Shown in pieces: positions 1 to 64,000 of a DNA stretch of 64,000 nt (position 1 is the stretch's first letter; each line of letters starts with the position of its first letter). The notes below the pieces were generated by a model. The model saw nothing but the letters and a program-made list of their open reading frames with translations, was not told the DNA's origin and did not search any database. The stretch comes from a virus. The position numbers were made by a program, and so were the translations under genes. The stretch spans positions 62,001 to 126,000 of IMG/VR virus record IMGVR_UViG_3300033145_000476; one strand, written 5' to 3'.

Positions 1-388
1 TTTGAGATGGAGTTTCTTTCTTGCCATTAAATCTCTTCAAGTATCTTTTCTCAAGCAAAGACAGAGCATTTACACCAAATTTAAGATCGTCCTCTACACC
101 AATCACTTGTCTAAATCCACGAACTTGTGCTCGTTGTGCCCTGTAAAGAATATAAGCTTTGGCAAGCTTAGAGCTACCAGATTTGATTAATCCGTCCTCT
201 ACTTTATCTTGAATCTCCTCAACAGATATTTCTCTGTTACCGTTAAGATTATTAGTCACCGTATCAGCAATAGTTTTCGCAAGTTGTTCGTTCACCTCAT
301 CAACCGCAACCATAGCTTTTATAACGGCATTCACAATCTTCTCGGAATTGTACTTTACAATTCTACCATCACGTTTAATTACTCTCAT
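1..388 (-). CDS. nrdJ: Class II (B12-dependent) ribonucleotide reductase, N-terminal part, cut by window edge
   Basis: The protein starts MRVIKRDGRIVKYNSEK and opens with an ATP-cone domain (about residues 1-90), the allosteric nucleotide-binding module of ribonucleotide reductases. It continues into FGVNALSLLEKRYL and GKKETP, which match the start of the catalytic domain of adenosylcobalamin-dependent reductases. The enzyme would make deoxynucleotides from ribonucleotides. The ATG follows AGGTGGGCAG. The rest lies beyond position 1, so the catalytic cysteines cannot be checked. A class III enzyme also begins with an ATP cone but fits the second block less well. Confidence 0.85.
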   Translation of the reverse strand, partial: MRVIKRDGRIVKYNSEKIVNAVIKAMVAVDEVNEQLAKTIADTVTNNLNGNREISVEEIQDKVEDGLIKSGSSKLAKAYILYRAQRAQVRGFRQVIGVEDDLKFGVNALSLLEKRYLKRFNGKKETPSQ

Positions 389-396
389 CTGCCCAC

Positions 397-543
397 CTAT
401 GTCGTTGTTACCAGCTTGCCATCACTATCAACTTTAACGATCTCGTAGTTATTATCACCCACTTTACCGACAAGCAACACTACTTTGCAATTATCGTTAA
501 AACCTAATTCTTGTATAAGTTCTTTAAGCTCCGCTAATGTCAT
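397..543 (-). CDS. Small hypothetical protein
   Basis: This 48-residue protein begins MTLAELKELIQELGFNDN and has a helix followed by strand-like segments. The ATG is preceded by GAGGT at about 8 nt. It lies between the deoxyribosyltransferase-like gene and nrdJ with gaps under 10 nt, so it is in the same transcription unit. Function is not recognised. Confidence 0.6.
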   Translation of the reverse strand: MTLAELKELIQELGFNDNCKVVLLVGKVGDNNYEIVKVDSDGKLVTTT

Positions 544-549
544 TCTTCT

Positions 550-1023
550 TTACCTCGTGTCGTATATTCCCGAACCTTTCCGATTCCAATACTTCTTCCA
601 ATGCTTTAAAACCCGCACTGCCTCATCAAAATTTTTGACCATTCTAGTAGCATAGTACTCCATCCAACCACCAACGTGATTTTCAGCAATAACCAGGGTT
701 GGTTTGTTTGCTATCCAAGTACAATAATAAAACTCACCTGCTGTCCCCCAACTTGCTGTATCACCAGTTAACACTACCAGAGCATCAACTTCACGTAGAT
801 CGCTCAAATCCCTTTGTATAACTTCTTGGATAGACAAACCATTTTTGAAAGCATCGCCAGTAATTTTTGTAGTACCTTTTAAATGTTGCTTTCCACGCAT
901 TGGAGTCCGACACTTAATTCCTATCGCATTAAGTTTTTTTACCATTTCATCACGAGAAGCAACAGCTTCATCATAACTGAGGTTGGCAATCCTCCCTGCT
1001 AAATAAACCTCAAAATCCTTCAC
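550..1023 (-). CDS. Nucleoside 2-deoxyribosyltransferase-like protein
   Basis: The protein has 157 residues. The N-terminal VYLAG strand-turn, the central Asp-rich DLSDLREVDALVVL segment and the SWGTAGEF motif with its glutamate match the Rossmann-like nucleoside 2-deoxyribosyltransferase superfamily, which exchanges bases on deoxyribonucleosides or hydrolyses nucleotides. The glutamate in GTAGEF would be the nucleophile. It sits directly downstream of dut and upstream of nrdJ, so a role in nucleotide salvage is likely. The exact substrate is unknown, and a non-enzymatic member of the fold is possible. Confidence 0.7.
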   Translation of the reverse strand: MKDFEVYLAGRIANLSYDEAVASRDEMVKKLNAIGIKCRTPMRGKQHLKGTTKITGDAFKNGLSIQEVIQRDLSDLREVDALVVLTGDTASWGTAGEFYYCTWIANKPTLVIAENHVGGWMEYYATRMVKNFDEAVRVLKHWKKYWNRKGSGIYDTR

Positions 1024-1034
1024 TTTCCTCTCCT

Positions 1035-1469
1035 TTACTGTGTTCCAGTTGAACCGAAACCTCCTTCTCCTCTTTTCGTTTCTGATAGGTGACTAACCAC
1101 CTTGATTTGTGTTGGAACTAATTTAACTAATTTTGCCTGAGCTATTCTAGACCCAAAGCCAAAAGCTTCAACACGATTTACAAATAAACCATAAAGGTTT
1201 ATCATAATCTCCCCACGATAGTCTGAGTCAATTATTGCGGGTGCGTTTGGAATAATTATTCCCCTTCCAGCAATACCACTCCTGGGATAAACCTCTAGAC
1301 AATACCCTTCTGGTATCTCGACAGCTATTCCAGTGTGTGCCTTTACTAGCTGTCCATTAGTAATCATTACATCTTCACTAATTGATAAATCAAAGCACGC
1401 TGACCCATCTGTAGCCAATCTCGGAATTTTTGCCTTGTTGTTAAGTTTCTTTACTTTCAAAACTACCAT
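1035..1469 (-). CDS. dut: dUTP diphosphatase (trimeric dUTPase)
   Basis: Hydrolyses dUTP to dUMP and diphosphate, which keeps uracil out of DNA and feeds dTTP synthesis. All five trimeric dUTPase motifs are visible in the 144 residues: ATDGSACFDL (1), YPRSGIAGRG (2), NAPAIIDSDYRGEI (3), RIAQAKLV (4) and the C-terminal RGEGGFGSTG (5). Length is normal for the family. The ATG directly abuts the stop of the ClpP-like gene, so the two are translationally coupled. A uracil-DNA glycosylase is encoded at 42320. Confidence 0.97.
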   Translation of the reverse strand: MVVLKVKKLNNKAKIPRLATDGSACFDLSISEDVMITNGQLVKAHTGIAVEIPEGYCLEVYPRSGIAGRGIIIPNAPAIIDSDYRGEIMINLYGLFVNRVEAFGFGSRIAQAKLVKLVPTQIKVVSHLSETKRGEGGFGSTGTQ

Positions 1470-2033
1470 CTATTCTATCCTATCCACCAGTCCTATCTCC
1501 AGACTCTCGGTACTGCTAAAGAATCTAGGAAGATTATCGGTAAGTAATTTTTTCCACCAGGACTCAGTATATTTATTGCACCTGGCTGCAACCATTCTTG
1601 AATATTCCCCCTGAAAGAATTTAAGCAATTTATCCTCAGCTTCACGGTTTCTCATATCACCGACACTGGTCGCTGTAAGACCGTGTGCCATAAGAACGTC
1701 CATTCCACCCATAACTCTTTCATCACAGGCTTGAAGAATAAAAAATGCCATTGACATAGCCTGACCATAGACCTTACCAATGACGTTAATCCCTTGTCTC
1801 TGAGCCTCTCTTATCGCAGTAATGCAGCCATTACCATACTCGGCATTACCACCATTAGATGAAATAAGGATGGTAATTGGTTTCTTGCTATCTAGACAAA
1901 GAAGCTTCATATCTTCAATAAAGGTATGTGCTGTGCCACTATCAATTTCACCCCAAATCCCGACTATCCTTGCCTTACGCAGCATAAGTCGTTCTAGTTC
2001 AGTTGTTGCCCCAATAACACTTTCAGATTCCAT
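1470..2033 (-). CDS. ClpP-like serine protease
   Basis: This 187-residue protein belongs to the ClpP/crotonase fold. The catalytic Ser lies in GQAMSMAFF, the His in LMAHGL, and an Asp is available in TDNLPRFFSSTESLEIGLVD, the position of the ClpP Asp. In phages such proteins either pair with a host unfoldase or act in virion maturation. No capsid gene is adjacent here, and the neighbours are nucleotide metabolism genes, so a proteome-remodelling role is as likely. The ATG overlaps the preceding stop by one base (TAATG). Confidence 0.88.
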   Translation of the reverse strand: MESESVIGATTELERLMLRKARIVGIWGEIDSGTAHTFIEDMKLLCLDSKKPITILISSNGGNAEYGNGCITAIREAQRQGINVIGKVYGQAMSMAFFILQACDERVMGGMDVLMAHGLTATSVGDMRNREAEDKLLKFFQGEYSRMVAARCNKYTESWWKKLLTDNLPRFFSSTESLEIGLVDRIE

Positions 2034-2257
2034 TAATCAATCCACTCCGTTTTCCTTAGTATAATTTTTGCAGTTTCTTTATCCCTGTCGTGCTTCATTT
2101 GAGGAAGAACAGACTTAAAGACACGTCTTATTAATTCCTGCTCCTCATAATCGAAAGTAATGTTACCAATGAACCCTTCAATCCTACCCCTAGTAGTTTT
2201 AAGTTTACTTATCAGACTGCTAAATTCTCTAGAGATAGTGTCATACTGTCTCATCAT
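2033..2257 (-). CDS. Small hypothetical protein, first gene behind a strong promoter
   Basis: A 74-residue mostly helical protein ending IILRKTEWID, not recognised. The ATGATG at the 5' end lies only one base after the -10 box of the promoter at 2259-2287. With a normal transcription start at about 2252, the first ATG would not be in the mRNA. Either the second ATG is used as a leaderless start with an unusually short discriminator, or translation begins further in. The stop overlaps the start of the ClpP-like gene. Confidence 0.6.
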   Translation of the reverse strand: MMRQYDTISREFSSLISKLKTTRGRIEGFIGNITFDYEEQELIRRVFKSVLPQMKHDRDKETAKIILRKTEWID

Positions 2258-2258
2258 T

Positions 2259-2287
2259 ATTATACCATATTAATAGTTAATTGTCAA
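2259..2287 (-). promoter_or_regulatory. Sigma-70 promoter for the clpP-like/dut/nrdJ unit
   Basis: Reading on the minus strand, TTGACA is followed by a 17-nt spacer and TATAAT, with a TG one base upstream of the -10 (extended -10). Both hexamers match the consensus exactly. Confidence 0.9.
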
Positions 2288-2289
2288 GC

Positions 2290-2559
2290 CTAACCACCCT
2301 GAGAGCACCTGCTACAAGTATGCCAAATCTCGTCCCAACTTCTGCCAGTCTCCTTAGCCACAACAGACTCATATTCAGGGTGTGCTAGTGAATAATCACC
2401 TCTCCTCAAAGGTTCTGCTATGTCACGAATGTGAAGACAACACCAAAAACAAATCTGTCTCCCGTTGAAAAGTGGGCAGTTAATAAAACTCTCAGCATAC
2501 CTAGCATCTCTGATGCTTCTATGTTCATTTGGGGCTGCTTTTTCTAAAATACACTTCAT
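2290..2559 (-). CDS. Cysteine-rich small protein
   Basis: The ATG at 2559 (MKCILEKAAP) follows AGGAGAGG by about 7 nt and is preferred over an upstream TTG. The 89 residues contain CPLF, CFWCCLH and a C-terminal CSRC, with several His nearby, so metal binding is likely. It is not the Cys tag. The gene overlaps the stop of the upstream gene by 4 nt (ATGA-type). The family is not recognised. Confidence 0.7.
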   Translation of the reverse strand: MKCILEKAAPNEHRSIRDARYAESFINCPLFNGRQICFWCCLHIRDIAEPLRRGDYSLAHPEYESVVAKETGRSWDEIWHTCSRCSQGG

Positions 2560-2768
2560 TTCCAACCTCTCCTCTTTAAATAGTTGTATATCGCCACTTC
2601 GACCTTACCAATATTATCCATTAGCTCAAACATCGTAAATGTTATTTTATTTTGAGCGTGACGTTCAACAGTTTGATCCTCAGTATTAAGAGCCTCAAAC
2701 CCGTTAATAATCTCTCCCAACCTCTCCTGATTTTTGCGGAGGTTTTTAATTATCTCCGATTTCCTCAT
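2556..2768 (-). CDS. Small helical hypothetical protein
   Basis: A 70-residue, largely alpha-helical protein (MRKSEIIKNLRKNQERLG...) with no Cys, not recognised. The ATG has no clear ribosome site. TATAAT-like stretches and a palindrome (AAGTAC/GTACTT, 2799-2818) lie just upstream, so it may be regulated at this site or be leaderless. Confidence 0.6.
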   Translation of the reverse strand: MRKSEIIKNLRKNQERLGEIINGFEALNTEDQTVERHAQNKITFTMFELMDNIGKVEVAIYNYLKRRGWK

Positions 2769-2798
2769 CTATATAGTACAAATATTATATATTCTTAG

Positions 2799-2818
2799 AA
2801 GTACATTAAGAGGTACTT
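2799..2818. promoter_or_regulatory. AT-rich intergenic palindrome
   Basis: AAGTAC and GTACTT form a perfect 6-bp inverted repeat separated by 8 nt, in the short AT-rich gap (2769-2895) upstream of the gene ending at 2556. It could be an operator or a short hairpin. No full -35/-10 pair is clear here. Confidence 0.3.
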
Positions 2819-2895
2819 ATTATATTCTATGATCTTATATAAAACGCCTCAAAATGCCCTGGAAATTATCTAGCTGCCAATAAAAAATTTTTAAA

Positions 2896-3264
2896 TTATC
2901 TATCCAGGTGGTATTTGATATTTAACATTCCACCATATTTTTGACATTTAGTACATATTCCAGTTTTATTATCTACTCGTATACTACGCCCACATAACTT
3001 ACACACATCAGGACAAAGAGATTTAACTAAATCTGGTTTGTCTTTAACAAATTGATCAATGGTGACAAACTCATTTATAAGTCCTCGATGTATCATTCTG
3101 TGACAATTCGGGCAAGCATATGTTAAATTTTTCAATGACCAGTGTGATCTATTACCATCAATGTGATGAACGTCACAAGCAGTTTGTTTCCACCCACAAT
3201 AAAAACACCCCACTTTAATCAGCACTCTTCTTATAAAATTAACGTTCTTTTTTATTCTTAACAT
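2896..3264 (-). CDS. HNH-type nuclease or zinc-binding protein
   Basis: The 122-residue protein has an HNH core: CFYC near residue 20, then DVHHIDGNRS with the double His, then NLTYACPNCHRMIH with the second CxxC and final His. A second zinc pair, CKLC and CTKC, follows at the C-terminus. HNH proteins cut DNA and are common as free-standing homing endonucleases in phages. The start overlaps the end of the upstream gene by 26 nt. Confidence 0.85.
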   Translation of the reverse strand: MLRIKKNVNFIRRVLIKVGCFYCGWKQTACDVHHIDGNRSHWSLKNLTYACPNCHRMIHRGLINEFVTIDQFVKDKPDLVKSLCPDVCKLCGRSIRVDNKTGICTKCQKYGGMLNIKYHLDR

Positions 3265-3808
3265 CTATAATATCATCCATCTGCTTCTTTAATTCATCAA
3301 TGTGCTTGTCAGTATAAAGGATAATTCGTCCAACCCTCTTTCCCGAATCTAAATCAATTGGCATATCTATATGGTGACCACGAAATTGATGTCTACCATT
3401 TTTTACACTTCTCCAATACCTCCCATTTTCAGTATTGACAAAAGCGTGAATATTAAACTTACGTTTCCTATAATAAATAACGTAATCAACACCTAGAAGA
3501 TCCGTTTTTTCATCATAAACAACTTTCTTGAAGTGCTTCCGTAATAAAAACCCCAAATGGTATTCCCGAACATATGAGAGATAAGCTCTCTTCAATCTTG
3601 AAACCACACCTCTGTATTTTAAATCTGGAAATTTTTCTTTGAAAGTTCTAATGAATTCTTCCTGTGTTGGGGGAACTTCTTCTTTTATCAGTTCCCTGAA
3701 AGTCGTTAGCATAAATGGTAACGACCTATTCTCTACATCCTCTCCCCGAAATTTTGGTTTACTAATCTTATATTTGGAGAGAACCTCTTCCAACTCTTCA
3801 ATTTTCAT
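3239..3808 (-). CDS. Hypothetical protein
   Basis: The ATG at 3808 (MKIEELEEVLSKYK) follows AAAGGGG by 7-8 nt and is preferred over a GTG 21 nt upstream. The 189-residue protein has a helical N-terminal half and a C-terminal half with GVDYVIYYRKRKFNIHAFV and GRHQFRGHHIDMP, strand-like segments with conserved-looking His and Asp. A nuclease fold is conceivable, but I cannot assign one. It overlaps the downstream HNH gene. Confidence 0.65.
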   Translation of the reverse strand: MKIEELEEVLSKYKISKPKFRGEDVENRSLPFMLTTFRELIKEEVPPTQEEFIRTFKEKFPDLKYRGVVSRLKRAYLSYVREYHLGFLLRKHFKKVVYDEKTDLLGVDYVIYYRKRKFNIHAFVNTENGRYWRSVKNGRHQFRGHHIDMPIDLDSGKRVGRIILYTDKHIDELKKQMDDIIDVKNKKER

Positions 3809-3821
3809 CCATATTCCCCTT

Positions 3822-4058
3822 TTAGGCACAAAGAATTAGACTATGATCCCTCATATCTAAGAAAATCACGTCTAGTCTTCGTTTACTAGGGTCACCGTCA
3901 TCATCTTCTGGATATTCATAGGTAATTTTTTCAATGTTGCACTCTCTACACTTCCACGCAGAACGGTGAGAAGCCAGGTGAGTATAGAGGTATCTCATTG
4001 GTCTATCACATCCAGGACAAATGGGTGAATTTTTGTAAACACGATATTTTTCTCCCAT
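3822..4058 (-). CDS. Zinc-ribbon protein
   Basis: The chosen ATG (MGEKYRVYKNSP) follows AAAGGAG by 7 nt. The 78 residues hold CPGC and CREC about 26 residues apart with HLASH between them, a C2C2 zinc ribbon with possible His ligands. The tail is acidic and then hydrophobic. It ends just before the next gene's start. Function is unknown. Confidence 0.7.
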   Translation of the reverse strand: MGEKYRVYKNSPICPGCDRPMRYLYTHLASHRSAWKCRECNIEKITYEYPEDDDGDPSKRRLDVIFLDMRDHSLILCA

Positions 4059-4080
4059 TGATGTCTCCTTTATCATCGTG

Positions 4081-4299
4081 CTACTTACCATTTTGATTAT
4101 TTTCTCCAGTTTGGCTCTTTCTGAAATAGAACTGCCACATATCACTGAATGCCTTCATTAATACACCACCCACAGTTCCAACACCTAACGCTTCTAGTGC
4201 GGTTAAAGCACCAAGAACTACAGCAGCATATACTGCTCCAGCATAAAACAGCAATATGATAGGAATTATAGCCACAGCTAACCAATTTCTAAATTCCAT
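4081..4299 (-). CDS. Small membrane protein
   Basis: A 72-residue protein with a hydrophobic segment at residues 6-40 (WLAVAIIPIILLFYAG followed by an Ala/Leu/Gly-rich stretch), one or two transmembrane helices, and a polar C-terminal tail ending ENNQNGK. It could be a holin-like or accessory membrane protein, but nothing specific supports a lysis role. It lies in the minus-strand train downstream of the tmRNA gene. Confidence 0.6.
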   Translation of the reverse strand: MEFRNWLAVAIIPIILLFYAGAVYAAVVLGALTALEALGVGTVGGVLMKAFSDMWQFYFRKSQTGENNQNGK

Positions 4300-4350
4300 C
4301 TTTTTTATCTCAAACTCGCTTAACCTTCTTTTGGTGTGGATTCTTACATC

Positions 4351-4629
4351 TCATCTTGAGCTTGCCCCATTTAGTACCCACGATATAGGTTTACCAGCAT
4401 ACTTATTTATCTTGCTAGTGTAGCATACAAACCTACTTGGGCACTTATCACAACTGATGAAATGTGTCGCTCTCATATATTTGCAATTTTCTAGCATTGC
4501 AAATTCTTCGCCAGTAATCCTTACCTCATCACCATCGCAAACTTCTGATAAGACGCAGGTTTCACACCTCATATTAGAAACCGCTTTGCAGTCTACAACG
4601 GGTTCATTGTCAACATATATCTTTACCAT
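4351..4629 (-). CDS. Cys-tag protein with a second degenerate copy
   Basis: A 92-residue protein starting MVKIYVDNEP. The Cys tag CDKCPSRFVCYTS lies at residues 60-71 with an upstream Cys at 49. A second segment with the same Cys spacing but without Arg-Phe (C-x2-C-x5-C, residues 22-31) precedes it, so the gene may hold a duplicated and decayed tag. Its ATG is 5 nt after the 3' end of the tmRNA, so it probably shares that transcript. Confidence 0.8.
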   Translation of the reverse strand: MVKIYVDNEPVVDCKAVSNMRCETCVLSEVCDGDEVRITGEEFAMLENCKYMRATHFISCDKCPSRFVCYTSKINKYAGKPISWVLNGASSR

Positions 4630-4633
4630 TTTG

Positions 4634-4963
4634 TGGAGGTGGGGGAGAGTCGAACTCCCCGTCCAGACCGATCTAATATACACTTTCTACAAGTTTATTT
4701 ACTTTGCATCTTAGCAACACTACTAAGTAACAACTCGTGTTGAGCATCCAGCATTTTTAAGCTGAGACTGGAATTAGCTCTTTTTCCGCCACTGAACGGT
4801 CTTCCAAGAGAGTCGTAGCGGGAGTCTCATCTAGGAAGAGTAATCCTTCTTGCAGGACTACGAATAAATTAGGTTTGCCAGTTATTGGCTTTTGCTATTT
4901 ATAGTCTTTGCCGACTACTTGCTTATGTATATCAACATCACCCTGTCGAAGCCACGCACCCCC
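4634..4963 (-). ncRNA. ssrA: Transfer-messenger RNA
   Basis: The 5' end reads GGGGGTGCGTGGCTTCGACA and the 3' end GACGGGGAGTTCGACTCTCC followed by an acceptor strand. The seven acceptor pairs form (one G-U), the T-arm is canonical, and GATATACA near the 5' end pairs with TGTATATT near the 3' end (helix P2). tmRNA rescues stalled ribosomes. The terminal CCA is not encoded (A then CAA). The context AATAACTGGCAAA resembles the resume site of Bacillus tmRNA. Starting at that GGC gives an unusually long open tag of 40 codons ending VSA; starting at the overlapping GCA gives only ANLIYS. Neither ends in the usual LAA. The 5' end is 2 nt from the preceding gene's stop. Confidence 0.93.
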
Positions 4964-4965
4964 GA

Positions 4966-5187
4966 TTATAAAGAACCAACTTCTTTGGCTGCTTTTATTA
5001 TCTTATCTGCATCTCGAAGGCTCTTAACATATTCAAGATAGTGTGATTCGGGAAATGTATTCCAAAGCTCGAATTTCTTTTTAGCTAACCACTCCCTGAC
5101 TATTTCTATTGCATATGTTGGTTTCCCTTGATCATCAACTACGTGTTCTGGTTTAACAAAAAAATACCACCTTAAAAACTTAAACAT
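4966..5187 (-). CDS. Small hypothetical protein
   Basis: A 73-residue protein starting MFKFLRWYFFVKPEH, with a basic/aromatic N-terminus and a helical C-terminal half. Not recognised. Its stop lies 2 nt before the tmRNA 5' end, so the tmRNA is probably cut out of a shared transcript. Confidence 0.6.
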   Translation of the reverse strand: MFKFLRWYFFVKPEHVVDDQGKPTYAIEIVREWLAKKKFELWNTFPESHYLEYVKSLRDADKIIKAAKEVGSL

Positions 5188-5189
5188 AA

Positions 5190-5402
5190 TTACTCCGCTT
5201 TAATTACATTACCTTCTGCGTCAGCAATATAATTATTCTCTGTAAGTTCCAAACCAAAGTAATCATCATAGATAGGATGATCAATATCTGGAAAGAACTT
5301 CATATTATTTGTCGGTATCCCGATTGGGTTTTCTAGGAACTCTAATCCCCTAGATACCATCATAGCATTTACTGCTTCTTGAACGTCTTCTAATTCACTC
5401 AT
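5190..5402 (-). CDS. Small acidic hypothetical protein
   Basis: A 70-residue, strongly acidic protein (MSELEDVQEAVNAMM...) with an AGGGA ribosome site. It is two bases from the downstream gene. No family recognised. Such small acidic phage proteins sometimes mimic DNA or bind host factors, but nothing here shows that. Confidence 0.6.
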   Translation of the reverse strand: MSELEDVQEAVNAMMVSRGLEFLENPIGIPTNNMKFFPDIDHPIYDDYFGLELTENNYIADAEGNVIKAE

Positions 5403-5464
5403 TATTTTCCCTGCGGTCCGAAAATTTTTCTAGCTTATTACACTCTGCGAGACTTTTCCAGAGG

Positions 5465-5752
5465 TTACGTTCTTAGGCAATTCGTCAGAAATTTAATTAA
5501 CCCAGGTAAGTCCTCCTCCCGCATAATAAACTCTTCTGTAACTGCATCTTCATCACGTAACAGCTTCCAAACCTGTTTTAACCTCCATTTGAGAGGTGCT
5601 CCACCACTGGAATTTAGATTGAACGTCAGCATTATCAATCTGCCTGTCTTTTCATCACTCTCAGCACACACGTCTAGAGAGTGAAAAGCATCTTTGCAGT
5701 CACACGCTAATCTTATCATTTTGAAGTCAGAGTCATCGAATAGTTTATCCAT
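5465..5752 (-). CDS. Hypothetical protein
   Basis: The ATG at 5752 (MDKLFDDSDFK) follows AGGGAG by 7 nt and is preferred over upstream in-frame starts. The 95-residue protein has CDCKDAFHSLDVC near the start, then a strand-rich part and a helical C-terminus. Not recognised. Confidence 0.6.
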   Translation of the reverse strand: MDKLFDDSDFKMIRLACDCKDAFHSLDVCAESDEKTGRLIMLTFNLNSSGGAPLKWRLKQVWKLLRDEDAVTEEFIMREEDLPGLIKFLTNCLRT

Positions 5753-5819
5753 TAAAATACTCCCTATTATATATATTACCATTTTATGCCCAAGTCTTCC
5801 CAAAAATGGGGGATTTGTG

Positions 5820-6215
5820 CTATATCTGGAGATTTTCGGCGTGAAGTTGTTCCCAAGTATGTATCAAGTTCATATCACTCTCAGATAGGTATTTTTGGGC
5901 TTCTTGTTGCATCAGGCGGAATCTACGAGTTAACCATATAGAAGGAAGAGCAAGTAGATTATCTCCGTATTCTAGCAGGTTTTCCTCTTTCCAAGTCCTA
6001 ACCAAAGCACACACGCTGTCAGCACGTATAGCTAATCTGCACGTAATCCATTGACCTACGTTAAGGTGATAAACAGACGTATATATCCAGAGTTCTCCGT
6101 CAAAAGGACACCCCTGTAACCACGCCTGGGCATTGGTGACTTCACTTAACGTTTCGTCACTTAGCACAAGACGATAAAAATTATCTGGATCTAAGCACGC
6201 TAGGATCGTTCTCAT
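5820..6215 (-). CDS. Hypothetical protein
   Basis: The ATG at 6215 (MRTILACLDPDNFY) follows GGAGTTTG directly and lies inside the end of the upstream gene (35-nt overlap). The protein has about 131 residues, is rich in Trp, Leu and Glu, and ends in a helix (LIHTWEQLHAENLQI). No family recognised. Confidence 0.6.
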   Translation of the reverse strand: MRTILACLDPDNFYRLVLSDETLSEVTNAQAWLQGCPFDGELWIYTSVYHLNVGQWITCRLAIRADSVCALVRTWKEENLLEYGDNLLALPSIWLTRRFRLMQQEAQKYLSESDMNLIHTWEQLHAENLQI

Positions 6216-6369
6216 CAAACTCCAAAGCAATATAATTACATTCCGATTGACCATATTCAAGGTCATCACGTTGAGATAGAGCTATTGACTTAGCTTCTGC
6301 TGGATTATCAGCATCAACATTAATCTCAGCCTTCCCACTCACCTTATATATATGAATATGAAATCTCAT
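6181..6369 (-). CDS. Small protein of a repeated strand-rich type
   Basis: The ATG at 6369 (MRFHIHIYKVSGKAEINVDA) follows AGGGAGG. The 62 residues show the pattern of a beta strand, then DADNPAEAKSIALS. The same pattern occurs in the products at 17527 and 36348 and in the C-terminal half of the product at 21064, which suggests a small domain family in this element. It overlaps the upstream Cys-tag gene by 4 nt. Confidence 0.65.
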   Translation of the reverse strand: MRFHIHIYKVSGKAEINVDADNPAEAKSIALSQRDDLEYGQSECNYIALEFDENDPSVLRSR

Positions 6370-6527
6370 CTTGCCTCCCTGCAAAGAGAAAACTCTTTTT
6401 TCTTTACTTTCAGGGTTCTATCCTTAGTAGTATAACATCTGAATCTCAGCACGCACACATCACACTGTTCATTACAAGGAACGGCGCAATTCCCGCCGTG
6501 TAGCTTTAAATATAACCCTCTTCTCAT
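6366..6527 (-). CDS. Short Cys-tag protein, probably leaderless
   Basis: A 53-residue protein (MRRGLYLKLHGGN) consisting almost only of the Cys tag: CNEQCDVCVLRFRCYTTK, with Cys at residues 18, 22, 25 and 31. The ATG is 9 nt past the -10 box of the promoter at 6537-6565, which would leave only about 3 nt of leader and no ribosome site. The stop overlaps the next start (ATGA). It is the smallest free-standing copy of the motif in the window. Confidence 0.75.
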   Translation of the reverse strand: MRRGLYLKLHGGNCAVPCNEQCDVCVLRFRCYTTKDRTLKVKKKEFSLCREAR

Positions 6528-6536
6528 TCTGTTATT

Positions 6537-6565
6537 ATTATAACATATTGAGGGTTAATTGTCAA
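6537..6565 (-). promoter_or_regulatory. Sigma-70 promoter
   Basis: On the minus strand, TTGACA, 17-nt spacer, TATAAT, with TG one base before the -10. It drives the Cys-tag gene at 6366 and the minus-strand genes beyond it. Confidence 0.9.
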
Positions 6566-6850
6566 GCCCTGTTGTAACGAAGGTGCAAGATGTATTGCTA
6601 CGTGCTACCTTTTGCACGCAGGCTGAAAACTTTGAAAAATTGTCTAGACCAGTACGGGGATCACAACGTGGCGGATTATGTAAAGTAGGGGCGTTTTTTA
6701 TGTAAACTAGGCGGGGGTTAAAACTGGCGTGCTCTGAGACACTCTATAATCAAAATCCTGCCCGTTTTATCAATATGGGTATATTATACCAGTGAGAATT
6801 TACCACGCCCAAAAATCGCTTAAAATCGCTTAAAATCATACTCTAGGGTA
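6566..6850. other. Intergenic region between divergent units
   Basis: No gene is seen. It holds GAAAACTTTGAAAAATT (6625-6641), which recurs at 10840 and 32084; a TATGTAAAGTAG segment (about 6677-6688) also found in the palindrome at 8132; and a short tandem repeat of AAAATCGCTT (about 6811-6838). These may be regulatory or replication-related sites. Confidence 0.4.
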
Positions 6851-6880
6851 TTGACAAGTAAAATAATTCTATGGTAAAAT
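6851..6880 (+). promoter_or_regulatory. Promoter of the gene at 7088
   Basis: TTGACA, 18-nt spacer, TAAAAT preceded by TGG. It is followed by about 200 nt of leader with possible hairpins (CCAGTTTGCTATACTGG and ACTGTAAAACAG) and a mini reading frame ATGAATGAATAA, so control in the leader is possible. Confidence 0.75.
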
Positions 6881-7087
6881 TAGGTATAATTAAATAAGGT
6901 GGTATTGAGAATGAATGAATAAACAAAGCTAGGTGTAAAGCTAAGAGTAAGCACCACAAAGCTATCAGTGGAGACACTGAATCCAGTTTGCTATACTGGT
7001 AATAAGTGGAGTAACAGAGATAAACTCCAGTGTAACAGTAACAAAACTGTAAAACAATCTCAAAACTAAAATTGAGGTGATTATACA

Positions 7088-7795
7088 ATGTCTAACGAAA
7101 TGGACAAGTCAACAAGCGGTAACACGGTAATTATATCTTCAACCGTTCTCGGTCAAAAAAGAGCTGAATATCAGCGACTTAAAGACAAGGGAATTGCTGA
7201 GGATAGAATAACCGAGAGAATGACCGAGGATGCTCTCCAGTTCGGTATCACTCTTGAGAATTACCAGACACAGCTAAACAATCTCAAGAGCAAGTCAAGC
7301 GGTGGTGAGCAAATCGAGGAAAAGAGGAAAGAGCATACCGCTAAACTACAAAGCGAATTCCTTGACTACCTCGGTTATGCAAATGGGGTTACTCAAGTTG
7401 ACTGGAAAAAAGTTCAGTTCAGCAAGGATAACTTCAAAAAGCTGGTAAAATTCCTTGCTGGTATGGGTGAAGCAACCGACAAGCTGATAACCTCACTTCA
7501 GAATACTGAATTTACACAGAAGAGGGGTAAACAAGCGTGGATGGTTATGCTTCACGCACCAGTCCATAATCACATCACGGATAAACCGACCAATACAAAG
7601 TTACTTGCTCCGTTTTGTGGTGGGTGGACTGATAAGGGTAGGTCGTATGACCAGTACGGTATCCGTATGGAAGCGTCTGGAGCAGCGACTTTTTACCGAC
7701 CAGTTAGCTATGAGACTCCAGTAAAGACCACTGGACTTGAAGCACCAGCAAGCGATAATCCAGAGACTCCAGAGAATACCGACAATAAGAGCTAA
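7088..7795 (+). CDS. Hypothetical protein, paralogue of the product at 11138
   Basis: A 235-residue protein. The ATG follows GAGGTGA. Residues about 18-60 (TVLGQKRAEYQRLKDKGIAE...) closely match residues 11-50 of the protein at 11138, sharing TVLG, AEY, LK/RxKGIAE and FG(I/V)TLE(N/D)YQ. The C-terminal part (KQAWMVMLHAPVHNH, PFCGGWTDKGRSYDQYG) differs in detail. It stands alone between its own promoter and a stable hairpin. Function not recognised. Confidence 0.8.
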   Translation: MSNEMDKSTSGNTVIISSTVLGQKRAEYQRLKDKGIAEDRITERMTEDALQFGITLENYQTQLNNLKSKSSGGEQIEEKRKEHTAKLQSEFLDYLGYANGVTQVDWKKVQFSKDNFKKLVKFLAGMGEATDKLITSLQNTEFTQKRGKQAWMVMLHAPVHNHITDKPTNTKLLAPFCGGWTDKGRSYDQYGIRMEASGAATFYRPVSYETPVKTTGLEAPASDNPETPENTDNKS

Positions 7796-7803
7796 TCAGT
7801 CAA

Positions 7804-7838
7804 GGGTAAGGGTAGGGTAGTAATACCCTACCCTACCC
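7804..7838. other. GC-rich hairpin after the gene at 7088
   Basis: GGGTAGGGTA and TACCCTACCC form a perfect 10-bp stem with a GTAA loop, extendable through further GGGTA units. On the plus strand it is followed by A residues rather than T, so it is not a classic intrinsic terminator. It may protect the 3' end or act in the other direction. Confidence 0.55.
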
Positions 7839-7865
7839 ACTAAAAAAAACAAAGTGAGGTCAATT

Positions 7866-8009
7866 ATGTGTGAGCATTGTAATTTAGTCAATTGTCCAGT
7901 ACTCAACAAAGCTGAATGTCCTATCAATATCTTGTGGGCTGAGGCAGACAGGATAAGGGCAGAGACTGAGGCGGCAATCAAAGAGGCTGAGGCAATTATC
8001 GGCGACTGA
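7866..8009 (+). CDS. Small Cys-rich protein
   Basis: A 47-residue protein: MCEHCNLVNCPVLNKAECP with four Cys in the first 18 residues, then an acidic, Ala/Glu-rich helix. The ATG follows GTGAGG and the gene is closed by a good terminator. A small metal-binding module followed by a helix is likely. It lacks the Arg-Phe of the Cys tag. Confidence 0.65.
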   Translation: MCEHCNLVNCPVLNKAECPINILWAEADRIRAETEAAIKEAEAIIGD

Positions 8010-8018
8010 GTAATTATT

Positions 8019-8050
8019 GGGGCGGCTGAATAAGTCGCCCCACTTTTTTT
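8019..8050 (+). terminator. Intrinsic terminator
   Basis: GGGGCG and CGCCCC form a stem directly followed by ACTTTTTTT. It ends the short unit holding the Cys-rich gene at 7866. Confidence 0.9.
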
Positions 8051-8092
8051 ATGCCCAAAAAGCAACATTATGTCAACTTTACATATAATTTA

Positions 8093-8183
8093 TAGTGCGA
8101 TCCAAGTTAGCTTCAAATTGAGCCTAAAAAGCTACTTTATGTAAAGTAGAGCCTAAAATTCACGCTCAAAGTGGGTCGCACTA
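8093..8183. repeat. Large nested inverted repeat
   Basis: TAGTGCGATCC (8093-8103) and GGGTCGCACTA (8173-8183) are inverted copies matching at 10 of 11 bases. At the centre lies a palindrome, CTACTTTATGTAAAGTAG (8132-8149). The arrangement is symmetrical and noncoding. It could be an origin, a partition site or a multi-site operator. Confidence 0.6.
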
Positions 8184-8228
8184 TCTACTATATGTCAAGT
8201 AAAGCATCAGTGGCAAATGAGCCAGCGT

Positions 8229-8354
8229 GCCTGAACGCCAATTCTGGCAGATTCGCCAATAGCCTGAACGGCAAATAAGCCTGTATGCCTGAACAATGTG
8301 CCTAGAGCCTTGCCTGAACTGCCGTTGATGGCGAATAAGCCAAAAAGCCTGAAC
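8229..8354. repeat. Cluster of GCCTGAAC repeats
   Basis: Five exact copies of GCCTGAAC start at 8229, 8262, 8287, 8312 and 8347, interleaved with GGC(A/G)AATAAGCC at 8270 and 8330. No credible gene is present. Iteron-like spacing (33, 25, 25, 35 nt) suggests protein-binding sites. Related GGCTGAAC pieces recur near 10114. Confidence 0.6.
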
Positions 8355-8418
8355 AGCACGCCACAGAGCAGGAGCAAGGTAAGTTGGTGGCAGGATTTCA
8401 AATCGAGGTTACTCTCAG

Positions 8419-8446
8419 GCAGATTTACCAGATGGGGGTAACAGAG
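8419..8446. repeat. 28-nt dispersed repeat, copy 1
   Basis: GCAGATTTACCAGATGGGGG followed by TAACAGAG closely matches 11748-11775 (5 or fewer differences in 28). Both copies are intergenic. Role unknown. Confidence 0.5.
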
Positions 8447-8515
8447 CCAAAGCCAAAAGGCACGCCAAAGCTGCTGGCAGAACAACCAGCAACTCTGAAC
8501 GTGCCTCGTTAGAGA

Positions 8516-8737
8516 CTAATTCAGGTTAAGCCATCCACGCTCTTCAGCAGGGATGGGGTCGCCAAAGTGGTCGTAGTCAGAACACCTCTGACAAATGCCG
8601 AACTCTAGGGTATCACCCCTAGCTGCCCTCAAAGTGTCAATCGTTCCATCTTTTCTCTGAGACAGCTTATGTCCAGCAGCACAAGCCACTTTGTCTCCCT
8701 GACATCTTGCGTTACCGCACTGCCAGAGACTCCTCAT
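8516..8737 (-). CDS. Small Cys-rich protein
   Basis: A 73-residue protein. The ATG follows AAGGAGGTGA. Cys and His at CGNARC, ACAAGH and CQRCSDYDHFGD are consistent with zinc binding, and the tail is acidic and aromatic. It overlaps the 3' end of the upstream gene and is the last gene of that short unit. Not recognised. Confidence 0.65.
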   Translation of the reverse strand: MRSLWQCGNARCQGDKVACAAGHKLSQRKDGTIDTLRAARGDTLEFGICQRCSDYDHFGDPIPAEERGWLNLN

Positions 8738-9119
8738 TAGTCACCTCCTTCGGCTTGATAGTGTCTTGGAAACTCAGCAGCCAGGTGCGATGCTTCCAGT
8801 TACGAGGATTGTCGGGGTCAGCGTGAGGAGTCTTGAGACAATATCCCTGCCGAGTAATCAGCAGAGTGCAACCACAAGACAATCCTTCAACTGAGTGCAT
8901 CCTATCAGGCTGAAAGTTCCGAGTCAGCACCACTACTTCACCGTGAGTCGGACAAGTTCGGGTCAAGGCGTGGAATTTTACCACTTTCGCAGTAAACTCC
9001 ATCGCAGGCGGAGCACTCTGCGACTTTTTCTTGAAAGTCCACAGCCCGTTGTCGTCAAGCTCAAGGTCTGGATGTGGTGCTTCTGGATTAAGAGGAATAG
9101 TCTTGACTTCGCCGTGCAT
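8712..9119 (-). CDS. Hypothetical protein
   Basis: The start is ATG at 9119 (MHGEVKTIPLNPEAPHPDLE), preceded by AGGAGTGAGCGAG and a promoter. The 135-residue protein has CPTHGE, then CGCTLL and a basic stretch with NWKHRTW, possibly a zinc-binding core. Family unknown. Confidence 0.65.
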   Translation of the reverse strand: MHGEVKTIPLNPEAPHPDLELDDNGLWTFKKKSQSAPPAMEFTAKVVKFHALTRTCPTHGEVVVLTRNFQPDRMHSVEGLSCGCTLLITRQGYCLKTPHADPDNPRNWKHRTWLLSFQDTIKPKEVTNEESLAVR

Positions 9120-9149
9120 CTCGCTCACTCCTTTCTCTAGACTACCTCT

Positions 9150-9178
9150 ATTATACCATCGCCTTGTGTAAATGTCAA
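9150..9178 (-). promoter_or_regulatory. Promoter with GGCGATG spacer
   Basis: On the minus strand: TTGACA, 17 nt ending GGCGATGG, then TATAAT. This is one of the clearest copies of the element-specific promoter type. Confidence 0.9.
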
Positions 9179-9212
9179 GTGTTTTGAGATGCCACGCAAA
9201 AATTTTTTCGCA

Positions 9213-9224
9213 GGCAAATCTGCC
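9213..9224. repeat. Palindromic GGCAAATCTGCC element
   Basis: A 12-nt sequence with GGCA/TGCC arms. An identical copy is at 10097-10108, and variants lie at about 8241, 8417 and 11747. All are between genes in the 8-12 kb region. Confidence 0.45.
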
Positions 9225-9274
9225 GATCAAGCCAAGCCGAACAGAACTCAGGCAAGTGTGCCAGGGCATAGAAC

Positions 9275-9312
9275 GGGAGCGGTAGGCAACTCGCCCAACG
9301 CTCCCTTTGTTT
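9275..9312 (+). terminator. Hairpin with T-rich tail
   Basis: GGGAGCG and CGCTCCC form a 7-bp stem with a 17-nt loop, followed by TTTGTTT on the plus strand. No plus-strand gene ends just before it, so it may stop read-through toward the minus-strand genes or have another role. Confidence 0.5.
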
Positions 9313-9391
9313 AGTAATTAAAAATGCCAATATAGTAACAGTCTTTATTTAATCGGCGGTCTAATCCTCCTTTCCTAGATTTGGCTCGCAG

Positions 9392-9595
9392 TTACTTGAC
9401 TTTAACTACGATGCCATCCCTCACCTCAACCTGAGCATACCACCTGTGAGGCTCAGGGTAATGAGGACCCTCAACGAACTCAGTGCCGTTTTGCTTGGGA
9501 GAACCAAGTCCTGGGGAATAGAGTCTGACCTCTTTCCCACTGGCGACTGCTTCCTTGAGTGCTTTTTTGGTCTTGAAGTTAGTATCAGTATACAT
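9392..9595 (-). CDS. Small hypothetical protein
   Basis: A 67-residue protein whose ATG (MYTDTNFKTKKALKEAV) follows AAGGAGGTGG. A short helix is followed by strand-like segments and a GLGSPKQNGTEF loop, ending in VEVRDGIVVKVK. The shape suggests a compact small beta domain, but I cannot name it. Confidence 0.65.
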   Translation of the reverse strand: MYTDTNFKTKKALKEAVASGKEVRLYSPGLGSPKQNGTEFVEGPHYPEPHRWYAQVEVRDGIVVKVK

Positions 9596-9609
9596 TAGCC
9601 ACCTCCTTC

Positions 9610-9906
9610 TTAGTGTGTTGGGTCTGAGCCATCTTCGGGGATACCGTTTACCAGCATAAAGTCCCAATGCTCTTTGAAGACTTTGCTGCCAGCGTTGTGC
9701 TTCCGATTGCACTTTTTGCAGAAGTAAGACTTGATGGTAGCTTTCTTAGCCATCTCCTCAGCAACAGCTTTGTCAACTGCTGCCTGACGCTCTAGGAGCA
9801 TCTGACGAGTTGGGTGTGCCGCATACCAATCTTCCTTCTTCCACAATCGACCATCTCGGAAGATGATGCCCGACTCTGCTCTAGCTCTATCCTTTGCTCG
9901 GCTCAT
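9610..9906 (-). CDS. Zinc-binding small phage protein
   Basis: A 98-residue protein, MSRAKDRARAESGIIF..., with CKKCNRKHNAGSKVFKEHW near the C-terminus: a CxxC pair followed by two His, a likely zinc site. The middle is a charged helix. It is the first gene behind the promoter at 9943, with GGGGG 12 nt before the ATG. Confidence 0.7.
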   Translation of the reverse strand: MSRAKDRARAESGIIFRDGRLWKKEDWYAAHPTRQMLLERQAAVDKAVAEEMAKKATIKSYFCKKCNRKHNAGSKVFKEHWDFMLVNGIPEDGSDPTH

Positions 9907-9942
9907 CGGTTTTGCTAACCCCCTTTCCTCTAGGATACTTCT

Positions 9943-9971
9943 ATTATAGCAACGCCTTTGTTAAAAGTCAA
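9943..9971 (-). promoter_or_regulatory. Promoter with GGCGTTG spacer
   Basis: Minus strand: TTGACT, 17-nt spacer ending GGCGTTGC, TATAAT. An extended -10 is present. Confidence 0.85.
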
Positions 9972-10217
9972 GGGGGAAAATGTACGCCAGAAGTTCACGC
10001 TCAAAATAAGGGCAAAACTGCCCTCAAATTGCCGATTAGGCGTCTCAGAACAGGTGGCTATACATTACGCCTAATGGCAAGCCAAACTGCCTCTTCGGCA
10101 AATCTGCCAAAAGGCTGAACAGGCTGCCATAAAGACAGCCTGTTAGCTCGGCGGGTGCGTGGCTAAGAAGTCCGAATCTGCCCTCTTACCATATTTCAGG
10201 TTATCAGTTCCGAGCCA
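9972..10217. other. Intergenic region
   Basis: No credible gene. It holds a TTCACGCTCAAA segment (also at about 8159, partly at 21022), the GGCAAATCTGCC palindrome (10097-10108) and a GGCTGAACAGGCTGCC stretch resembling the 8.2-8.4 kb repeats. Confidence 0.4.
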
Positions 10218-10403
10218 CTACCACTTAATCCACTTATCTTCTGGCTGAGCGTAGATAAGTGCCCTCATCGCTGGTTTATAGCCAGCTTTGAGTCCAGCCT
10301 CTCTCAGAACTTCGAGAGCCTCCGCTTTACCTTCGGCTTTGCGGAGATTGGCTTGTGCTTCTTTGAGATACTGGATGGTTTCCTCTTTATCCATTCTCTC
10401 CAT
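10218..10403 (-). CDS. Small helical hypothetical protein
   Basis: A 61-residue protein, MERMDKEETIQYLKEAQANL..., predicted to be two charged helices. The ATG follows AAGGAGG by 6 nt and overlaps the upstream gene. Not recognised. Confidence 0.6.
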   Translation of the reverse strand: MERMDKEETIQYLKEAQANLRKAEGKAEALEVLREAGLKAGYKPAMRALIYAQPEDKWIKW

Positions 10404-10548
10404 TAGATGCCTCCTTCACTTTGAATAGGGTTACCTTGTTCTGCCCAGTTCTACGAAGGATGTAGTCTTTCTTGTTGCCTTCAAGTTCACATACCACCTC
10501 AACAGGGGTAAACGAACCATCCCGCTTGCCAAGTCCTTCAATAACCAT
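10387..10548 (-). CDS. Small hypothetical protein
   Basis: A 53-residue protein starting MVIEGLGKRDGSFTPVEVV, preceded by GGAGGTGATAGT and a promoter. A short beta-rich domain with LRRTGQNKVTLFKV. No family assigned. Confidence 0.6.
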   Translation of the reverse strand: MVIEGLGKRDGSFTPVEVVCELEGNKKDYILRRTGQNKVTLFKVKEASNGENG

Positions 10549-10567
10549 ACTATCACCTCCATTATCT

Positions 10568-10596
10568 AGTATAGCATCGCCTGCGTTTAATGTCAA
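10568..10596 (-). promoter_or_regulatory. Promoter with GGCGATG spacer
   Basis: Minus strand: TTGACA, 17-nt spacer ending GGCGATGC, TATACT. It drives the genes at 10387 and 10218. Confidence 0.88.
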
Positions 10597-11052
10597 GTAG
10601 GTCTTAGAGGCAAAAGGGATGTCGGTGCGTGGCAAATCAGCCTAAATACTCTGCTCTCCCACTGGTTCTGCTGTGGCAGAACTGCCGTCCATTCTGTGCG
10701 TGGCATTTAATATCACTTCTTACTCTTGGCAAAGGCAAATAAAGAGGTAACAGAACCTACGGCAAACTTGCACGTAACGTGGCAAGGCAAGATTTCCTAC
10801 ATAACACTGGCAACGTTACACACAGAGTAACGACACGGCGAAAACTTTGAAAATTTCTCGAACACAAGAGAATTGCCATTCAGATCGTTACGTCTCATGG
10901 CTTAATTCTGAGATTGTATCTAATGTGGCAGTATTCTACAACACTCTAAGCATTTTATGGGAAAGGGATATTCTATGGCAGATATAGGAGTAACAGTGTT
11001 ATGTTGTGTATGGCAAGGGTGAAGAATTTACTCCTTCGCCACGCACAAAAGC
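10597..11052. other. Repeat-rich intergenic region
   Basis: No gene is supported. It contains a 7-bp perfect hairpin GTTCTGC-TGTG-GCAGAAC (10665-10682), many short GGCA/TGCC words, and the recurring GAAAACTTTGAAAATTT segment (10840-10856). Confidence 0.4.
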
Positions 11053-11081
11053 TTGACATTTCCAGTTGGCGATGATATAAT
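11053..11081 (+). promoter_or_regulatory. Promoter with GGCGATG spacer
   Basis: TTGACA, 17-nt spacer ending GGCGATGA, TATAAT. It drives the gene at 11138, whose GTG has an AAAGGAG site. Confidence 0.92.
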
Positions 11082-11137
11082 TATAGTGTAAAGGTCGAGA
11101 AACCAAAGCACGAAATCTAAAGAAAGGAGAAGCCACA

Positions 11138-11674
11138 GTGGGTAAGACTCAAACAGTCGAAATCCAGCCAACGGTTCTCGGTAGGAAAAATGCCGAGTAT
11201 GCTCGTCTGCGTGAGAAAGGCATCGCAGAAGAGCGTGTTGTTGAGCGGATGGCAGAGGATGCAAAAGTCTTCGGCGTGACTCTTGAGGACTATCAGGGTC
11301 GTCTGGCTGAAGTTGGTCGAAAGACTGGCGATGGTAAGCGGGCAGCTTTGAAAGCCCGAAAGGAAGCGGTGCAGGCGAAGCATCTGGAAGTCTGTTCGTT
11401 TCTGAATGAGGTTATCACCACAGGTCAGACTGACTTAGCCGCTTTCCAAACCTCTCTTAAAGAGTTGGCTGAGAAAGCTGATGGGTGGGTTCTGATGACC
11501 GCCTGTGAGAAGGATGGCTCGACTGGGGAAGGCTTGTTTACCATCAATGACTCTGGATGGAATGACGGCAGCAACCGTTCAAACCAGTATTCAGACCGCC
11601 CTCAGATGGTGGGTAAGTCGGGCAAGCACGTTCCTCATCCATTCCTTATCAGGGGCATCGAGCAGGGGAGCTAG
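11138..11674 (+). CDS. Hypothetical protein, paralogue of the product at 7088
   Basis: A 178-residue protein with a GTG start after AAAGGAG. Residues 11-50 (TVLGRKNAEYARLREKGIAE) closely match those of the protein at 7088. The C-terminal part shares a similar ending with W.DG(S/R).(R/Y).QY.. (SGWNDGSNRSNQYSDRPQM versus GGWTDKGRSYDQYGIRME). Both genes stand alone with their own strong promoter and a strong hairpin behind them, which suggests abundant, separately controlled proteins. Function unknown. Confidence 0.8.
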   Translation: MGKTQTVEIQPTVLGRKNAEYARLREKGIAEERVVERMAEDAKVFGVTLEDYQGRLAEVGRKTGDGKRAALKARKEAVQAKHLEVCSFLNEVITTGQTDLAAFQTSLKELAEKADGWVLMTACEKDGSTGEGLFTINDSGWNDGSNRSNQYSDRPQMVGKSGKHVPHPFLIRGIEQGS

Positions 11675-11684
11675 TAAGCTCTAC

Positions 11685-11735
11685 GGCACACAACCAGAGG
11701 AGAGGGGAGTCGAAAGGCTTCCCTCTCTTTGTGCC
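11685..11735 (+). terminator. Strong 3' hairpin
   Basis: GAGAGGG (11700-11706) pairs with CCCTCTC (11721-11727), and the outer GGCACA/TGTGCC extends the stem. A TTTG run lies between inner and outer stem. Likely terminator or 3' stabiliser of the gene at 11138. Confidence 0.7.
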
Positions 11736-11747
11736 CTCTTTCTTCGG

Positions 11748-11775
11748 GCAAATCTACCAGTTGGGGGTAACAGGG
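11748..11775. repeat. 28-nt dispersed repeat, copy 2
   Basis: GCAAATCTACCAGTTGGGGG followed by TAACAGGG, the partner of 8419-8446. Confidence 0.5.
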
Positions 11776-11810
11776 TGCTGGACTTGCTCGCTGTGGCAAA
11801 CGGGATTAGC

Positions 11811-11839
11811 TTGACATCCTCAGATGGCGATGCTATACT
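11811..11839 (+). promoter_or_regulatory. Promoter with GGCGATG spacer
   Basis: TTGACA, 17-nt spacer ending GGCGATGC, TATACT. It starts the long plus-strand unit at 11875. Confidence 0.9.
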
Positions 11840-11874
11840 GGGGATAGTGGGAAATACTGTGAAAGGAGAAAGCG

Positions 11875-12288
11875 ATGGCAAGGAAGAAAAGTCAAGAGCA
11901 GGCATATCATTGTGATATGTATTACTTTGACAATGTATGCCCCCATCGTGGGAGTCAAGACCCTGCCGACATCCGCTATCGGTCAGGGTGGACTCTCCAG
12001 CCACGTTCTCTATGCAAAAACTTTGGGCTAGACGCAAATGATAGGTTGTGTCGGCATTGTGTAGAGAATAAGAAACTCTTCCCTCCAGCCCTAGTCAAAG
12101 TGAGATACTCAGCACCAGCGAGCCGAGTTATCAGTCGGACTCCATTTCAGGCTAAAAATTCCAAAGCGGAAACTATCAAAGCATATTCCAAGCCAAGACC
12201 ACTAATTGAGTATCTCAAAAAACATCCTCGTTTATACGGAGTCAATGTCGAGACAGGCGAAATCATCAATGCGAAGGTTGCGGTATAG
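11875..12288 (+). CDS. Cys/His-rich hypothetical protein
   Basis: A 137-residue protein with an AAAGGAG site. Cys and His are clustered: HCDMYY, CPHRG, LCKNFG and LCRHC in residues 12-62, likely one or two metal sites. The C-terminal part (RPLIEYLKKHPRLYGVNVETGEI) is helical and strand-like. Not recognised. Confidence 0.7.
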   Translation: MARKKSQEQAYHCDMYYFDNVCPHRGSQDPADIRYRSGWTLQPRSLCKNFGLDANDRLCRHCVENKKLFPPALVKVRYSAPASRVISRTPFQAKNSKAETIKAYSKPRPLIEYLKKHPRLYGVNVETGEIINAKVAV

Positions 12289-12578
12289 TGGCTGAATTAT
12301 ACATTCTTCATTTCAAGAAGCCCTACTGGAAGAATTGTCAACACTATGTTGGCTACACAAAATTTACCGCAGAAGAGCGGTGTGCCGTTCATCGTGGGGT
12401 GATGAAGAATGGTAGCAAGCCTAGCAAACTTGTTCAGTATGCACTCAATCACGGCAATGACTTTGTTATTGCTCTTGTGGAGCAATTCAATGAGGATTGG
12501 GAAGCTCGTCAGGCAGAGCGGAAAATCAAAAGAAGTGGAGGTGGCAAGCGATTATGTCCAATATGTCAAAACAGATAA
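12288..12578 (+). CDS. GIY-YIG endonuclease domain protein
   Basis: A 96-residue protein with a GTG start overlapping the previous stop. MAELYILHF and HYVGYTK form the GIY-YIG strand pair, followed by the Arg of AEERCAVH and the catalytic-type Glu of VEQFNEDWEARQAERKIK. The C-terminus carries a CPIC. Small free-standing GIY-YIG nucleases are common in phages and cut or nick DNA. Cellular role unknown. Confidence 0.8.
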   Translation: MAELYILHFKKPYWKNCQHYVGYTKFTAEERCAVHRGVMKNGSKPSKLVQYALNHGNDFVIALVEQFNEDWEARQAERKIKRSGGGKRLCPICQNR

Positions 12579-12727
12579 TGGAGAAACTCAAGTTTTGGTG
12601 GCATTACAGCATCTTGCGTGAATGTATCTTTTGTGGCGAACCTAGCACCACTAGAAGTGTCGGCGTCAGGGTTTGCGACAGATGTGCAAGGCACGTTCAG
12701 GAAGGTTGGGATAGCTACGGCAGGTAG
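12554..12727 (+). CDS. Small zinc-ribbon protein
   Basis: A 57-residue protein from an ATG inside the end of the GIY-YIG gene (MSNMSKQIMEKLKFWWHY). CIFCGEPSTT and CDRCARH make a C2C2 ribbon. The ribosome site GGAGG is rather far (12 nt), so a later ATG (MEKLKFW) is also possible. Confidence 0.6.
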   Translation: MSNMSKQIMEKLKFWWHYSILRECIFCGEPSTTRSVGVRVCDRCARHVQEGWDSYGR

Positions 12728-12751
12728 AGAAAAATCTCGTAGGGAGGCATT

Positions 12752-13204
12752 ATGCTGGACGAAAGCAAAATGTCTGAGGCAGAAAGAAAAGCGTATGCTA
12801 ATAAGCTCGCTATGAGGCAAGAGGAAGAAAGAGTAAAGCGTGAACGGGCACGACATAATTTATCTTGGAGAATAGCCAGAGAATACGATGTGCTGGTAAT
12901 CACGAAAGCTGGCGAGACTTGGTTGGTTGATTGTAAGCGGTCAAACAATGGTGAGTTCATTATAGATGGCTCAGACATTATCAAGTTACTTGACATCGCT
13001 AATAACTGGAGAGCAAAGCAACCTGGCGTAGTAGTTGAAGCTAGGTTTGAGATGTGGTTTAGCCGAACCAGACAAGCAAACAATAGGCGTGATGTGGTGG
13101 TTACTGAGGATGATAGAGGCTGGAGCATAAAATGCACCAAAACTCCAAAGAAAATCACCACACAGAAAGTTAAGCGTGGAAGCCAAGAAGAAAGGGGTGA
13201 GTAA
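12752..13204 (+). CDS. Possible PD-(D/E)xK nuclease-like protein
   Basis: A 150-residue protein. The ATG follows GGGAGG. After a charged N-terminal helix, EYDVLVITKAGETWLVDCKRSNN resembles the D-x(n)-(D/E)xK core of Holliday-junction-resolvase-like nucleases, followed by helix LDIANNWRAKQ and strand VVVEARFEMWF. The match is by pattern only. The tail is basic. Confidence 0.5.
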   Translation: MLDESKMSEAERKAYANKLAMRQEEERVKRERARHNLSWRIAREYDVLVITKAGETWLVDCKRSNNGEFIIDGSDIIKLLDIANNWRAKQPGVVVEARFEMWFSRTRQANNRRDVVVTEDDRGWSIKCTKTPKKITTQKVKRGSQEERGE

Positions 13205-13205
13205 G

Positions 13206-13403
13206 ATGGTAAAAGTCGGGACTATCAAAGACTTCAGGCGTGCAGAGAAGATGTTGAGAGATGCTGGCTTTGAGGTAACGGAAGATGGGGGCGATCTTGT
13301 AAAGAAAGCATATGTCAACGGAGTCGAAGCCATCGGTATTGCAAAGTTTCGGGGCAATACTTGGATATTCCGCTATAATCCGAAATTCTTTAGCGAAAGC
13401 TAG
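13206..13403 (+). CDS. Small hypothetical protein
   Basis: A 65-residue protein, MVKVGTIKDFRRAEKMLRDAG..., with AGGGGTGA before the ATG. Alternating helix and strand (GFEVTEDGGDLVKKAYVNG, GNTWIFRYN). It resembles a small HicA-like or dsRBD-like alpha/beta domain only in outline, so no name is given. Confidence 0.55.
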   Translation: MVKVGTIKDFRRAEKMLRDAGFEVTEDGGDLVKKAYVNGVEAIGIAKFRGNTWIFRYNPKFFSES

Positions 13404-13416
13404 AAAGGAGAGGCAG

Positions 13417-13581
13417 ATGGGAAATATGTTGGTTGATGCGGCACTCAAACAGGTCGAGAGGGATACTGAGAAAGTGCAAGAGGCAATCAGCCATAGCACC
13501 ACTGAGCATTATCGCAAAGCTGTGGTGAAGCGGGCAATTGCTTCTGTGGAAGCTCTCAAGGCATCCCTAAAAACTCTATAA
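13417..13581 (+). CDS. Small helical hypothetical protein
   Basis: A 54-residue protein from ATG 13417 (MGNMLVDAALKQVERD) after AAAGGAGAGG. All-helical, charged. No Cys. Not recognised. Confidence 0.6.
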   Translation: MGNMLVDAALKQVERDTEKVQEAISHSTTEHYRKAVVKRAIASVEALKASLKTL

Positions 13582-13596
13582 GAGAGGTAATTGGCA

Positions 13597-13770
13597 ATGG
13601 GTATGATGAAGCGATACTTGATGGAGAAGATAGCAGAGTTCGCCATCAAAATCGGGGTAACGGAAGAAGCCATCTACAACGATGACTTCCTCTATGAGCG
13701 GGCAACTGCTTACGCTCAACTAAAACTTCAGCAGGAGGGCATAGATGAAACCTTCAGAAAAATCGCCTGA
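13597..13770 (+). CDS. Small hypothetical protein
   Basis: A 57-residue protein, MGMMKRYLMEKIAEFAIKIG..., with an AGAGAGG site. Helical throughout. Its last 26 nt overlap the start of the next gene. Not recognised. Confidence 0.55.
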   Translation: MGMMKRYLMEKIAEFAIKIGVTEEAIYNDDFLYERATAYAQLKLQQEGIDETFRKIA

Positions 13771-13954
13771 ATTGAATTCATTCCTTAATGAGTTCAGCCA
13801 GAATGTGTTTGGTCGAAACAGAACAGAGGCTATTGAGAATGACGTTTGTGTTGAGTGCGGTGAGTCTGCAAAAGAATTCAAAGATGCACTCAGCCAAAAG
13901 GAATACTCAATCTCTGGTCTGTGCCAAAAATGTCAAGATAAAATATGGGGGTGA
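13745..13954 (+). CDS. Zinc-ribbon protein
   Basis: A 69-residue protein with CVECGES and CQKCQD separated by about 25 residues, a C2C2 zinc ribbon after a helical N-terminus. The ATG follows AGGAGGG. Confidence 0.7.
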   Translation: MKPSEKSPELNSFLNEFSQNVFGRNRTEAIENDVCVECGESAKEFKDALSQKEYSISGLCQKCQDKIWG

Positions 13955-13957
13955 GTG

Positions 13958-14158
13958 ATGAGGCTAACTTGTATCAGGGATAAATGTCCAAAGGCAGGTC
14001 TGTTCGTAGATTACAGACGTTGCCTAGAGTGTCATTCCTTTGCTGGACAAGTCGAGTTTGGCACAGTGGACTGTAATCATCCCGAAGCCAAGAAGGGTGG
14101 GGGGTATAGTGGAAGTCTCAAAGACATATTCCCTACCCTCTGCCGACAAACTTATTAA
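13958..14158 (+). CDS. Small Cys-rich protein
   Basis: A 66-residue protein starting MRLTCIRDKCPKAGLF. Six Cys (CIRDKC, CLECH, DCNHP, LC) indicate metal binding. The start lies 3 nt after the preceding stop. Confidence 0.65.
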   Translation: MRLTCIRDKCPKAGLFVDYRRCLECHSFAGQVEFGTVDCNHPEAKKGGGYSGSLKDIFPTLCRQTY

Positions 14159-14171
14159 AAGGAGAGGTTAA

Positions 14172-14519
14172 ATGGGTGGCAATATAAGATTACATCCAGA
14201 GCACGGGCTTAATCCGACAATCTCACAGTGTATCATCTGCGGTGGTGATAAAAATGAAATCGCACTACTTGGTGCGGCATACAAAGGGCACGCACCGATG
14301 AAGATGGTAACCAGCCTCGAACCTTGTGATGCCTGCAAAGAGAAATATCTCAAAGAAGGGATAATGCTTGCAGAGGCAGATGGAAAACGAGTTCCTACTG
14401 GTAGTGTAGCAGTTATCACCGAAGAGGCGTTTACAAGGATATTCAAGGATACTCCCATTCCGCCACGTAGGATTGCGATGGTGGAGCAGGGAATGTTAGC
14501 GATGCTTGGCATCAACTAA
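14172..14519 (+). CDS. Conserved-looking metal-binding protein
   Basis: A 115-residue protein. The ATG follows AAAAGGAGAGG. CIICGGDKNEIALLG and CDACKEKYLKEG form a C2C2 site around GHAPMKMV, followed by PTGSVAVITEEAFTRIF. I recognise the pattern as a small family widespread in phages and Firmicutes without known function. Confidence 0.7.
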   Translation: MGGNIRLHPEHGLNPTISQCIICGGDKNEIALLGAAYKGHAPMKMVTSLEPCDACKEKYLKEGIMLAEADGKRVPTGSVAVITEEAFTRIFKDTPIPPRRIAMVEQGMLAMLGIN

Positions 14520-14523
14520 CAGC

Positions 14524-14552
14524 TTGACAATCGCTGATGGCGATGATAGAAT
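14524..14552 (+). promoter_or_regulatory. Promoter with GGCGATG spacer
   Basis: TTGACA, 17-nt spacer ending GGCGATGA, TAGAAT. It precedes the gene at 14590. Confidence 0.8.
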
Positions 14553-14589
14553 TAAGACAGTGGAGCAAACACTGGAAAGGAGTTGGCAA

Positions 14590-14856
14590 GTGAATAAGAA
14601 AGAGTTACCAGTTGAGCTGCCAGAAAAGTGTCCTCATTGTGGGGCAGAGACAGAAGATGGTATCTATGTCTGTATGTCTTGCGATGAGCAACTTATTCGT
14701 GGCGAGCTTTGCAACGGGTGTGGTGGAGTAATCTGTGTCGGCGAACCAGCTTATGCTCTTCAATCTGGCTACATAGACGATGATGGAGAGTTCGTGAGGG
14801 TTGATAGCCAATCACAGATATTCCACACTGGTCAGTGCCTGAATTCGGAAGAATGA
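14590..14856 (+). CDS. Multi-zinc-ribbon protein
   Basis: An 88-residue protein with a GTG start after AAAGGAG. CPHC, CMSC, CNGC and a later Cys/His (FHTGQC) suggest two linked treble-clef or LIM-like zinc sites. Likely a protein- or DNA-binding adaptor. Confidence 0.7.
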   Translation: MNKKELPVELPEKCPHCGAETEDGIYVCMSCDEQLIRGELCNGCGGVICVGEPAYALQSGYIDDDGEFVRVDSQSQIFHTGQCLNSEE

Positions 14857-14869
14857 AAGGAGATGGCAA

Positions 14870-15109
14870 ATGGTTGGAGATAAAGAGATAGTTAGTGGGC
14901 GTTATTACAACGCAAATGGGAGTGCTGTTGCCATTATTGCTGTGGTAACAGAAGGAATAGACTGGGCAGCATATATTGGTGGTACTCAACCTGATATTCC
15001 AATGGAAGAAACCCAAAAGTGGGTGGCAAAATATGGTTGCAAACTATCTGAAGCGGATGCTCGGCATTACTTCGGAGAAGATGTAACCTCGCTGCCTTAC
15101 AGACCATAG
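14870..15109 (+). CDS. Small hypothetical protein
   Basis: A 79-residue protein, MVGDKEIVSGRYYNANGSAV..., with AAAGGAG before the ATG. A beta-rich N-terminal half and a helix with KLSEADARHYFG. Not recognised. Confidence 0.65.
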   Translation: MVGDKEIVSGRYYNANGSAVAIIAVVTEGIDWAAYIGGTQPDIPMEETQKWVAKYGCKLSEADARHYFGEDVTSLPYRP

Positions 15110-15126
15110 AAAGGTAGGTGATTAAA

Positions 15127-16476
15127 ATGGCAGACAAAAGGACTCTCACTGTTGAGAGTAACTACTGCAAAGACTGGACAGTAACCGATGCCGTAAGAGA
15201 ACTAATCCAAAATGCTCTCGATACTGGCACAAAGGTTGAGATTGTCCAGATGGGTAACCTGTGGGAGATAAAGGACTATGGGGCAGGAATTAACCTCTCC
15301 GACTTCCTTATCGGGCGGAGTTCAAAGCGTGATGATACTGATTTGATTGGGCAGTTTGGTGAGGGTGCTCCTATTGGTTGCCTAGTGCTTGCAAGAGCGG
15401 GGCGAGACGTTAAGATATATTCCAAAGGAAAACGTTTCGCCTTTTCTTTTGAGCACGATAGTCAGTGGGGTTGCCCTCTGCTTACCATTACAATTGATGA
15501 GGTGGCTACGGATGATGGGACAAGTGTAAGGGTAGAGTGCAGTGCCGAGGAAATGGATAAGGTTAGAGGACAATTCCTCAAGTTAACACCCCAACCAGTC
15601 TTGGCACGAGGAAAGCATACTGACATCTTATCCCCTGCGGGGTCAATTTATGTTAATGGTCTCTGCGTGAGCCACGTTAATTCTCTATTTGGATACAATT
15701 TCAAAGGGCGGAAAGATTTAGTTAATCGGGATAGAAATGCCATCGGTCATTCTCAAATTGTGTCAGCAATCCAAGATACGATGGCGCACATCACCAATCC
15801 CGATTTAATGCGTGAAGTCCTGTTAGCAGGTGCACGTGATGAGCCAAAAGGAGCAATTGAGTTTACTCAAGAGTTCTCCACATCATACCCCTACAAGTGG
15901 AAGGCAGCAATCAAAGATATTTGGGGAGATAAAGTCTGCCTTGCTGATAATTCAGCGTATGACCAACTGGCTACCGAGAATAATTGGAAAGTCCTGTCAT
16001 TGCCTTGGGGTCTCAAATGGACTCTGCGACACATTCTACCAAATTCAAAGGATGTTTTCAATAAAGGCAAGAAAAAGCAGTATATCCTGCAAAAAGACCT
16101 TACTCCAGACGATAAAGAAATCTTAAAAGAGGGCAAAGAAATTGCGGGTTGGCTCGCAAAAGAAGTCGGGTTAGAGACGTTTCCTATAAAAATATTCAGA
16201 GACTTACAAAGACAAGAAGGCACAAAGCAATTCACTACTCACGGTCAATTTGTGGGCGGGACTGTCGAGCTTGAAATTGAATTACTAAAGCGTCAAGACA
16301 TAACCAAGCTTGTCGGCACTACTCTCCACGAATATACTCACGGGACAACGGGCAGTCCAGACACTACGAGGGACTTTGAAAATCACCTCACCGACTTAAT
16401 TGCTACTCTTGGCATTAAGTGCTATATGCAGGCTAAGAAAATTGAGGAGTTGGAGAAGTGCAGAATACAGATTTAG
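15127..16476 (+). CDS. GHKL ATPase domain fused to an HExxH protease-like domain
   Basis: A 449-residue protein. The N-terminal third is a GHKL (HATPase_c) ATP-binding domain: N-box ELIQNALDTG, G1 box IKDYGAGI and G2 box GQFGEGAPIG. The C-terminal part has TLHEYTHGTTGS, an HExxH zinc-protease motif, with later Glu/Asp (DFENHLTDL) that could be the third ligand. It could be an ATP-regulated protease or a chaperone-like ATPase with a scaffold zinc site. It sits among zinc-ribbon genes. Both motifs are clear; the combined function is inference. Confidence 0.8.
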   Translation: MADKRTLTVESNYCKDWTVTDAVRELIQNALDTGTKVEIVQMGNLWEIKDYGAGINLSDFLIGRSSKRDDTDLIGQFGEGAPIGCLVLARAGRDVKIYSKGKRFAFSFEHDSQWGCPLLTITIDEVATDDGTSVRVECSAEEMDKVRGQFLKLTPQPVLARGKHTDILSPAGSIYVNGLCVSHVNSLFGYNFKGRKDLVNRDRNAIGHSQIVSAIQDTMAHITNPDLMREVLLAGARDEPKGAIEFTQEFSTSYPYKWKAAIKDIWGDKVCLADNSAYDQLATENNWKVLSLPWGLKWTLRHILPNSKDVFNKGKKKQYILQKDLTPDDKEILKEGKEIAGWLAKEVGLETFPIKIFRDLQRQEGTKQFTTHGQFVGGTVELEIELLKRQDITKLVGTTLHEYTHGTTGSPDTTRDFENHLTDLIATLGIKCYMQAKKIEELEKCRIQI

Positions 16477-16751
16477 CAGGCAGCTTCGTAGGGTTAAGTT
16501 CTCTGGATGCCGTGCTCACTAAGGTAGTAGTGGGCAATGGTGGGTATGAGCTAAATCCAGTAGTTCGGCGTATTCTTGAACAACCTGAGTGGGTGTTTTG
16601 GGCATTCAAAATTGGTGGAGCGATTGTTTGTGCCTTAGTCCTGCTTCTACTTGCACGAAGATTTCCTCGCCAGATTAAAAATATACTTATTCTTTTAACA
16701 GTAATAATGCTAGGAGTTTGCCTATTCAATCTAATAGGTGTAGTGATATAA
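16458..16751 (+). CDS. DUF5658-like membrane protein
   Basis: A 97-residue protein with a GTG start inside the previous gene. LDAVLTKVVVGNGGYELNPVV followed by a FKIGG helix matches the DUF5658 pattern of three transmembrane helices. Hydrophobic stretches lie at about residues 48-66 and 75-97. Function unknown. Confidence 0.65.
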   Translation: MQNTDLAGSFVGLSSLDAVLTKVVVGNGGYELNPVVRRILEQPEWVFWAFKIGGAIVCALVLLLLARRFPRQIKNILILLTVIMLGVCLFNLIGVVI

Positions 16752-16763
16752 AAGGAGAAAAGA

Positions 16764-16946
16764 ATGAAAGCTCACACGGCAAGGCAGATCCTATGTGATG
16801 TAACTGGAGAACTGGCTCAGAAAATTGCATCAGCGAGAGGCGGAACAGCTACTCCAGAGCGAGTCACGAAAGAGGCACGCAATTTAATAACTCGCTTGAA
16901 CAAGCGGGAACGGCAAAGGAGAAAGGACAATGAAAACAATCGGTAA
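16764..16946 (+). CDS. Small basic protein
   Basis: A 60-residue protein, MKAHTARQILCDVTGELAQK..., ending in a very basic helix (LNKRERQRRKDNENNR). The ATG follows AAAAGGAG. Nucleic-acid binding is possible. Confidence 0.6.
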   Translation: MKAHTARQILCDVTGELAQKIASARGGTATPERVTKEARNLITRLNKRERQRRKDNENNR

Positions 16947-17178
16947 GTATTCCTACAAACGCTATAAATGCCGAGCTTGTGGTTTCGAGAAGGAAATCGG
17001 CACAAATCATTGGGGTGAGTGCTATTCCTTTGGCACTTACAACTCCTGTCCGAATTGTGGCTGGAAGCATCCACTTGAGGTTACAGTTTGGGATTGCCAA
17101 GAAGCACCACCAGAGGGATATGGCAAGCCCGAACCTTGGCGAATTGTTAAGCTTGGCGAGGTGTGTGAGATGAAATGA
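16930..17178 (+). CDS. Rubredoxin-like zinc-ribbon protein
   Basis: An 82-residue protein. YKCRACGFEKEIGTN and SCPNCGWKHP give two CxxCG knuckles in a rubredoxin/zinc-ribbon arrangement; further Cys at about 31, 56 and 79. The ATG follows AAAGGAC and overlaps the previous gene. Confidence 0.7.
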   Translation: MKTIGKYSYKRYKCRACGFEKEIGTNHWGECYSFGTYNSCPNCGWKHPLEVTVWDCQEAPPEGYGKPEPWRIVKLGEVCEMK

Positions 17179-17267
17179 GAATAATCAGGGCGATTTTCTG
17201 GAATATCATTTATCTGTTCAAAAGGAAACCCACAGACCTCAAAGGTATTCCGAAGGAGGCAAAATGA
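17175..17267 (+). CDS. Possible 30-residue peptide
   Basis: MRIIRAIFWNIIYLFKRK... reads from an ATG overlapping the previous stop (ATGA) to a stop overlapping the next start. It has a short hydrophobic/basic helix. Support comes only from the tight coupling on both sides. Confidence 0.4.
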   Translation: MRIIRAIFWNIIYLFKRKPTDLKGIPKEAK

Positions 17268-17515
17268 GCAATGTAATTTATACCATTGACCAATTCAAAG
17301 AGGATGTTGACTCTGGCAATGTTTGGTATATTCAAGCACTCAAGGGTGAGTGGGCAGACAATAAGATTGATTACTGGAACTTCAATTGTTGCCTACACCC
17401 CGAATTGAGACCAGCGATTGTTACAAGGGATGAGCCTGCGGCAAGGGAGCAGTTCAAGGATTGGGATGAGGCTTGCACCTACAAAGGCTTCATCTTCTGG
17501 ATACCAAGAAACTAA
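17264..17515 (+). CDS. Small hypothetical protein
   Basis: An 83-residue protein, MSNVIYTIDQFKEDVDSGNV..., preceded by GAAGGAGG. Aromatic-rich, ending GFIFWIPRN. Not recognised. Confidence 0.65.
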   Translation: MSNVIYTIDQFKEDVDSGNVWYIQALKGEWADNKIDYWNFNCCLHPELRPAIVTRDEPAAREQFKDWDEACTYKGFIFWIPRN

Positions 17516-17526
17516 GGAGGCAAAGA

Positions 17527-17685
17527 ATGAAATACAGAGTTCTTTGGGGAATAGCCTTAGAAGCAGAGGTAGATGCTGACTCTGAGGAAGAAGCCGTTCA
17601 TCAAGTCGAAAATCTGGATTGCCAGAATGAGGGTGAATATGTTGAGGACAGCTTCCATATTCTCAAAGTTGAGCCAGCAACATAG
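17527..17685 (+). CDS. Small protein of the MKYRV type
   Basis: A 52-residue protein, MKYRVLWGIALEAEVDADSEEEA..., after AAGGAGG. The strand-strand-DADSEEEAV-helix pattern matches the products at 6181 and 36348 and the C-terminal half of the product at 21064. Confidence 0.65.
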   Translation: MKYRVLWGIALEAEVDADSEEEAVHQVENLDCQNEGEYVEDSFHILKVEPAT

Positions 17686-17686
17686 C

Positions 17687-17715
17687 TTGACATTTGCGGG
17701 AGGCGGTGATATACT
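17687..17715 (+). promoter_or_regulatory. Promoter of a probable leaderless gene
   Basis: TTGACA, 17-nt spacer containing GGCGGTGA, TATACT. The ATG of the next gene lies exactly 7 nt after the -10 box, at the expected transcription start. Confidence 0.88.
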
Positions 17716-17721
17716 TATACT

Positions 17722-18033
17722 ATGAGCAAGTCTAAAATGCGGAAATATGAGGTCGGCAAGTCAAGACCCACCGAAAATCGAGCAAGTAATGCCATTTCTA
17801 ATGAGGTAGCGGATAGGTGGGTCGCCAAAATTGATGAAGCATCAAAGGTCGAGGGCATACATTCTCAGATAGAAGCGGTAGCACAAGTGCTGATAGAATT
17901 GGCAGAGGAAATCAAAGCAGGTCGGGTGGACATAGACGTTTTCAAGGTGGTGCTCAGGCGAAGAAATGTTACTGCTTCTCTCCAGATTGCTTACAACAAA
18001 CTAAGGTATATGCCGATTTTTCAGAATGGATAA
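17722..18033 (+). CDS. Hypothetical protein, probable leaderless start
   Basis: A 103-residue, mostly helical protein (MSKSKMRKYEVGKSRPTENR...). No ribosome site is possible because the ATG coincides with the expected transcription start of the promoter at 17687. The middle helix (IEAVAQVLIELAEEIKAG) is amphipathic. Not recognised. Confidence 0.65.
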   Translation: MSKSKMRKYEVGKSRPTENRASNAISNEVADRWVAKIDEASKVEGIHSQIEAVAQVLIELAEEIKAGRVDIDVFKVVLRRRNVTASLQIAYNKLRYMPIFQNG

Positions 18034-18148
18034 AGTAAAGGCACATCGCACCCACGTTCCAGCAAAGTCTTATCGGCACAGACCGAAAGGGACAGCAAGG
18101 CAGGTGCGGCAGATTGCCAAAAGGTTAGGTGTCAAGTATGTTGCTTAA
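18026..18148 (+). CDS. Small very basic protein
   Basis: A 40-residue protein, MDKVKAHRTHVPAKSYRHRP..., rich in Lys, Arg and His. Overlaps both neighbours. Nucleic-acid binding is likely from charge alone. Confidence 0.5.
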   Translation: MDKVKAHRTHVPAKSYRHRPKGTARQVRQIAKRLGVKYVA

Positions 18149-18626
18149 AGATGGTGGGCACGGGGTAACTGAGGAAAGTCTAAAATTCTGGCACGCAAAT
18201 AAGAGTAAGCTCGGTCTAATTCTTGGATTGGAAGCTACCTTTGAACCTCTTGGCGTTGACCAAGATGATTCGGGGGTGCTGGAGTATAATTGCCGTATTT
18301 ATGGTTATAACGGTGAGATATTACTATCAGGGTGTAACTGTGGATACGGTGGCACTGGACCGAATGGAACAGCGAAGATACTGGCAGAACTTGGAGTTCC
18401 TATTGAGAGTGCTAGGACAGCGTGCTGGCACAAGGAAGTAAAGTGGGATGTGCTGGCTAATAAATTAACTGCTGATGGTGAGGAATTGACTTTTCCATTA
18501 GCAAAGCAAAGACGAAAGGAGTGGGCGGAATTTATTGACAGACATAATATTCCTCAGTGCCGTGCTGAGGGATTATGTAAAACCTGCACCACAACAAATG
18601 AATGCCCTGATTTTGAGGGCAAATAA
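18138..18626 (+). CDS. Hypothetical protein with degenerate Cys tag
   Basis: A 162-residue protein from ATG 18138 (MLLKDGGHGVTEESLKFW). The middle has GCNCGYGGTGPNGTAKIL. The C-terminus has CRAEGLCKTCTTTNEC, with the tag spacing (C-x5-C-x2-C-x5-C) but Thr in place of Arg-Phe and no aromatic-Thr. It may be an ancestor or a decayed form of the tag. Confidence 0.65.
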   Translation: MLLKDGGHGVTEESLKFWHANKSKLGLILGLEATFEPLGVDQDDSGVLEYNCRIYGYNGEILLSGCNCGYGGTGPNGTAKILAELGVPIESARTACWHKEVKWDVLANKLTADGEELTFPLAKQRRKEWAEFIDRHNIPQCRAEGLCKTCTTTNECPDFEGK

Positions 18627-18641
18627 AGTATGGAGTAAAAA

Positions 18642-18833
18642 ATGTATAGAAGCAAAATTAAAGCAGTAGTAGTGGTGGATGAGGCAAACAACTGGTTAGC
18701 TTATAATCTTGGGCATAATGTTCGTGATGCTTTGAGATTAGCTAAACAGGCAACTGAGTATGAGAAGGATACCACTATGATTGCCTATAAGGTGGTGGAA
18801 GAAGTAGAAGTTAAGCCAAACGAAAAATTCTGA
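18642..18833 (+). CDS. Small hypothetical protein
   Basis: A 63-residue protein, MYRSKIKAVVVVDEANNWLA..., with GGAG before the ATG. Alternating strand and helix. Not recognised. Confidence 0.6.
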   Translation: MYRSKIKAVVVVDEANNWLAYNLGHNVRDALRLAKQATEYEKDTTMIAYKVVEEVEVKPNEKF

Positions 18834-18845
18834 GGAGCAAATACA

Positions 18846-19055
18846 ATGACGCAGGTTAATCAATTACGGAAGGCAATCAAAGAGAAATTCCCCGATTTGA
18901 AATTCAAAGTACGAACCATAGACTTCGCAGACTTGGCAAGGGATAGCAAAGTATTTGTGGAGTCTGATGCGTGGGGAATGACAAAGGGTAACGGCGAACT
19001 TTATCACCAAGTAGAGGAAATTGCCAAAAAGTTTGGTGCGGTTGTCTCTTGGTGA
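18846..19055 (+). CDS. Small hypothetical protein
   Basis: A 69-residue protein, MTQVNQLRKAIKEKFPDLKF..., an alpha/beta pattern ending KKFGAVVSW. The ATG follows GAGGAG. Not recognised. Confidence 0.6.
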   Translation: MTQVNQLRKAIKEKFPDLKFKVRTIDFADLARDSKVFVESDAWGMTKGNGELYHQVEEIAKKFGAVVSW

Positions 19056-19100
19056 GAGAGAAAAAATTAGTATGAGGCTAAGCCTCAGAAGGAGAGTAAA

Positions 19101-19898
19101 ATGTTTTCAATGGAAGATTATCTAGTGGAGACAGAGAAGTATCGGGGGCACAAGATTAAAATCTATCAAGACATTGACCCACCTAATCCGAGAGAGTGGG
19201 AAGAAAATCTTGGCAAGATGGTGTGTTTTCACAGGCGGTATGATTTGGGTGATAAACACGACTTTTCTGATGCCAGAGACTTAATCAGCTTTGTGGAGAG
19301 TAAGGACATTGTGTCCTTGCCTCTGTTCCTGATTGACCATTCTGGACTGGCAATGAATACTGGTGGGTTTAGGCATTGTGACCCTCAAGGATGGGATTGG
19401 GGGCAGGTCGGATTTATCTATGCTGACAAAGACGCTCTACGAAACGAGTATGGCGTTAAGCACGTTACAAAGAAAGTCCGAGAAAAAGCCTTAGCGGTTC
19501 TGCAAAGCGAGGTCGAACAGTATGATAAGTTTCTGCGTGGCTGGATTTATGGTTACTTGATTGAGGATGCCGATGGGGAGCAATTAGACTCCTGTTGGGG
19601 CTATTTTGATGACCCTGCTGACATTATCAAGGAGTGTAAAGCAATCATAGACCGCCATATTCAGGCAGAGAATGAGAAGAAGCACTACCCAAAGGTTGAG
19701 GTATTTGTTACCAAGACACACAAATTTAGGGCACGTATTAGGGAGAGCATAGAAGAGCCTTCCTATGAAGTGAGTATTGGTGGTGAGGAGTGGAGTAAAG
19801 GGAAAGGGAAAAATCACAAAGCCAAAATCCTAGAGAAGATGGATGAAATTGGCAAAGCTTTAGGGCAAGAGTTTGCTCGTGCCATTCACGAAAAGTAA
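19101..19898 (+). CDS. Conserved phage hypothetical protein
   Basis: A 265-residue protein. The N-terminal YRGHKIKIYQDIDPPNPREW, then LGKMVCFHRRYDLGDKH, SLPLFLIDHSG and the QVGFIYADKDALR block form a pattern I recall from uncharacterised proteins in many phages and plasmids. The C-terminal half is helical with a QYDKFLRGWIYGY segment. AAGGAGAG precedes the ATG. Biochemical role unknown. Confidence 0.75.
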   Translation: MFSMEDYLVETEKYRGHKIKIYQDIDPPNPREWEENLGKMVCFHRRYDLGDKHDFSDARDLISFVESKDIVSLPLFLIDHSGLAMNTGGFRHCDPQGWDWGQVGFIYADKDALRNEYGVKHVTKKVREKALAVLQSEVEQYDKFLRGWIYGYLIEDADGEQLDSCWGYFDDPADIIKECKAIIDRHIQAENEKKHYPKVEVFVTKTHKFRARIRESIEEPSYEVSIGGEEWSKGKGKNHKAKILEKMDEIGKALGQEFARAIHEK

Positions 19899-19909
19899 AT
19901 GAGGTGGCA

Positions 19910-20110
19910 ATGGAATATCGGGTAGCTGAGTTTCAGCGACTATTTGAAAGCGTTCACCGCCACAAGTCGCAGGGTGATGTCCTTGCCTATAACTCTCTGC
20001 GTAAAGAGATGGAGCAAGACGGATATAAAATCGAACAGGCGTGGGGATGGTATCTCCATTGTCCTGATGGCACAACAATTACACTTGACTACTGGAATGA
20101 ACTACCTTGA
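19910..20110 (+). CDS. Small hypothetical protein
   Basis: A 66-residue protein, MEYRVAEFQRLFESVHRHKS..., after GAGGTGG. Helix then WGWYLHCPDGTTITLDYW strand-rich end. Not recognised. Confidence 0.6.
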   Translation: MEYRVAEFQRLFESVHRHKSQGDVLAYNSLRKEMEQDGYKIEQAWGWYLHCPDGTTITLDYWNELP

Positions 20111-20135
20111 CAAATTGTGCTGGCGATGTTATACT
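20107..20135 (+). promoter_or_regulatory. Promoter with GGCGATG spacer
   Basis: TTGACA overlaps the preceding stop; 17-nt spacer ending GGCGATGT; TATACT. The next gene has an AGGAGAGG site. Confidence 0.88.
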
Positions 20136-20154
20136 AATAGAATAGGAGAGGTTA

Positions 20155-20322
20155 ATGGACTTTGCGAGAATACAGGCAGAAAAAATGACATATGAGGGCA
20201 AATTAGTAGAGTGTGTTCGCTGCCATAAATCACCGTTTCTCGTAATAACGGTATTAGGAACAGTGGTTTATTTATGCCCCAACTGTCTCTACTTTGAAGA
20301 GCCCTGGGAAAGAGGGGATTAA
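20155..20322 (+). CDS. Small zinc-ribbon protein
   Basis: A 55-residue protein. CVRCHKS and CPNCLYF are separated by 20 residues with a hydrophobic strand between them (FLVITVLGTVVYL): a classic C2C2 zinc ribbon. First gene behind the promoter at 20107. Confidence 0.7.
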   Translation: MDFARIQAEKMTYEGKLVECVRCHKSPFLVITVLGTVVYLCPNCLYFEEPWERGD

Positions 20323-20574
20323 ATGAAATCGGCAATTGTAGACTCAAAAAGTTTAGGCACAAACTGTTGGTCGCTAAAGAGATTTTGTGGCGGGAGATGT
20401 GATAAAGTTATGACCTGCAATTACCCCGAAAAGCACACCTGCGAGGCGGTCAAATCTGAAATTCTCTACTTGGAGAACAGGCGAGAGGAACTCGTAGCGG
20501 AGTTCGGGAAAAGGCTTGAACAGCTTCAAGATAAAATTTCAGAGGGCATCAGAAAGCTGAGGGGTGAAGAATGA
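20323..20574 (+). CDS. Cys-rich protein with coiled-coil tail
   Basis: An 83-residue protein. Residues 15-40 hold CWSLKRFCGGRC, TCNYPEKHTC (five Cys, two His region), then a long charged helix (EILYLENRREELVAEFGKRL). It may be a small zinc-binding adaptor. Confidence 0.65.
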   Translation: MKSAIVDSKSLGTNCWSLKRFCGGRCDKVMTCNYPEKHTCEAVKSEILYLENRREELVAEFGKRLEQLQDKISEGIRKLRGEE

Positions 20575-20774
20575 AATTTCAATTCAGGTGCATTGGCTGT
20601 AGCACAATCTTTGAACAAGACATCGAGGGGGAGGCAGTGGAAACCTTTCTTGATGCTTTTGAAGCTGGTGGTTGTGAGATAATGCAAGGCTGTTGTCCAA
20701 AGTGTAGAGAAACTAAGAATGGTCTTGCCATCAATGAGTTACTTGAGGCATTACCGAGTGGAAAAAGAGTATAA
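20571..20774 (+). CDS. Small zinc-ribbon protein
   Basis: A 67-residue protein: RCIGCSTIF and CCPKCRETKNG with an acidic helix between. The start overlaps the previous stop (ATGA). Confidence 0.7.
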   Translation: MKFQFRCIGCSTIFEQDIEGEAVETFLDAFEAGGCEIMQGCCPKCRETKNGLAINELLEALPSGKRV

Positions 20775-21006
20775 GTTCTACGATGGTACAATCTTTTGGA
20801 AATATCCTTGTCCGAGATGTATTGGCGGGAGTCTTACTTGGGTGAGGGAAAGAGGCTTTGAACCATCGTTACACTGTATAAATTGTGGCTATGACCACCA
20901 ACAGCAAAAAAACTTTGAAAAGTTTGAACGGAAATGGCTTAAAAAGGCAAGAAATCAGCTTCGGAAGCAGAAAAAACGGCAAGAGAAAGGGGTCAAAAAA
21001 GACTAA
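20758..21006 (+). CDS. Zinc-ribbon protein with basic tail
   Basis: An 82-residue protein. The GTG at 20758 after TTGAGG is preferred, but upstream in-frame ATGs exist. CPRCIGGSL and CINCGYDH form a zinc ribbon, followed by a strongly basic helix (KWLKKARNQLRKQKKRQ), suggesting nucleic-acid binding. Confidence 0.6.
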   Translation: MEKEYKFYDGTIFWKYPCPRCIGGSLTWVRERGFEPSLHCINCGYDHQQQKNFEKFERKWLKKARNQLRKQKKRQEKGVKKD

Positions 21007-21063
21007 TTTCTGGCGTATTTTTTCACATTTCCCACGCTCAAAACCTTAATTAGAGGCAATTAA

Positions 21064-21408
21064 ATGCAATTTAGTGAAATGGCTATTGAGGAAGCGGAAG
21101 CAAAAAAGAAGATGCTTGAATGCCAGTGGGGAAAGCATAATGAGAAGCTTGGCATCGAGTGGATAGAAAAAACTCCAGAGTGTCAAAAGTGTAAAAATCG
21201 CTTTCAATGCCTCACTATGTCAGCAAAGCGTTTCAAGCTAACTGTGACTCAAACAATCTGGACTACTTATGAGGTGTTCGCCGAAAATGAGGATGAGGTA
21301 ATGGAACTATTTGCCTCATTCGGAACTGACGAACCTCTTATGCGTGAATTAAAAAGTGATGGGGATGGCGGAGATGTGGAGATAGAGGAGTGGAGTGATA
21401 GTGTATAA
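21064..21408 (+). CDS. Cys-tag protein joined to an MKYRV-type domain
   Basis: A 114-residue protein. A charged N-terminal helix, then the Cys tag CQKCKNRFQCLTM at residues 40-51, then a strand-rich acidic domain (KRFKLTVTQTIWTTYEVFAE) like the small proteins at 6181, 17527 and 36348. First Cys tag of the plus-strand unit. Confidence 0.75.
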   Translation: MQFSEMAIEEAEAKKKMLECQWGKHNEKLGIEWIEKTPECQKCKNRFQCLTMSAKRFKLTVTQTIWTTYEVFAENEDEVMELFASFGTDEPLMRELKSDGDGGDVEIEEWSDSV

Positions 21409-21589
21409 ATGTATCCACACAATCTCTTGTCCTAGCAGGCTGTGGTGTGGTAAATGCACAAGTCCTGCCGAATGTCGCTTCGCATTACCCATCGTGGCAG
21501 AGGATGGGATGGTCAAAAATTGCGAAATGTGTATGACAAAATTTACTTGCTGGACTGAGCGAGAGCCAGAGAGAGCAATTATCTTATGA
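21395..21589 (+). CDS. Cys-tag protein
   Basis: A 64-residue protein with a GTG start. Residues 6-27 hold CIHTISC, CGKC and CRF, an additional Cys cluster. The Cys tag CEMCMTKFTCWTER is at residues 43-56. Overlaps both neighbours. Confidence 0.7.
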   Translation: MIVYKCIHTISCPSRLWCGKCTSPAECRFALPIVAEDGMVKNCEMCMTKFTCWTEREPERAIIL

Positions 21590-22503
21590 AAACTTGGATG
21601 AATAAATTAGACCCTCTTTACGAGGGGTTGCCATTTATGGAAATTGAGGGTGAGATGATTTCTTACCCCTGTGTGGCAGAAGTGAAGCTGGATGGTGAGT
21701 TTCAATATATTATTAAGCGGAATGGTATTGTCTATCTCGCTAACAAACGAGAGCACGGCAGAATAAGGACTGATATGCCTGTGACCAATATTGACATTCC
21801 CGACAACTCCGTTTTTCTCGGTGAGTTAGTGTGGGGAGCAGGCAAAGATTTCTATGATTTTGCGAGACATAAACTTGACCCTGACTGTAATCTTGGCATC
21901 TATGGTTGTATCAAATATGCTGGTAAGCAATTGTGGGGAAAGGCAACATATACCGAGACAAGACAATTGCTTGAGAGTCTGAAATTCTATACTGATAAAG
22001 TAGTGCTAGTCCCTGCCGTTGAGATACACGATACTCAAGAATTAGAAGATTTCTTCAAACAAGTGGTAGCTAGTGGGTATGAGGGGCTGGTAATCAAACA
22101 GCTAGACTCTAAATACATAAATGGAAAGAGTTATCATTGGGCAAAAAAGAAGTTCCAAACTGAAGCAGATTTGGTTATCTGTGGTTATCAAACTGGAACT
22201 AAGAGGGCAAAGAATTTAACGGTTCTGGTCGGACATTTGGTGGATGGGGAAATCAAACCACTTACTCACGTTGGTGGCGGTTTTAAGTATGAAGAAAAAA
22301 TGGAATTGCTTAGTGCTTTGCAAGGATGCCCATCCATTGGCAAGCTAAAGGATGACGTTCTTGTTGAACCTAAAATCGTAATTAAGGTAATTTACAATGG
22401 AGTAATATACAATCCTGATGGGAGCATTAACTCATTAAGGCATCCAAGATTTGATAGATTTCGCTTTGATAAAGCCGTGAAGGAGATAGATACAATAAAA
22501 TGA
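21586..22503 (+). CDS. ATP-dependent DNA ligase
   Basis: A 305-residue protein that would seal DNA nicks or ends using ATP. Nucleotidyltransferase motifs: I EVKLDGE (adenylated Lys, residue about 33), III FLGELVW, IIIa IYGCIKYAG, IV EGLVIKQ, V WAKKK. An OB-fold follows (LVICGYQTGT...HVGGGFK). The compact size resembles the ligase part of LigD-type non-homologous end-joining enzymes. A Ku gene lies 1.6 kb downstream, so an end-joining role is likely. Confidence 0.93.
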   Translation: MKTWMNKLDPLYEGLPFMEIEGEMISYPCVAEVKLDGEFQYIIKRNGIVYLANKREHGRIRTDMPVTNIDIPDNSVFLGELVWGAGKDFYDFARHKLDPDCNLGIYGCIKYAGKQLWGKATYTETRQLLESLKFYTDKVVLVPAVEIHDTQELEDFFKQVVASGYEGLVIKQLDSKYINGKSYHWAKKKFQTEADLVICGYQTGTKRAKNLTVLVGHLVDGEIKPLTHVGGGFKYEEKMELLSALQGCPSIGKLKDDVLVEPKIVIKVIYNGVIYNPDGSINSLRHPRFDRFRFDKAVKEIDTIK

Positions 22504-22814
22504 ATTATGATGAAATAAATGACAAAGACCTCGAAAAAGCCGTAAGGCGAGCTTTCGAGCTTGAGGAAGGCAAGACGGTGGTGATCAACTTCAAAGATTG
22601 CCCTGTGAGAGTTGACTATCGCTGTATGGATAAGGATACCGATATTTGTGACGGGTGCAGGCTGAGATTTACCTGTTACTCTAGTCAATATCTTACTCTT
22701 GAGCCAAAGGACTTGCGATTTCCTCAAGACCTGAAAGAGACAATCAATGAGCGGGTCGAGGCATACGTAGAAAGCTTCAAACCTGCAAAGAAGGCTGAAC
22801 AAAAAACCGCCTAG
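22500..22814 (+). CDS. Cys-tag protein
   Basis: A 104-residue protein. A helical acidic N-terminus, Cys at 34 and 42, then CDGCRLRFTCYSS at residues 50-61 (Ser in place of Thr), then a long charged tail ending KPAKKAEQKTA. The start overlaps the ligase stop (ATGA). Confidence 0.7.
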   Translation: MNYDEINDKDLEKAVRRAFELEEGKTVVINFKDCPVRVDYRCMDKDTDICDGCRLRFTCYSSQYLTLEPKDLRFPQDLKETINERVEAYVESFKPAKKAEQKTA

Positions 22815-22824
22815 ATGGACGACC

Positions 22825-22853
22825 TTGACTTTTTTGCTTGGCGATGCTAAACT
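22825..22853 (+). promoter_or_regulatory. Promoter of a probable leaderless gene
   Basis: TTGACT, 17-nt spacer ending GGCGATGC, TAAACT. The following ATG is 9 nt past the -10 box, leaving about 3 nt of leader. Confidence 0.8.
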
Positions 22854-22862
22854 ATATAGATA

Positions 22863-23579
22863 ATGAGATACCATTGTAATCGGTGCAATAAAGATTTTAC
22901 CACGCTGTCAGAGGATAAAGGCAAAAAGTTTGCGTTCTCTCACTTTATCCTTGACAAAATGCGGTGTCCCCATTGTGGGGCAACTAATCAATCGCACATT
23001 CCACGCAGACCACTCAAGACAACGAGACATAGGTATCAGCCAAAGCGGAGAAGTATGGATACCGATGATTATTCTCCACCAAGTATAGTATTACATCCAA
23101 TCTGCCAAAAGAGGATAGTCGGTAATCCGATGTCAATTGAGGGTATGCAGGTAATGTGCGAAGGTTGCCCTTCCGCTTTTAATTGTCTTGCTGGTAATGT
23201 GGATGATGGGACTCTTACTGAGAATGTCATAGACCAGCAAGAGGCTAGGGAGAGGGAGAAAGCCAAAGCAGTAGAAGAGGCGAAAGCGAAAGCTGCCGAG
23301 AATAAAAAGAGGGATGAACAGCTTTATCTTAAAAAGCTACGGGATACTCTTGGCAGTTGGGGTTTCGGTTATGTGTTTCAAAATGGTTTGTGCTACGCAA
23401 GGTTTGGTGGCACGGTCTGGAAACTGGATGCTGAGGATATAAAAGCAATAATGGAGCAGACTTGGCACACACCCAAAACTACTGTCATAAAGAATACGCT
23501 TGATAAGCGACAAATCAAACCAGCGATGGCACAGAAGCTTCTCCAGTGGGAGAATTACTGCGGTAATTTAAGGGCTTGA
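22863..23579 (+). CDS. Zinc-ribbon protein with degenerate Cys tag
   Basis: A 238-residue protein. The N-terminus is a zinc ribbon (YHCNRCNKDF, CPHCGATN). Residues 99-110 are CEGCPSAFNCLAG, a Cys tag with Ala for Arg and no aromatic-Thr. A long Lys/Glu/Ala coiled coil (about 120-155) and a C-terminal alpha/beta domain follow. No room for a ribosome site, so probably leaderless. Confidence 0.75.
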   Translation: MRYHCNRCNKDFTTLSEDKGKKFAFSHFILDKMRCPHCGATNQSHIPRRPLKTTRHRYQPKRRSMDTDDYSPPSIVLHPICQKRIVGNPMSIEGMQVMCEGCPSAFNCLAGNVDDGTLTENVIDQQEAREREKAKAVEEAKAKAAENKKRDEQLYLKKLRDTLGSWGFGYVFQNGLCYARFGGTVWKLDAEDIKAIMEQTWHTPKTTVIKNTLDKRQIKPAMAQKLLQWENYCGNLRA

Positions 23580-23604
23580 CAAAATGCTAAGGCTATGCTA
23601 TAAT
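23576..23604 (+). promoter_or_regulatory. Promoter of a probable leaderless gene
   Basis: TTGACA, 17-nt spacer ending GGCTATGC, TATAAT. The ATG at 23613 is 9 nt past the -10, leaving about 2 nt of leader. Confidence 0.88.
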
Positions 23605-23612
23605 TATAGAAG

Positions 23613-23768
23613 ATGGAGAAATGTTTAATCTGTGGAGAGCGAGATGCCGATTTCGAGGGGGTTATCTGCTATGAGTGTAAGCAAAAAGCAGATGAGCAAC
23701 TCATTGCCGAAGAGCGTGAGTTCTTTGAGAGAGAGGGAAACAATCCCGATGGTCTGCCAGCAGAATGA
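23613..23768 (+). CDS. Small zinc-ribbon protein, probable leaderless start
   Basis: A 51-residue protein: CLICGERDADFEG and CYECKQKAD, then an acidic helix. It lies immediately behind a strong promoter without space for a ribosome site. Confidence 0.7.
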   Translation: MEKCLICGERDADFEGVICYECKQKADEQLIAEEREFFEREGNNPDGLPAE

Positions 23769-24051
23769 CTATTGGATAAAATGTAGTTGCGGATGGGAAG
23801 GGTTTGAATGGCAGATGAAGCGTGGGTATGCTCCGCTCTTTCCTGATGATGTAGTTCCAATGCTTAAATGCCCTGAGTGCGGGAGACAAGAGGATATGTG
23901 TGATTGGAAAGAAATTGGTAAGTGTCCGCACTGTGGCAGGAGATTGGAGCACTTTAGCGGGCTTGAACAGATACCTGAATACTTTTATTGTCCAGTCTGT
24001 AACGATACCGCTTATGGTTATGACGGCAAAGAGTTGTTTAAGCTGGTATGA
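23749..24051 (+). CDS. Multi-zinc-ribbon protein
   Basis: A 100-residue protein (MVCQQNDYWIKCSCGWEGFE). CSCGW, CPECGRQ, CPHCGRR and CPVCND give two consecutive C2C2 ribbons. It overlaps the previous gene by 20 nt and precedes ku. Confidence 0.65.
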   Translation: MVCQQNDYWIKCSCGWEGFEWQMKRGYAPLFPDDVVPMLKCPECGRQEDMCDWKEIGKCPHCGRRLEHFSGLEQIPEYFYCPVCNDTAYGYDGKELFKLV

Positions 24052-24078
24052 TACCAAAATCCAAAATGGAGGTTCAAA

Positions 24079-24834
24079 ATGGCGGATAGACCTATCTTCA
24101 AGGGTGCTATTTCGTTGGGTTCGTTCCTTATCCCAATGAGAATAGTGAAAGCCACAAAGGAGCACGATGTCAAATTCCACGAATATCACGCAACGGATTT
24201 GGGTCGGGTTGGCAGGTCAAAACCTTGTAAGTCCTGCGGCAACATTCTGACCGAAGCAGACATCATCAAGGGTGTGGAAATTACCAAAGGCAACGTGATT
24301 TCCTTTACCAAAGAGGAACTGGAAAATCTCCCCATCAAGTCGGCTAAGACAATCGAGATAGACCGCTTCGTTAAAGCTGACGAACTCAGTCCTTTGATGA
24401 TGGAAGATGCCTACTACGTTCTTCCAGAGGAAATCGGGGTCAAGGCATTTGAACTTTTTGTCAAGGGTCTGAAAAAGCAACGCAAGGTTGCTATCGGTAA
24501 AATCGTTATGAGGCAACGAGAGCACATCTGTGCTATGCAGCCGATGGGTAGCGGACTTCTGCTTAATACGGTCTATTATGCAGATGAAATCAGGGATATG
24601 CCTCAAGTACCAAAGGCTCAGGTGGTAGATGATGAGGTAGAGCTTATCTGTCAAGTTATCAACAAATACACCAAGCCATTTGAGCACGGAGCATACACCG
24701 ATGAATACACAGATGCGGTGCAAGCTCTGATTGATGCCAAGCTAAAGGGAGAGACACCTCCAGTAGCACCAACGGCTCAAGCTAAGGAAGCACCTAATCT
24801 GAAAGACGCCCTGACAGACCTACTTAATAAATAA
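24079..24834 (+). CDS. ku: Ku-family DNA end-binding protein
   Basis: A 251-residue protein matching bacterial Ku over its length: FKGAISLGSFLIPMRIVKAT and the ATDLGRVGRSKPCKSCGNIL block, KGVEITKGNVISFTKEELENL, the DAYYVLPEE segment and IGKIVMRQREHICAMQP. Bacterial Ku is a homodimer that encircles DNA ends and recruits the ligase for end joining. A CKSC pair is present. The length is slightly short, and the C-terminal tail is an Ala/Pro-rich linker plus helix. A matching ligase is at 21586. GGAGG precedes the ATG. Confidence 0.95.
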   Translation: MADRPIFKGAISLGSFLIPMRIVKATKEHDVKFHEYHATDLGRVGRSKPCKSCGNILTEADIIKGVEITKGNVISFTKEELENLPIKSAKTIEIDRFVKADELSPLMMEDAYYVLPEEIGVKAFELFVKGLKKQRKVAIGKIVMRQREHICAMQPMGSGLLLNTVYYADEIRDMPQVPKAQVVDDEVELICQVINKYTKPFEHGAYTDEYTDAVQALIDAKLKGETPPVAPTAQAKEAPNLKDALTDLLNK

Positions 24835-24846
24835 GGGAGTTGCGGA

Positions 24847-24917
24847 GCAGGATGGCTAAGAATAAGGTCGGTAAGTATTAGTAATAATTTATCGGACACC
24901 TTGCTTGACCATCCTGC
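24847..24917 (+). other. Inverted repeat upstream of a membrane-protein gene
   Basis: GCAGGATGG (24847-24855) and CCATCCTGC (24909-24917) form a perfect 9-bp stem around about 53 nt that include a nine-codon frame MAKNKVGKY. It lies in the ku/24939 gap and could be a leader structure controlling the downstream gene. Confidence 0.45.
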
Positions 24918-24938
24918 CCGACTCGGTAAGGAGTAATA

Positions 24939-25280
24939 ATGAAGGCTAAAACTTTGCTAAAGGGACTAGCACCACTGGTTGTATTGGGTGGAGCGATAGC
25001 ACTCTCGGCACTTATCTTTATGGTACTGTGGAACGCTTTTCTTGTGCCTGCGGTTGGAGTTGCGGTTCTGTCCTTCTGGCTAGCGGTAAAGGGGTGGGCT
25101 TTTGTCTATTTCGTTACTGCTATGGTGCTAGGGGCAAAGCAATTTGTGGACTTTTTACTATTTAATCTGACTATCCACGTTGCGAGAAGGCAGGCAGAAA
25201 AGGAAATGAGTGCTCACACCGACCTGATGAAGCATTTCAGTATGTTTGGAGGGCAGGGCGAACAGAATGAACAGAATTAA
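24939..25280 (+). CDS. Small membrane protein
   Basis: A 113-residue protein with two or three hydrophobic segments (about 10-35, 38-55, 58-75) and a polar C-terminus ending GGQGEQNEQN. The ATG follows AAGGAG. A similar architecture is seen in the product at 35393. Confidence 0.7.
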   Translation: MKAKTLLKGLAPLVVLGGAIALSALIFMVLWNAFLVPAVGVAVLSFWLAVKGWAFVYFVTAMVLGAKQFVDFLLFNLTIHVARRQAEKEMSAHTDLMKHFSMFGGQGEQNEQN

Positions 25281-25413
25281 GAATATTTACTACTCGGTAT
25301 TTAACTTCTTTTGTCGCCCGAACCTGTCGGGTCGGGTGCGTCTTGCTATCCTGAACGACCCGAACATCCAATTTGCCTTTATGATGTGCATAATGAGGGC
25401 ATTAAATGTATGA
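25267..25413 (+). CDS. Small hypothetical protein
   Basis: A 48-residue protein, MNRIKNIYYSVFNFFCRPNL..., overlapping the previous gene. Basic and hydrophobic. Support comes from gene packing only. Confidence 0.45.
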   Translation: MNRIKNIYYSVFNFFCRPNLSGRVRLAILNDPNIQFAFMMCIMRALNV

Positions 25414-25585
25414 TGAAGATTTTAGCCTTTGTTTGAGTTGTGGATTTTGTGATGTGTGTGCCGAATTATCAGGTGGAGAACCTGTGGCATACGAATGTGA
25501 CGCATACTCACCAAGAGAGGAACAATGGGTAAACGTGGCAGACCACCAGGAACGGTCAAGACCAAAATCCCCACAGCCGTCATAA
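25406..25585 (+). CDS. Small Cys-rich protein
   Basis: A 59-residue protein: LCLSCGFCDVCAELSGGEP with four Cys spaced C-x2-C-x2-C-x2-C at residues 9-18 and another Cys at about 31. This dense spacing resembles ferredoxin-type Fe-S ligands more than a zinc ribbon. It overlaps the next gene by 61 nt in another frame. Confidence 0.5.
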   Translation: MYDEDFSLCLSCGFCDVCAELSGGEPVAYECDAYSPREEQWVNVADHQERSRPKSPQPS

Positions 25586-25941
25586 ATGAGTGGGCTACCG
25601 TCTATAATGAGGGTGGAGATACTGGTAAGGCACTTGTTCTCGATAGAATTGATAGCTTAGGATTAGAGAAAGATGTAATCCTTGAGCGGATGTCTGTTGC
25701 CTACTACAAGAAACGTAGTCCAGAGTTGGCTAAGATAGTTGAAGCTGAAGTCGGTCAATTACTACATAATGTTAATGAGTTAATTCACAGCAATAAGGAC
25801 TTTAAGAGACTATCAGAAATCTTGCCTCGTGATAACTTGATAATAAATCTAGAGACACTGGAAATCCAGAGAGTGAAGCGACCAGTGCCTCGGACAAAGG
25901 TAAAGAATGACAATAGAAGAAATACCAAAAATAAGCGATAG
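25525..25941 (+). CDS. AT-hook-bearing hypothetical protein
   Basis: A 138-residue protein beginning MGKRGRPPGTVKTK, an AT-hook (GRP core with flanking basics) that binds the minor groove of AT-rich DNA. The middle is helical and the tail strongly basic (DNRRNTKNKR). The ATG follows GAGAGG. Possibly a small DNA-binding regulator. Confidence 0.65.
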   Translation: MGKRGRPPGTVKTKIPTAVINEWATVYNEGGDTGKALVLDRIDSLGLEKDVILERMSVAYYKKRSPELAKIVEAEVGQLLHNVNELIHSNKDFKRLSEILPRDNLIINLETLEIQRVKRPVPRTKVKNDNRRNTKNKR

Positions 25942-26278
25942 CCAAGTAATCCAGCAGAATAAGGATATGAGGCAGAGGATTTCTAGTGGGACTATCACTC
26001 AGTGGTTAGACGAGCAGTTACGTTCTCTTGCCAATTCTAATCCAATTCTGTATAAGTATATTATGGAACACAGCCAAAAATTTGCGATGGGTGCTATGAT
26101 GGTGCAAGACCCACAATCTATAGCTATGTCACTTGCCCTTGAGCAAACGCTATTATTGACGTTGATTGGGGCAGCTTACAAAGGGAATAAAAATTTACAA
26201 GATTTTACTAATCTGATGAAGGATTGGTTTGGCAACGGTGAAATTAAAGGTCTGGATGATTTAGGTGAGAAGAAATAA
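25907..26278 (+). CDS. Helical hypothetical protein
   Basis: A 123-residue protein starting MTIEEIPKISDSQVIQQNKD. Long hydrophobic helix SIAMSLALEQTLLLTLIGAA in the middle. It overlaps the AT-hook gene by 35 nt. Not recognised. Confidence 0.6.
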   Translation: MTIEEIPKISDSQVIQQNKDMRQRISSGTITQWLDEQLRSLANSNPILYKYIMEHSQKFAMGAMMVQDPQSIAMSLALEQTLLLTLIGAAYKGNKNLQDFTNLMKDWFGNGEIKGLDDLGEKK

Positions 26279-26810
26279 TTACTGGAATTTGAGGCAGCGT
26301 AGATATACTTTTGTTCCTGTACCCGACTTTCCAGAGGAAGAAAAGAAGAAAAACCTTGCCAAGTTCGTAAAGAAACATCCAAGAGCGATGGAAATGCTTG
26401 AGGAAATTAAAGAGAGAATTCCCTGGCAACGACAATTCGTTGGTAGTTTACTTGTTCAGGTGGAGCAAAAAGGCGAATTATCACCGAAGCAGAGAAGCCT
26501 GATTACATCACTCTATGCTGATTGCTGTATCAAATCTGATGCAGATATTCGGGAACAAGTAGAGTGCAGAAAGTTATGCTTGAGGCTATTGGAAACTGAG
26601 TTGGGTAGAATGAGAGACTTCGTTCAAAGCGTGGCTAATTTCACTTATAACCGACCTTTCTCTCCGTTGCAGATGAGAAGCATTAGAAATATGGCAGAGA
26701 GGAAGAGGAAAGATTTAGAGCATATTCCAGACTTTAATGAGAAGAATTTTGATGGCTGGAATTTTGCTAGATGGTCTGAGGGAGACAATGTGGACAAGGT
26801 TGAAGAATAA
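26265..26810 (+). CDS. Helical hypothetical protein
   Basis: A 181-residue protein with a GTG start overlapping the previous gene. Charged helices (FVKKHPRAMEMLEEIKERIP...) with a Cys trio (DCC, ECRKLC). A SPKQRSLITSLYADCC segment resembles small helical domains seen in phage primase/helicase tails, but nothing firm. Confidence 0.6.
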   Translation: MRRNNYWNLRQRRYTFVPVPDFPEEEKKKNLAKFVKKHPRAMEMLEEIKERIPWQRQFVGSLLVQVEQKGELSPKQRSLITSLYADCCIKSDADIREQVECRKLCLRLLETELGRMRDFVQSVANFTYNRPFSPLQMRSIRNMAERKRKDLEHIPDFNEKNFDGWNFARWSEGDNVDKVEE

Positions 26811-27321
26811 TATAGCAATCGTTCCGAAAGCATATGATGTGCGGGCAAATAATGTCTTGGTCTTAGAGACTAATAAACTCTACTTCTTTGTTCCTCTACA
26901 AGACCTTGAAGGCAGTCCTGTTGGCGACTACTGCGGTTCATCAGCTTTTACTGAGGATTATCATCCTCTAGCTGCCTTTGAAGCATATAAGGATACTGAC
27001 AATAAGTATCACCAATTTATGATTGTGGATGGTGAGAGGCGAGACGAGTGGTTGTGCTGTATCTGCAAACATAGATTTATGGGACTTACAGGTGGGTGCA
27101 AGTGGAAGCTAATTATGGATAATGCTGATGAAAGACCCTGCTCGCCAGAGTTTGATAGGAAACCCGACCCACCTGTTTTGCAGGTAAAGGGTGGGATTTA
27201 TGTGCCACCGAAATATTTCAATGCTAATTTCAGACGTTATTATCGGGATAGGGCTTTAGGTGATTATGATTTTAACGTTGATGTAGTGGATATGGTATTG
27301 AAGGTTCAGTCGCCAAAATGA
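26788..27321 (+). CDS. Cys-rich hypothetical protein with tag-like remnant
   Basis: A 177-residue protein (MWTRLKNNIAIVPKAYDVRA); ATG after GAGGGAGACA. Near residue 105 it has CCICKHRFMGLTGGC, the Cys tag with Gly in place of the third Cys. A later Cys (ERPC) could complete a metal site. The C-terminus is a basic, aromatic segment. Confidence 0.6.
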   Translation: MWTRLKNNIAIVPKAYDVRANNVLVLETNKLYFFVPLQDLEGSPVGDYCGSSAFTEDYHPLAAFEAYKDTDNKYHQFMIVDGERRDEWLCCICKHRFMGLTGGCKWKLIMDNADERPCSPEFDRKPDPPVLQVKGGIYVPPKYFNANFRRYYRDRALGDYDFNVDVVDMVLKVQSPK

Positions 27322-27326
27322 AAAAC

Positions 27327-27355
27327 TTGACAAATCAAGTAGGCTATGTTATAAT
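27327..27355 (+). promoter_or_regulatory. Promoter of the ATPase/VWA unit
   Basis: TTGACA, 17-nt spacer ending GGCTATGT, TATAAT, then AAAGGAG before the ATG at 27384. Confidence 0.92.
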
Positions 27356-27383
27356 TATACTATACTGATAAAGGAGATTTCGG

Positions 27384-28547
27384 ATGGAAGATATTAGCCT
27401 GTTGGAGTTAATCCTTACTCAATGTGTCGAGAAAAAGCTCACACCGTTGGTGTGGGGCAAGCACGGTATCGGTAAGTCGCAGATTATCCGTGCTATCTTT
27501 GAAAAACTCGGCTACGAGGTCATTGACCTTCGTTTGGGTCAATTAGAGGTTGGTGACCTTATCGGTGTTCCCGCCCAAGAATATTACTGTCCCGTATGTG
27601 AAACGAAATTCGGGTTCAGCACCAGAGAGTCTTATTGCCCTATCTGTGCTCAAGAAAATAAGAAAATCCCTATATCTGGTAGGACTGTGTGGCTCGCTCC
27701 AAGCTGGTTTCCTCAGAATGGAGAGAAACGCCTCATATTCTTCGATGAGTTGAATAGAGGTAGGTTAGATGTCCAGCAGGCAACATTCCAGATTGTATTA
27801 GACCGCAGAATACACACCCATAAAATACCTGATAACTGCGGTATTGTTTGTGCCTGTAATCCTAGTGGTGGGGATTATTTTGTAGAAGAACTTGACCCTG
27901 CCCTGCTTGATAGGTTCGTGAACATTAAGTGGAATTTGGATACACGGCAGTGGATACGATGGGCAAGGGAGAATGGGATAAAGCAAGAGATAGTTGACTT
28001 TATCCAAACCGATAGCAAGCAACTCGGTAATGAGGCAATTAAGATGGAGCTAGAGATTACTCCATCACCACGCTCATATGAGTTCTTGAGTAAGCTTCTG
28101 GAAGGCATTCCAAAGAAGCACTCCTATTGGAGTGAAGTCGCCACCTGTATTCTTGGTGAGGCAGCTTCCTTAGCATTTATGCAATCTCTGAAAGAGGAAG
28201 TTGAGAAACCAGTCAAGGCAACCGAAATTTTTAACAATTGGGAAAAAGTCAAGAAGCGTATTCAACAGCAAGTTCACGCTGAGGAAGGCGATGTCAGACA
28301 CGACCTGCTTAAAGAGACATTCGATGATGTGTATGACGCTCTCAAAGATGGCAGAAGCAAGAAGCTGTCTGACGACCAATTGCTGAATGTTGGGCATTTC
28401 CTGCTGATGATACCTGAAGATTTATCCTTTAGTGCTATCAAAGATTTAGCACCAATGCCTGACATAAATGACCGATTACTCCAGAGCGAACTTGGTAAAC
28501 CACTATTTGATATACTCAAGAAGGCTCGCAAAGAGGATATGCGATAA
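27384..28547 (+). CDS. MoxR-type AAA+ ATPase with inserted zinc ribbon
   Basis: A 387-residue protein. Walker A GKHGIGKS (about 25-32), Walker B RLIFFDELNRG, sensor 1 CACNPSGGDY and the arginine-finger region LDPALLDRFV are intact. A zinc ribbon (CPVCETKFG...CPIC) of about 25 residues is inserted between Walker A and B, which is unusual. MoxR ATPases remodel partner proteins together with VWA-domain proteins, and such a partner is the next gene. The C-terminal half is helical. Confidence 0.9.
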   Translation: MEDISLLELILTQCVEKKLTPLVWGKHGIGKSQIIRAIFEKLGYEVIDLRLGQLEVGDLIGVPAQEYYCPVCETKFGFSTRESYCPICAQENKKIPISGRTVWLAPSWFPQNGEKRLIFFDELNRGRLDVQQATFQIVLDRRIHTHKIPDNCGIVCACNPSGGDYFVEELDPALLDRFVNIKWNLDTRQWIRWARENGIKQEIVDFIQTDSKQLGNEAIKMELEITPSPRSYEFLSKLLEGIPKKHSYWSEVATCILGEAASLAFMQSLKEEVEKPVKATEIFNNWEKVKKRIQQQVHAEEGDVRHDLLKETFDDVYDALKDGRSKKLSDDQLLNVGHFLLMIPEDLSFSAIKDLAPMPDINDRLLQSELGKPLFDILKKARKEDMR

Positions 28548-30262
28548 TGGTAAATGAAGTTGAAGTCCCCAATATGAATGGCAATGGGGTAGAGGGTTAC
28601 GCTGGTATTGAACGTGAGATAATCGAACTTATCCTGCAAAGAAAGTTCTTTTATGGGCATTTCCTACAGCAGTTTAAGCGGCATAATGTTGACCATAAGC
28701 ACGCTGACCCTTCTGCGGGCAAGGTAGTTCATACTCTTGCGGTAAACATTACCAGCGACCTTAAACCTAATTTGTTTGTCAACACAAGCTTTTATAATTC
28801 TGGCGATTACGACCCTGACAATCCAAATAAGCATACGTGGGGGTTGACGCAGGACGAGAAGCTTGCCTTGCTTGAACACGAAATTCTCCATATGCTGAAT
28901 AAACACTTAATCCGAATCGAGAATCGAGACAGTTATGTCTGGAATGTGGCTACCGATTTAGCGATAAATCAGTATATTAAAGGATTACCCGATGGTGCTA
29001 GATGTCCAGATTGTAACATATTCGTAAGGAAGATTGCTGGTGGGCAGTTTCCACATACTTGTCCCTTGTGCAAGAGACAACTTGACCCAAATAAGCACAA
29101 ATGTCAGCCTCTTCAAATTAAAGGGTTTGATGTTGGTGCTGAAAAAATGAGTCTTGACGCAAACAATCCATCTGAGAGTTACTACGATATACTTTGGAAA
29201 AAGCTGCCAAAGCAGGTTATTCTTTGTGGTCGTGGTATGACCGACCAGCGAGAAAAAGAGGCTAGGGATGGGTTGAAGGATAGTGGTGGTATGGGGCAAG
29301 GTCAAGGTGAAAGTGAGGGTCAATCTTCTGGCAGTTCTGGTGGTTCTGGTGGACAACAGCAACAGCAAGCTGGTGGTGGCAGTGGTCAGCAACCACAAGA
29401 TAATGATGGTCAGGGTAAAGACGAGAAAAAACAAGAAGCTAAAGAGGAAGAGGGCAAATCAGGTGATAGTCGGAGAGATCTTGGCAGCGGTATAATTGAA
29501 ATTGATGGGATGAAAGTCCCAATAGCCATAGACAACCACGAAGCTTGGCAGGCAGGAGCGGACAATAAAGAGATGGCTCACCAAAAGGTCAAGGATATGG
29601 TTGAAAAAGCTATGCACCGAGTTAATCAGAAATCTCAAGGGCATCTTCCTGATTATGTGAGAGGGCTGATTGATGCGGTTCTTGCTCATAAGACTGTAAA
29701 CTGGAAATCTGAATTGAGGAAATTCGTAGGCTACGAGGAGTTTGCTCAGTTTATTTCAAGCAGAAAACGAATTAACAGACGCTTCCCCATCGTGCAGCCA
29801 GGTTACGTAGTGCAGAGAAAGGCACATTTTGTGGTAGCAGTTGATAGTTCGGGGTCTATTGATGATGAGGAATTTGCGAAATTCTTCAAAGAGATAAGTA
29901 TTATGCACGCAGCCAAACTTGCGTTGACTTATGTGGAGTGCGATGCGGATATTCAAAAGGTTGAGGAGTATAAAAGAAAGCCTAAGCTTGCACAACACGA
30001 AAGGATTGGTTACGGCGGGACTGACTTTAGACCAGTGTTCGAGTTTGTCAAGAAGCGTTACTGGAAAAATGGTGCTGGTAAAGAGTTCAAGCTGAAAGGC
30101 AATAAGAAAGTAGATGGTATTATTTACTTAACTGATGGGATGGGTAGTTATCCTTCACCGAGAGATATAATCTGCCCTGTAATTTGGGTAATGACACCTA
30201 ATCACTCTGATTACGGGTGGAGTGAGAAAATCGGCAAGAAAATAGTGATGGAAGATGACTAA
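28547..30262 (+). CDS. VWA-like protein with HExxH metallopeptidase domain
   Basis: A 571-residue protein resembling the DUF2201 family (putative metallopeptidase plus VWA-like domain). LLEHEILHMLNKH (about 104-116) is the HExxH zinc motif. A zinc ribbon (CPDC...CPLC...C) follows. A Gly/Gln/Ser-rich linker spans about 245-300. The C-terminal VWA has the metal-binding VDSSGSIDDE and a later GGTDF. The start overlaps the ATPase stop, so the pair forms a MoxR/VWA machine. Its target is unknown. Confidence 0.88.
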   Translation: MVNEVEVPNMNGNGVEGYAGIEREIIELILQRKFFYGHFLQQFKRHNVDHKHADPSAGKVVHTLAVNITSDLKPNLFVNTSFYNSGDYDPDNPNKHTWGLTQDEKLALLEHEILHMLNKHLIRIENRDSYVWNVATDLAINQYIKGLPDGARCPDCNIFVRKIAGGQFPHTCPLCKRQLDPNKHKCQPLQIKGFDVGAEKMSLDANNPSESYYDILWKKLPKQVILCGRGMTDQREKEARDGLKDSGGMGQGQGESEGQSSGSSGGSGGQQQQQAGGGSGQQPQDNDGQGKDEKKQEAKEEEGKSGDSRRDLGSGIIEIDGMKVPIAIDNHEAWQAGADNKEMAHQKVKDMVEKAMHRVNQKSQGHLPDYVRGLIDAVLAHKTVNWKSELRKFVGYEEFAQFISSRKRINRRFPIVQPGYVVQRKAHFVVAVDSSGSIDDEEFAKFFKEISIMHAAKLALTYVECDADIQKVEEYKRKPKLAQHERIGYGGTDFRPVFEFVKKRYWKNGAGKEFKLKGNKKVDGIIYLTDGMGSYPSPRDIICPVIWVMTPNHSDYGWSEKIGKKIVMEDD

Positions 30263-30731
30263 ACGAGAAGCCCTAATCGCTGAAGCAAACCAAGCTGAAG
30301 AAGAAGCTCTTGCCATTCGTCACGAAATGTCTGCTCTTCTTGGAAAAGGTTATACGCCCAAATACAAAGAACTTCAAGAGGCATATAATATTCTGCGGAG
30401 AAAAGCATTATGCTTAAAATCCCAAGCTCAGGCAGTGCTTCCAGTGCAGATTGAAGGATTTCTTGGCGAAGAAGTTGAGGAAGTTGACCACGATGAACAC
30501 GGTAGGACAATGGAGATTGGGTGGTGGCTAGGTTGTCCTAATGTCAACCGAGAAACTTATTTCTCACCAAAGCTACAATATTCTTTTGAGAACGATATAT
30601 CTGAAATACTCAAGCTCAATGCTGGAAAGTATTTGAGAGTTACCATAGAGGCAATTGATGTTGGGAGCAGGGGTAAGTGCGAAACCTGTCCTGATAGGTT
30701 CAAATGCTATACAATGGAGTGGAAATTTTGA
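30255..30731 (+). CDS. Cys-tag protein
   Basis: A 158-residue protein. A coiled-coil N-terminus (residues 1-60), a middle domain with CPNVNRETYFSPKLQY, and a C-terminal Cys tag CETCPDRFKCYTM at residues 142-154. It begins the dense series of tagged genes. Confidence 0.8.
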   Translation: MTKREALIAEANQAEEEALAIRHEMSALLGKGYTPKYKELQEAYNILRRKALCLKSQAQAVLPVQIEGFLGEEVEEVDHDEHGRTMEIGWWLGCPNVNRETYFSPKLQYSFENDISEILKLNAGKYLRVTIEAIDVGSRGKCETCPDRFKCYTMEWKF

Positions 30732-31255
30732 TGGGTAAGCCAGCATTTTTGTTTGGAGAGAGAATAAAAGATGATGATGAGAAACCTCAGAAGAAGGTGG
30801 CTCATCGGATTGGTTATTGCGTCAATTGTGGCTGGGTTCACTCAGAAATCAGGAGAGTGAGGGTTGAAGAAGAAACTTCGAGGGGCAGAATAGCCGTCAT
30901 CAAACCTCTGTGCGTAAAGTGTATTAGAGAACAAGAACATCAGGTAATATGTGACCTGTGTGGCAGGACAAAATGCGATAATTTGTATCCAGTTTCGGTT
31001 ATACGCAGAGTTATAGGAAAGGGTCAAACTTGCAACTTATTCTTACACCTCTGTGCCGAATGTCGTAAAATACCTCACGAAGAAATTCTAAAGAGATTAA
31101 ATATACCTGAAAATATGTGCGATACTTGTAAAGATAGATTTCTGTGTTTTACCAACAAAGGAAAACCACCTGTCCCATCAAGCCTTGAGAGAGGGATTCT
31201 CCAAGATGAAAAAACACAGTTCCATAAACGGAGAAGGAGGTTTCTCTGGCGATGA
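30731..31255 (+). CDS. Cys-tag protein with several zinc ribbons
   Basis: A 174-residue protein from ATG 30731 overlapping the previous stop. Zinc pairs CVNC, CVKC, CDLC, CAEC precede the Cys tag CDTCKDRFLCFTN at residues 130-141. The C-terminal tail is basic (HKRRRRFLWR). Confidence 0.78.
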   Translation: MGKPAFLFGERIKDDDEKPQKKVAHRIGYCVNCGWVHSEIRRVRVEEETSRGRIAVIKPLCVKCIREQEHQVICDLCGRTKCDNLYPVSVIRRVIGKGQTCNLFLHLCAECRKIPHEEILKRLNIPENMCDTCKDRFLCFTNKGKPPVPSSLERGILQDEKTQFHKRRRRFLWR

Positions 31256-31404
31256 ATGAAATAGAAATTTTATATGAAATGTTGGGGATATACAAGAAAT
31301 ACTTTAAGGCAGTTCTGGAAATGGGAACTATCAGTATGTCCCCGAAAGATGAACAGCGTCTAAAAGAACTTGAACAGGAACTAACCAGAATTAAGGGAGG
31401 CTAA
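31252..31404 (+). CDS. Small helical protein
   Basis: A 50-residue protein, MNEIEILYEMLGIYKKYFKA..., with its ATG overlapping the previous stop. All-helical. Not recognised. Confidence 0.6.
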   Translation: MNEIEILYEMLGIYKKYFKAVLEMGTISMSPKDEQRLKELEQELTRIKGG

Positions 31405-31405
31405 A

Positions 31406-31762
31406 TTGGAACTCAAGTGCAATAATTGTGGAGCAATTGACCACGTTCTTGTTGATGGTTACTCTTTTGGTGATAGGTTGCTCGAAGGCGTAAACTTTGT
31501 TGTAAAAGACAAGGATGGGAAACCTAATGCTGTCAGGGTAACTGACGAGTGTGTGGAATATTTTGAGGACTTGAACAAAAAGAAGTGGCTGAAAATCTGC
31601 GAAGATTTCTGTCAAGACCTCGATATTGCTCAGTGTCCAAAGTGTGGCGATGATGTGGTCGTTTGGGGGAATCCTATAGTTACTGGTATCAAACCGCCCG
31701 CACCGAGGGCGATTCCAATGATACGTGGTACTGATATTGCACAGATATTTAGAGGCAGGTAA
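31406..31762 (+). CDS. Zinc-ribbon protein with TTG start
   Basis: A 118-residue protein. The TTG (MELKCNNCGAID) follows GGGAGG by 7 nt and there is no better start before the first CxxC. CNNC and CPKC are about 70 residues apart, with more Cys in the middle. Confidence 0.68.
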   Translation: MELKCNNCGAIDHVLVDGYSFGDRLLEGVNFVVKDKDGKPNAVRVTDECVEYFEDLNKKKWLKICEDFCQDLDIAQCPKCGDDVVVWGNPIVTGIKPPAPRAIPMIRGTDIAQIFRGR

Positions 31763-31819
31763 TGTGCGATTTTGAATTCAAGTTGAGGGTCTGATAGGAA
31801 AAATGTTTGGAGGTCAGCC

Positions 31820-32080
31820 GTGATAGACGAGCTTATATCATCTTTTCCCGATACCAAATTTTACTGTCATAAGTGCGGGACAAGGCTTGAGCGTGGTGAA
31901 GTCTCTACTTATACTTACGGCTTCAACCGCTACACAGGCAAGAGAGAATACGGTTATTTCACTGAGTTCAGATGTCCTCACTGGAAGCGATTTCACGGGC
32001 ATACGAAAGGAATGGCAGTTCTAGCTAAGGAAAAGAACGGCACGTTGGAATGGTATGAGGACTTTTCCAGTGGGTGGTAG
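31820..32080 (+). CDS. Zinc-ribbon-like protein
   Basis: An 86-residue protein with a GTG start after GGAGGT. CHKCGTRLERGE is one knuckle; the second is CPHW with His residues after it (RFHGH). Aromatic-rich. Function unknown. Confidence 0.65.
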   Translation: MIDELISSFPDTKFYCHKCGTRLERGEVSTYTYGFNRYTGKREYGYFTEFRCPHWKRFHGHTKGMAVLAKEKNGTLEWYEDFSSGW

Positions 32081-32130
32081 CCCGAAAACTTTCAAAAATT
32101 TGGCTCACAACATTTTGGTCGAGGCATTTT

Positions 32131-32250
32131 ATGAAAAAACAAAAGGTTTTAGTTTGTAAATCTTGTGGGAGAGTATGGGAATATGATGAGGCTGATGCAC
32201 ATCGTGAATGCCCACGCTGTCTCAAGAAAGTGGTGGTAGAATACAGATGA
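32131..32250 (+). CDS. Small zinc-ribbon protein
   Basis: A 39-residue minimal zinc ribbon: VCKSCGRVWEYDEADAHREC then CPRC. No good ribosome site, but the stop overlaps the next start. Confidence 0.6.
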   Translation: MKKQKVLVCKSCGRVWEYDEADAHRECPRCLKKVVVEYR

Positions 32251-32447
32251 AGAAAGTAATTATCGGCAAGTCGTATTCGGGTGACGAACTCGAAAAACTG
32301 CTTGGAGACACCAACGAAAGGCTCTTCGTTATAGGAAATGAGAAGGATGCGGTGGTAGCGGTTGACGAGGGCAACGATAACTACCAAGTCTTGGGTGTTT
32401 TGAAGCTCGACTTACAACCAAAAGGGATTGATGTCTATCTAAAATGA
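32247..32447 (+). CDS. Small alpha/beta protein
   Basis: A 66-residue protein, MKKVIIGKSYSGDELEKLLG..., start coupled to the previous stop (ATGA). Not recognised. Confidence 0.6.
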   Translation: MKKVIIGKSYSGDELEKLLGDTNERLFVIGNEKDAVVAVDEGNDNYQVLGVLKLDLQPKGIDVYLK

Positions 32448-32635
32448 GAAGAAGATTTGCCATCGTTGAGTATAAAGACGGCATTGATACTCTTGAGTGT
32501 AATAAAGAATGTGAGGCTTGCTCAATGAGGTTCATTTGCTTTACTACTCAGCCTAGCGAATTGCTTCACGTGGATAGGGGAGTAAATCCCGAAATAATGA
32601 GATGGACTTATATCGGGAGGCAGATAAAAATATGA
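32444..32635 (+). CDS. Cys-tag protein
   Basis: A 63-residue protein. Short strand-rich N-terminus, then CNKECEACSMRFICFTT at residues 19-35, then a helical tail. Coupled on both sides by ATGA overlaps. Confidence 0.75.
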   Translation: MRRRFAIVEYKDGIDTLECNKECEACSMRFICFTTQPSELLHVDRGVNPEIMRWTYIGRQIKI

Positions 32636-33021
32636 AGTATTACAATTTTGTAGCCGAGGTCCAGTCAAAGTCTAATCCTGACAAAACTTATACCGTGAAG
32701 ATGCGTGATGATGGCTTGCTAACGTGCAATTGTCCTGCGTGGATATACAATATTCGTAGAGACAGAACTTGCAAGCACGTTGACGAGATAAAACGAGCAG
32801 GGTTCACGGCAGACGAGAAAGGGAAATTCATTACCTCAACTAATTCTTGGGGTGGTAAAGTTCCAGTATTTTGCAAAAACTACCCCGAAAAGTGTGATGA
32901 TTGTCGCCTGCGTTTCCTGTGCTACACAGAGAGAAATCCAGAATTTACTATTGAACAGCTTCAGGAGGCTGGAGTTGAAGATGTCCAGCTTGTGGGCAAG
33001 CAATATGGGAGACGATGGTGA
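32632..33021 (+). CDS. SWIM zinc-finger protein with Cys tag
   Basis: A 129-residue protein. Residues 30-50 (LLTCNCPAWIYNIRRDRTCKHV) are a SWIM zinc finger (CxC...CxH), a module for nucleic-acid or protein binding. The Cys tag CDDCRLRFLCYTER follows at residues 88-101, with an upstream Cys at 81. Clear example of the tag added to a known domain. Confidence 0.82.
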   Translation: MKYYNFVAEVQSKSNPDKTYTVKMRDDGLLTCNCPAWIYNIRRDRTCKHVDEIKRAGFTADEKGKFITSTNSWGGKVPVFCKNYPEKCDDCRLRFLCYTERNPEFTIEQLQEAGVEDVQLVGKQYGRRW

Positions 33022-33683
33022 AGAATAAAGAACTAGCAACTCTGTTTGCTCAGGGCGCTAAAAGAGGCAGAAGCAGTCATATGACCATTGAGGGTGATAG
33101 GATTTACTCTTATGCTGCCTGTATTGCTATAAGGGATGAGGACAAGTTTATCATCAGCAATCGAAGCAAGTATCTTGGTGGCGGAACTTGTTCTAGAACT
33201 ACCTCAGCCCATATCGGGTTCGTTTATGACGCTTGTAAGTATGAGGTAGGGATAGATAAGCTCTATCTTGTAGATGGTTGGGCAGAGAGAGGCAAACCTG
33301 AATGGTTTATTCCCCCACCTTACAAATCAATGAAAGGTATCATACAAGGGTTTGCTAGTGGAATGTGTAGTGGGTGGGTTGGCAGTTGGGATAGAGCAAC
33401 CAGAACTAAGCGAATAAAATGTGAAATTAAGGACAATAAATTGCACTCAGGCAAAGAGTTGATTGTAATCAGAGAATTCATAACATCAGATAATCGCTAC
33501 GAAGTTTGTGAGATATGCCCGAAAAGGTTTGAGTGTTTAACAGAGAAACCAATGTTTAGTGAAACACACCGATGCCCGCACTACCTATTTTATATAGTGG
33601 AACAAACAGAATATGAAAAGCTCGCTGAAAAGCTTCTCCAACCATACAGGTTAGTAGGAATAGAAGATGCCAGTAAACTTTGA
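33015..33683 (+). CDS. Cys-tag protein
   Basis: A 222-residue protein. The N-terminal 130 residues form an unrecognised Gly/Ser/aromatic-rich domain (HMTIEGDRIYSYAACIAIRD, SKYLGGGTCSRTTSAHI). The Cys tag CEICPKRFECLTE is at residues 165-177 (Leu in the aromatic position), followed by CPHY and a helical end. Confidence 0.78.
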   Translation: MVKNKELATLFAQGAKRGRSSHMTIEGDRIYSYAACIAIRDEDKFIISNRSKYLGGGTCSRTTSAHIGFVYDACKYEVGIDKLYLVDGWAERGKPEWFIPPPYKSMKGIIQGFASGMCSGWVGSWDRATRTKRIKCEIKDNKLHSGKELIVIREFITSDNRYEVCEICPKRFECLTEKPMFSETHRCPHYLFYIVEQTEYEKLAEKLLQPYRLVGIEDASKL

Positions 33684-34011
33684 AGTTGGGGAATTTGTCC
33701 AGTTAAAGAATGAGGAAACCCTCTGCCCCACACGTTATGGTAAAAAGGGTTGGACTGTAATACCGATAGGAAGCGGTGGAGTAGTTCTTGATAAGCAGAG
33801 AGTATCCTATATGTTTGGTGGGCACTTTACAAGTGCGATACGCTATCAAATAGATTTTGTGGGTCTAGGTAAATTTTGGGCAAAACCTACAATGCTGGAA
33901 AGGGGCTGTGCGGATTGGGGTAATATAGAAATATGTAATACCTGCGTGAAACGGTTCAGATGTTTCACAACCAATGCAAGGAGAAAAAAAGTATGCCAGT
34001 CGCAAGGGTAA
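33667..34011 (+). CDS. Cys-tag protein
   Basis: A 114-residue protein with a beta-barrel-like N-terminal domain (VGEFVQLKNEETL, TVIPIGSGGVVLDKQRV) and a C-terminal Cys tag CNTCVKRFRCFTT at residues 90-102, upstream Cys at 81. Confidence 0.78.
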   Translation: MPVNFEVGEFVQLKNEETLCPTRYGKKGWTVIPIGSGGVVLDKQRVSYMFGGHFTSAIRYQIDFVGLGKFWAKPTMLERGCADWGNIEICNTCVKRFRCFTTNARRKKVCQSQG

Positions 34012-34514
34012 GGAACATACCAAGCATACAAGAGGGTAGCGAAAAGAAAAAGTTCACTGTCAATGAAGCTGAAGCCGAAGAAGTCTATGAAATTGATACT
34101 GGTGAAGAAGTGATAGAGCGAGTTATCGCTAAGATGAAGAAATTTCGCAATTACCCACCAGCACAATTCACCTATCACGCCTTCGGTAACAGACGAAACA
34201 ATTGGACAGTTGACAAAATTAAACCCATTATCGAATATGCTCGTAAACACCAACTTGAGGTTAGAGCGTGGGAAGTGGCAATGTCTGCTACTAATTTGGT
34301 TGTAGTAAAAGACCCTGACAACTCAGAGAATAGTGGTTGGGATTTATACCAATCTATGGAGGGCAAATTTGACAGCTACGGACTTGCCAGTTGGTATGAG
34401 TTCGATAAGTGGGGAGTTCCAGTCTATTGCGGAGAGGATACTCAGATTGAACCTTGTAAGCATATGGGAATTTGGGTCGGCAAATCTAAAGAGGATTGCG
34501 TGGTGCTCTGCTAA
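33993..34514 (+). CDS. Hypothetical protein
   Basis: A 173-residue protein starting MPVARVRNIPSIQEGS after AAGGAG. Contains QFTYHAFGNRRNNWTVDKI and a Trp/Tyr-rich C-terminal half with Cys (CGED, CKHM, CVVLC). It sits among tagged genes but lacks the tag. Not recognised. Confidence 0.65.
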   Translation: MPVARVRNIPSIQEGSEKKKFTVNEAEAEEVYEIDTGEEVIERVIAKMKKFRNYPPAQFTYHAFGNRRNNWTVDKIKPIIEYARKHQLEVRAWEVAMSATNLVVVKDPDNSENSGWDLYQSMEGKFDSYGLASWYEFDKWGVPVYCGEDTQIEPCKHMGIWVGKSKEDCVVLC

Positions 34515-34846
34515 TGACTACGTGGGCTATTAGCGAAGAAAGAAAACGCAAGCACTTAGTGAAGCTCAGAGCCTTTGAGGAGCTTAATGAGAATGAAAAG
34601 TGCCAGAAGCGAAGAAATCTGTGGTATCGCAGATGGCATCTACTGGCACGAGAAATAAAGAAACACCGTAGTAATCCCAAACGGATACTCGAACAAATGT
34701 ATAGGCTGGTTGAGGAAATCGGTGGGCACGGGTATGCTTGGATAGCATATACCAGTGAACAGGATATGAGATTGGTAATTGAGGATTGCCTTGAACAAGA
34801 TTGTGAGGAGTGTAAACACCGATTTCGGTGTTTTACTGAGAGGTAG
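34514..34846 (+). CDS. Cys-tag protein, tag at the C-terminus
   Basis: A 110-residue basic helical protein (MTTWAISEERKRKHLVKLRA) ending exactly with the Cys tag CEECKHRFRCFTER (residues 97-110), upstream Cys at 92. The ATG overlaps the previous stop (TAATG). Confidence 0.8.
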   Translation: MTTWAISEERKRKHLVKLRAFEELNENEKCQKRRNLWYRRWHLLAREIKKHRSNPKRILEQMYRLVEEIGGHGYAWIAYTSEQDMRLVIEDCLEQDCEECKHRFRCFTER

Positions 34847-34878
34847 GCGGTGGTGTAAATTAACACACCCTTAGACAG

Positions 34879-34980
34879 AAGAATTATGCAAAGAACTTTA
34901 TAATTCTTTATACAATTCTTCCACTGGTCAGTATGACTATTGGGTTGGGAGATACGGTTCAAATCCGTCCGCCATCTCTC
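34879..34980 (+). other. Gap with two stem-loops
   Basis: Within the 179-nt gap, AAGAATTAT (34879-34887) pairs with ATAATTCTT (34900-34908), and GGGAGATACGG pairs with CCGT and ATCTCTC around TTCAAAT (34947-34980). The second resembles a tRNA T-arm with acceptor strand, but no 5' half of a tRNA is present. Confidence 0.45.
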
Positions 34981-34986
34981 AAGCTC

Positions 34987-35015
34987 TTGACTAAAAGTAA
35001 GGCACGTGGTATAAT
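34987..35015 (+). promoter_or_regulatory. Promoter of the L12-like gene
   Basis: TTGACT, 17-nt spacer ending CACGTGG, TATAAT (extended -10). The ATG at 35026 lies 11 nt after the -10, so the leader is only about 4 nt. Confidence 0.82.
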
Positions 35016-35025
35016 GGTAGTTGGA

Positions 35026-35382
35026 ATGGAAGATAATTATTTTGTTCCTGATTTAACGCAGTCTTTATTGGAGCTACGTGAAGCCCTATTAAAGACGGTG
35101 GAGGTAATCAACAAGATTACTAGCAAAAGTATAAGGCGTGGTGTTACTCTTGTAGAGACTGGAACAAATAAGATAAGTATTATCAAGATTATCAGAGAAC
35201 ATACAAATTGGGGGTTGAGAGAGAGCAAAGATGCCTCAGAAATGACACCCACAACTTTTTATATCGCTAACGCTGAGGAAATGATAGCTAAGTTGAGGGC
35301 TGCGGGAGCTACAGCAACTATCTGTGATGGAGAATGTGACGACTGTAAGGACAAGTTTAAATGTTATACAAATGCTTGGTAA
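35026..35382 (+). CDS. Ribosomal protein L7/L12 C-terminal-domain protein with Cys tag
   Basis: A 118-residue protein. Residues about 40-98 align with the L7/L12 C-terminal domain: NKISIIKIIREHTNWGLRES, then KD..E..P and AEEMIAKLRAAGA, the helices that contact translation GTPases. The first 35 residues are helical, in the position of the L12 dimerisation domain, but not clearly homologous. The Cys tag CDGECDDCKDKFKCYTN (residues 100-116) is added at the end. ATG 35026 (MEDNYFVP) is chosen because upstream starts would precede the promoter. Phage-encoded L12 proteins are known from viral genomes; the tag is new to me. Confidence 0.85.
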   Translation: MEDNYFVPDLTQSLLELREALLKTVEVINKITSKSIRRGVTLVETGTNKISIIKIIREHTNWGLRESKDASEMTPTTFYIANAEEMIAKLRAAGATATICDGECDDCKDKFKCYTNAW

Positions 35383-35392
35383 GGAGGGAAAA

Positions 35393-35644
35393 ATGGACTT
35401 CACAGACATCATAGCAGGTATTCTGGCTGGAATAGGAGCAGTAGCCGTAGTTCTTATAATTATGGCGATTGCGTTCTTTCCAATTTCAGCACTTGTTATG
35501 GTAGCGTGGAATTTAATTGCTTCAATCTTTGGAGCGGTTACCATTAGCTATCTGCAAGCGATGGGTGTTACTCTCGGATTGTGGTTCGTTGGTGGCATCT
35601 TCAAAAAGAATGAATGGGTTAAGTTCAACGCTAATCAGGATTGA
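35393..35644 (+). CDS. Small membrane protein
   Basis: An 83-residue protein with two hydrophobic segments (about 5-35 and 38-68) and a polar end KKNEWVKFNANQD. AAGGAGGG precedes the ATG. Similar in outline to the product at 24939. Confidence 0.7.
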   Translation: MDFTDIIAGILAGIGAVAVVLIIMAIAFFPISALVMVAWNLIASIFGAVTISYLQAMGVTLGLWFVGGIFKKNEWVKFNANQD

Positions 35645-35646
35645 GA

Positions 35647-35925
35647 ATGAAGAAACTTCTGTTCTCCCATAATGGGGTAGAATATTACTTAAACGGGCAT
35701 TCTAATCATCGGATGAAAGTTCGTAGGATTGCACCCGAAGATATTCGTGGTGTATTTGAGAATCCAATTCGAGAGGAGAATAGAGGATACGGCACGCTTA
35801 TTGAAGGGTTTAATGAACAAGGTCAAATGATAAGAGTATTCTATCGGCAAAAACCAAAAGGATACCGTGAGATATTAACAACTGTAAGATGTGGGTGGGG
35901 AAATAAAAATAGTGCTTTGGTTTAG
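35647..35925 (+). CDS. DUF4258-like protein
   Basis: A 92-residue protein. NHRMKVRRIAPEDIRGVFEN, an aromatic strand region and IRVFYRQK...YREILTTVR match the DUF4258 fold, related to RelE/BrnT-type toxins. No antitoxin partner is obvious. Start ATG 35647. Confidence 0.65.
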   Translation: MKKLLFSHNGVEYYLNGHSNHRMKVRRIAPEDIRGVFENPIREENRGYGTLIEGFNEQGQMIRVFYRQKPKGYREILTTVRCGWGNKNSALV

Positions 35926-35965
35926 CCATCAGACTCCTTTCATCCCCCGCCCACTGTTGGGGGTT

Positions 35966-36358
35966 ATGGGCAAGAAAAAAGAAATTAAGTTGTGTGATGA
36001 TTACTCACACGACTGGTATAAGGTAGGTAAGTGCAAGGATGCTCTCGGTAAGCACCCCTGTAAATACTATCCAGAGGGCTGCAATACTTGTATGACTAGA
36101 TTTGAGTGTTATACCAAAGATAATCCTGACCTCTATCGTAGCAGAATTTCAGGCATTTTCTATGCGTGTAAAAAATGTCCAGCAGTTAAAATAGAGGGAA
36201 CTATCACATCGTGGGAAACCGAGAAGATACACTCAAAATCCGAGAAAAGCAATATGGACTTACCCTTTGGCTTACTTGACATACGCAAAAGCACATTTTT
36301 TGGGTTAGAAAAAGATATAGCTGATAAATTAAGAAAGAAGTGGGGCAATGAAGTATAA
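35966..36358 (+). CDS. Cys-tag protein behind a hairpin
   Basis: A 130-residue protein (MGKKKEIKLCDDYSHDWYKV). Cys at 10, 23 and 32 precede the tag CNTCMTRFECYTK at residues 39-51. Further CKKCP at about 66. A CCCCC/GGGGG hairpin (loop 10 nt) lies immediately before the ATG and includes the only purine-rich ribosome-site candidate. Confidence 0.72.
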   Translation: MGKKKEIKLCDDYSHDWYKVGKCKDALGKHPCKYYPEGCNTCMTRFECYTKDNPDLYRSRISGIFYACKKCPAVKIEGTITSWETEKIHSKSEKSNMDLPFGLLDIRKSTFFGLEKDIADKLRKKWGNEV

Positions 36359-36524
36359 AGTTAGAGAAGTGGTTCGCCAAGAGTATATTTACGAAGTTGA
36401 TGCCGAAACTTCTATGGAAGCAGAACTAAAAGTTAAGCGTGGTGAAGCTGGCACAGCTAAATATACTCACGAACTTAATCCTGAGTATAATGTTTATTCT
36501 CTCTTTAACGAGAAGATATGCTAA
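36348..36524 (+). CDS. Small protein of the MKYRV type
   Basis: A 58-residue protein, MKYKVREVVRQEYIYEVDAE..., with the same pattern as the products at 6181 and 17527. Starts inside the previous gene. Confidence 0.6.
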   Translation: MKYKVREVVRQEYIYEVDAETSMEAELKVKRGEAGTAKYTHELNPEYNVYSLFNEKIC

Positions 36525-36730
36525 GGGCAACCAAATGCTATCGTTGTGGAATGGAAGTTTATGCTCAATACCGATGTGGAGAGCATTATCTATGTTCACA
36601 ATGTGTAGCAAGTTCCAATCGGCAAACTGGAGCGGAGGCTATGGAAAGAGCAAAGTGTAGGAGCGAACAAATAAATTGGACTCACTGTGACCTGTGTTGG
36701 CAGCGGTTTATTTGTTGGACAGAAAGATGA
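36518..36730 (+). CDS. Cys-tag protein, tag at the C-terminus
   Basis: A 70-residue protein. An N-terminal zinc ribbon (CYRCGMEV...CSQC) is followed by the Cys tag CDLCWQRFICWTER as the last 14 residues (57-70). Confidence 0.78.
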   Translation: MLRATKCYRCGMEVYAQYRCGEHYLCSQCVASSNRQTGAEAMERAKCRSEQINWTHCDLCWQRFICWTER

Positions 36731-37053
36731 TAGTAGGGTTAAAGAAAAGGCAAGCAAGTAAAGAGTTTTACGAACTCGGTGTTTTGGATTATATAGGTGT
36801 CAAATCGGAAATAATCACTTACTATAATACGAGAAAACCACACGTGGGGCGTAACTTTCGTAGGTCGTGGGCTGTAGTAAGAACATTTAATCCTGTGCGG
36901 AGAGGTAGGATTTATCAATGGGAGAGTGATTACATCTACACCCAACCACGTCTGATAAAGAAGATATGTGATGAAGTTGAGCCTGCTGCTTGTAGAAGTG
37001 AGACTTGCCCATATCGGTTTAGATGTTTTACATCGAAGGTTAAGGATAGATAA
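36727..37053 (+). CDS. Cys-tag protein (variant spacing)
   Basis: A 108-residue protein with a basic strand-rich body (HVGRNFRRSWAVVRTFNPV). The tag near the C-terminus is CRSETCPYRFRCFTS: the first pair is spaced C-x4-C instead of C-x2-C (Cys at 89, 94, 100). Coupled by ATGA to the previous gene. Confidence 0.75.
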   Translation: MIVGLKKRQASKEFYELGVLDYIGVKSEIITYYNTRKPHVGRNFRRSWAVVRTFNPVRRGRIYQWESDYIYTQPRLIKKICDEVEPAACRSETCPYRFRCFTSKVKDR

Positions 37054-37949
37054 TGGCATATTTACACATAGATAACTTATATAAAGACCAGCAAATCTTG
37101 ATGTTCAAAGAGTGCTATGCTATGGAGAAAATTCACGGCACATCGTCTCACATCTCCTACACTCCAGCAAAAGCATTACCTGCGGATGAAAACGTGGTTG
37201 TTCCTAGCCGAATAGCGTTCTTTGCGGGTGGTGGAAGTTATGAAGAATTTATCAAACTTTTCGATGCCGAAGCAATCAGAAAGAAATTAGATGAAATAAC
37301 ACCCACCAAACACGTTCACGTTTATGGTGAGTATTATGGTGGTAAGATACAGGGAATGAGCAAGACCTACGGAACTAAAATGCTCTTTGTAGCCTTCGAA
37401 GTCAAAATTGGTGACACGTGGCTGAATGTGCCCAAGGCAGAGGAATTCGTGAAGAGCTTAGGTCTTGAGTTCGTTCACTATACGAAGATACCTACCACTA
37501 TCGAAGCAATAAATGCAGAACGTGATGCGGACAGTGTGCAGGCAATCCGAAATGGGATGGGTGAGGGACATATTAGAGAGGGAATTGTTTTGCGACCACT
37601 GGAAGAAGTTATGCTGAATAATGGGAAACGGGTGATTGCGAAACACAAACGGGATGAGTATCGGGAAACCAAAACACCTAGAGAAGTTAGCCCTGACAAG
37701 CTAAAGAAGATTGAAGAAGCTAAGGCAATCGCTAATGAGTGGGTCACTCGTGAAAGATTGAATCACATCTTGAATCGTGGTGAAGTTGAGGCTAAGATAG
37801 AGAATACTGGTAAGGTCATCGCTTTGATGACCGAAGACATTCTCCGTGAGGCTGCGGGAGAGATAACTGACTCACCAGATGCACGTAAACATATTGGGAG
37901 AGAGACAGCGTTACTGTTTAAGGAATATCTAAAGGGGGATTTGGCGTGA
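37053..37949 (+). CDS. RNA ligase (Rnl2-like)
   Basis: A 298-residue protein that joins RNA ends using ATP. Motif I is MEKIHGTSS (Lys about residue 26), motif III/IIIa region KHVHVYGEYYGG and MLFVAFEVKIG, motif IV REGIVLRP, motif V VIAKHKRDEY. This is the RNA_ligase family used by phages to repair cleaved tRNAs. An RlaP-like nucleotidyltransferase (46186) and the CCA-adding enzyme (54397) fit the same role. Confidence 0.92.
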   Translation: MAYLHIDNLYKDQQILMFKECYAMEKIHGTSSHISYTPAKALPADENVVVPSRIAFFAGGGSYEEFIKLFDAEAIRKKLDEITPTKHVHVYGEYYGGKIQGMSKTYGTKMLFVAFEVKIGDTWLNVPKAEEFVKSLGLEFVHYTKIPTTIEAINAERDADSVQAIRNGMGEGHIREGIVLRPLEEVMLNNGKRVIAKHKRDEYRETKTPREVSPDKLKKIEEAKAIANEWVTRERLNHILNRGEVEAKIENTGKVIALMTEDILREAAGEITDSPDARKHIGRETALLFKEYLKGDLA

Positions 37950-38158
37950 AAGTATATGTAATCGTAGGTGTCTATCAGGGAGTGATTAGTTCAGTTGCCG
38001 TCAGGTCAGACAGAGTAGAGGCAGAGGTAGCAAGGGTAGAGTTTGACAAGGAGTATGATATTGAACGAGATGCGGAGGGCTACCACGAGAACCCTGAGAA
38101 TGATGTGAGCCTTTACGAGTGCGAAGTTGATGGTGCAAACGGAGATTTAATCATCTAA
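37946..38158 (+). CDS. Small acidic protein
   Basis: A 70-residue protein with a GTG start in the RNA ligase end. MKVYVIVGVYQGVISSVAVR then a long acidic segment. The strand-helix outline resembles the MKYRV-type proteins. Not recognised. Confidence 0.6.
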   Translation: MKVYVIVGVYQGVISSVAVRSDRVEAEVARVEFDKEYDIERDAEGYHENPENDVSLYECEVDGANGDLII

Positions 38159-38166
38159 GGAGCACA

Positions 38167-38364
38167 ATGGAGATAAAACAAACGCCGACAAAAATAACCG
38201 ACAATCATTATACGCTCCAGGCGACTGCTGGAGAATTAATGGCATTGTGGAATGTACTAGATGCTAAACGTGATAGCTTAAATGCTGTGGAGTATGATTG
38301 TTGGGTGCAATTGAACCGACAGATAGAAATTATTGCTCCCAAGTTTGTAAAAGAAAGAGTATGA
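38167..38364 (+). CDS. Small helical protein
   Basis: A 65-residue protein, MEIKQTPTKITDNHYTLQAT..., after AAGGAG. Not recognised. Confidence 0.6.
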   Translation: MEIKQTPTKITDNHYTLQATAGELMALWNVLDAKRDSLNAVEYDCWVQLNRQIEIIAPKFVKERV

Positions 38365-39185
38365 AAGTAACCTACGGCAAATATTACTATGACATAATAC
38401 CTTATCCTCACATCGAAGTTGTGCATAGCAAGGATGGGGAGTGTGTGAGGATTACTTGTGACAAGTATCCTGATTGTGATAATTGTAATTCCAAATTCAG
38501 GTGCTATACAGAGGCAACAGAAATCGGGCTTTCTTTTTACAGACCTTTCGTGGAGAAGATGCCGTGTCTAGTTGTTCCCTCACTTTCGGAAGAGGCAGTT
38601 TTAGCATTAAATATAGTATTAAACTCTAAAAGGAAAAACTTGAGTGAACCTGAGCAACGAGAGGCATTCACTCGTTTAATAAATATCGGGTGGTCTGTTG
38701 AGCAAGTAGCAAACAGTTCTAACTTCTCAGCTAAAAGAGTAAAAAATCAAGTAATGATAGAAGAAAGTGCTTCTCAGGAAGTAAAAGATGCCATAGATAG
38801 CAAAGAGTTTAGTGCAAGAAAAGTAGACGAATCATTTATGGGTTTGGTAGAAGCACACTACCAGTCGAAAGGTGATAAAGATATAAATGGCATTCCTAAA
38901 GATATAAACCAAGCTATACAAACAGAAGTTGCCAAATATATCAATATTTTAAATGCAAACAGACAGCCAGACGAAGAAGAAATTACAAGAGATTGGATGT
39001 TCCAACACAGAACTGATGAAACAGTATTGATTAATTCAAAGGTAATGTGGAAAGACTACACGCCAGAGCAGATTGCTAGAAGCTCTGTCATAAAAACTGA
39101 TGAGGCAAATTTTATATGCGAGCACCCCGACAAAGTTGATGTAATGGGTAAAACAAAAGTATGGTTCAAATATAGTAGAAAATGA
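38361..39185 (+). CDS. ParB-like DNA-binding protein with Cys tag
   Basis: A 274-residue protein. The Cys tag CDKYPDCDNCNSKFRCYTE (residues 33-51) is in the N-terminal part. Residues about 72-155 (LSEEAVLALNIVLNSKRKNL, GWSVEQVANSSNFSAKRV, ...EVKDAIDSKEFSARKV) follow the ParB/KorB helix-turn-helix pattern. The C-terminal part is unrecognised. No ParA partner is visible. Confidence 0.7.
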   Translation: MKVTYGKYYYDIIPYPHIEVVHSKDGECVRITCDKYPDCDNCNSKFRCYTEATEIGLSFYRPFVEKMPCLVVPSLSEEAVLALNIVLNSKRKNLSEPEQREAFTRLINIGWSVEQVANSSNFSAKRVKNQVMIEESASQEVKDAIDSKEFSARKVDESFMGLVEAHYQSKGDKDINGIPKDINQAIQTEVAKYINILNANRQPDEEEITRDWMFQHRTDETVLINSKVMWKDYTPEQIARSSVIKTDEANFICEHPDKVDVMGKTKVWFKYSRK

Positions 39186-39679
39186 AAAGGTGTCCCTGCT
39201 GTAATTTAGAGAAACCAGATAGTGAGTTTTGGAAATGTCGTTCCAGAAAAGATGGTAAAGCCACATATTGCAAGACTTGTGCCAAAAAGAGGAGACAAAA
39301 TTGGGAGAAGAATAATAAGGGGAGGAGAAAGAATTACAGCAGGGCATACCGAAAGACTCCTAGAGGGTTGTTTGCAGGGATTAAATCACGTGCCATCAAA
39401 CGTGGTATATCTGTGGAATTAACTTGTGATGAATTTGTTCGATGGTTCAACAAACAAGATTTAAATTGTTATTACTGCGATAGCAAACTGGTATTTCCTG
39501 TTATTGGAAGCCGAAAAGTTCAAGGATTAAAGGATTTGACAATAGATAGAAAGGATAATAAATTAGGTTATACAAAAGATAATATAGTGATTTCGTGTAG
39601 CCGATGTAATATAATTAAAGGTAGCTGGTTTACTGCCGAACAGATGCACAAAATATGGAGGGCTATCGGTGAAAATTGA
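39182..39679 (+). CDS. HNH endonuclease
   Basis: A 165-residue protein. N-terminal CPCC and CKTCAKKRR zinc knuckles, then CYYC, LTIDRKDNKLGYTKDNIVIS and CSRCNIIKG, the HNH core with Asp replacing the first His (DRKDN). Typical free-standing phage homing endonuclease. Both ends overlap neighbours. Confidence 0.88.
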   Translation: MKRCPCCNLEKPDSEFWKCRSRKDGKATYCKTCAKKRRQNWEKNNKGRRKNYSRAYRKTPRGLFAGIKSRAIKRGISVELTCDEFVRWFNKQDLNCYYCDSKLVFPVIGSRKVQGLKDLTIDRKDNKLGYTKDNIVISCSRCNIIKGSWFTAEQMHKIWRAIGEN

Positions 39680-40304
39680 GCGGGTGTGGAGTATGCCAAG
39701 TAAGCATACATTCACCATCAAACCAATAGCAGAATTGATCCAAGAGGAGATGGGCGACATCTCGTGGAACTTTCACAGAGAAGCTCCATACGGTGAGGAC
39801 ATAGTTAAAGTGGATAGGCTGTGGATTGATCCGTTTTGTGGGGAGAATAGTCCTGCCCATATCCGCAACGATCTCAATCCAAAAATTGAGGCAGAGTATC
39901 ATATGGAAGCTCTGGCTTTCTTACAATTATTCGAGGATGAGAGTGTTGACGGTGTTTTGTATGACCCCCCGTATTCACCAAGACAGATTGCTGAATGTTA
40001 CAAATCGGTTGGGTTAGATACTCAAAAAGGAATAAGAACAAGGGCAACTTTTTGGTCTGAGGTAAAAGACGAAATTGCTCGAATAACAAAACCAAATGCG
40101 AAAGTTATTTCGTGTGGTTGGAACAGTATGGGAATGGGAATCAATAGAGGATTCCTTATGACCAGAATTTTACTTGTACCACACGGTGGTAATCATAACG
40201 ATACTATAGTAACAGTTGAAATAAAGAGAGATACGTTTGAATGTTTGATTTCTTGCTTCCCAAGTGTTCAAGGTGCGGAAAAAATTCTAGTGAAGTTCAT
40301 CTAG
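39669..40304 (+). CDS. DNA methyltransferase-like protein (DPPY)
   Basis: A 211-residue protein with a GTG start after GGAGG. LWIDPFCGENS is the SAM-binding motif I, and VLYDPPYSP is the catalytic motif IV of amino-methyltransferases (N6-adenine or N4-cytosine). It lacks a visible target-recognition domain, so it may need a partner or be non-specific. Confidence 0.8.
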   Translation: MKIERVWSMPSKHTFTIKPIAELIQEEMGDISWNFHREAPYGEDIVKVDRLWIDPFCGENSPAHIRNDLNPKIEAEYHMEALAFLQLFEDESVDGVLYDPPYSPRQIAECYKSVGLDTQKGIRTRATFWSEVKDEIARITKPNAKVISCGWNSMGMGINRGFLMTRILLVPHGGNHNDTIVTVEIKRDTFECLISCFPSVQGAEKILVKFI

Positions 40305-41236
40305 GTAAAGTAGATGGGCAGGTTTACTGTGAGCATTGTATCCCGCTAATTCTTTTTGGAAGAGAAATTCCTGCACAGGGAAAGTCTAATAGGGCTATTA
40401 GTAGTTGGAATGAATTAGTTACCCCTAAGACATTCGATGATTATATCGGGCAGGAAGCAATCAAAAAAGAATTGAGAACTATGCTGGCAGCTACTGAGAA
40501 ACACGGAATACCAGTCCAGCACGTGTTATTCAGTGGTAGCTTTGGTTTGGGTAAAACAACAATAGCGAAGATATTTGCGGACAGTGTTGGCGAAAATGAC
40601 ATAGTAACTGCGGTGAATGTTAGAAGCTACGATGATTTCCCACACAAGCCTGTTGTTGTTGTAGATGAAATCCATACTATTAGGGATGAAGAATGGTTAC
40701 TGGGTATAATGGACAGGGGTAACCAAACAATACTGGGTGCTACTACTACGGCAGGTAGTTTGAGTGGACCTCTTCGTTCAAGATTTGTTTCTCTAGTGTT
40801 GTCACCATATACTGTGGAAGAATTACAGAGAATCGTTATTGGAGCTGCCAAAAATCTTAAATATGATTGTCCAGATTACGTTGCAGAGGAAATAGCAAAG
40901 AGAGGTAAGACCGTTGCTAGGATTGCTCTATTCTTGTTTAAGCGTGTATATGATAGAATTACTCTAAACAATGGTAATGTCTCTCCAGAATTATTGGTTG
41001 AGTGGTTTGCTGAGATGAAAATAGACTCAGATGGCTTGGACAATGCAGACAGGGCATATATTAGTTGTCTTTCAGATAAGCCTATTGGACTTCAAAACCT
41101 GAGTGCTATGACTGGACTTGATAGGATTACTCTTGAGGAGACTATTGAGCCTTACCTTCTAACCAAAGGATTTGTCAAACGCACACCAAGAGGTAGAGTC
41201 TTAGGAGACAGAAAGGCATTGGGAGTTTGGAGTTAA
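40241..41236 (+). CDS. RuvB-like AAA+ ATPase
   Basis: A 331-residue protein. An N-terminal zinc ribbon (CSRCGKN...CEHC) precedes a RuvB-like core: TFDDYIGQEAIKKELR, Walker A GSFGLGKTT, Walker B VVVDEIHT, sensor ATTTAG and the arginine finger GPLRSRF. The C-terminal winged helix matches RuvB (GLQNLSAMTGLDRITLEETI, then EPYLLTKGFVKRTPRGR). A branch-migration motor or clamp-loader-like role is likely. The zinc ribbon is not normal for RuvB. Confidence 0.9.
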   Translation: MFDFLLPKCSRCGKNSSEVHLGKVDGQVYCEHCIPLILFGREIPAQGKSNRAISSWNELVTPKTFDDYIGQEAIKKELRTMLAATEKHGIPVQHVLFSGSFGLGKTTIAKIFADSVGENDIVTAVNVRSYDDFPHKPVVVVDEIHTIRDEEWLLGIMDRGNQTILGATTTAGSLSGPLRSRFVSLVLSPYTVEELQRIVIGAAKNLKYDCPDYVAEEIAKRGKTVARIALFLFKRVYDRITLNNGNVSPELLVEWFAEMKIDSDGLDNADRAYISCLSDKPIGLQNLSAMTGLDRITLEETIEPYLLTKGFVKRTPRGRVLGDRKALGVWS

Positions 41237-41302
41237 ATGGATTTCCTTGTTGGTTGTATTATCATAGGACTCCTGCTCTATTTAATCTTCGGTAAGAAGT
41301 AA
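41237..41302 (+). CDS. Membrane micro-protein
   Basis: A 21-residue peptide, MDFLVGCIIIGLLLYLIFGK, one hydrophobic helix. It starts directly after the previous stop and its own stop overlaps the next ATG (TAATG), which supports translation. Confidence 0.5.
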   Translation: MDFLVGCIIIGLLLYLIFGKK

Positions 41303-41751
41303 TGGCAAAGCAGAAATCGGTCAAGCCAAATTGCTATGAGTGTCGCTGGAGAGGACACAATCCTGGGGATGCTCATAGCAAATGCTGCCACCCCTACAAT
41401 ACCCACTTTGCAAAAGACCCAATGCTACAAATGATGGGAATATTCGCTAGTGTTGGTCGAGTTGCTTTGCCTGCGATGGCAGATAAGAGACTTAAAATTA
41501 AAGCGAATCCAACTGGAATCAAGAATGGGTGGTTTCACTATCCATTCAACTTTGACCCTGTTTGGTTGGAACATTGTGAGGGGTTCGAGAAGATTAAAGA
41601 AAAAGACCCAAGAGTTGTTAATAAACATTTTGCCGAGGATACTTATGGTGAAGCGGAAACTTGTGAACAACCTTATTTTTGTGAGGATTGTCCGAATAGG
41701 TTTAAGTGCTTCACTGAGAGAGCTACACCGAAGGAAAATTTTGATAAATAA
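41302..41751 (+). CDS. Cys-tag protein
   Basis: A 149-residue protein. N-terminal NCYECRWRGHNPGDAHSKCC resembles a small Cys/His metal domain found in other phage proteins. The Cys tag CEQPYFCEDCPNRFKCFTER is at about residues 121-140. Confidence 0.8.
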   Translation: MAKQKSVKPNCYECRWRGHNPGDAHSKCCHPYNTHFAKDPMLQMMGIFASVGRVALPAMADKRLKIKANPTGIKNGWFHYPFNFDPVWLEHCEGFEKIKEKDPRVVNKHFAEDTYGEAETCEQPYFCEDCPNRFKCFTERATPKENFDK

Positions 41752-41813
41752 AATTGAGTTATTACGTTAAAATATAATAATTCTAAAATTGAAAAGGAGG
41801 AGGTGACATAAAG

Positions 41814-42286
41814 TTGGGTAAGAAACAGTAGACGCAAAGTGCATTTGTGATGAGTGCCCAAGACGCTTTATTTGCTTTACACAAAAGAAAGTGTTTAGCG
41901 ACCCTGCCTATCAAGCTATGTATGAAGCCTTTATAGAAGAAGGCGTTCCACACGAACAGGCAGTAAAAGCGGTTAGAGAATTTATCGAAAGTCTGAAAAG
42001 AAAAGAGATAGAGGTTGATATTTGGAAGAAATTGCCTAAGAAAGAGCCAGAACCATATTATCCAAGACCTGATAAATGGGTAAAATGGGACACACCAAAA
42101 CAAGATGATTGGAAAGATACTCCTTTCGATAAGTTCAGAATTGTCTATGGGGATATAGCAAAGATGGCGGTCAGCGATGCAGAAGATGCTATCAAAGATA
42201 TAAAAGATGAAGTAAGAAGCTGGATGAGGAGTACGAAGCAAGGCTTAAAGTATGACAAAAGATGGCAAAATAAATCTAGCCTATAG
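41814..42286 (+). pseudogene. Cys-tag gene with an apparent one-base frameshift
   Basis: An AAGGAGGAGGTGA site (41794-41806) stands 7 nt before TTG 41814, which reads MGKKQ then stops at 41829. The continuing frame (open from 41822 to 42286) encodes CICDECPRRFICFTQ, then FSDPAYQAMYEAFIEEGVPH and an acidic helical end, with a fallback GTG at 41891. One extra A in the AAGAAAC run would join them as MGKKTVDAKCICDEC... So this is a frameshift in the genome, an assembly error or programmed frameshifting. Confidence 0.65.
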
Positions 42287-42319
42287 TGCGGGTGTATATC
42301 AAGATGAAGGAGTTAAACA

Positions 42320-42928
42320 ATGGTCGTTAAAGCCCCCCTTGCTAGGTGTGATGTTTGTCCATTAAAGGATAACGTTTTTGTGCCATCCGAGATTCACGAC
42401 TCTCGAATTCTCGCCCTTGCTGAAGCACCAGGTTACCACGAATCCAAAGAGGGTAGACCTCTAGTTGGGGTGGCAGGTCAAGATATGAACAGCATAATCG
42501 AGAGTGTGGGTGCTAAGAGAGATAAGTTTGCTATTTATGTAAATGCGGTTTCTTGTAGACCTACGAAAATTGTAGATGGTAGAGAGAACAATAGAACCCC
42601 GACAGATGAGGAAATTGCTTGTTGTAATGAACGATTAGCTTATGAAATAGAAAAATACAACCCTCTAGTTATTATCTCTATGGGTAGAATACCTTATCTT
42701 GCCTTGGGCGGCAAGACTTATTCTGGTTTTAAGATGGGGGATGTCATTGGAAAAGAGTTCCTGTACAAAGGAATTTACCGAGTTATCGTTACCTATCACC
42801 CTGCGGCAATAAGTCATTCAGGTGGAATAGCTACCGAAAGAGGGAGACTAACCAGAGATGCTATTAAACGTGCTTTTGCAAAAGCATTAGAAGCAAAGCC
42901 TGTTGATAGGCAATTACAATTATTCTAA
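42320..42928 (+). CDS. Family 4 uracil-DNA glycosylase
   Basis: A 202-residue protein that would remove uracil from DNA. CDVCPLKDN gives two Fe-S ligands; EAPGYHESKEGRPLVGVAGQ is motif A; a Cys in NAVSCRPTK and one in EEIACCNERL complete the [4Fe-4S] set; VTYHPAAI is motif B. All are at the spacing of UDG family 4. AAGGAG precedes the ATG. Its presence with dUTPase (1035) points to uracil control in the element's DNA. Confidence 0.93.
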   Translation: MVVKAPLARCDVCPLKDNVFVPSEIHDSRILALAEAPGYHESKEGRPLVGVAGQDMNSIIESVGAKRDKFAIYVNAVSCRPTKIVDGRENNRTPTDEEIACCNERLAYEIEKYNPLVIISMGRIPYLALGGKTYSGFKMGDVIGKEFLYKGIYRVIVTYHPAAISHSGGIATERGRLTRDAIKRAFAKALEAKPVDRQLQLF

Positions 42929-43122
42929 TGCAGGAGATAATTATTTCAACCAAATACGGCAATGAGCATTTTGCTTGTAAAGCATTTGATTGTTCAAAGT
43001 GCCGAGTACGGTTTCGTTGTTGGACAGAAAGACCTTTAAGATTAACTGAAAGGGAATTAAGAAACCGAATCGTTGGTGATTGTAATTTGATATTAGCATT
43101 GAACCTATGGATGAGATTATAA
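42928..43122 (+). CDS. Cys-tag protein
   Basis: A 64-residue protein. The tag CKAFDCSKCRVRFRCWTER is at residues 17-35, followed by a helical end. Coupled to the glycosylase gene by TAATG. Confidence 0.78.
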   Translation: MQEIIISTKYGNEHFACKAFDCSKCRVRFRCWTERPLRLTERELRNRIVGDCNLILALNLWMRL

Positions 43123-43134
43123 ACGTTAAATAAA
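43121..43134. repeat. 14-nt direct repeat, left copy
   Basis: AAACGTTAAATAAA, identical to 43465-43478. The two copies flank the gene at 43147-43473. Confidence 0.55.
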
Positions 43135-43146
43135 GAGGCTATTCTA

Positions 43147-43473
43147 GTGAACCGTAAGCAGGATATTATACATATCTGCGTTCATCTATTAGAGCTTGGT
43201 GCTCAAATGGGTGAATACAGACTATTGGAATACCAGAACCGATTGGAAGGGAAATACTATCATCAGGGTTTACCCTCACGCACAGAAGTCATTAAACAAG
43301 AGGCGGAACACTATGCTGAATTATTGGTGCGGGCTACTTCTGCTGGTTTTGCGGAGGAGATAACCCATCTTGAGAGTGACGATTATTTTAGGGATAAATG
43401 TAAGGAACGAACTTCTGACAAGACGAAGTGTGAATACTGTAAAGATAAATTTTTATGTTGGACAAAACGTTAA
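43147..43473 (+). CDS. Cys-tag protein, tag at the C-terminus, flanked by direct repeats
   Basis: A 108-residue protein with a GTG start. Mostly helical body (IIHICVHLLELGAQMGEYRL), ending in the Cys tag CEYCKDKFLCWTKR (residues 95-108), upstream Cys at 87. A 14-nt direct repeat flanks the gene, so it may have been inserted or duplicated as a cassette. Confidence 0.72.
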   Translation: MNRKQDIIHICVHLLELGAQMGEYRLLEYQNRLEGKYYHQGLPSRTEVIKQEAEHYAELLVRATSAGFAEEITHLESDDYFRDKCKERTSDKTKCEYCKDKFLCWTKR

Positions 43474-43478
43474 ATAAA
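43465..43478. repeat. 14-nt direct repeat, right copy
   Basis: AAACGTTAAATAAA, second copy (see 43121). It overlaps the end of the gene at 43147. Confidence 0.55.
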
Positions 43479-43619
43479 ATAAATACAACTTTTCAGATCG
43501 GAGCTGCTCGCTCAGGAACAACCACCCAAGGTCCTGGGGTGCTAAAGTTTATTAAATTATTTTAATGTGTATGCTAAATAAAGTAATGCAAATTCGATAC
43601 GGAGGGACGGTCAGCAACG
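43479..43619 (+). other. Possible structured noncoding gap
   Basis: A 141-nt gap, unusually long for this gene train. TCAGGA...TCCTGG and CACCC...GGGGTG can pair in alternative hairpins (about 43513-43542). A TATGCTAAATAAAGTAATGC to GGGACGG stretch (43570-43610) resembles 51549-51589 inside the FAD-enzyme gene. No known RNA class is recognised. Confidence 0.4.
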
Positions 43620-44195
43620 GTGACCACAAAGGGAAGTCTAACAAGTATAGCTGTTTCAGACGGTGAGAAATACCCTTATGAAGTTACAAAACGGCAAGTA
43701 ATGTGGACAGACGGTTACGATGCTTGGCTGTGTGTATTTAATGGTATTGGAGATAGCCCACGAAACTCCTACCACAAACCTACATCGTATAGGTTCACCT
43801 ATTATTATCCCAACCGCAATATATTAGGCAAATATAACACACAAAAAGTAATAACTCTGAGCAAAGGACACACGCTATCAGACTATCAGCGAGTAAAAGA
43901 GCGAACTATGGAGCTACACAAAGCACAAGCTGGTCAATTGATTGCTGGCGGTTTTAAGCTTACTTGGCTGGACTTGGAGGAATCAAAAGAGTGTTTGGAG
44001 TATTATATGGAACATTCTAAAGAACCGATAGACCTAGACGAAAAAACTAATGACGAATTGCTGGCACTTTGCAGAGCAGAAGCCAGAAAGAACGGCTTTA
44101 AGGATTGTGAAAGTGGCTGCAAATTAAAGTTTCTTTGTTGGACTCACCGCAGCCAACGAGAAGAACTTGACAAGAAGTATCGAACTGTGGTATAA
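43620..44195 (+). CDS. Cys-tag protein (variant spacing)
   Basis: A 191-residue protein; GTG start uncertain because the purine-rich site is about 14 nt away. Strand-rich N-terminal half with many Tyr, helical C-terminal half. The tag is CESGCKLKFLCWTHR (Cys at 163, 167, 173), with C-x3-C instead of C-x2-C. Confidence 0.72.
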   Translation: MTTKGSLTSIAVSDGEKYPYEVTKRQVMWTDGYDAWLCVFNGIGDSPRNSYHKPTSYRFTYYYPNRNILGKYNTQKVITLSKGHTLSDYQRVKERTMELHKAQAGQLIAGGFKLTWLDLEESKECLEYYMEHSKEPIDLDEKTNDELLALCRAEARKNGFKDCESGCKLKFLCWTHRSQREELDKKYRTVV

Positions 44196-44196
44196 T
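44167..44196 (+). promoter_or_regulatory. Possible internal promoter
   Basis: TTGACA, 18-nt spacer, TATAAT with TG before it, at the end of the gene at 43620. The -10 overlaps the ATG of the next gene, so it can only serve genes further down. Confidence 0.45.
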
Positions 44197-44500
44197 GAAA
44201 ACAATAAGAGTAGTTGGAAAAACTGGTGATGGTCGGAACTGGTGGAAAGAATTTCACTGCTACGGCACAAAGAATGTGGATGATGTCTGTGAAGATTGTA
44301 TGCTCAAATTTGCTTGCTTTACAGACAGGGATAATATAGAAGTTGATGTTGAAGAGTTGCCCATAAGACGGATGGATAATATCGAAGCCGATACTATTGC
44401 TGATTTCATCACACCAACTATTAAGGTTGCAATACGAGAAGATAAAGATGGGCATAAAAAAGTGCAGATGAACTTCAAAAAGGTAAGGAAATTCGTATGA
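44195..44500 (+). CDS. Cys-tag protein
   Basis: A 101-residue protein. N-terminal KTIRVVGKTGDGRNWWKEF, the tag CEDCMLKFACFTDR at residues 32-45 (upstream Cys at 22), then an acidic strand and basic C-terminal strand. Confidence 0.75.
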   Translation: MKTIRVVGKTGDGRNWWKEFHCYGTKNVDDVCEDCMLKFACFTDRDNIEVDVEELPIRRMDNIEADTIADFITPTIKVAIREDKDGHKKVQMNFKKVRKFV

Positions 44501-44754
44501 ACATAAGTCCTGTAAGAACTAAATATAAACGTATCCCTATTGCTGATTGTCCAGCCTGTGGATTAAAAGATACTCCACTGTCTCAGGAGCACAGGAAATT
44601 CAAACACAAGGAAACTGGAAAAGAGTTGGACTTGTGGTTTGTTTACTGCCCTAGATGTGAAGTGATAATAAATTGGGATGAGGAATCTTCAAAGATTATC
44701 AAGGGATATGTTAGCGTTAGAGATTTAAAGAAGATGGGATGGGAGAAGAAATGA
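44497..44754 (+). CDS. Zinc-ribbon protein
   Basis: An 85-residue protein: DCPACGLKDTPLSQEH and YCPRCEVIINWD form a C2C2 ribbon around a basic loop. Coupled on both sides. Confidence 0.7.
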   Translation: MNISPVRTKYKRIPIADCPACGLKDTPLSQEHRKFKHKETGKELDLWFVYCPRCEVIINWDEESSKIIKGYVSVRDLKKMGWEKK

Positions 44755-45470
44755 AACCCGAACTGTGCCCACCGCCACCTTTTGTGTTCAATAGGGAAGA
44801 TAATAAACGAGTCATTTATATCTGTGGACCTCACGGCGTGGGGAAATCTACGCTTATGAATGATTTGAAATTCTTTGATAGAGAACGGGTAAGAGAACAG
44901 CTAACCCACTATGACGCATTACAAGAACAAGTAACCCGTCAGATTTGGAGAGCTGCCTTGCACTGTATCGAGCACCGTGAGAATTTGGCATATGCTCAGA
45001 AGCAACCACCAAAGTCGGTTGTTATCGGTGATAGATGTTTTCTGGACGATATAGCTTATATACGAGCATTTAAGAAGCTCAAGTGGATGACTCCAAAAGA
45101 GTGCCGAAATGTCTTTTCGATGACAGATGACATTTATAAAAAATCTGGAACACCAAAGCCCGAAATGTTTATTCTTCTTCTACCACCTTTTGAGTGGAAC
45201 AAAGAGAGAATAGAAGAAAGGTGGAATAGGGGTGAAGAACCAAAATGGTGTGAACTCAACTTTGATTACCTTCAAGTTGTGCGAGAAGAATTTTCGAACT
45301 TAGCGGAATTTATCGGCAAGAAAGGTAAACAAAGGTTAGTAGTTATAAGCGAAACCGACAGACTTGCTAGGATAAAGAAAGTAAAAGAGTGGATTAACGA
45401 GAATGACCTTGAGGATTTCATTGTAGAGGGTAAAACTTTCGTTGAATCACCAGTAGGGACAGGTAGCTAA
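44751..45470 (+). CDS. P-loop deoxynucleoside/thymidylate-kinase-like protein
   Basis: A 239-residue protein. Walker A GPHGVGKST near residue 27, then DRERVREQLTHYD, GDRCFLDDIAYIRAF (the DR-type substrate motif of nucleoside kinases) and FILLLPP. It likely phosphorylates a nucleoside or nucleotide. ATG 44751 overlaps the previous stop. A polynucleotide-kinase-type role is an alternative given the RNA repair genes. Confidence 0.72.
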   Translation: MKPELCPPPPFVFNREDNKRVIYICGPHGVGKSTLMNDLKFFDRERVREQLTHYDALQEQVTRQIWRAALHCIEHRENLAYAQKQPPKSVVIGDRCFLDDIAYIRAFKKLKWMTPKECRNVFSMTDDIYKKSGTPKPEMFILLLPPFEWNKERIEERWNRGEEPKWCELNFDYLQVVREEFSNLAEFIGKKGKQRLVVISETDRLARIKKVKEWINENDLEDFIVEGKTFVESPVGTGS

Positions 45471-45919
45471 TGTTTTTAGATGAAGAAACAATCAATGTAC
45501 CATATGAACAAGAACCACACGAAACTCACGATATGGGTGAGTGGCGAAGTACCGTATGTCAGCTATCTAATAATGACAGATTTGGTAGGGTGAGGCGGTG
45601 TAGCATTTGCGGTGGTAGGGACTACCTGTGTGGTGGAGCAGGATCGAGGTGGCAAGATAGAGAACTATTAAAACCTTGTTCAGCGATGGAAATAACTCTC
45701 GATGGTAAAGAGAGAAAGATACATCTAACTATGGATGAGAACGGTATCTCTATGGCTGATTGTGATAGATTTGGAACTCCAGAGTGTGATGATTGTCAGT
45801 ACAGGTTTAAGTGTTATACTCAAAGAAAACTAAGCGGCAGATTAAAAATAGGGATGCCATTAAAATCAATAATGGATTTGATGAACCTTGAAATACATAA
45901 ATCTGAAGATAATGGATAG
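45470..45919 (+). CDS. Cys-tag protein
   Basis: A 149-residue protein. A zinc-ribbon-like CSICGGRDYLCGGAG in the middle and the tag CDDCQYRFKCYTQR at residues 106-119 with an upstream Cys at 98. TAATG coupling to the kinase gene. Confidence 0.78.
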   Translation: MFLDEETINVPYEQEPHETHDMGEWRSTVCQLSNNDRFGRVRRCSICGGRDYLCGGAGSRWQDRELLKPCSAMEITLDGKERKIHLTMDENGISMADCDRFGTPECDDCQYRFKCYTQRKLSGRLKIGMPLKSIMDLMNLEIHKSEDNG

Positions 45920-46199
45920 CAGGATGCACCTCGGTTATATGATTTGCCGTCTTGCTATGGAGTGTCATAGGAGAAAGTGTGACAACTGTATATTACGATT
46001 TCAATGTTTTACGGCGAAGTGGTTTCCGTACCCTTTTCCAAAACACTTAAAAACTAACGAGGAGTTTGAAGTCGAATTAACTGATGCGGTAAAATACTTA
46101 GAATATCACGACAATGGTGTGTGGTTAGTGTGGAAAAATAGCAGGGCAAAGCAAAAGAAGGGTGAATTTATAAAGGTATTTGGTGATGGGGAACTTTAA
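45912..46199 (+). CDS. Cys-tag protein
   Basis: A 95-residue protein. The tag CHRRKCDNCILRFQCFTAK is at residues 18-36; the rest is strand-rich (DAVKYLEYHDNGVWLVWKNS). An alternative ATG lies 12 nt further in. Confidence 0.75.
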   Translation: MDSRMHLGYMICRLAMECHRRKCDNCILRFQCFTAKWFPYPFPKHLKTNEEFEVELTDAVKYLEYHDNGVWLVWKNSRAKQKKGEFIKVFGDGEL

Positions 46200-46968
46200 A
46201 GAAGAGGTTCTAAACAACGTAGCAATAGGTGCAGGCAAGGTTGAACAGAGGTTAGCTGAGAAAAAGCAGAAACTTCTTTATCTAGCCGTGTCTGGCTCTC
46301 ACGCTTGGGGGCTGGAACGACCAGATAGCGACTTTGATTTGCGTGGTATATATCAAGACCCTACTGATAAGATATTGGATTTGCGTAAAGGTAGAGATAC
46401 GATAGAGTTTACTGATGGCATATATGATGTGCAGTTATATGAAGTTGAGAAATTTTTTAGGCTGCTTTGCAACCACAATGGTAATATGGTTACGTTACTC
46501 CAACTTCCTATGTGTCCTTATATGGATACCGAGTACGTGCCTTGGAACACAATAGGAAATTTCTTTATTACAAAAAAACTGAGATTTTACTATCGAGGTT
46601 ATGCCGAGTCGCAAAGAAAAAGAGCGTTGTCTCAGCGTGGCGGGAAAGCACTTATCTATACCTATCGAGAAATGTTTTCTGGACTATTCTTGATGAAGTA
46701 TGGTTTTATGTGTTTCAACTTCAAACAGCTTTGGCAAGAAGCAGAGGAAAACGGGTGGTATAATGAGGGGTTGCTTTATAAATATTACGCTAACCCAAAA
46801 CTCCCTGTGAGTGATGAGGGTTGGACTAAATTCTATGATGAGTGGGAGATATTGTCAGAAAAGTTAGATACTGAGGCAGAAAGATCCTCATTACCTGATA
46901 ACTTTGATGGTTATGAGCTTTGTAACGCTTATCTCAGGCTACTGAGATTGAAGGGATTAAATTTATAA
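46186..46968 (+). CDS. Nucleotidyltransferase, RlaP-like
   Basis: A 260-residue protein. VSGSHAWGLERPDSDFDLRG is the GS-x10-DxD active-site motif of DNA polymerase beta-type nucleotidyltransferases in the form typical of PF10127 (RlaP), a family found next to RNA ligases. Helical C-terminal domain with CNHNGNMVTLLQLP. It may modify RNA ends before ligation. Confidence 0.83.
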   Translation: MGNFKEEVLNNVAIGAGKVEQRLAEKKQKLLYLAVSGSHAWGLERPDSDFDLRGIYQDPTDKILDLRKGRDTIEFTDGIYDVQLYEVEKFFRLLCNHNGNMVTLLQLPMCPYMDTEYVPWNTIGNFFITKKLRFYYRGYAESQRKRALSQRGGKALIYTYREMFSGLFLMKYGFMCFNFKQLWQEAEENGWYNEGLLYKYYANPKLPVSDEGWTKFYDEWEILSEKLDTEAERSSLPDNFDGYELCNAYLRLLRLKGLNL

Positions 46969-46978
46969 AGGAGTAAAA

Positions 46979-47398
46979 ATGGAGACACAGCTTGTTGAAC
47001 AATTAAGCCCTACGCAGAGAGAGGAACTCAATCCACCCTTATTTTATTATGACAAGCAGACTAGCGTTTGTTTGCTAATGAATACTAAGGGCGAGCCAAT
47101 GGCAAGGGGAATAGCAATTTGCTCACCACTTGACCCGTTTGAGAAGAGAATAGGAAGGGCGAAGGCGTTAGGAAGGGCTATCCAAGCACTTATCAAACAA
47201 GATACAAACGGATGGATAAATCCTCATCGGTTCGATGAGCGGAAACCTGGTATTCCTCGTACCAAACAGGAGGAGATAAAAATTCGTTTGAGAAATGCTG
47301 CTTATACCTACGGTTGGAAGTCTGCTTTCCACCCTACACTAACGGATTTGGAAAAGCAACTGTTAAACGGAAGCAAACTTTATGCCACGATTAAGTAA
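46979..47398 (+). CDS. Hypothetical protein
   Basis: A 139-residue protein, METQLVEQLSPTQREELNPP..., with AAGGAG. The body has RAKALGRAIQALIKQ and an Arg-rich segment. Not recognised. Confidence 0.65.
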   Translation: METQLVEQLSPTQREELNPPLFYYDKQTSVCLLMNTKGEPMARGIAICSPLDPFEKRIGRAKALGRAIQALIKQDTNGWINPHRFDERKPGIPRTKQEEIKIRLRNAAYTYGWKSAFHPTLTDLEKQLLNGSKLYATIK

Positions 47399-47864
47399 AA
47401 GACTTCAAAAGGCTATTGAGAGAGCGGAGAAACAAGCAAGGAAAGAGGCTCTCAAAGAACCTAAGAGGAAAAGGAGAACTGTAAAATCAAGCCCTGAACC
47501 ACGAAGTCCGTCTGGCAGGTGGATAAAGGATGAGTGGGGTGAACAGGGTGAAGTTTACTTTGATGGTAAACTTTATTGGATTACTTTATTTAAAGCAGGA
47601 AAAGAACCCTACACTGTTGAAGCTTATTCCTGTGGATTAAGTGAGGAAAAATGGGAAGAATACAAGAAACATCCAATAAGAACAAACCTGGAAAAATTTC
47701 TAGGGAAACCGAAACGAGAACGGAAATCAGGGACTTCGGGGACAAAAGAACGATTGTCCTCTACACAACGGAAAACGAAGTCTACCAAGTCCTCAAAGAC
47801 AAGGCAGAAAAAGTCATCCCGTACGAAATCTGGAAAGACGGTGACCCAAGGAAAGCGAGGTTAG
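47382..47864 (+). CDS. Basic protein with overprinted Lys/Ser/Arg-rich tail
   Basis: A 160-residue protein. N-terminal basic helix (MPRLSKRLQKAIERAEKQAR), a small beta domain (GEVYFDGKLYWITLFKAGKE) and, after residue 105, a Lys/Ser/Thr-rich low-complexity tail resembling histone tails. That tail overlaps the next gene by 214 nt in another frame. Probably nucleic-acid binding. Confidence 0.6.
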   Translation: MPRLSKRLQKAIERAEKQARKEALKEPKRKRRTVKSSPEPRSPSGRWIKDEWGEQGEVYFDGKLYWITLFKAGKEPYTVEAYSCGLSEEKWEEYKKHPIRTNLEKFLGKPKRERKSGTSGTKERLSSTQRKTKSTKSSKTRQKKSSRTKSGKTVTQGKRG

Positions 47865-47992
47865 TGGCGGTAGACTTATATTTCCCCAAGACTAAAAAAG
47901 ATGCTGTAAATAAGGTAATAGTACAGCTTCAAAAAACAGGCAAAAATTGCCTCAAATCGAAATCCTGCCAAAGATTGTTAAAATCTATATAA
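47651..47992 (+). CDS. Hypothetical protein overlapping the previous gene
   Basis: A 113-residue protein. GAGG precedes the ATG. The part TIVLYTTENEVYQVLKDKAEKV and the KARLVAVDLYFPKTKKDAVN segment look like a folded alpha/beta domain, so this frame is probably real. The overlap makes the tail of the previous protein the likely overprinted product. Confidence 0.62.
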   Translation: MGRIQETSNKNKPGKISRETETRTEIRDFGDKRTIVLYTTENEVYQVLKDKAEKVIPYEIWKDGDPRKARLVAVDLYFPKTKKDAVNKVIVQLQKTGKNCLKSKSCQRLLKSI

Positions 47993-48009
47993 GAGGTCAT
48001 AAAAATTAA

Positions 48010-48555
48010 ATGCCACCAACTTTCAATACTAAAATCCGTAGTTATGGATGGTATTGCGGTAAATGTAAGGAACGTAAACCAATTGATAAGGTTTGGGTAG
48101 CGAAGGTAAGGCAAGAGAACAGATGGTCTAATAAAGGTTATGTCGGAATTATTTGTGCCGATTGTAATACCGAGCTACTTGATTGTTTCGTTGCAAAGAA
48201 ATACTATCCAGAGCTAAAGAGAAAATGCGAAACGTGTGAAGATAGATTTCAGTGTTTTACTATGTCAGAGGCACAAATTGAGAAACCAATGAAATCTATT
48301 TATGCACACGAAATACATCCTCACATCCCACTCGAAAATGAGGATGAAGTTGTTGGAATCAGATCTTATACAGGTAAGATATATGACAAACTCGAAACAA
48401 AGGAATTTTGCGTATATCCTGAAAGAGATGATTGTAATCATAGCTGGATGCGAGCAAATTATACTGGCTCACCTTATAGAAGATGTCGGTATATGAAATA
48501 TGACAAACAAAACAAGGAGTGGTATTGTGAATACGGCAGACAAATTAGGGGTTGA
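48010..48555 (+). CDS. Cys-tag protein with zinc ribbon
   Basis: A 181-residue protein. CGKCKERK and CADCNTE form a zinc ribbon (residues 16-52), the tag CETCEDRFQCFTM is at 73-85, and further Cys (CVYPERDDC, CRYM, CEYG) near the C-terminus suggest another metal site. Confidence 0.78.
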   Translation: MPPTFNTKIRSYGWYCGKCKERKPIDKVWVAKVRQENRWSNKGYVGIICADCNTELLDCFVAKKYYPELKRKCETCEDRFQCFTMSEAQIEKPMKSIYAHEIHPHIPLENEDEVVGIRSYTGKIYDKLETKEFCVYPERDDCNHSWMRANYTGSPYRRCRYMKYDKQNKEWYCEYGRQIRG

Positions 48556-48811
48556 TAAGAAAGATTTATATACTCTCAGCGAGTTCTTAATTAAGGAACA
48601 TATCGGTTCACTATCACCTGAAACAAATGAAGTTCTTATCAATCTTTCATTTAGACTTGGGCAAATAAAGCTCAAAGATATACCAGAGGAAGTAGAGGAT
48701 GAATTGTTTGCCTACATAAAGGCAGTGGACTTGGTTGCAAAAACTAATACTTGTCATCAGATGTTAGTATTAAAAAAATTAGGGGAGGCAGTCGGTGTCG
48801 AGGAAAAGTGA
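48527..48811 (+). CDS. Helical hypothetical protein
   Basis: A 94-residue protein with a GTG start after AAGGAG. Helical throughout (DLYTLSEFLIKEHIGSLSPE...). Overlaps both neighbours. Not recognised. Confidence 0.6.
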   Translation: MNTADKLGVDKKDLYTLSEFLIKEHIGSLSPETNEVLINLSFRLGQIKLKDIPEEVEDELFAYIKAVDLVAKTNTCHQMLVLKKLGEAVGVEEK

Positions 48812-49241
48812 AATAACCCAAAGACTAAAAGAAATAAGTAAAGCTATGCAGCCTCTTACTGAGGAAGAAATGAATCTCAACCAGGAGCTTAAAGACCTCA
48901 GAGTAAAGGAAATGCTTGACTCTGGAGTTCTCAGCCAAATCAAGTGGAAATTTACCATCAATCAAAAAGAGGGTAGTGTGCTACTTGAAGGTCCAAGGCG
49001 CTATGAACCAAAAGAACTTTTTGCCCCATCTGATTGGGAACACGATCACATCACTGTGGGCAAAGCCGAGATTATTTACTCCGATGGTGAAGCCTACATT
49101 AGATTCGATAGCATTAAACTATTCAAACACTACAAAGAGAAGTGGAATCTCGATGTTGACTACTCTGCACTTGAAGAGGCTATGGCTACAGCAAAGGAAA
49201 CTTTCGAGGATTTGCAAGAATTGAAAGAGGGTATCAGATGA
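48795..49241 (+). CDS. Hypothetical protein
   Basis: A 148-residue protein with a GTG start after GGGGAGG. Coiled-coil N-terminus, then a beta-rich middle (WKFTINQKEGSVLLEGPRRY) and a helical end. Not recognised. Confidence 0.65.
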   Translation: MSRKSEITQRLKEISKAMQPLTEEEMNLNQELKDLRVKEMLDSGVLSQIKWKFTINQKEGSVLLEGPRRYEPKELFAPSDWEHDHITVGKAEIIYSDGEAYIRFDSIKLFKHYKEKWNLDVDYSALEEAMATAKETFEDLQELKEGIR

Positions 49242-49447
49242 AAATAAAAAAAGTTAATCTCACTGACCAGCTTAGAATAAGGATTGCCGATGGTGAAACT
49301 GATGGTAAACCATTTGTAGTGGGTGTATTAGCTAGTGGTGATGAAATGGGCGTAGTGGTTGAGTTTGATGATGAGACATACCTAGCACCCACTGAGGAAA
49401 TTATCAAGGAAATAATAAAGTTCAGAGGTAAAAATGCTGAATCTTAG
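49238..49447 (+). CDS. Small hypothetical protein
   Basis: A 69-residue protein, MKIKKVNLTDQLRIRIADGE..., beta-rich with an acidic character. Coupled on both sides by overlaps. Confidence 0.62.
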   Translation: MKIKKVNLTDQLRIRIADGETDGKPFVVGVLASGDEMGVVVEFDDETYLAPTEEIIKEIIKFRGKNAES

Positions 49448-50042
49448 AGAACTCTGCAAAGTAGATATTCCAGAAGGTAGAAGCGGTGAGTGGTATGTAG
49501 AAAAGTTTGAGGTTAAAGATGATATTGAAAGAACAATCTTTAATCTGCACGCAGGGGGTAGGAGCGTACCAGTTGGCATTTACACTCGCTTATGTAAAGA
49601 TAGAAGCTTTAATAATCCAATAATGTCCGATACTCCTGCCGAGATATATGACCACGCAGAAGCAATTTATAAGATACAGAATTATGGTGGCAGGATTTTA
49701 ATAAATGGTCTAGGACTCGGTTGTATCGTAAAGGCTGCCCTATCATTCCCTAATGTAGAACGAGTAGATGTTGTGGAGCTAGAACAAGATGTTATTAATC
49801 TTATTGCACCACATTACACAGACCCAAGAGTTCATATCTACCACGATGATGCCTACACAATAAAGTGGGATAAGACTGACAGATGGACGGTTGCGTGGCA
49901 CGATATTTGGGCAAACATTTGTTCTGATAACCTAGAGGGGATGGGCAAGTTACATCGTAGATATGGTCACAGAGTTCAGTGGCAAGGTTCTTGGTCTAAG
50001 GCGGAGTGCTTATATCAAAGACGCAGAGATAGTTGGTGGTAG
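49434..50042 (+). CDS. Class I SAM-dependent methyltransferase-like protein
   Basis: A 202-residue protein. ILINGLGLGCIVKAAL is the glycine-rich SAM motif I, VDVVELEQDVI motif II (acidic residue after the second strand) and VHIYHDDAYTI the next segment, as in spermidine-synthase-like methyltransferases. The C-terminus is short and Arg/Trp-rich. Substrate unknown. Confidence 0.75.
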   Translation: MLNLRELCKVDIPEGRSGEWYVEKFEVKDDIERTIFNLHAGGRSVPVGIYTRLCKDRSFNNPIMSDTPAEIYDHAEAIYKIQNYGGRILINGLGLGCIVKAALSFPNVERVDVVELEQDVINLIAPHYTDPRVHIYHDDAYTIKWDKTDRWTVAWHDIWANICSDNLEGMGKLHRRYGHRVQWQGSWSKAECLYQRRRDSWW

Positions 50043-50058
50043 TGCAAACACAAAAGAC

Positions 50059-50087
50059 TTGACAATTAGATTGATTTGTTGTATAAT
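50059..50087 (+). promoter_or_regulatory. Promoter of the PC4-like gene
   Basis: TTGACA, 17-nt spacer, TATAAT with TTG before it. GGAGG follows before the ATG at 50105. This copy lacks the GGCGATG spacer. Confidence 0.88.
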
Positions 50088-50104
50088 AATATTGGAGGAT
50101 AAAA

Positions 50105-50386
50105 ATGAGCAGTTTTGGTGAAGCTGATAAAGCAAGCAGAGTAAAATCAGGCAAGAGCGAAAAGAGTGAGTGGAAGGTTCTCGCTACTTTGGGTGAGATT
50201 CAAAAGAACAAAGCAGATACTTTGAAAATCACCAGGGTAAATTATGCTGGTAAGGAGTTAGTCAATCTCCAGATATGGAGAAAGAACTCTGAAACTGGTA
50301 AAGTATTTCCGTTGAAAGATCAGAAACTCTCTTTTAATATTGAACTGAAAGATAAAGTAGCTGAGGCAATATCAGCAGCAGAATGA
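50105..50386 (+). CDS. PC4-like single-stranded-DNA-binding protein
   Basis: A 93-residue protein. After a basic, Ser-rich N-terminus, residues 35-90 (LKITRVNYAGKELVNLQIWR, KVFPLKDQKLSFNIELKDKV) match the PC4/p15 transcriptional coactivator fold, a strand-rich domain followed by a helix that binds single-stranded DNA. Its own promoter suggests high expression, fitting a replication or transcription cofactor. Confidence 0.65.
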   Translation: MSSFGEADKASRVKSGKSEKSEWKVLATLGEIQKNKADTLKITRVNYAGKELVNLQIWRKNSETGKVFPLKDQKLSFNIELKDKVAEAISAAE

Positions 50387-50685
50387 TATACTATAAAGCA
50401 CTTGACCCACAATTGAGGTCTCTAGGTTTAAAGAGGGCGAACCCTATTCAATACCTTGAGGGAAAATGGGTTTATCCTAGAGAAATGCCCGACCCAGGAC
50501 AGTATACCAAAGGTGGGCTGTGGGTTGGGAAAAATCGGTCATTTATACGCTGGATATGTAAATATATGCGTGAGAAGTATGACCGTGACGTTGTGGTTTA
50601 TACTTGTGAAATTGGCAGAGTTCTTTGGGAATCCTGCAATCGGATAAAGACTGACAAGGTTAAATTATTAGAGAGAGTCGTATGA
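50383..50685 (+). CDS. Hypothetical protein
   Basis: A 100-residue protein, MIYYKALDPQLRSLGLKRAN..., aromatic and basic with GLWVGKNRSFIRWICKYMRE. ATGA coupling to the PC4-like gene. Not recognised; an ADP-ribosylation-related or nucleic-acid binding fold cannot be excluded. Confidence 0.62.
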   Translation: MIYYKALDPQLRSLGLKRANPIQYLEGKWVYPREMPDPGQYTKGGLWVGKNRSFIRWICKYMREKYDRDVVVYTCEIGRVLWESCNRIKTDKVKLLERVV

Positions 50686-51134
50686 CAAAAGAATCGTGGA
50701 ACTATAAAGGATTACCCATAATTAAAAACAAGTACATTCCAGACGATGCAATATTTATGCTTAGTGATTATCACGCTGGAGAATTGGTTCACGACTTTAA
50801 AAGTAGGAAAACCTATGTGGCAACTGACACGGGGAGACTTCAAACGATAACTCCCAACATCCAAAACATCCCGAAAAACAGGGATGAAGATGAAAGTGTT
50901 TATCTGTGGGAAAAGTGCAGAGAAAGACAGCGAAATAGTAATTTTGGGTTGTGTGATACGTGTCACGAAAGGTTCAGATGTTGGACAGCTTGCTATCCTG
51001 AGATACGTATCTTTAAGGATGGAATGGAGCTACACCAAGCTGCACAAACACTAACCAATATGATAAGAGCACAGGGCATCACGATGAGTGATCTTGAGAA
51101 AGCGGTGGCTATGGTTAGTGGGGTAAAGATATGA
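50682..51134 (+). CDS. Cys-tag protein
   Basis: A 150-residue protein. The tag CDTCHERFRCWTA is at residues 91-103 with an upstream Cys at 79. The C-terminal third is a helical region (MELHQAAQTLTNMIRAQGIT). Confidence 0.77.
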   Translation: MTKESWNYKGLPIIKNKYIPDDAIFMLSDYHAGELVHDFKSRKTYVATDTGRLQTITPNIQNIPKNRDEDESVYLWEKCRERQRNSNFGLCDTCHERFRCWTACYPEIRIFKDGMELHQAAQTLTNMIRAQGITMSDLEKAVAMVSGVKI

Positions 51135-51162
51135 AAATTTTGTGCGTAGAGTATCAACCATA

Positions 51163-52467
51163 ATGTATGACGTAATTATAGTCGGAGCTGGACCTGCTGG
51201 AATAGCGGCAGCTAATCGCTTAAAACTAAATACTCTTCTGATTGAAAAAGGTCAGAGCATAGATAAAAGAACGTCTAAGACATCAGGTTTTGGGGGTGCT
51301 GGTCTATTTTCTGATGGAAAGCTCATTTATTCCACTACAGTCGGTGGAAATTTATCGTCCTTGGTAGGAAATAATGTTACAGAAAAGTATTTAATGGATA
51401 CGTTAAAATTATTTAATGTAACTTTACCAGAAGACGCTGCTGAAGAGGAAAATGAGTTAGTCAAAAAAGCTGCGGGTGTAGGATTAGATTTAGTAAAAAC
51501 CAGTACGGTCCACCTAGGGACAGATGGTGTATTTAATTTTTCAAAGGATATGCTAAATAAATTAAATGCAAAAATTCAGATCGGGACGGCAGTAACCTGC
51601 GTATACAAACATCCAAGAGGTTACTTTGAGGTCAATACTAACCGAGGTAACCATTACGAGTGTAAATATCTTATTCTCGCCCCTGGTCGTGAAGGTGCAG
51701 AATGGTTAAGCGAAGAACTAACCCACGATCTCAAGATAAAGAACGTAGGTAATCGAGTTGATTTGGGTATAAGAATGGAGTTGCCTAGCACAGTAGTAGA
51801 AAGGTTAATAAACTTTGCTCACGACTTCAAACTCTATTACTACCCTAAACCATTCGATGACCAAGTAAGAACATTCTGCGTCTGCCCTGGTGGACACGTT
51901 GTACGTGAGAACTACGATACGTTGATAACCTGTAATGGGCATAGTTACTCAAAAGATAGAACCAATAACACCAACTTTGCTATTTTAGTGTCTATTCCCT
52001 TCGGAAATCCAATAGACCCGATAAAATATGGTAAATCAATCGTATCGTTAGCAAATAACATATCAGATGGTGGGGTGATCATTCAGAGGCTAACGGATTT
52101 AGAGCAAGGAAGAAGAACAACGAAGGAGAGGTTGAGTAAAAGCGTGGTGAAACCGACATTGGAGAACCCGTTTGCGGGTGATTTATCTCTAGTGATTCCC
52201 CACCGATACCTAAACGATATATTTGGTATGTTAAAAACTATGGATAAACTTACTCCAGGGATTATGATGGGGGACAACCTGCTCTATGGAGTGGAAGTAA
52301 AGTTTTACTCAAATATAATCAAACTAAGCAACCAACTCGAAACCGATGTCCATAATTTATTCTGTATAGGTGATGGGAGTGGGGTATCAAGGGGTATACT
52401 TCAAGCGGCTGCGAGTGGTTTGATTGTTGCAGATGCAATAAATGGGAGGGAAGATGGAAATACCTAA
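51163..52467 (+). CDS. FAD-dependent oxidoreductase (COG2509-like)
   Basis: A 434-residue protein starting MYDVIIVGAGPAGIAAANRL, a Rossmann FAD-binding site with GxGxxG. SGFGGAGLFSDGKL matches the signature of the uncharacterised FAD-dependent dehydrogenases of COG2509. ILAPGREGAEWL and the C-terminal LFCIGDGSGVSRGILQAAAS complete the flavin fold. Substrate unknown; unusual in a phage-like element. No tag. Confidence 0.88.
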   Translation: MYDVIIVGAGPAGIAAANRLKLNTLLIEKGQSIDKRTSKTSGFGGAGLFSDGKLIYSTTVGGNLSSLVGNNVTEKYLMDTLKLFNVTLPEDAAEEENELVKKAAGVGLDLVKTSTVHLGTDGVFNFSKDMLNKLNAKIQIGTAVTCVYKHPRGYFEVNTNRGNHYECKYLILAPGREGAEWLSEELTHDLKIKNVGNRVDLGIRMELPSTVVERLINFAHDFKLYYYPKPFDDQVRTFCVCPGGHVVRENYDTLITCNGHSYSKDRTNNTNFAILVSIPFGNPIDPIKYGKSIVSLANNISDGGVIIQRLTDLEQGRRTTKERLSKSVVKPTLENPFAGDLSLVIPHRYLNDIFGMLKTMDKLTPGIMMGDNLLYGVEVKFYSNIIKLSNQLETDVHNLFCIGDGSGVSRGILQAAASGLIVADAINGREDGNT

Positions 52468-52687
52468 AGAGTATCAAGACTTTTGTAAGGAAGTTGGGAA
52501 GCTGGCGAGGAAGTATAAATTGTCAGAGTTTAGAGGGGAATTCAGACCACCCATTCGTGCTGACTGGCATTCAATGATTAGTTTTAGCTGGACACAGGGC
52601 AGGCACGGAGCAGAGGCAGGAAACATTTCTATAAATTCCCAAGTTTGGGTAAACAGTACAATTGATGAGGAAAATGAAAGAGGATAA
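52454..52687 (+). CDS. Small hypothetical protein
   Basis: A 77-residue protein (MEIPKEYQDFCKEVGKLARK) after GGGAGG, starting inside the FAD gene. The middle (FRPPIRADWHSMISFSWTQGR) is strand-rich. Not recognised. Confidence 0.62.
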   Translation: MEIPKEYQDFCKEVGKLARKYKLSEFRGEFRPPIRADWHSMISFSWTQGRHGAEAGNISINSQVWVNSTIDEENERG

Positions 52688-52719
52688 AGGTTACGCTACC
52701 AAACGAGGAACGAGAACGA

Positions 52720-53193
52720 ATGAGGCAAGCTTATCCTCCACCAAAGAAAGCTACGTTCTCAAAAGCGATGGCAATCTGGAAATCTGTGCCCGATTTCGGG
52801 TCTGACTTTGGACCTGAACCAGACATCTTCAGCACGACTGTGCCAGATAATAAAGAGCTTCAAAAGATAATGCAAGAGTTGATGAAGATGCAAAAATGGC
52901 AACCGAGTGGTGGTTATGCTAAGATTGAACCAGAGGAAGATAAGGAAGCGAAAGAGGCTGCAAAGTTAAAGAGGTTTATGACTATGTGTTTTAATCGCAC
53001 AACGGATTTTACCAAGTGTGATTATTGTGAATTCAGATTTAGATGTTTTACCGAAGTAACAAAAAGGAAGAAAGATGGAACTAATAACAATCAACAGCGA
53101 GAACGGGAAGATACTCCGAAAAAAATCTCACCAAGTGTCTTTAAACTCAGACCTAAAAACCCTGGCAGAAGAGTTATCAAGGGTTCTAAATGA
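52720..53193 (+). CDS. Cys-tag protein with overprinted tail
   Basis: A 157-residue protein. Helical body, then the tag CDYCEFRFRCFTE at residues 100-112. The last 39 residues (Lys/Asn/Pro-rich) overlap the deformylase gene by 119 nt in another frame. Confidence 0.72.
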   Translation: MRQAYPPPKKATFSKAMAIWKSVPDFGSDFGPEPDIFSTTVPDNKELQKIMQELMKMQKWQPSGGYAKIEPEEDKEAKEAAKLKRFMTMCFNRTTDFTKCDYCEFRFRCFTEVTKRKKDGTNNNQQREREDTPKKISPSVFKLRPKNPGRRVIKGSK

Positions 53194-53563
53194 GAAGCAA
53201 GGTCAAGGGTTGGCAGCTCCACAACTAGGTGAGCTAGTCCGTGTCTTTGTGATGAAGTATAGGGGTAAGGATTTAGTAGTAGTAAATCCTACTTTGAAGC
53301 ATAAAAAAGGTGCGTGGAAAGTGGTTGAGCGGTGTTTCAGCATACCTGAAAAATGGTATGAAGTGAAACGACCACAATCAATGACACTATTTGGAACTGA
53401 TTTAGATGGTGGGGGGATAAAGATTAAATGCGACCATATTCTCTCGTCTGTTGTTGAACACGAAGTTGACCATCTGTCAGGCATCTTAATTGACAAAAAA
53501 GGGAAGGAAGTGCAGGCAGAGAAAGACAAACCTCTAGCCTATCCTAAGTTGGCTTACGCATAA
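53075..53563 (+). CDS. def: Peptide deformylase
   Basis: A 162-residue protein that removes the formyl group from new proteins. Motif 1 GQGLAAPQL, motif 2 ERCFSIPEKW (metal-binding Cys kept, Gly changed to Arg) and motif 3 VVEHEVDHLSGIL (HExDH, two metal His and the catalytic Glu) are all present. Size is normal for a compact phage deformylase; such genes are known in cyanophages and vibriophages. Confidence 0.92.
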   Translation: MELITINSENGKILRKKSHQVSLNSDLKTLAEELSRVLNEKQGQGLAAPQLGELVRVFVMKYRGKDLVVVNPTLKHKKGAWKVVERCFSIPEKWYEVKRPQSMTLFGTDLDGGGIKIKCDHILSSVVEHEVDHLSGILIDKKGKEVQAEKDKPLAYPKLAYA

Positions 53564-53919
53564 TGAACAAGTATGGATTTAGTGGAGAACTACCAATAAA
53601 GACAAATGGTGGGCAGGTAGTTGCCACATCGTTCAATCGCATTGTTCACGGTAAGCGTGGTGCGTATGTCGAATTTTTAGATGAACAGATAAACAAGGAA
53701 GCAATTGAACTTCCAGAGGGGTCGGAGTGGAGATTAGACAATGAACACCCTGCTGGAAAAATGTGTTACTTTGTGTTATACTGTCCAAAAGGAGAAAAGA
53801 TAAGAATATATCACCAGAAACGTGTGGTAGATTACGCTGATTATGTAATAGGTAGGTGGTATATTGCTCCTAAATGCTTACAAGGATTTGAGGTAATTGG
53901 TAGATATGATAGTAATTGA
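53563..53919 (+). CDS. Hypothetical protein
   Basis: A 118-residue beta-rich protein (MNKYGFSGELPIKTNGGQVV...), coupled to def by TAATG. Not recognised. Confidence 0.65.
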   Translation: MNKYGFSGELPIKTNGGQVVATSFNRIVHGKRGAYVEFLDEQINKEAIELPEGSEWRLDNEHPAGKMCYFVLYCPKGEKIRIYHQKRVVDYADYVIGRWYIAPKCLQGFEVIGRYDSN

Positions 53920-54397
53920 CCCAAATAATTTTAATTTTGAGGAACTGGAAAAAGATGGAAAGATAGTCGCAGTATCGGGTTATTTTGATCCGCCCACACC
54001 TACTCATCTTATCTACTTTAGGGCAGCAAAGGAACTTGGGAAGTGGCTAGTCGTTATATTGAACACCGATGAACAATTATTAATGAAGCGAAAAGGGACT
54101 CCACTTGAAGGCAAGATAAGATATGAATGGTGGGACAGAGCATTTATCGTGAACGAATTTAAAACAGTCAATCTGGTTGTAAGGTCAATTGATGAGGGAA
54201 GAGGTATAGCAGAAACTATAAGAGCAATTAAACCCAACATCTTTGCGAAGGGTGGGGATAGAAACCCAAAAGATAATCCTATCCCCCAAGAAGAAATAGA
54301 TGTTTGTAAGGAAGTAGGTTGCGAGATTGTGTATGGTGTGGGTGGTGACAAAGATAGTAAGACACATTCAAGTTCTTGGTATAATTGGGAAAGCTAA
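53906..54397 (+). CDS. Cytidylyltransferase-like protein
   Basis: A 163-residue protein. SGYFDPPTPTHLIYFRAAKE is the (F/Y)D...HxGH strand-loop of the nucleotidyltransferase fold, with the first His replaced (TPTH). LLMKRKGTPLEGKIRYEWWD and KGGDRNPKDNPIPQEEID match the RfaE-type/glycerol-3-phosphate cytidylyltransferase pattern. It would transfer a nucleotide to a small phosphorylated substrate. Confidence 0.78.
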   Translation: MIVIDPNNFNFEELEKDGKIVAVSGYFDPPTPTHLIYFRAAKELGKWLVVILNTDEQLLMKRKGTPLEGKIRYEWWDRAFIVNEFKTVNLVVRSIDEGRGIAETIRAIKPNIFAKGGDRNPKDNPIPQEEIDVCKEVGCEIVYGVGGDKDSKTHSSSWYNWES

Positions 54398-55770
54398 TGG
54401 AAATAATTAGAAGACTGGCAAAAAAGTTTAATACAGCAGGTTACGAACTTTTTGAAGTTGGTGGTCACGTTAGAGATTCTCTGATTGGCAGAGAATCTTA
54501 TGATATTGACCTAACTACTAATGCCAGACCAAAGGTGATTAAATCTTTGGTAAGGGGCTTTGGTAGCGTCTACGATGTTGGTGAGAAGTTTGGAACAATT
54601 GGTCTGATGGTAGATGAACAGCTAATTGAAATCACCACCTACAGAAAGGAAGTTTATGCAAACAATTCTCGCAAACCACAGGTAACCTTTGGCAATAATC
54701 TAATAGATGACCTATCTAGGAGAGATTTTACCATAAATGCTATTGCCCGTAACCCATTGACCGAGGGTATCGTTGATCCATTTGGTGGAATTAAAGACAT
54801 CGAGGCAAGGACTATCAGGTGTGTTGGTAACGATGATGAGAGATTTAATGAAGACCCTCTAAGAATGATGAGGGCAGTTAGATTTGCGTGTCAGCTAGGT
54901 TTCAGAATGGAAGTGAGAGTTAACCATCCAGAGAGGCTTCGCATCATCTCCAATGAAAGAATCAGAGATGAGCTATCCAAAATATTGCTGTCTCTAAAAC
55001 CAGGTTTTGGTATCAGGAGATTGTGCAGTATGAAGCTTATGGATTATATTTTTCCAGAATTTATAAACCTGAAAAATATAGAGCAAGGCAAAAATCACAT
55101 CAAAGATGCTTTCCATCACTCTCTAATGGTTCTGGATAAAGGTGCAAGAATTGACCACAAGGAATACAATCTTGAGTTCAGACTCGCTTGCCTACTGCAC
55201 GACATAGCTAAACCAGAAACAAAGACTGAGGATGAAACTGGCGTTCACTTCTATGGTCATCATTTCGTTGGTTCTAAGAAAGCTAGAAAGGCTCTTAGGA
55301 GACTTAAATATGATAATGATACCATAGATAGAGTATGCCATTTAATCAAGTATCATATGACCCCAATTATGTTACAGAAGGAACTTGTTGCAGGTGAGAT
55401 ACGTAAAAGAGTTATAATGAGGATGATTAGAAAAATCGGAGAGAGTAATATTTACTTGCTACTTGACTTGGTTAAGTGTGATATTCGTTCTTCAAAAAAC
55501 TCAAGATACAAATTTATAAATGTTTTGACTACGATGGTTGATGAGTGTATGAAAGAGCAGCCAGAATCTCTCGTTTCACCATTAGACGGTGACGAGATTA
55601 TGGAACTTTACAACCTAAGACCTTCCCGTGCCGTTGGTAAAATCAAAACCTACTTGACTAATCTTGTTGTAGATGGTAAAATAGATAAGGAAGATAAAGA
55701 GGCTGCTAAAGAAAAAGCTATGGAATATATTAAGACCCAACTAATTGAGGAGATAATGAACGGTGAGTGA
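54397..55770 (+). CDS. cca: tRNA nucleotidyltransferase (CCA-adding) with HD domain
   Basis: A 457-residue protein. EVGGHVRDSLIGRESYDIDL contains the polymerase-beta-type GG and DxD motifs, RRDFTINAIA the second class II motif and EDPLRMMRAVRFACQLGF the base-recognition region. A C-terminal HD domain has LLHDIAKPET and YGHHFVGSKKARKALRRL. It would add or repair the 3' CCA of tRNAs. This fits the tRNA and tmRNA genes here, most of which lack an encoded CCA. ATG overlaps the previous stop. Confidence 0.95.
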   Translation: MEIIRRLAKKFNTAGYELFEVGGHVRDSLIGRESYDIDLTTNARPKVIKSLVRGFGSVYDVGEKFGTIGLMVDEQLIEITTYRKEVYANNSRKPQVTFGNNLIDDLSRRDFTINAIARNPLTEGIVDPFGGIKDIEARTIRCVGNDDERFNEDPLRMMRAVRFACQLGFRMEVRVNHPERLRIISNERIRDELSKILLSLKPGFGIRRLCSMKLMDYIFPEFINLKNIEQGKNHIKDAFHHSLMVLDKGARIDHKEYNLEFRLACLLHDIAKPETKTEDETGVHFYGHHFVGSKKARKALRRLKYDNDTIDRVCHLIKYHMTPIMLQKELVAGEIRKRVIMRMIRKIGESNIYLLLDLVKCDIRSSKNSRYKFINVLTTMVDECMKEQPESLVSPLDGDEIMELYNLRPSRAVGKIKTYLTNLVVDGKIDKEDKEAAKEKAMEYIKTQLIEEIMNGE

Positions 55771-55978
55771 GATAGATTCTTTTAAGGAGGATTATATCAA
55801 GGGTTATGTTGACCCTTATATTAATAGGTTGCTTGACCTTAGAAATATCATTAAAAACGCAACAAGCTATGGTGAGATTGCTAAGGCATTAGATCGTGAG
55901 AAGGCGGCGTTAAGAACAGCGTTTCCAGAATTGATAGAAAGGAAAAATGCCCAAAAGGACACTCAAACCAATACCTAA
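55763..55978 (+). CDS. Small helical protein
   Basis: A 71-residue protein with a GTG start inside the end of cca. Helical, charged. Not recognised. Confidence 0.6.
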   Translation: MSEIDSFKEDYIKGYVDPYINRLLDLRNIIKNATSYGEIAKALDREKAALRTAFPELIERKNAQKDTQTNT

Positions 55979-56069
55979 ACCACCTGTAGCTCCACCAAAA
56001 GAGCCTACGGAAAAGGAGATTGAGGAGGCACGTAAGGGTGGCAAAGATAAGAAGAATCGTGTGCATTAG
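55947..56069 (+). CDS. Small Pro/Lys-rich protein
   Basis: A 40-residue protein, MPKRTLKPIPKPPVAPPKEP..., after AAAGGA. Low complexity, basic at both ends. Overlaps both neighbours. Confidence 0.5.
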   Translation: MPKRTLKPIPKPPVAPPKEPTEKEIEEARKGGKDKKNRVH

Positions 56070-56403
56070 TTGTGGTAACACGGAAGAATTTATCGTGGAC
56101 TCCACACGTAATTGCGTTGGTGCTACTTTACGATTTAATGAAGACGGTAGTGCTGAATTAGATGATTCCTTTGCCCAGGATGTTGATATATTTCCAGGGC
56201 ATTGTGCTATTTGTGGTGCAGAGATAGGTTATGATGCCACCTACAGTCAACCAAAAAGTGGAGTGTTTGGTTGGATATTGGACAAGAAAAATGAAGCAGT
56301 CTGTAACAAATGTGAAAGACGCTTCGAATGCTTTACTGAAAGGAATGGTGATAAACCTTGTCTTGGTTTTAGATTCAAAGAGGAATTTGCAGAAGTAGAA
56401 TGA
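56038..56403 (+). CDS. Cys-tag protein with two zinc ribbons
   Basis: A 121-residue protein; GTG 56038 after GAGGAGG is preferred. CISCGNTEEF and CAICGAEIG are ribbon knuckles; the tag CNKCERRFECFTER is at residues 89-102. Confidence 0.75.
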   Translation: MAKIRRIVCISCGNTEEFIVDSTRNCVGATLRFNEDGSAELDDSFAQDVDIFPGHCAICGAEIGYDATYSQPKSGVFGWILDKKNEAVCNKCERRFECFTERNGDKPCLGFRFKEEFAEVE

Positions 56404-56726
56404 AATGTGATGAGTGCGAATATAGATTTATTTGTTTTACGACCAAAGAAAGACCTATCAGGGTAAAAATAAATTGGCAACTAACCAACAGTTGTTCGAG
56501 GTGTCGGTACGCTGATTTTACTGCTTCTTATGGTGACCATACTAAAAGAGTGGTGACTGTATGTAAAAAGAAAAATTGGTTAGTTCACCAAAAATCTTCT
56601 TGCAGTGAATTTGAACCAAAAGACGTGAAAGAAATTGACAAGGTATATGCTGAACTGCGGGCTGAATTAAATAAAAAGAACCGTAGAAGTAAATTACCAA
56701 AGTATTGTGAGTTAGATGAAGATTGA
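56400..56726 (+). CDS. Cys-tag protein, tag at the N-terminus
   Basis: A 108-residue protein starting MKCDECEYRFICFTTK, so the tag is at residues 3-15. It is followed by CSRCRYADF...CKKKNWLVHQKSSC, a second Cys/His cluster, and a helical end with KLPKYCELDED. It is paralogous to the next gene. Confidence 0.78.
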   Translation: MKCDECEYRFICFTTKERPIRVKINWQLTNSCSRCRYADFTASYGDHTKRVVTVCKKKNWLVHQKSSCSEFEPKDVKEIDKVYAELRAELNKKNRRSKLPKYCELDED

Positions 56727-57189
56727 AAAGCTAACCTATAATAGTAACGTAATTGGGTATGATAAAGATGACGACTTTGAAGATGAAGAAGCTGATGACC
56801 AATATGAGCTAAGACAAAAGCTCTATAAGCTTGTAAAGAGATGTGAGAGATGTAAATTTCGTTTCAAGTGTTACACTCAGAATACGGCAGATAGACCTGA
56901 ACAGCTTAAAGGCATCAACTTTGAAGTTGCAAAGTGCTGTATAAGATGCACTCACGGACACTTTAGGAGAGGGAAAGACCAATACAGGAGAGTTGGTAAA
57001 TGTAGCATACACAAAGTTTCTGTTCACCAATTCTCTTACTGTGATAATTTCAATCCTAAACGAGTAGACAACCTAACATATGTTGTCTATGATGAGATAA
57101 AGAAAGAAATGGAATTTTTGACACCTAATTTTGGGTTACCAAGATATTGTATAGTTGATAAAAAGCATCTGGAGGTTAAATATGGCTAA
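56716..57189 (+). CDS. Cys-tag protein, paralogue of the preceding gene
   Basis: A 157-residue protein. An acidic N-terminus, the tag CERCKFRFKCYTQ at residues 43-55, then CCIRCTHGHF...CSIHKVSVHQFSYC and a helical end with GLPRYCIVDKK. Everything after the tag parallels the previous protein, so they are tandem duplicates with different N-termini. Confidence 0.78.
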   Translation: MKIEKLTYNSNVIGYDKDDDFEDEEADDQYELRQKLYKLVKRCERCKFRFKCYTQNTADRPEQLKGINFEVAKCCIRCTHGHFRRGKDQYRRVGKCSIHKVSVHQFSYCDNFNPKRVDNLTYVVYDEIKKEMEFLTPNFGLPRYCIVDKKHLEVKYG

Positions 57190-57385
57190 GTTAGTTCCAA
57201 ATACTTGCGTAAATTGTCACACACCTGTTGGTTATGTAACTGAAGAAGCCCTTCAAATACCAACAATGTGTGTTGCGTGTGCTGCCGATCCAGAGGTGAT
57301 GGAGGAGTGGGGGCACGAACCAATCGGGCAACCAAAAGAAGTATTAAAATATTATAGAAGTAAAGCTAATAAACTTTCTGTTTGA
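57182..57385 (+). CDS. Zinc-ribbon protein
   Basis: A 67-residue protein from ATG 57182 after GGAGGT. CVNCHTPVGY and CVACAADP form a C2C2 ribbon. Confidence 0.7.
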   Translation: MAKLVPNTCVNCHTPVGYVTEEALQIPTMCVACAADPEVMEEWGHEPIGQPKEVLKYYRSKANKLSV

Positions 57386-57392
57386 GGTAGCT

Positions 57393-57812
57393 ATGTTCGA
57401 TGAACTGACCAATGATGAATTAAAGGTATTGGCTGATGCAGTCAATTTTATATTGAACTCTGGCGCTTATGAAAATGTGCTATCTATGGGACTCGTAGAA
57501 AAAGCACTAGATTCTCAGATAGAAACCTTAGAGGAGGCTTTCAATAAGCTCAAGACAGCAAATAAAGAACGCAACGGGATAGATATGGATGAAGAAGAGG
57601 AATGTTCTGATGAACTTTACCTCGACCTGAAAGAAGGTGGTTCACTTGAGGAAGTGAAAAGAATAAACACTCCAGAGTTCTTTGACGAGCTAAAAAGAGC
57701 GGGGTTTCCTGATAAGGATAAATACCAAGTCATTTGCAAAAAATGTTTGGCTAAGAAATATGGGGTAGACCCACACGAATTTGATTTTATTCAAACATTT
57801 GGGGAGGAATGA
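57393..57812 (+). CDS. Hypothetical protein
   Basis: A 139-residue acidic helical protein (MFDELTNDELKVLADAVNFI) with a CKKCLAKKYG near the end. Possibly binds one metal. Not recognised. Confidence 0.65.
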   Translation: MFDELTNDELKVLADAVNFILNSGAYENVLSMGLVEKALDSQIETLEEAFNKLKTANKERNGIDMDEEEECSDELYLDLKEGGSLEEVKRINTPEFFDELKRAGFPDKDKYQVICKKCLAKKYGVDPHEFDFIQTFGEE

Positions 57813-58438
57813 TGGGTATAGATAGTTGGCAGTCAAATTATAATAGATTCCAGAAACTCTTTCATAAAGGTGAACAGGTTGTCGTAGGCTTTCGAGAAGA
57901 CTACACTCACGGATACATAACCAAAATAGACGAGACAGGGTTTGGGTTATTTCAATTGAACAAACCTAAAGAGTATTGGTATGATTGGAATCATTTCGAA
58001 TTTATTTCACATCCTGGTTTTAGGTTTAAGAAACTTCCCAATATCGGTGAAGAGTGGATTGATAATGTTAATCTATTTACTATTAAATTGATGGATGAGT
58101 TCACCGAATTTCCGCTTGAACATATGATAGAACGGGATCTTGCCATCCATTACCAGTTTCATAATTCAAATGACATCATAGCGTGCATAAACAAATTTAG
58201 AGTTCTGCCAACAGATTTTCAAAACTTTGAAGCTGGTTCTCCTTGGGGTAAGCTAGAATTGCGAGTACATACAAACGAAGCAGAGTTGGTAGCACACCAA
58301 CAATTCTTACAAACCTTGCCCACAGTGCGTGGCGACTTTGACATACTCAAAGCTTACTTCTTCAACGATGATAAGATACGTTTTACTAATTTAGCGGGAA
58401 CTGCATCAAAAGAAGTGAGGGATAATGAAGAACTTTAG
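57812..58438 (+). CDS. Hypothetical protein, last gene of the plus-strand train
   Basis: A 208-residue protein (MGIDSWQSNYNRFQKLFHKG). Start is 57812 or the adjacent ATG 57809; GGGGAGG precedes both. N-terminal SH3-like outline (GEQVVVGFREDYTHGYITKI) and a helical C-terminal half. Its 3' end overlaps a minus-strand gene. Confidence 0.65.
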   Translation: MGIDSWQSNYNRFQKLFHKGEQVVVGFREDYTHGYITKIDETGFGLFQLNKPKEYWYDWNHFEFISHPGFRFKKLPNIGEEWIDNVNLFTIKLMDEFTEFPLEHMIERDLAIHYQFHNSNDIIACINKFRVLPTDFQNFEAGSPWGKLELRVHTNEAELVAHQQFLQTLPTVRGDFDILKAYFFNDDKIRFTNLAGTASKEVRDNEEL

Positions 58439-58516
58439 CCCGCACTTTTCGCAGTCGGTGGGTTGGCAATCGTATATATCAGTTTCACCATAGTTATTTT
58501 CTACTTTGAGACGCAT
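58406..58516 (-). CDS. Short protein with truncated Cys tag
   Basis: A 36-residue protein, MRLKVENNYGETDIYDCQPT..., ending DCEKCGLKFFIIPHFF. The Cys pair and Lys-Phe of the tag are present but the third Cys and aromatic-Thr are missing. GGAGG precedes the ATG. It runs antisense into the end of the gene at 57812; it may be a real short form or a truncated copy at the convergence point. Confidence 0.5.
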   Translation of the reverse strand: MRLKVENNYGETDIYDCQPTDCEKCGLKFFIIPHFF

Positions 58517-58677
58517 ATAACCTCCACTATAATTGCCTTAGCGTGAGACATAGCATAACCATCTTTACTCTTCCAAACATTGAATCCAACATTCTCAACT
58601 GCCTCATCTGTATACCAGGGGTCGCCAGAACTAACGTAACTTCTGGTTGGCAGAGGATGAATTTGTGTAATTCTCAT
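58501..58677 (-). CDS. Small hypothetical protein
   Basis: A 58-residue protein, MRITQIHPLPTRSYVSSGDP..., aromatic and acidic with a C-terminal strand. Overlaps the start of the next gene. Not recognised. Confidence 0.55.
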   Translation of the reverse strand: MRITQIHPLPTRSYVSSGDPWYTDEAVENVGFNVWKSKDGYAMSHAKAIIVEVICVSK

Positions 58678-58830
58678 TATCTCTAGTTTGTATGTTATAC
58701 TGAACGTAAGGAAGCAGAGATAAAATGGGAAACATTCTACAACGTAGTAAAGGGGAAAGCAAAACCTAATTTACTCTTTAGAGGATAAAGAAAAGAGAAC
58801 ACGAAAGCTTATTAACAAGGCATAATTAAA
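58678..58830 (+). other. Gap, possibly a short plus-strand transcript
   Basis: A TATACT with TGT before it (58696-58701) looks like an extended -10, but the -35 is weak. A 14-codon frame MGNILQRSKGESKT follows. The terminator at 58831 would end such a transcript. No firm gene. Confidence 0.3.
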
Positions 58831-58857
58831 CCCGTCTCATTGAGACGGGTTCTTTGT
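58831..58857 (+). terminator. Terminator between convergent units
   Basis: CCCGTCTC-ATT-GAGACGGG is a perfect 8-bp stem followed by TTCTTTGTT. It lies between plus- and minus-strand units and may work for both. Confidence 0.8.
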
Positions 58858-58921
58858 TAAAATAATTAATTAGGAATTTTTCCTCCACCCAGTGGACAAA
58901 AGTAAAGTTTAATTTAATATT

Positions 58922-59509
58922 TTAACTTACATCTAAAAATAATTTAACTGTATTTCCTTCCTGAGCTACCAGCAAGTTTCCTAGCTCCACGTATGACAAA
59001 ATATCAGTTTCCTCAGCAAAATCTGCTGGAATCGGAACAATGTCTTGTGGTAGAACGTCAATACCACTTCTCCAGAAGAACTCGGCTACAGCTTCACTAC
59101 AGATCATCTTTGGATCTCTCTTATATTTGTGAATAAGAGGTCGTTTTATCCCAAACTTTTCACGTAGCACACGCAAAGCTGCGTAACGAAGTGCTCCAAA
59201 CCAATCATAAGATGCTTTGTTATCGCTTGCAACCTCGACTGCTTTCTTGATGAGCATCTTAATTTCCTTTTTAGTTAGATTGGGACGCATAACCACAACT
59301 CGTCTGCCGTCCTGGTGAGCGACATTTTGAATGACTACCCCACGATTATCACTCTCAACTAATAAGGGAATGTCAGTAAACCCCACACCTAGATACATTT
59401 CTACGTGCTCATATCTGCCCATAGCCCATCTTTTAATCTTGGAAAAAGTATCTTGTCTATTATTCAAACAAACTAAGACATCACAAGCTTGCAGTTCAAT
59501 CAAATCCAT
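58922..59509 (-). CDS. YiiX-type permuted papain-like hydrolase
   Basis: A 195-residue protein. QACDVLVCLNN, the His in YEHVEMYLG and the Cys in MICSEAVAEFFWRSG are the catalytic His and Cys in the permuted order of the YiiX/NlpC-P60 superfamily, followed by DILPQDIV-like Asp/Pro. It may cleave cell-wall or amide bonds. ATG 59509 is chosen over an upstream TTG. Confidence 0.8.
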   Translation of the reverse strand: MDLIELQACDVLVCLNNRQDTFSKIKRWAMGRYEHVEMYLGVGFTDIPLLVESDNRGVVIQNVAHQDGRRVVVMRPNLTKKEIKMLIKKAVEVASDNKASYDWFGALRYAALRVLREKFGIKRPLIHKYKRDPKMICSEAVAEFFWRSGIDVLPQDIVPIPADFAEETDILSYVELGNLLVAQEGNTVKLFLDVS

Positions 59510-59867
59510 ATTCGTATTCAATTACCCTCACCCCCGCTTTTTTGGCTTGCTCAACCATATTTTTTGTGCCTTTGCTTTTCTCTTTGGCACTATAAAAGGC
59601 AAGCACCAAATCAGGCTTACCTTCAACTAACATTTGTTTATTTCTTATTGGACCTGCTGCCTTACCGTATGTTGCCCAATCAGCAGGAAATTCAATAACC
59701 TTCCACCCCCACGCTTCTGCTATCTCACGTGCCATTGTGTCAGCACCTTTTGCACCACCTTCAATGATGGTTGCACTAGGTGATAGATTGGACATAATGC
59801 TGACCATCTTTGCTCGACCAACATAATCCCTACTACCACAAATCAATACTCGTTGTGCGTTTTCCAT
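59496..59867 (-). CDS. SLOG-family protein (DUF2493)
   Basis: A 123-residue protein. RVLICGSRDY, IIEGGAKGADTMAREIAEAW and the AAGPIRNKQMLVEGKPDLVL block match the YspA/DUF2493 branch of the SLOG nucleotide-binding superfamily. Possible role in nucleotide signalling; widespread in phages. ATG 59867 follows GGAG. Confidence 0.85.
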   Translation of the reverse strand: MENAQRVLICGSRDYVGRAKMVSIMSNLSPSATIIEGGAKGADTMAREIAEAWGWKVIEFPADWATYGKAAGPIRNKQMLVEGKPDLVLAFYSAKEKSKGTKNMVEQAKKAGVRVIEYEYGFD

Positions 59868-59880
59868 TAAAAACTCCGAA

Positions 59881-60749
59881 ACTATAAGTAGACCCATAAG
59901 CCGAATTCTGTTTTATGTGAACATTTATCTTGATTTAATGTTACCACTAAATTCTTCGCCACCTACCCGAAGCTATAGAGTGAGCACTCAGCTTCTGCTT
60001 GGTGTTGCACCAGATGGAGTTTACCTCTCCTACTTATACTCCCTATTCCTACCTGAAAATGTAGGTGTTTGACTGTGACAATTGGGACACAAGAATTCTA
60101 AATTTTCTGGTCTATTATCATTACTAATACCATTCTTGTGGTTTAATTGTAAGGAAATCTTTTTACCTTGCCACTCACCAACATTACCGCAGACTTGACA
60201 TTTATATTCTATTATCTGCCTTCTAATAACACGTCTTTTTAATGTTGCACCACATACTCTTGAGTTCTCACAAAAAACTTCCTTATCTGGTACAGGTGGT
60301 TTACGACTAACCTGATAATGTCTGCCCAAATTATTGTTGTATCCCAATGGAATATGTGAGATGTCCAAGTTATCTGCCTTGATACGCTTCTTGAGAATTT
60401 CATACCCCGAAGCCACATTTGGAACATCTATCTCTTTTAGTGTACCAATTAAAGTATCGTGTTTATAGAGCATATTCTGCAAGTCTTCTTTAGGTATTGT
60501 CCATATTTTTGACCTTTTCCTTTGTTTATACATTCTAGCCTCGTGGTAGAGATAAGTAGGAGTTTAGCACTTGTCGTCAGATTTCTCTGCTAGGGTGTTA
60601 CCCTACATCCTGCTCGATGGTGTTCGGACTTTCCTCTCTCTTTCTAACCTACCTTGATTTTCTGACCGATCCTAATCCCTGCAAGATTCCCAGGTCATAT
60701 TTGCAGCCTCGGTTTAGAAAGTTGAGCGTTCACTCGGTCTACTTATAGT
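59881..60749 (-). ncRNA. rnpB: RNase P RNA with an HNH gene inside helix P12
   Basis: The 5' and 3' ends form P1 (ACTATAAGTAGACC pairing with GGTCTACTTATAGT, 14 bp). Signature regions are present: AGAGGAAAGTCCGAAC, then CGACAAGTGCTAAAC, and AGGTAAACTCCATCTGGTGC, then GATAAATG and AACAGAATTCGGCTTAT near the 3' end. Removing 60038-60551 leaves about 355 nt, the usual size of a type A RNase P RNA, which matures tRNA 5' ends. The two arms of P12 (60552-60562 and 60027-60037) pair perfectly over 11 bp on either side of a complete HNH gene. The 5' end lies 3 nt from the end of the tRNA-Ser. Confidence 0.93.
60030..60533 (-). CDS. HNH homing endonuclease inside the RNase P RNA
   Basis: A 167-residue protein. 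SLQLNHKNGISNDNRPENLE, then FLCPNCHSQTPTFSGRN is the canonical HNH core of phage homing endonucleases; CENSRVCGAT and CQVCGN give a zinc knuckle. GAGG lies 6 nt before the ATG. The codons for Glu-Tyr-Lys-stop form part of the 3' strand of RNase P helix P12. There is no room for a group I intron core, so it is a gene inside an RNA loop rather than in an intron. Confidence 0.9.
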   Translation of the reverse strand: MYKQRKRSKIWTIPKEDLQNMLYKHDTLIGTLKEIDVPNVASGYEILKKRIKADNLDISHIPLGYNNNLGRHYQVSRKPPVPDKEVFCENSRVCGATLKRRVIRRQIIEYKCQVCGNVGEWQGKKISLQLNHKNGISNDNRPENLEFLCPNCHSQTPTFSGRNREYK

Positions 60750-60752
60750 ATA

Positions 60753-60840
60753 TGGCGGAGGGTGTGAGATTCGAACTCACGGTGGTTTGACCCACTTCAG
60801 TTTTCAAGACTGCTCCTTTAATCCACTCAGGCAACCCTCC
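60753..60840 (-). tRNA. tRNA-Ser (UGA)
   Basis: An 88-nt cloverleaf with long variable arm typical of tRNA-Ser. Anticodon TGA in the loop CTTGAAA. The 3' CCA is encoded. It ends 3 nt before the RNase P RNA, so the two are probably co-transcribed. Confidence 0.93.
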
Positions 60841-60865
60841 TAATTGTTAATCTTGTTCTTCCAAT

Positions 60866-61021
60866 TTACCTTTCTTTATCTCTATGCTTTTTTGCGTCTG
60901 CCCTGCAAGCTCTTTTACAGAAGTACATACATATCGGAATACAAACACATAAGTCAATTACTATATGGATTATAAATTCAACAAGTGAAATTGTAGCACC
61001 AAAAATAATAAACTCAATCAT
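60866..61021 (-). CDS. Small membrane protein
   Basis: A 51-residue protein, MIEFIIFGATISLVEFIIHI..., a long hydrophobic helix and then CKRACRADAKKHRDKER, a basic Cys-containing tail. The start overlaps the cupin stop (ATGA). Confidence 0.6.
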   Translation of the reverse strand: MIEFIIFGATISLVEFIIHIVIDLCVCIPICMYFCKRACRADAKKHRDKER

Positions 61022-61347
61022 TTAGCTCTTCCATAATCATCTTCTAACCTTACAACATCATCTACTTCTGGTGTAGAAACTTCGATAATAAAAGTATCGT
61101 GAATTGCTTTTATTCTGTGTTTAGTGAGTGGTGGTAAATGAATTGAGTCACCTGTAACCATCACATTAAGTTCATCATTTATATAGAACTCAGCCAATCC
61201 ACTCAGTATATAAAGAGTTTCGTCTTTCACTTCGTGATATTGTAAACTTAACCTCTCCCCTCGTTTCACGAACAAGAGTTTGCCCACATATTTTTCCTCT
61301 TCAGCAAACCAAATTTCGTAGCCCCAGGGTTTATCTACGTGCTTCAT
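61018..61347 (-). CDS. Cupin, mannose-6-phosphate-isomerase-type
   Basis: A 109-residue protein. PWGYEIWFAEEEKYVGKLLF, the metal-binding-type LQYHEVKDETLYILSG and later GDSIHLPPLTKHRI match the C-terminal cupin domain of GDP-mannose pyrophosphorylase/phosphomannose isomerase proteins. It likely isomerises or binds a sugar phosphate. GAGG sits just before the ATG. Confidence 0.87.
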   Translation of the reverse strand: MKHVDKPWGYEIWFAEEEKYVGKLLFVKRGERLSLQYHEVKDETLYILSGLAEFYINDELNVMVTGDSIHLPPLTKHRIKAIHDTFIIEVSTPEVDDVVRLEDDYGRAK

Positions 61348-61511
61348 TTCCTCTTTAGAATCTCCACAATTTTCCAGCCGTACTCGTTAATCAATTTTGT
61401 GCGATAAGAAGATTCAAGCTTAGTAATAAAGGGATCTTCCATTTGTGCTACCTTTAATAGTAAGGCATCCAACTCCTTCGTTACTTCCTGATAAAGCTCA
61501 AACTTTTTCAT
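61344..61511 (-). CDS. Small helical protein
   Basis: A 55-residue protein from ATG 61511 (MKKFELYQEVTKELDALLLK). Its first codon is within two bases of the 3' end of tRNA-Thr. Mostly one charged helix. Coupled to the cupin by ATGA. Confidence 0.6.
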   Translation of the reverse strand: MKKFELYQEVTKELDALLLKVAQMEDPFITKLESSYRTKLINEYGWKIVEILKRK

Positions 61512-61513
61512 TG

Positions 61514-61586
61514 AGCTGGCGGCAGGAATCGAACCCGCTACCAGTTGTTTACAAGACAACCGCTCATCCTTATGAGCTTCGCCAGC
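61514..61586 (-). tRNA. tRNA-Thr (UGU)
   Basis: A 73-nt cloverleaf with acceptor GCTGGCG/CGCCAGC and anticodon TGT in loop CTTGTAA. CCA is not encoded. Confidence 0.92.
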
Positions 61587-61661
61587 ATAAGCGGGGAAGT
61601 GGTCACAGGCTGTATAGCAAATCAATCGTGACCCAAATTTACGCTACATAACCACCTTCCC

Positions 61662-61740
61662 TGGTCGGGGTGAGAGGATTCGGACCTCCGACTCCGTGAT
61701 CCCAAATCACGTGCTCTAAACCTGACTGAGCTACACCCCG
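61662..61740 (-). tRNA. tRNA-Pro (UGG)
   Basis: 79 nt including an encoded CCA; acceptor CGGGGTG/CACCCCG and anticodon TGG in loop TTTGGGA. It begins 1 nt after the stop of the Cys-tag gene at 61741. Confidence 0.93.
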
Positions 61741-61995
61741 TCAATACAATATTTTGCTTACATCAACAAGACCTTTTCCAGCTTTAACCAACCAATCTTT
61801 GCCCCACATCTTAGCAACCCTATTAAAAAGATCTCTATCTTCTACAATAACGCTGTCGGTGCGTGGTACTCCCATCTCTTTATTTTTGCCCTCAGTGAAA
61901 CAAAGGAATCTTAAATAGCAAGATTCACAATTATCAGGACAATCCATACATAAATAACCACCACCCTGTAAGAAGTGATAAACAACCTTCTTCAT
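61741..61995 (-). CDS. Cys-tag protein between tRNA genes
   Basis: An 84-residue protein. CMDCPDNCESCYLRFLCFTE is at residues 16-35, with the tag itself at 23-36. Helical end with MWGKDWLVKAGKG. It fills the gap between tRNA-Ala and tRNA-Pro. Confidence 0.78.
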   Translation of the reverse strand: MKKVVYHFLQGGGYLCMDCPDNCESCYLRFLCFTEGKNKEMGVPRTDSVIVEDRDLFNRVAKMWGKDWLVKAGKGLVDVSKILY

Positions 61996-61999
61996 AATG

Positions 62000-62073
62000 T
62001 GGAGGGCAGGAGACTCGAACTCCTAATCTTCTGCTTGCAAAGCAGTTGCTCTCCCTAATTGAGCTAGCCCCCC
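62000..62073 (-). tRNA. tRNA-Ala (UGC)
   Basis: 74-nt cloverleaf, acceptor GGGGGGC/GCCCTCC (one G-U), anticodon TGC in loop TTTGCAA, and one A-A mismatch at the top of the anticodon stem. No CCA encoded. Confidence 0.9.
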
Positions 62074-62173
62074 TTTGTACATAAAGTAACGTGGTAAATC
62101 TTCCAAGTAAACCCAATCTAACCAGTAAATTCCATTTACCACAATCCAAGCTCTAACATATAAGGATAGTTCT

Positions 62174-62539
62174 TCAAATTTGCGTTCCGCCAAAGTGACC
62201 TCTCGCATCAGGAACATTCCATCCCTTTTGCCTGAGAAGATCATACTCCCAGTCATTCTCTATTCGATTAGTAAAACAGAAGAATTTATGCTCACACGAC
62301 TCACAATGAGTCAGGTAAATACTAAAAGCCTGTATGGTTACATTTCTTTCGTGCAATTTCCAGAAACACTCATCGTGGTGGTGTAAAATCCACAAACAGG
62401 AATGTACTGAACTACGATGACATTCAGGACATTTTATCAATGGACCCTCTAACTTGTTGAACTCCACAAAATTGTGGCAATCAAAGCAATAGAGATACTT
62501 AGGAAATAAATGTTCCTTCTCTAATTTTATCAATTTCAT
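62174..62539 (-). CDS. Cys-tag protein with zinc ribbon
   Basis: A 121-residue protein. CFDCHNFVEF and CPECHRSS form a zinc ribbon; HHHDECFWK and the tag CESCEHKFFCFTNR (residues 79-92) follow. The 3' end approaches the tRNA-Ala unit. Confidence 0.78.
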   Translation of the reverse strand: MKLIKLEKEHLFPKYLYCFDCHNFVEFNKLEGPLIKCPECHRSSVHSCLWILHHHDECFWKLHERNVTIQAFSIYLTHCESCEHKFFCFTNRIENDWEYDLLRQKGWNVPDARGHFGGTQI

Positions 62540-62545
62540 AGTTAG

Positions 62546-62632
62546 TGGGATAGGCTAGATTCGAACTAGCTTAGTCACTACGGACGCCACTTTTACAGAG
62601 TGGTGCAACTCGCCTATCGTTGCCGCTATCCC
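62546..62632 (-). tRNA. tRNA-Tyr (GUA)
   Basis: 87-nt cloverleaf with long variable arm, acceptor GGGATAG/CTATCCC, anticodon GTA in loop CTGTAAA. No CCA encoded. The neighbouring nuclease gene ends in its acceptor strand. Confidence 0.92.
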
Positions 62633-63012
62633 AATTTATATTGTTCATATTCTGTACCCAAAGTTATAGAATTGCCACAAACCGAAGAAGGTATTAAATA
62701 TTTATTGCCATCTGAAGTTAACACGAAAACAAAGTCAACCGCATCTTTATTGAAATTCTTTATCTTGCCACTGCTACTTCTATTTCCACCTTTAATAGTT
62801 AAGCTAACAAAAAACCTGCCATACTTACTTTTGAAGGATGTTGTCTTAACTTGAATTCTTTTTAGCCCGTCAATATCAACAACTAAATCATAATCCTGGC
62901 TATCAGTAAGTGGTATGCTTACACTATATCCCTGTGATACAAAATATCCGATAGCCGCACCTAACCCTACGTCACCTTGTTTTTTAGTATTCTTCTGCCT
63001 AAATCCAATCAT
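62626..63012 (-). CDS. I-Ssp6803I-like PD-(D/E)xK endonuclease
   Basis: A 128-residue protein. KKQGDVGLGAAIGYFVSQGY, then YDLVVDIDGLKRIQVKTTSF matches the PD-(D/E)xK group I intron endonuclease family (PF11645, type I-Ssp6803I). Its stop codon lies in the acceptor strand of tRNA-Tyr. Likely a free-standing homing endonuclease near a tRNA gene. Confidence 0.75.
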   Translation of the reverse strand: MIGFRQKNTKKQGDVGLGAAIGYFVSQGYSVSIPLTDSQDYDLVVDIDGLKRIQVKTTSFKSKYGRFFVSLTIKGGNRSSSGKIKNFNKDAVDFVFVLTSDGNKYLIPSSVCGNSITLGTEYEQYKLG

Positions 63013-63218
63013 TTTTCCTTATTCAAATGATACAGACCATCTCTCAAAGTATACCACATCTGTGTCCATTCAGTGCCATTCAAAACTAAAATGTGATCTT
63101 TAGGCTCTGTAAAACACCTGAATCTTACTGGACAAGTATTACATATTCCGTCACAGCTAGTCTCTCTATAAGTAGTGTTATCCCTTGTTTTGATATAATA
63201 CTTGAGTCTCCGTATCAT
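63009..63218 (-). CDS. Cys-tag protein
   Basis: A 69-residue protein. Basic N-terminus (MIRRLKYYIKTRDN), tag CDGICNTCPVRFRCFTE at residues 22-38, then a strand/helix tail. Confidence 0.78.
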   Translation of the reverse strand: MIRRLKYYIKTRDNTTYRETSCDGICNTCPVRFRCFTEPKDHILVLNGTEWTQMWYTLRDGLYHLNKEK

Positions 63219-63481
63219 TACAACAGAGCAGGTTGTAGCTCACTCACCTCCTCTACTTTGAAGTTTCCTTTAAGACTGTATTTTCCCCATCGGTATAATT
63301 TAAACCAATCATTATAAACCGTGTGAGGCATTTCATCCACGCTGACTTCTTCTGCAAGGACAAAAAATTTAATGTTACAATCAGGACAACCAACCTCAAC
63401 CATCGGTGCTAGTCCCCTGCGACAAGTGTATCCCATAAATTCTAATGGTCTACCACACGTACAGTTTAATTCGTATAACAT
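63218..63481 (-). CDS. Zinc-ribbon protein
   Basis: An 87-residue protein: NCTCGRPLEF, CRRG and GCPDCNIKF give a zinc-ribbon-like set, followed by an acidic, aromatic tail. Coupled to the downstream gene. Confidence 0.7.
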   Translation of the reverse strand: MLYELNCTCGRPLEFMGYTCRRGLAPMVEVGCPDCNIKFFVLAEEVSVDEMPHTVYNDWFKLYRWGKYSLKGNFKVEEVSELQPALL

Positions 63482-63645
63482 TCAAATCTCTCTTTACAAG
63501 TTTCGCACTCTACCTTACCTTTCCCTTGAAACTTACCATAAATGCCGTGACAAGAAAGATTAAATCGTGCTGCGGGTAGGTCTTTAAATATAGAATATAC
63601 AGCACTCAGGAATATGATAATTGCAATAACGCACGCCAATTCCAT
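63466..63645 (-). CDS. Membrane-anchored Cys-tag protein
   Basis: A 59-residue protein. MELACVIAIIIFLSAVYSIF is a single hydrophobic helix; the rest ends exactly with the tag CETCKERFECYTN (residues 47-59). It shows the tag joined to a membrane anchor. Confidence 0.72.
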   Translation of the reverse strand: MELACVIAIIIFLSAVYSIFKDLPAARFNLSCHGIYGKFQGKGKVECETCKERFECYTN

Positions 63646-63649
63646 AATG

Positions 63650-63720
63650 CTCTCGGACTTGGGTTCGAACCAAGCTCTCCAGGTTCAAAGCCTGACGTGC
63701 TACCAATACACCATCCGAGA
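63650..63720 (-). tRNA. tRNA-Gln (UUG)
   Basis: 71-nt cloverleaf, acceptor TCTCGGA/TCCGAGA, anticodon TTG in loop CTTTGAA, discriminator G as expected for Gln. No full CCA encoded (GCA). Confidence 0.92.
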
Positions 63721-63724
63721 AATG

Positions 63725-63799
63725 TGCCGAGGAGAGGACTTGAACCTCTAACGCACAGGGCTTCAACCTGTCGCTCTACCTGAATTGAGCTACCTCGGC
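63725..63799 (-). tRNA. tRNA-Phe (GAA)
   Basis: 75-nt cloverleaf, acceptor GCCGAGG/CCTCGGC, discriminator A, anticodon GAA in loop TTGAAGC. No CCA encoded. 4 nt from tRNA-Gln. Confidence 0.92.
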
Positions 63800-63803
63800 A
63801 TAA

Positions 63804-63862
63804 GACAATCTGCTGATGGTCTACTTATCAGCAGTCATTTTGTGACTACCACCTAGATTGTC
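63804..63862 (-). ncRNA. Three-way-junction RNA element
   Basis: On the minus strand, GACAATCT and AGATTGTC enclose two hairpins (AGTCA-CAAAA-TGACT and CTGCTGAT-AAGTAGACC-ATCAGCAG). The loop region contains ATAAGTAGACC, identical to 11 nt of the RNase P RNA P1 helix. It sits between a protein gene and the tRNAs: a transcript end, a processing signal or a small RNA. Confidence 0.5.
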
Positions 63863-63872
63863 CGCTTTGTAT

Positions 63873-64000
63873 TTAGGAGAACTTCTTCAGAATAGCTTCT
63901 AGTCTCTTAATCTCTCCGCTCTCTACCTTAGTGCCAGTAGAAGCTTCAGCGATTTGAGCTTTGTTAGCCTTCTTGCGATCCTGACGATCAGATTGAAGTT
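63873..64000 (-). CDS. C-terminal end of a protein gene, cut by window edge
   Basis: 42 codons ending in TAA encode a charged, Lys/Ala-rich helix (...QSDRQDRKKANKAQIAEAST...EAILKKFS). The start is beyond position 64000, so it cannot be named. Confidence 0.6.
   Translation of the reverse strand, partial: LQSDRQDRKKANKAQIAEASTGTKVESGEIKRLEAILKKFS

Follow-up and report, generated by a model that had tools for sequence, protein, structure and literature searches.

What tag does a phage tmRNA append to a protein when neither of the frames that open at its resume site ends in an LAA-type degradation signal? The question is raised by an RNA gene in a 64,000-nucleotide stretch of viral DNA (hereafter the window), which covers positions 62001–126000 of a virus record of 138,618 bases (138.6 kb). 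An earlier note, made from the sequence alone, had placed an element-encoded tmRNA with tRNA-like ends at 4634–4963. In a cmscan search of the window, the Rfam tmRNA model RF00023 matched the minus strand from 4963 to 4631 over its full length (model positions 1–374), at 103.9 bits (the cut-off being 47 bits). As the last three model positions represent the CCA, which is absent from the DNA, the encoded RNA runs from 4963 to 4634. The discriminator base at 4634 ends the encoded mature RNA, so that the earlier coordinates are exact and only the strand is added here. The element in question is a phage, and the tRNA-like ends are borne out by an acceptor stem, a T arm and a G3.U70 pair (Table 1).

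Table 1. Features of the phage tmRNA and of two neighbouring genes, in window coordinates.
Feature	Position	Strand	Evidence
Phage tmRNA gene, encoded part without CCA	4634..4963	-	RF00023, 103.9 bits, full length
Acceptor stem, 5' strand, with G3.U70-type pair (alanine identity)	4957..4963	-	GU at pair 3 in 6/6
Pseudoknot 1, directly upstream of resume site	4887..4918	-	Pairing by eye, spelled differently in each relative
AATAACT, stretch preceding resume codon	4880..4886	-	Same or nearly the same ahead of GGC/GCC/GAC in comparators
Tag reading frame, 40 codons, GKPNLFVVLQEGLLFLDETPATTLLEDRSVAEKELIPVSA	4760..4879	-	Frame translation, six-way comparison
Helix 5 (GTAGTCCT / AGGATTAC), within tag frame	4840..4861	-	100% paired in six
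Pseudoknot 2, within tag frame	4788..4839	-	Five pairs with both-side changes
TAA stop codon of tag, past pseudoknot 2	4757..4759	-	Same place in 6/6 (codon 40 or 41)
Downstream hairpin/pseudoknot, CAACAC / GTGTTG with CTTAG / CTAAG	4710..4742	-	RNAalifold helix; second stem by eye
T arm GGGGAGTTCGACTCTCCCC	4642..4660	-	
Acceptor stem, 3' strand	4635..4641	-	Alignment of six
ClpP-like protease gene, about 2.6 kb downstream of tmRNA, possible partner	1470..2033	-	PF00574 E 3e-13; PDB ClpP E 9e-7
CCA-adding enzyme (tRNA nucleotidyltransferase)	54385..55770	+	PHROG 2244, E 1e-71

The resume site had been read as AATAACT followed by GGC AAA, opening 40 codons to VSA-stop, with a six-codon alternative in the GCA frame. 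Both readings are exact (ANLIYS-stop for the shorter), and it also holds that neither has an LAA-type end. The comparison with known tmRNAs that the earlier note had called for was carried out by scanning 84,980 species genomes for the 5' motif with AATAACTGGCAAACC after it. A single locus was returned, L129, in a Thermomicrobiaceae genome (Chloroflexota), and its tmRNA scores 160.8 bits with RF00023. Its resume site (AATAACT followed by GGCAAACC) is identical to that of the phage, and its frame, GGC AAA CCA CAA CTT GCA CTC GCT GCC TAA, specifies the tag GKPQLALAA. The phage frame begins GGC AAA CCT, mirroring GGC AAA CCA, and this likeness fixes GGC as the resume codon; at codon 10 the phage has CAA where L129 has TAA. 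The bacterial tmRNA, a one-piece molecule, also resembles that of the phage in its tRNA-like domain, pseudoknot 1, helix 5 and pseudoknot 2 (PK2). However, its tag has nine codons, ends in LAA and stops within helix 5, whereas the 40-codon phage tag runs through PK2 to end in VSA.

For wider comparison we used 35 ordinary tmRNAs: L129 itself, 30 others from its bacterial class and four of phage or viral-contig origin. Their tags are 8–16 residues long, all end in AA and have G, A or D as the first residue; the resume codons start with G, as does the phage GGC, and many of these tmRNAs share both the resume site and its GGC with L129. In Escherichia coli, the triplet ACU ahead of the resume codon is inactive (PMC2481249). 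As ACU occurs naturally at this place in the comparators, the E. coli result is no argument against the GGC frame.

Relatives of the phage tmRNA were sought in 2.9 million viral contigs, with the resume motif first and then with a degenerate F-x-V-L-x-E-G-L-L-F-L pattern. This gave five further contigs with tmRNAs (L131, L144, L145, L146 and L147; 107–117 bits with RF00023). A profile search in which one pattern was slightly relaxed again gave these five. L131 was recovered first by the resume motif alone and has the core found in the window. Another contig caught by the tag pattern, L143, is without a tmRNA and was discarded as a chance match. The long-tag comparison rests on six sequences, the window and its five relatives. 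Their resume frames, of 39 or 40 codons, can be aligned with no shift other than one whole-codon insertion, and codon 10 is CAA, AAT, GAA or AAA, a stop in none. Ten of the 11 residues of the core FVVLxEGLLFL are invariant, which is partly built in because the second pattern selected for them, and outside x every nucleotide change in the core is silent. The invariant residues number 12 (F6, V7, V8, L9, E11, G12, L13, L14, F15, L16, D27 and E32), and the frame outside the core was not selected on by the search pattern. The tags end in VSA, VTV, ATV (three) and LTV, none of them in LAA or AA. The six phages share their gene order around the tmRNA, and are divergent, with pairwise identities of 54–83% for dUTPase and 37–81% for one small protein. 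Conservation of the long frame as protein across phages so divergent argues against a chance or broken frame and, together with the L129 likeness, upholds the earlier suggestion that the tag may be long.

Other searches indicate how readily this class would be missed. ARAGORN reported seven tRNAs in the window but missed the tmRNA, and it also missed those of the five relatives, whereas it picked up the ordinary comparators. Annotation based on ARAGORN would therefore overlook the long-tag tmRNAs. Against 50,697 phage records, the window tmRNA DNA found no similar sequence and the L131 tmRNA DNA gave nothing beyond short, weak matches (best E 0.3). With the tag, tblastn against phages gave no match below E 2, and nothing similar was found in Pfam, PHROGs, PDB or the phages themselves. 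The tag profile gave one partial match in 400 Chloroflexota genomes (E 9e-4), in a frame of 680 residues, which we take as chance. Neighbouring proteins used as bait in the viral contigs gave no match and missed L131 too, the exact peptide patterns being too strict.

To separate coding signal from RNA constraint, we analysed substitutions in the six frames. In codons 6–16 there are no differences per pair at second positions, 0.17 at first and 0.38 at third positions, the first-position value reflecting synonymous leucines and codon 10. An RNAcode-like substitution score was 423 for the tag frame, compared with −4 and −98 for the other two. With shuffled columns as the reference, p was 0.002 for the whole frame, 0.0004 for codons 1–16 and 0.12 for codons 17–40. 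When neutral evolution was simulated along the tree, all six frames remained open in about 1% of cases; p was < 0.001 or about 0.005 for codons 1–16, depending on the rate model, and 0.06–0.08 for codons 17–39. There is good support from these comparisons for reading codons 1–16 as coding, subject to the selection of the core by the search pattern, and if they are coding the remainder must be translated to the first stop. Selection on the residues of codons 17–40, where the weak signal overlaps PK2, is weakly indicated. In L131 an ATG lies upstream, but in the other five tmRNAs no ATG, GTG or TTG separates the resume codon from the stop before it, so that entry into the frame would need trans-translation; on this ground a free-standing small ORF was rejected.

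Two other readings of the locus would deny the long tag a function. A stop lost through mutation or sequencing error would make the long frame an accident, and indeed the phage CAA is one base from the L129 TAA at codon 10, while in 8 of the 35 ordinary frames reading on beyond the stop would meet no further stop for at least 28 codons. All six divergent contigs, however, are without a stop at codon 10, with a conserved peptide and an intact structure, so we rejected this explanation as scarcely credible. Alternatively, the +1 (GCA) frame could be the one used, giving a six-residue tag and leaving the long frame as a by-product of helix 5 conservation. The same TAG terminates this frame in all six tmRNAs, and the A at −4 satisfies the A86 rule in either register, but the frame would begin with ACG, CAG and CAA in L145, L146 and L147, unlike the comparator resume codons. 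Moreover, its peptides (ANLIYS, AKTVFL, ATVKYS, TKLNYL, QNLNYS and QNLNYS) lack an AA end and the coding score is confined to the GGC frame. Its use is therefore highly improbable, and it too was rejected. A working phage tmRNA with a conserved long tag, read from GGC, is very likely on the sequence evidence.

We then considered how the RNA structure accommodates this frame. Across the acceptor stem, helix 5 and PK2, 97.5% of cells are paired in the six sequences. Both-side changes occur in 13 cells compared with 4.2 in shuffles, none of 500 shuffles being as high, and sliding the pairing partners abolishes the covariation signal. RNAalifold on the whole alignment identified 29 pairs with double changes, and two pairs of the acceptor stem other than G3.U70 are compensated. 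The loop of helix 5 carries the sense codon CAA where ordinary tmRNAs have their stop, and in all six phages the long frame reads on across helix 5 and PK2. Changes in helix 5 are all one-sided wobbles that are silent for the tag, whereas PK2 has five compensated pairs and its amino acids vary freely. This pattern suggests that it is the peptide that constrains helix 5, and the RNA that constrains PK2.

AlphaFold2, run on the six-sequence alignment, predicted a hairpin with strands at residues 5–9 and 12–16 and disorder beyond the first 20 residues. The model is weak overall (mean pLDDT 62.8, rising to about 80 for the first 20 residues), and a fold search with it found no relative (best E 6). 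The first 16 residues, with the predicted beta-hairpin and the FVVLxEGLLFL core, are proposed to be the conserved portion that does the work, and what follows them is probably a disordered tail, small and aliphatic at its C-terminus in place of LAA. The two RNA strands of helix 5 encode both strands of the predicted peptide hairpin.

The features that the sequence supports, namely the tmRNA identity, the frame, the long conserved tag and its passage through helix 5 and PK2, point to the following course of events. The phage tmRNA, charged with alanine and helped by host SmpB, would enter stalled ribosomes. The ribosome would resume at GGC, pass helix 5 and PK2 and terminate at TAA after 40 codons, so that the rescued chain would gain alanine plus 40 residues. 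During tag translation it would have to open PK2, which together with helix 5 forms a hinge remaining bound at the mRNA entrance (PMC8012679). The phage CCA-adding enzyme could finish the 3' end of the tmRNA, which may need it.

The gene order downstream of the tmRNA offers a candidate partner. In four of the five relatives, the same strand carries an orthologue of the ClpP-like gene 2.2–2.4 kb downstream; with the window this makes five of six contigs (2.2–2.6 kb). L131, a short contig, lacks the gene at this position. The five orthologues conserve the Ser and His, the Asp of the triad being placed by eye only. As synteny extends over the whole block, a link between the tmRNA and the ClpP-like gene is only suggestive. 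Neither an SmpB gene nor a Clp/Hsp100-type unfoldase was found in the six records, and both were rejected as phage-encoded partners. The downstream block of the window also contains an HNH-endonuclease-like gene (2896–3264, minus strand; identity by eye), for which none of the five relatives has a counterpart.

What the tag is for is a more tentative matter. Rescued chains might be taken off the LAA/ClpX route and handed to another protease, possibly with the phage ClpP-like subunit, a purpose to which we give somewhat less than an even chance. Lon, FtsH or a protease that includes the phage ClpP-like protein could recognize the non-LAA tags. Alternatively, along the lines of the earlier note's suggestion of a tag chosen not to send proteins to the host protease, the long tag may spare truncated phage (or host) proteins, with host ClpXP ignoring the tail, host LAA-tagging being out-competed and the products persisting. 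The absence of an LAA or AA end from all six long tags, against its presence in 35 of 35 ordinary comparators, is in keeping with such sparing. However, nearly any non-LAA sequence would suffice for it, with no need of a conserved hydrophobic 11-residue core, and proteases usually act well on hydrophobic stretches that are exposed; we consider sparing rather unlikely. The proximity of the ClpP-like gene to the tmRNA in five of six contigs makes rerouting at least as likely as protease avoidance. The tag could also act on rescued chains as a non-proteolytic signal or small module, in binding, localization, aggregation or clearing of the exit tunnel. The predicted beta-hairpin is strongly conserved, and a length of about 40 residues roughly spans the ribosome exit tunnel, but the lack of any similar sequence in the databases searched and the weak structure model make this role unlikely. 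Returning to rerouting, its fuller form, which we consider less likely than not, is that this phage clade swapped the degradation tag for a partly folded 40-residue module of its own evolving, read through a pseudoknot, by which products of stalled ribosomes would be led away from host ClpXP to an end set by the phage, possibly with the phage ClpP-like protease.

The Mycoplasma/Mesoplasma tmRNA tag is about 27 residues long. Like the phage tags it is longer and has a non-ALAA end, and the protease to which it is matched is not ClpXP (PMC3985003). It ends in AFA, in hosts of which Mycoplasma is without ClpXP (Gur and Sauer 2008, cited in PMC3985003), and, unlike the phage tags, it is encoded on the host chromosome; no similarity in sequence was noted. 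It offers a precedent for a changed tag. The Carsonella tmRNA also has an unusual tag end and a frame recognized only by comparing relatives, but it belongs to a reduced endosymbiont and is a decaying gene (PMC4131195). Phage tmRNAs themselves are known from mycobacteriophages, Bacillus phage G (PMC4131195) and Melnitz (PMC9004378); Mammaliicoccus phage phi6228 and Enterococcus phage Efs 1-1-1 also carry them, but with the ordinary tags GKQDNLAVAA and AKNENNSFALAA. Reviewed tag lengths are 8–35 residues (PMC8012679), compared with 39–40 codons in the six phages. A 2025 tmRNA database paper with 79 phage sequences stresses the short extreme of two residues, and in the part of its text considered here no class of long conserved tags is reported (PMC11915505). 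What appears new is the longer conserved tag, its different end and the frame through helix 5 and PK2, in a tmRNA of otherwise known kind, and we make no claim of priority. Tags are usually described as short degrons, nearly always AA-ended, and the six phage tags depart from both. They raise the questions of why phages carry a tmRNA, whether the ribosome can translate the PK2 of the tmRNA threading it, and whether viruses are able to change what becomes of rescued proteins.

A match of the resume region to one Chloroflexota tmRNA bears on the host, but as a single motif it is too little to settle it. The terminase-like protein of L131 (6501–8075) has its sole match among 50,697 phage records in Caudovirales GX15bay (21.5% identity), which suggests a poorly sampled phage clade. 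The window tmRNA groups with that of L147 (8896–9234) and shares its extra codon; the neighbouring gene of L147 is nearer those of L145 and L146 (82–83%, compared with 68%). These discordant groupings may reflect tmRNA exchange between the phages. The window also encodes a Ku protein (24079–24834, plus strand; PF02735, E 6.5e-39) and an ATP-dependent DNA ligase (21586–22503, plus strand; PHROG 114), possibly the phage's own end-joining repair. Also on the plus strand, an RNA ligase (37053–37949) and an RlaP-type RNA-repair protein (46180–46968) could form, with the CCA-adding enzyme, a tRNA repair kit beside the phage tRNAs.

Follow-up and report, generated by a model that had tools for sequence, protein, structure and literature searches.

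An HNH endonuclease gene in the place of helix P12 and the T-loop-recognition module of a phage RNase P RNA

RNase P is a tRNA-trimming RNA enzyme whose RNA belongs to a family that is essential in cells and is among the oldest ribozymes; in bacterial RNase P, conserved regions CRII (ACAGA..) and CRIII (GUGAAA) form the contact with the T-loop of the tRNA. Homing endonucleases often ride in introns, and 23S rRNA works after excision of an IVS. The closest described systems are the ORF-bearing rRNA IVSs, such as that of the Coxiella burnetii 23S rRNA, which carries an S23p ORF (PMC4990558), along with the insertion sequences of CPR rRNA genes (PMC11270868); the homing endonucleases of phage tRNA clusters, for which SegB of T4 serves as the comparison (as cited in PMC6582537); and reduced RNase P RNAs, specifically the minimal RNA of Pyrobaculum, which lacks most of the specificity domain (reviewed in PMC4919922), and the P12-less RNAs of CPR bacteria (PMC8172020). 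The open-access literature yielded neither a phage RNase P RNA nor an HNH or other protein gene within an RNase P RNA.

The locus described here lies in a 64,000-nt window (bases 62001-126000) of the IMG/VR record IMGVR_UViG_3300033145_000476; the window is the whole stretch of DNA that was analysed, and all coordinates refer to it. Genes for terminase, portal, tape-measure, and baseplate proteins and for a DNA polymerase mark the full viral record (138,618 bases, 138.6 kb) as that of a tailed phage. It also contains 26 tRNA genes in one cluster and two outside the cluster, a tmRNA, and a CCA-adding enzyme; no RNase P protein gene was found in the record. The RNase P RNA is located inside the 26-tRNA cluster and starts three bases past the CCA end of a tRNA-Ser. 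The host must own an RNase P, which makes the phage copy dispensable; it is an accessory copy and not the essential one. The first-pass annotation had called it an essential-type RNA, which holds for the family in cells; its account of an HNH gene that splits an RNase P RNA, with a P12-like closing helix and no intron core, is supported by the findings described below. Elsewhere in the window (30-58 kb), a small Cys-rich motif, C..C..[RK]F.C[YFW]T, recurs in many different ORFs, for example at 30255-30731, 35891-36358, 43620-44195, 52720-53193, and 56716-57189.

Two related phages supplied empty sites. In L053 (IMG/VR 3300017963_000316), the RNase P RNA is uninterrupted and sits in the same neighbourhood, sharing the CCA-adding enzyme (64%), a small ORF (70%), a cupin (60%), and tRNA-Ser(TGA); two tRNA-Thr genes of this phage flank a smaller HNH gene from the same family. 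The second empty site is in L064 (IMG/VR 3300027917_001949). Both relatives carry long non-coding expansions of P12, indicating that this region tolerates growth. The features of the interrupted locus, all on the minus strand and ordered from its 5′ side, are as follows.

60753..60840, minus: tRNA-Ser(TGA), whose end lies 3 nt ahead of the RNase P RNA
59881..60749, minus: RNase P RNA gene with insert, 5′ end at 60749 (RF00010 matches of both halves; alignment with L053/L064)
60736..60749, minus: P1 5′ strand ACTATAAGTAGACC (14/14 complementary to 59881-59894; compensatory changes across relatives)
60639..60723, minus: expanded P3, ~85 nt (comparison with L053/L064 and fold prediction)
60625..60638, minus: conserved region I, CRI, GAGAGGAAAGTCCG (RF00010 match; alignment with relatives)
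60567..60570, minus: P11 5′ strand GTGC (pairs with the 60025-60019 region; co-varies in L053, GAGC/GGCAATC)
60552..60562, minus: 5′ arm of the P12-like helix closing the insert, CTCCTACTTAT (arm pairing, shuffles, fold)
60539..60542, minus: ribosome-binding site GAGG of the HNH gene (sequence; five bases before the ATG)
60030..60533, minus: HNH endonuclease gene, 167 aa, with N-terminal helical domain, linker, and HNH domain (PF01844, PHROG 10822, AlphaFold)
60027..60037, minus: 3′ arm of the closing helix, ATAAGTAGGAG (pairing with the 5′ arm; holds the last sense codons and the stop)
60019..60025, minus: P11 3′ strand GGTAAAC (alignment with relatives)
59881..60025, minus: 3′ half, comprising the P11 3′ strand, P7/P5 3′ strands, P15, P16, P18, P2, CRV, P4, and P1 (RF00010)
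59897..59911, minus: conserved region V, CRV, ACAGAATTCGGCTTA, including the P4 3′ strand (RF00010 match; comparison with relatives)
59881..59894, minus: P1 3′ strand GGTCTACTTATAGT (complementary to the P1 5′ strand)

The interrupted RNA is 869 nt long, insert included. Scanned alone against Rfam RF00010, the 5′ half scored 44.8 bits (E 4.7e-13) and the 3′ half, which is 86% identical to L053, scored 80.8 bits (E 2.4e-25); with the insert retained, the whole RNA fell below the RF00010 gathering threshold because the insert breaks the match. P1 pairs perfectly over 14 bp, as had been claimed, and is longer than in the relatives. P3, at ~85 nt (60639-60723), is likewise larger than in L053 and L064, where it has a 4-nt loop. 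The core of a type A catalytic domain (CRI, CRV, P1-P5, P15, P16, P18) is complete. The claim that all type A signature regions are present is wrong on one point: CRII and CRIII are absent at the P11/P12 junction, where no match to CRII with fewer than three mismatches and no match to the CRIII core was obtained. The relatives carry ACAGAGACGAG (CRII) before P12 and GTGAAAC (CRIII) after it, and both regions are present in L047, L048, L053, L055, and L064.

Without CRII and CRIII, P11 runs almost directly into the helix that closes the insert, and this helix took the place of P12 and the T-loop-recognition module. The insert therefore does not quite sit in a tolerated loop, as first proposed: it replaced a module that the closest relatives keep. 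By its catalytic domain (P1-P5, P7-P11, P15, P16, P18, CRI, CRV), the RNA resembles bacterial type A RNase P RNAs (RF00010), in which P12 and P3 expansions also occur, but it lacks CRII/CRIII and P13/P14 and has a protein gene in P12's place; it is a derived type A RNA that departs from the class in CRII/CRIII. As in the minimal RNase P RNAs of Pyrobaculum and CPR bacteria, the T-loop-recognition part is lost and the catalytic domain kept, although this RNA retains P7-P11 and has an ORF and a new helix in place of the tip. Rfam's own alignment used a hairpin inside the ORF (CCTACATTTTCAGGTAGG and AATAGGGAGT) as P12 and CRIII; this candidate was rejected because it adds only 2.2 bits to the 3′ half (80.8 versus 78.6), and because its codons encode a conserved protein motif, PTFSGRN.

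The arms of the closing helix (60562-60552 and 60037-60027) pair perfectly over 11 bp, and CTC at 60551-60549 pairs with GAG to lengthen the helix past one bulged U to 14-15 bp. An 11-bp pairing was reached in 1 of 5000 shuffles, and the next-best flanking pairing among the 89 ORFs of the window was 8, so the 11-bp arms reported around the HNH gene are confirmed as exceeding chance. The last sense codons and the stop codon (TAG, 60032-60030) fall within the 3′ arm, also as reported. Fold computation on the full 869-nt RNA predicted the pairing of P1 and of the closing helix to be near certain. An 8-9 bp block (ATAAGTAG/CTACTTAT) is common to P1 and the closing helix (9/20000 shuffles).

The record is a metagenomic contig, so an assembly artefact that fused an HNH gene with the two parts of rnpB was considered; it is extremely improbable, since the halves have the same close relatives (L053 and L064), pair throughout and form a single 14-bp P1, the arms on either side of the ORF are exactly complementary, and the HNH gene and rnpB are each single-copy in the genome. 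An unrecognised intron that is removed with ligation of the halves was also weighed, given how common homing endonucleases are in introns and given an imperfect 13-nt direct repeat around the insert (60016-60028 and 60559-60571; 8 exact, TAAACTCC, minus strand). The repeat could have arisen by chance or been left by the insertion event. The intron reading was rejected as very improbable on the Rfam scan of 60000-60600, which returned no group I, group II, or other intron family at E<=5 and a single sub-threshold chance match, in agreement with the first-pass annotation; moreover, non-coding sequence makes up only some 20-30 nt of the insert, which leaves no room for a known core, and ligation at either the arms or the repeat would leave CRII and CRIII still missing.

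Like the ORF-bearing rRNA IVSs, the insert places a protein gene within the gene of a structural RNA, is closed into a stem by complementary arms at its ends, and has no intron core. It differs in that the host RNA is RNase P RNA, the ORF encodes an HNH nuclease rather than S23p, the location is a phage, the stem is shorter and contains a stop codon, and a conserved module has been replaced. By analogy, the insert would work like an ORF-bearing rRNA IVS, although the definition of that class, an rRNA host and an S23 ORF, excludes it.

The HNH ORF (60533-60030, 167 codons) is intact and has its own ribosome site, GAGG, bearing out the earlier description of a complete gene; it matched Pfam PF01844 at 26.7 bits, over the cut-off, and its best PHROG family was 10822 (E 3e-36). 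The HNH and catalytic/zinc residues are kept, and codon use lies within the window's normal range. In the AlphaFold prediction (mean pLDDT 85), a loose linker joins a helical N-terminal domain to the HNH domain. No sequence match was found among solved structures, and fold matches were weak, the best being an HNH restriction enzyme (E 0.095). The last residues, coded by the 3′ arm, were predicted to be unstructured; thus, the arm-forming codons sit where the protein seems least constrained. The protein lacks a C-terminal extension bearing a conserved VSD..KW motif found in about half of its relatives. A truncated protein was considered on this ground and partly rejected: many relatives are extended, yet the one in L016 stops at the same motif (RNRPYK*).

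A tRNA gene lay within ~3 kb of 41 of the 43 HNH relatives in viral contigs, as against 1 of 25 control stretches, the effective number of relatives being below 43 because some loci are near-duplicates; a tmRNA was also present at four of the loci. The HNH family thus belongs to phage tRNA clusters. The interrupting gene resembles the free-standing PHROG 10822 HNH homing endonuclease genes in protein family, tRNA/tmRNA neighbourhood, and HNH and zinc residues; those genes normally lie between tRNA genes, whereas this one sits inside an RNA gene. No other HNH relative interrupting an RNase P RNA was found among the HNH records scanned with RF00010, and the only one of these with any match (G023) had a weak one ~16 kb from its HNH genes.

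Across the shared 243-nt core, the interrupted RNA is 81-90% identical by block to L053 and L064, and the CCA-adding enzyme is only 64-65% identical to those of the relatives at the amino acid level. All modelled core pairs (68/68) are intact. Compensatory, both-sided changes occurred at 15 pairs among the three phages, a count reached in 0 of 500 shuffles, and two of the changes are private to the interrupted RNA (C-G to U-A in P8, A-U to G-C in P16). Private substitutions numbered 11 in this RNA, versus 18 and 21 in the two relatives. Nothing in these counts suggests decay, and the conservation speaks against long-term decay, although a function lost only recently would leave the core just as it is.

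These data bear on the view that a recent HNH insertion was a selfish disruption that destroyed the specificity domain, leaving the RNA dead or nearly dead and tolerated since the host supplies RNase P. The loss of CRII and CRIII, the dispensability of a phage copy beside the host enzyme, and the fact that the interrupted gene was seen once among the loci examined are all in keeping with it. We consider it rather unlikely, because the core pairs are intact, with private compensatory changes and fewer private substitutions than in either relative, because the closing helix is far better than for other ORFs of the window, and because other phage RNase P RNAs also lack the T-loop module.

Type-A-like RNase P RNAs lying inside or beside tRNA clusters were seen in many phage records (L241, L244, L247, L250, L257, L263, L264, L265, L268, L275, and L278 of IMG/VR; L047, L048, L055, and L088). 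Several are strongly reduced and lack CRII/CRIII, with both regions absent in L241/L257, L244, L247, L278, L263, and L268, so loss of the module is compatible with retention in phages. Together, the RNase P RNAs of phage tRNA clusters seem to be an undescribed group. Among GenBank phages, no rnpB match was obtained for the interrupted RNA or its relatives, only matches to HNH genes, and the three RNAs of the wider group that were tested had no close match there; none of the 112 bacterial rnpB genes examined contained an inner ORF of at least 100 aa. Most 15-mer CRV matches in IMG/VR lacked an RNase P RNA, are probably chance, and were set aside. Very divergent RNase P RNA-like sequences were seen in L090 (~1470-1740) and L089 (~1470-1830); P4, which is nearly invariant in nature, appears to be compensatorily changed in these sequences (GUCGGGA/UCCCGC in L090), and L090 seems to have no specificity domain.

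We consider it probable that this accessory RNase P RNA houses a tRNA-cluster HNH homing endonuclease gene in its specificity domain, as an intron-less IVS, and that its catalytic domain probably still functions. This explanation builds on what is established: how the locus is laid out, the uninterrupted sites in the relatives, the preserved base pairing, and the tRNA-cluster habit of the HNH family. An HNH gene of a family normally found between phage tRNA genes would have colonised the neighbouring rnpB, settling between the P11 strands at the outermost end of the specificity domain, where a helix of 11 bp (14-15 with the bulge) would replace P12 and the T-loop module; such partial loss would be tolerated because the phage copy is accessory. 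The catalytic domain would fold around the insert, held by P1 (14 bp), P2, P4, and P11, and would probably retain pre-tRNA trimming with host RnpA. The HNH protein would be made from the same transcript or from a precursor of it, and it probably cuts the empty rnpB or nearby tRNA-cluster DNA of co-infecting relatives, by which the element would spread, and the insertion would protect its own site from the protein.

The working form may be one 869-nt RNA or two RNA pieces once the insert is nicked. As a sub-case of the explanation we favour, RNase III or another host nuclease may cut the closing helix, leaving a two-piece ribozyme held by P1, P2, P4, and P11. The anatomy matches that of the ORF-bearing 23S rRNA IVS, with terminal complementary arms and an ORF in the loop (PMC4990558), and P1 is longer than in the relatives; the helix, at 11 bp (14-15 with the bulge), is nevertheless short compared with the 28-bp stem of the Coxiella IVS, and the nuclease is putative. 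We regard excision of this kind as less likely than not.

The first-pass suggestion that one RNA is both ribozyme and mRNA is compatible with everything seen at the sequence level. A ribosome on the stop codon would also sit on the 3′ arm, and translation should therefore compete with ribozyme folding within a single molecule. Alternative pairing between the P1 5′ strand and the 5′ arm of the closing helix was predicted in partial transcripts, and a switch can be imagined in which this pairing forms early and leaves the HNH start free, the terminating ribosome covers the 3′ arm, and, once ribosomes are gone, P1 and P12 close to give a ribozyme without T-loop recognition. We regard such a switch as quite improbable; if true, the locus would encode a naturally occurring bifunctional mRNA-ribozyme, its specificity domain capped by the nuclease gene.

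Under the favoured explanation of an IVS-like HNH gene in an accessory RNase P RNA, no intron is needed for a mobile nuclease gene to persist inside a catalytic RNA: the gene takes up the specificity domain and spares the catalytic one. The interrupted RNA would thus be a natural test of how much of the specificity domain is dispensable, and it draws attention to a wider group of tRNA-cluster phage RNase P RNAs, several of which lack the T-loop module.
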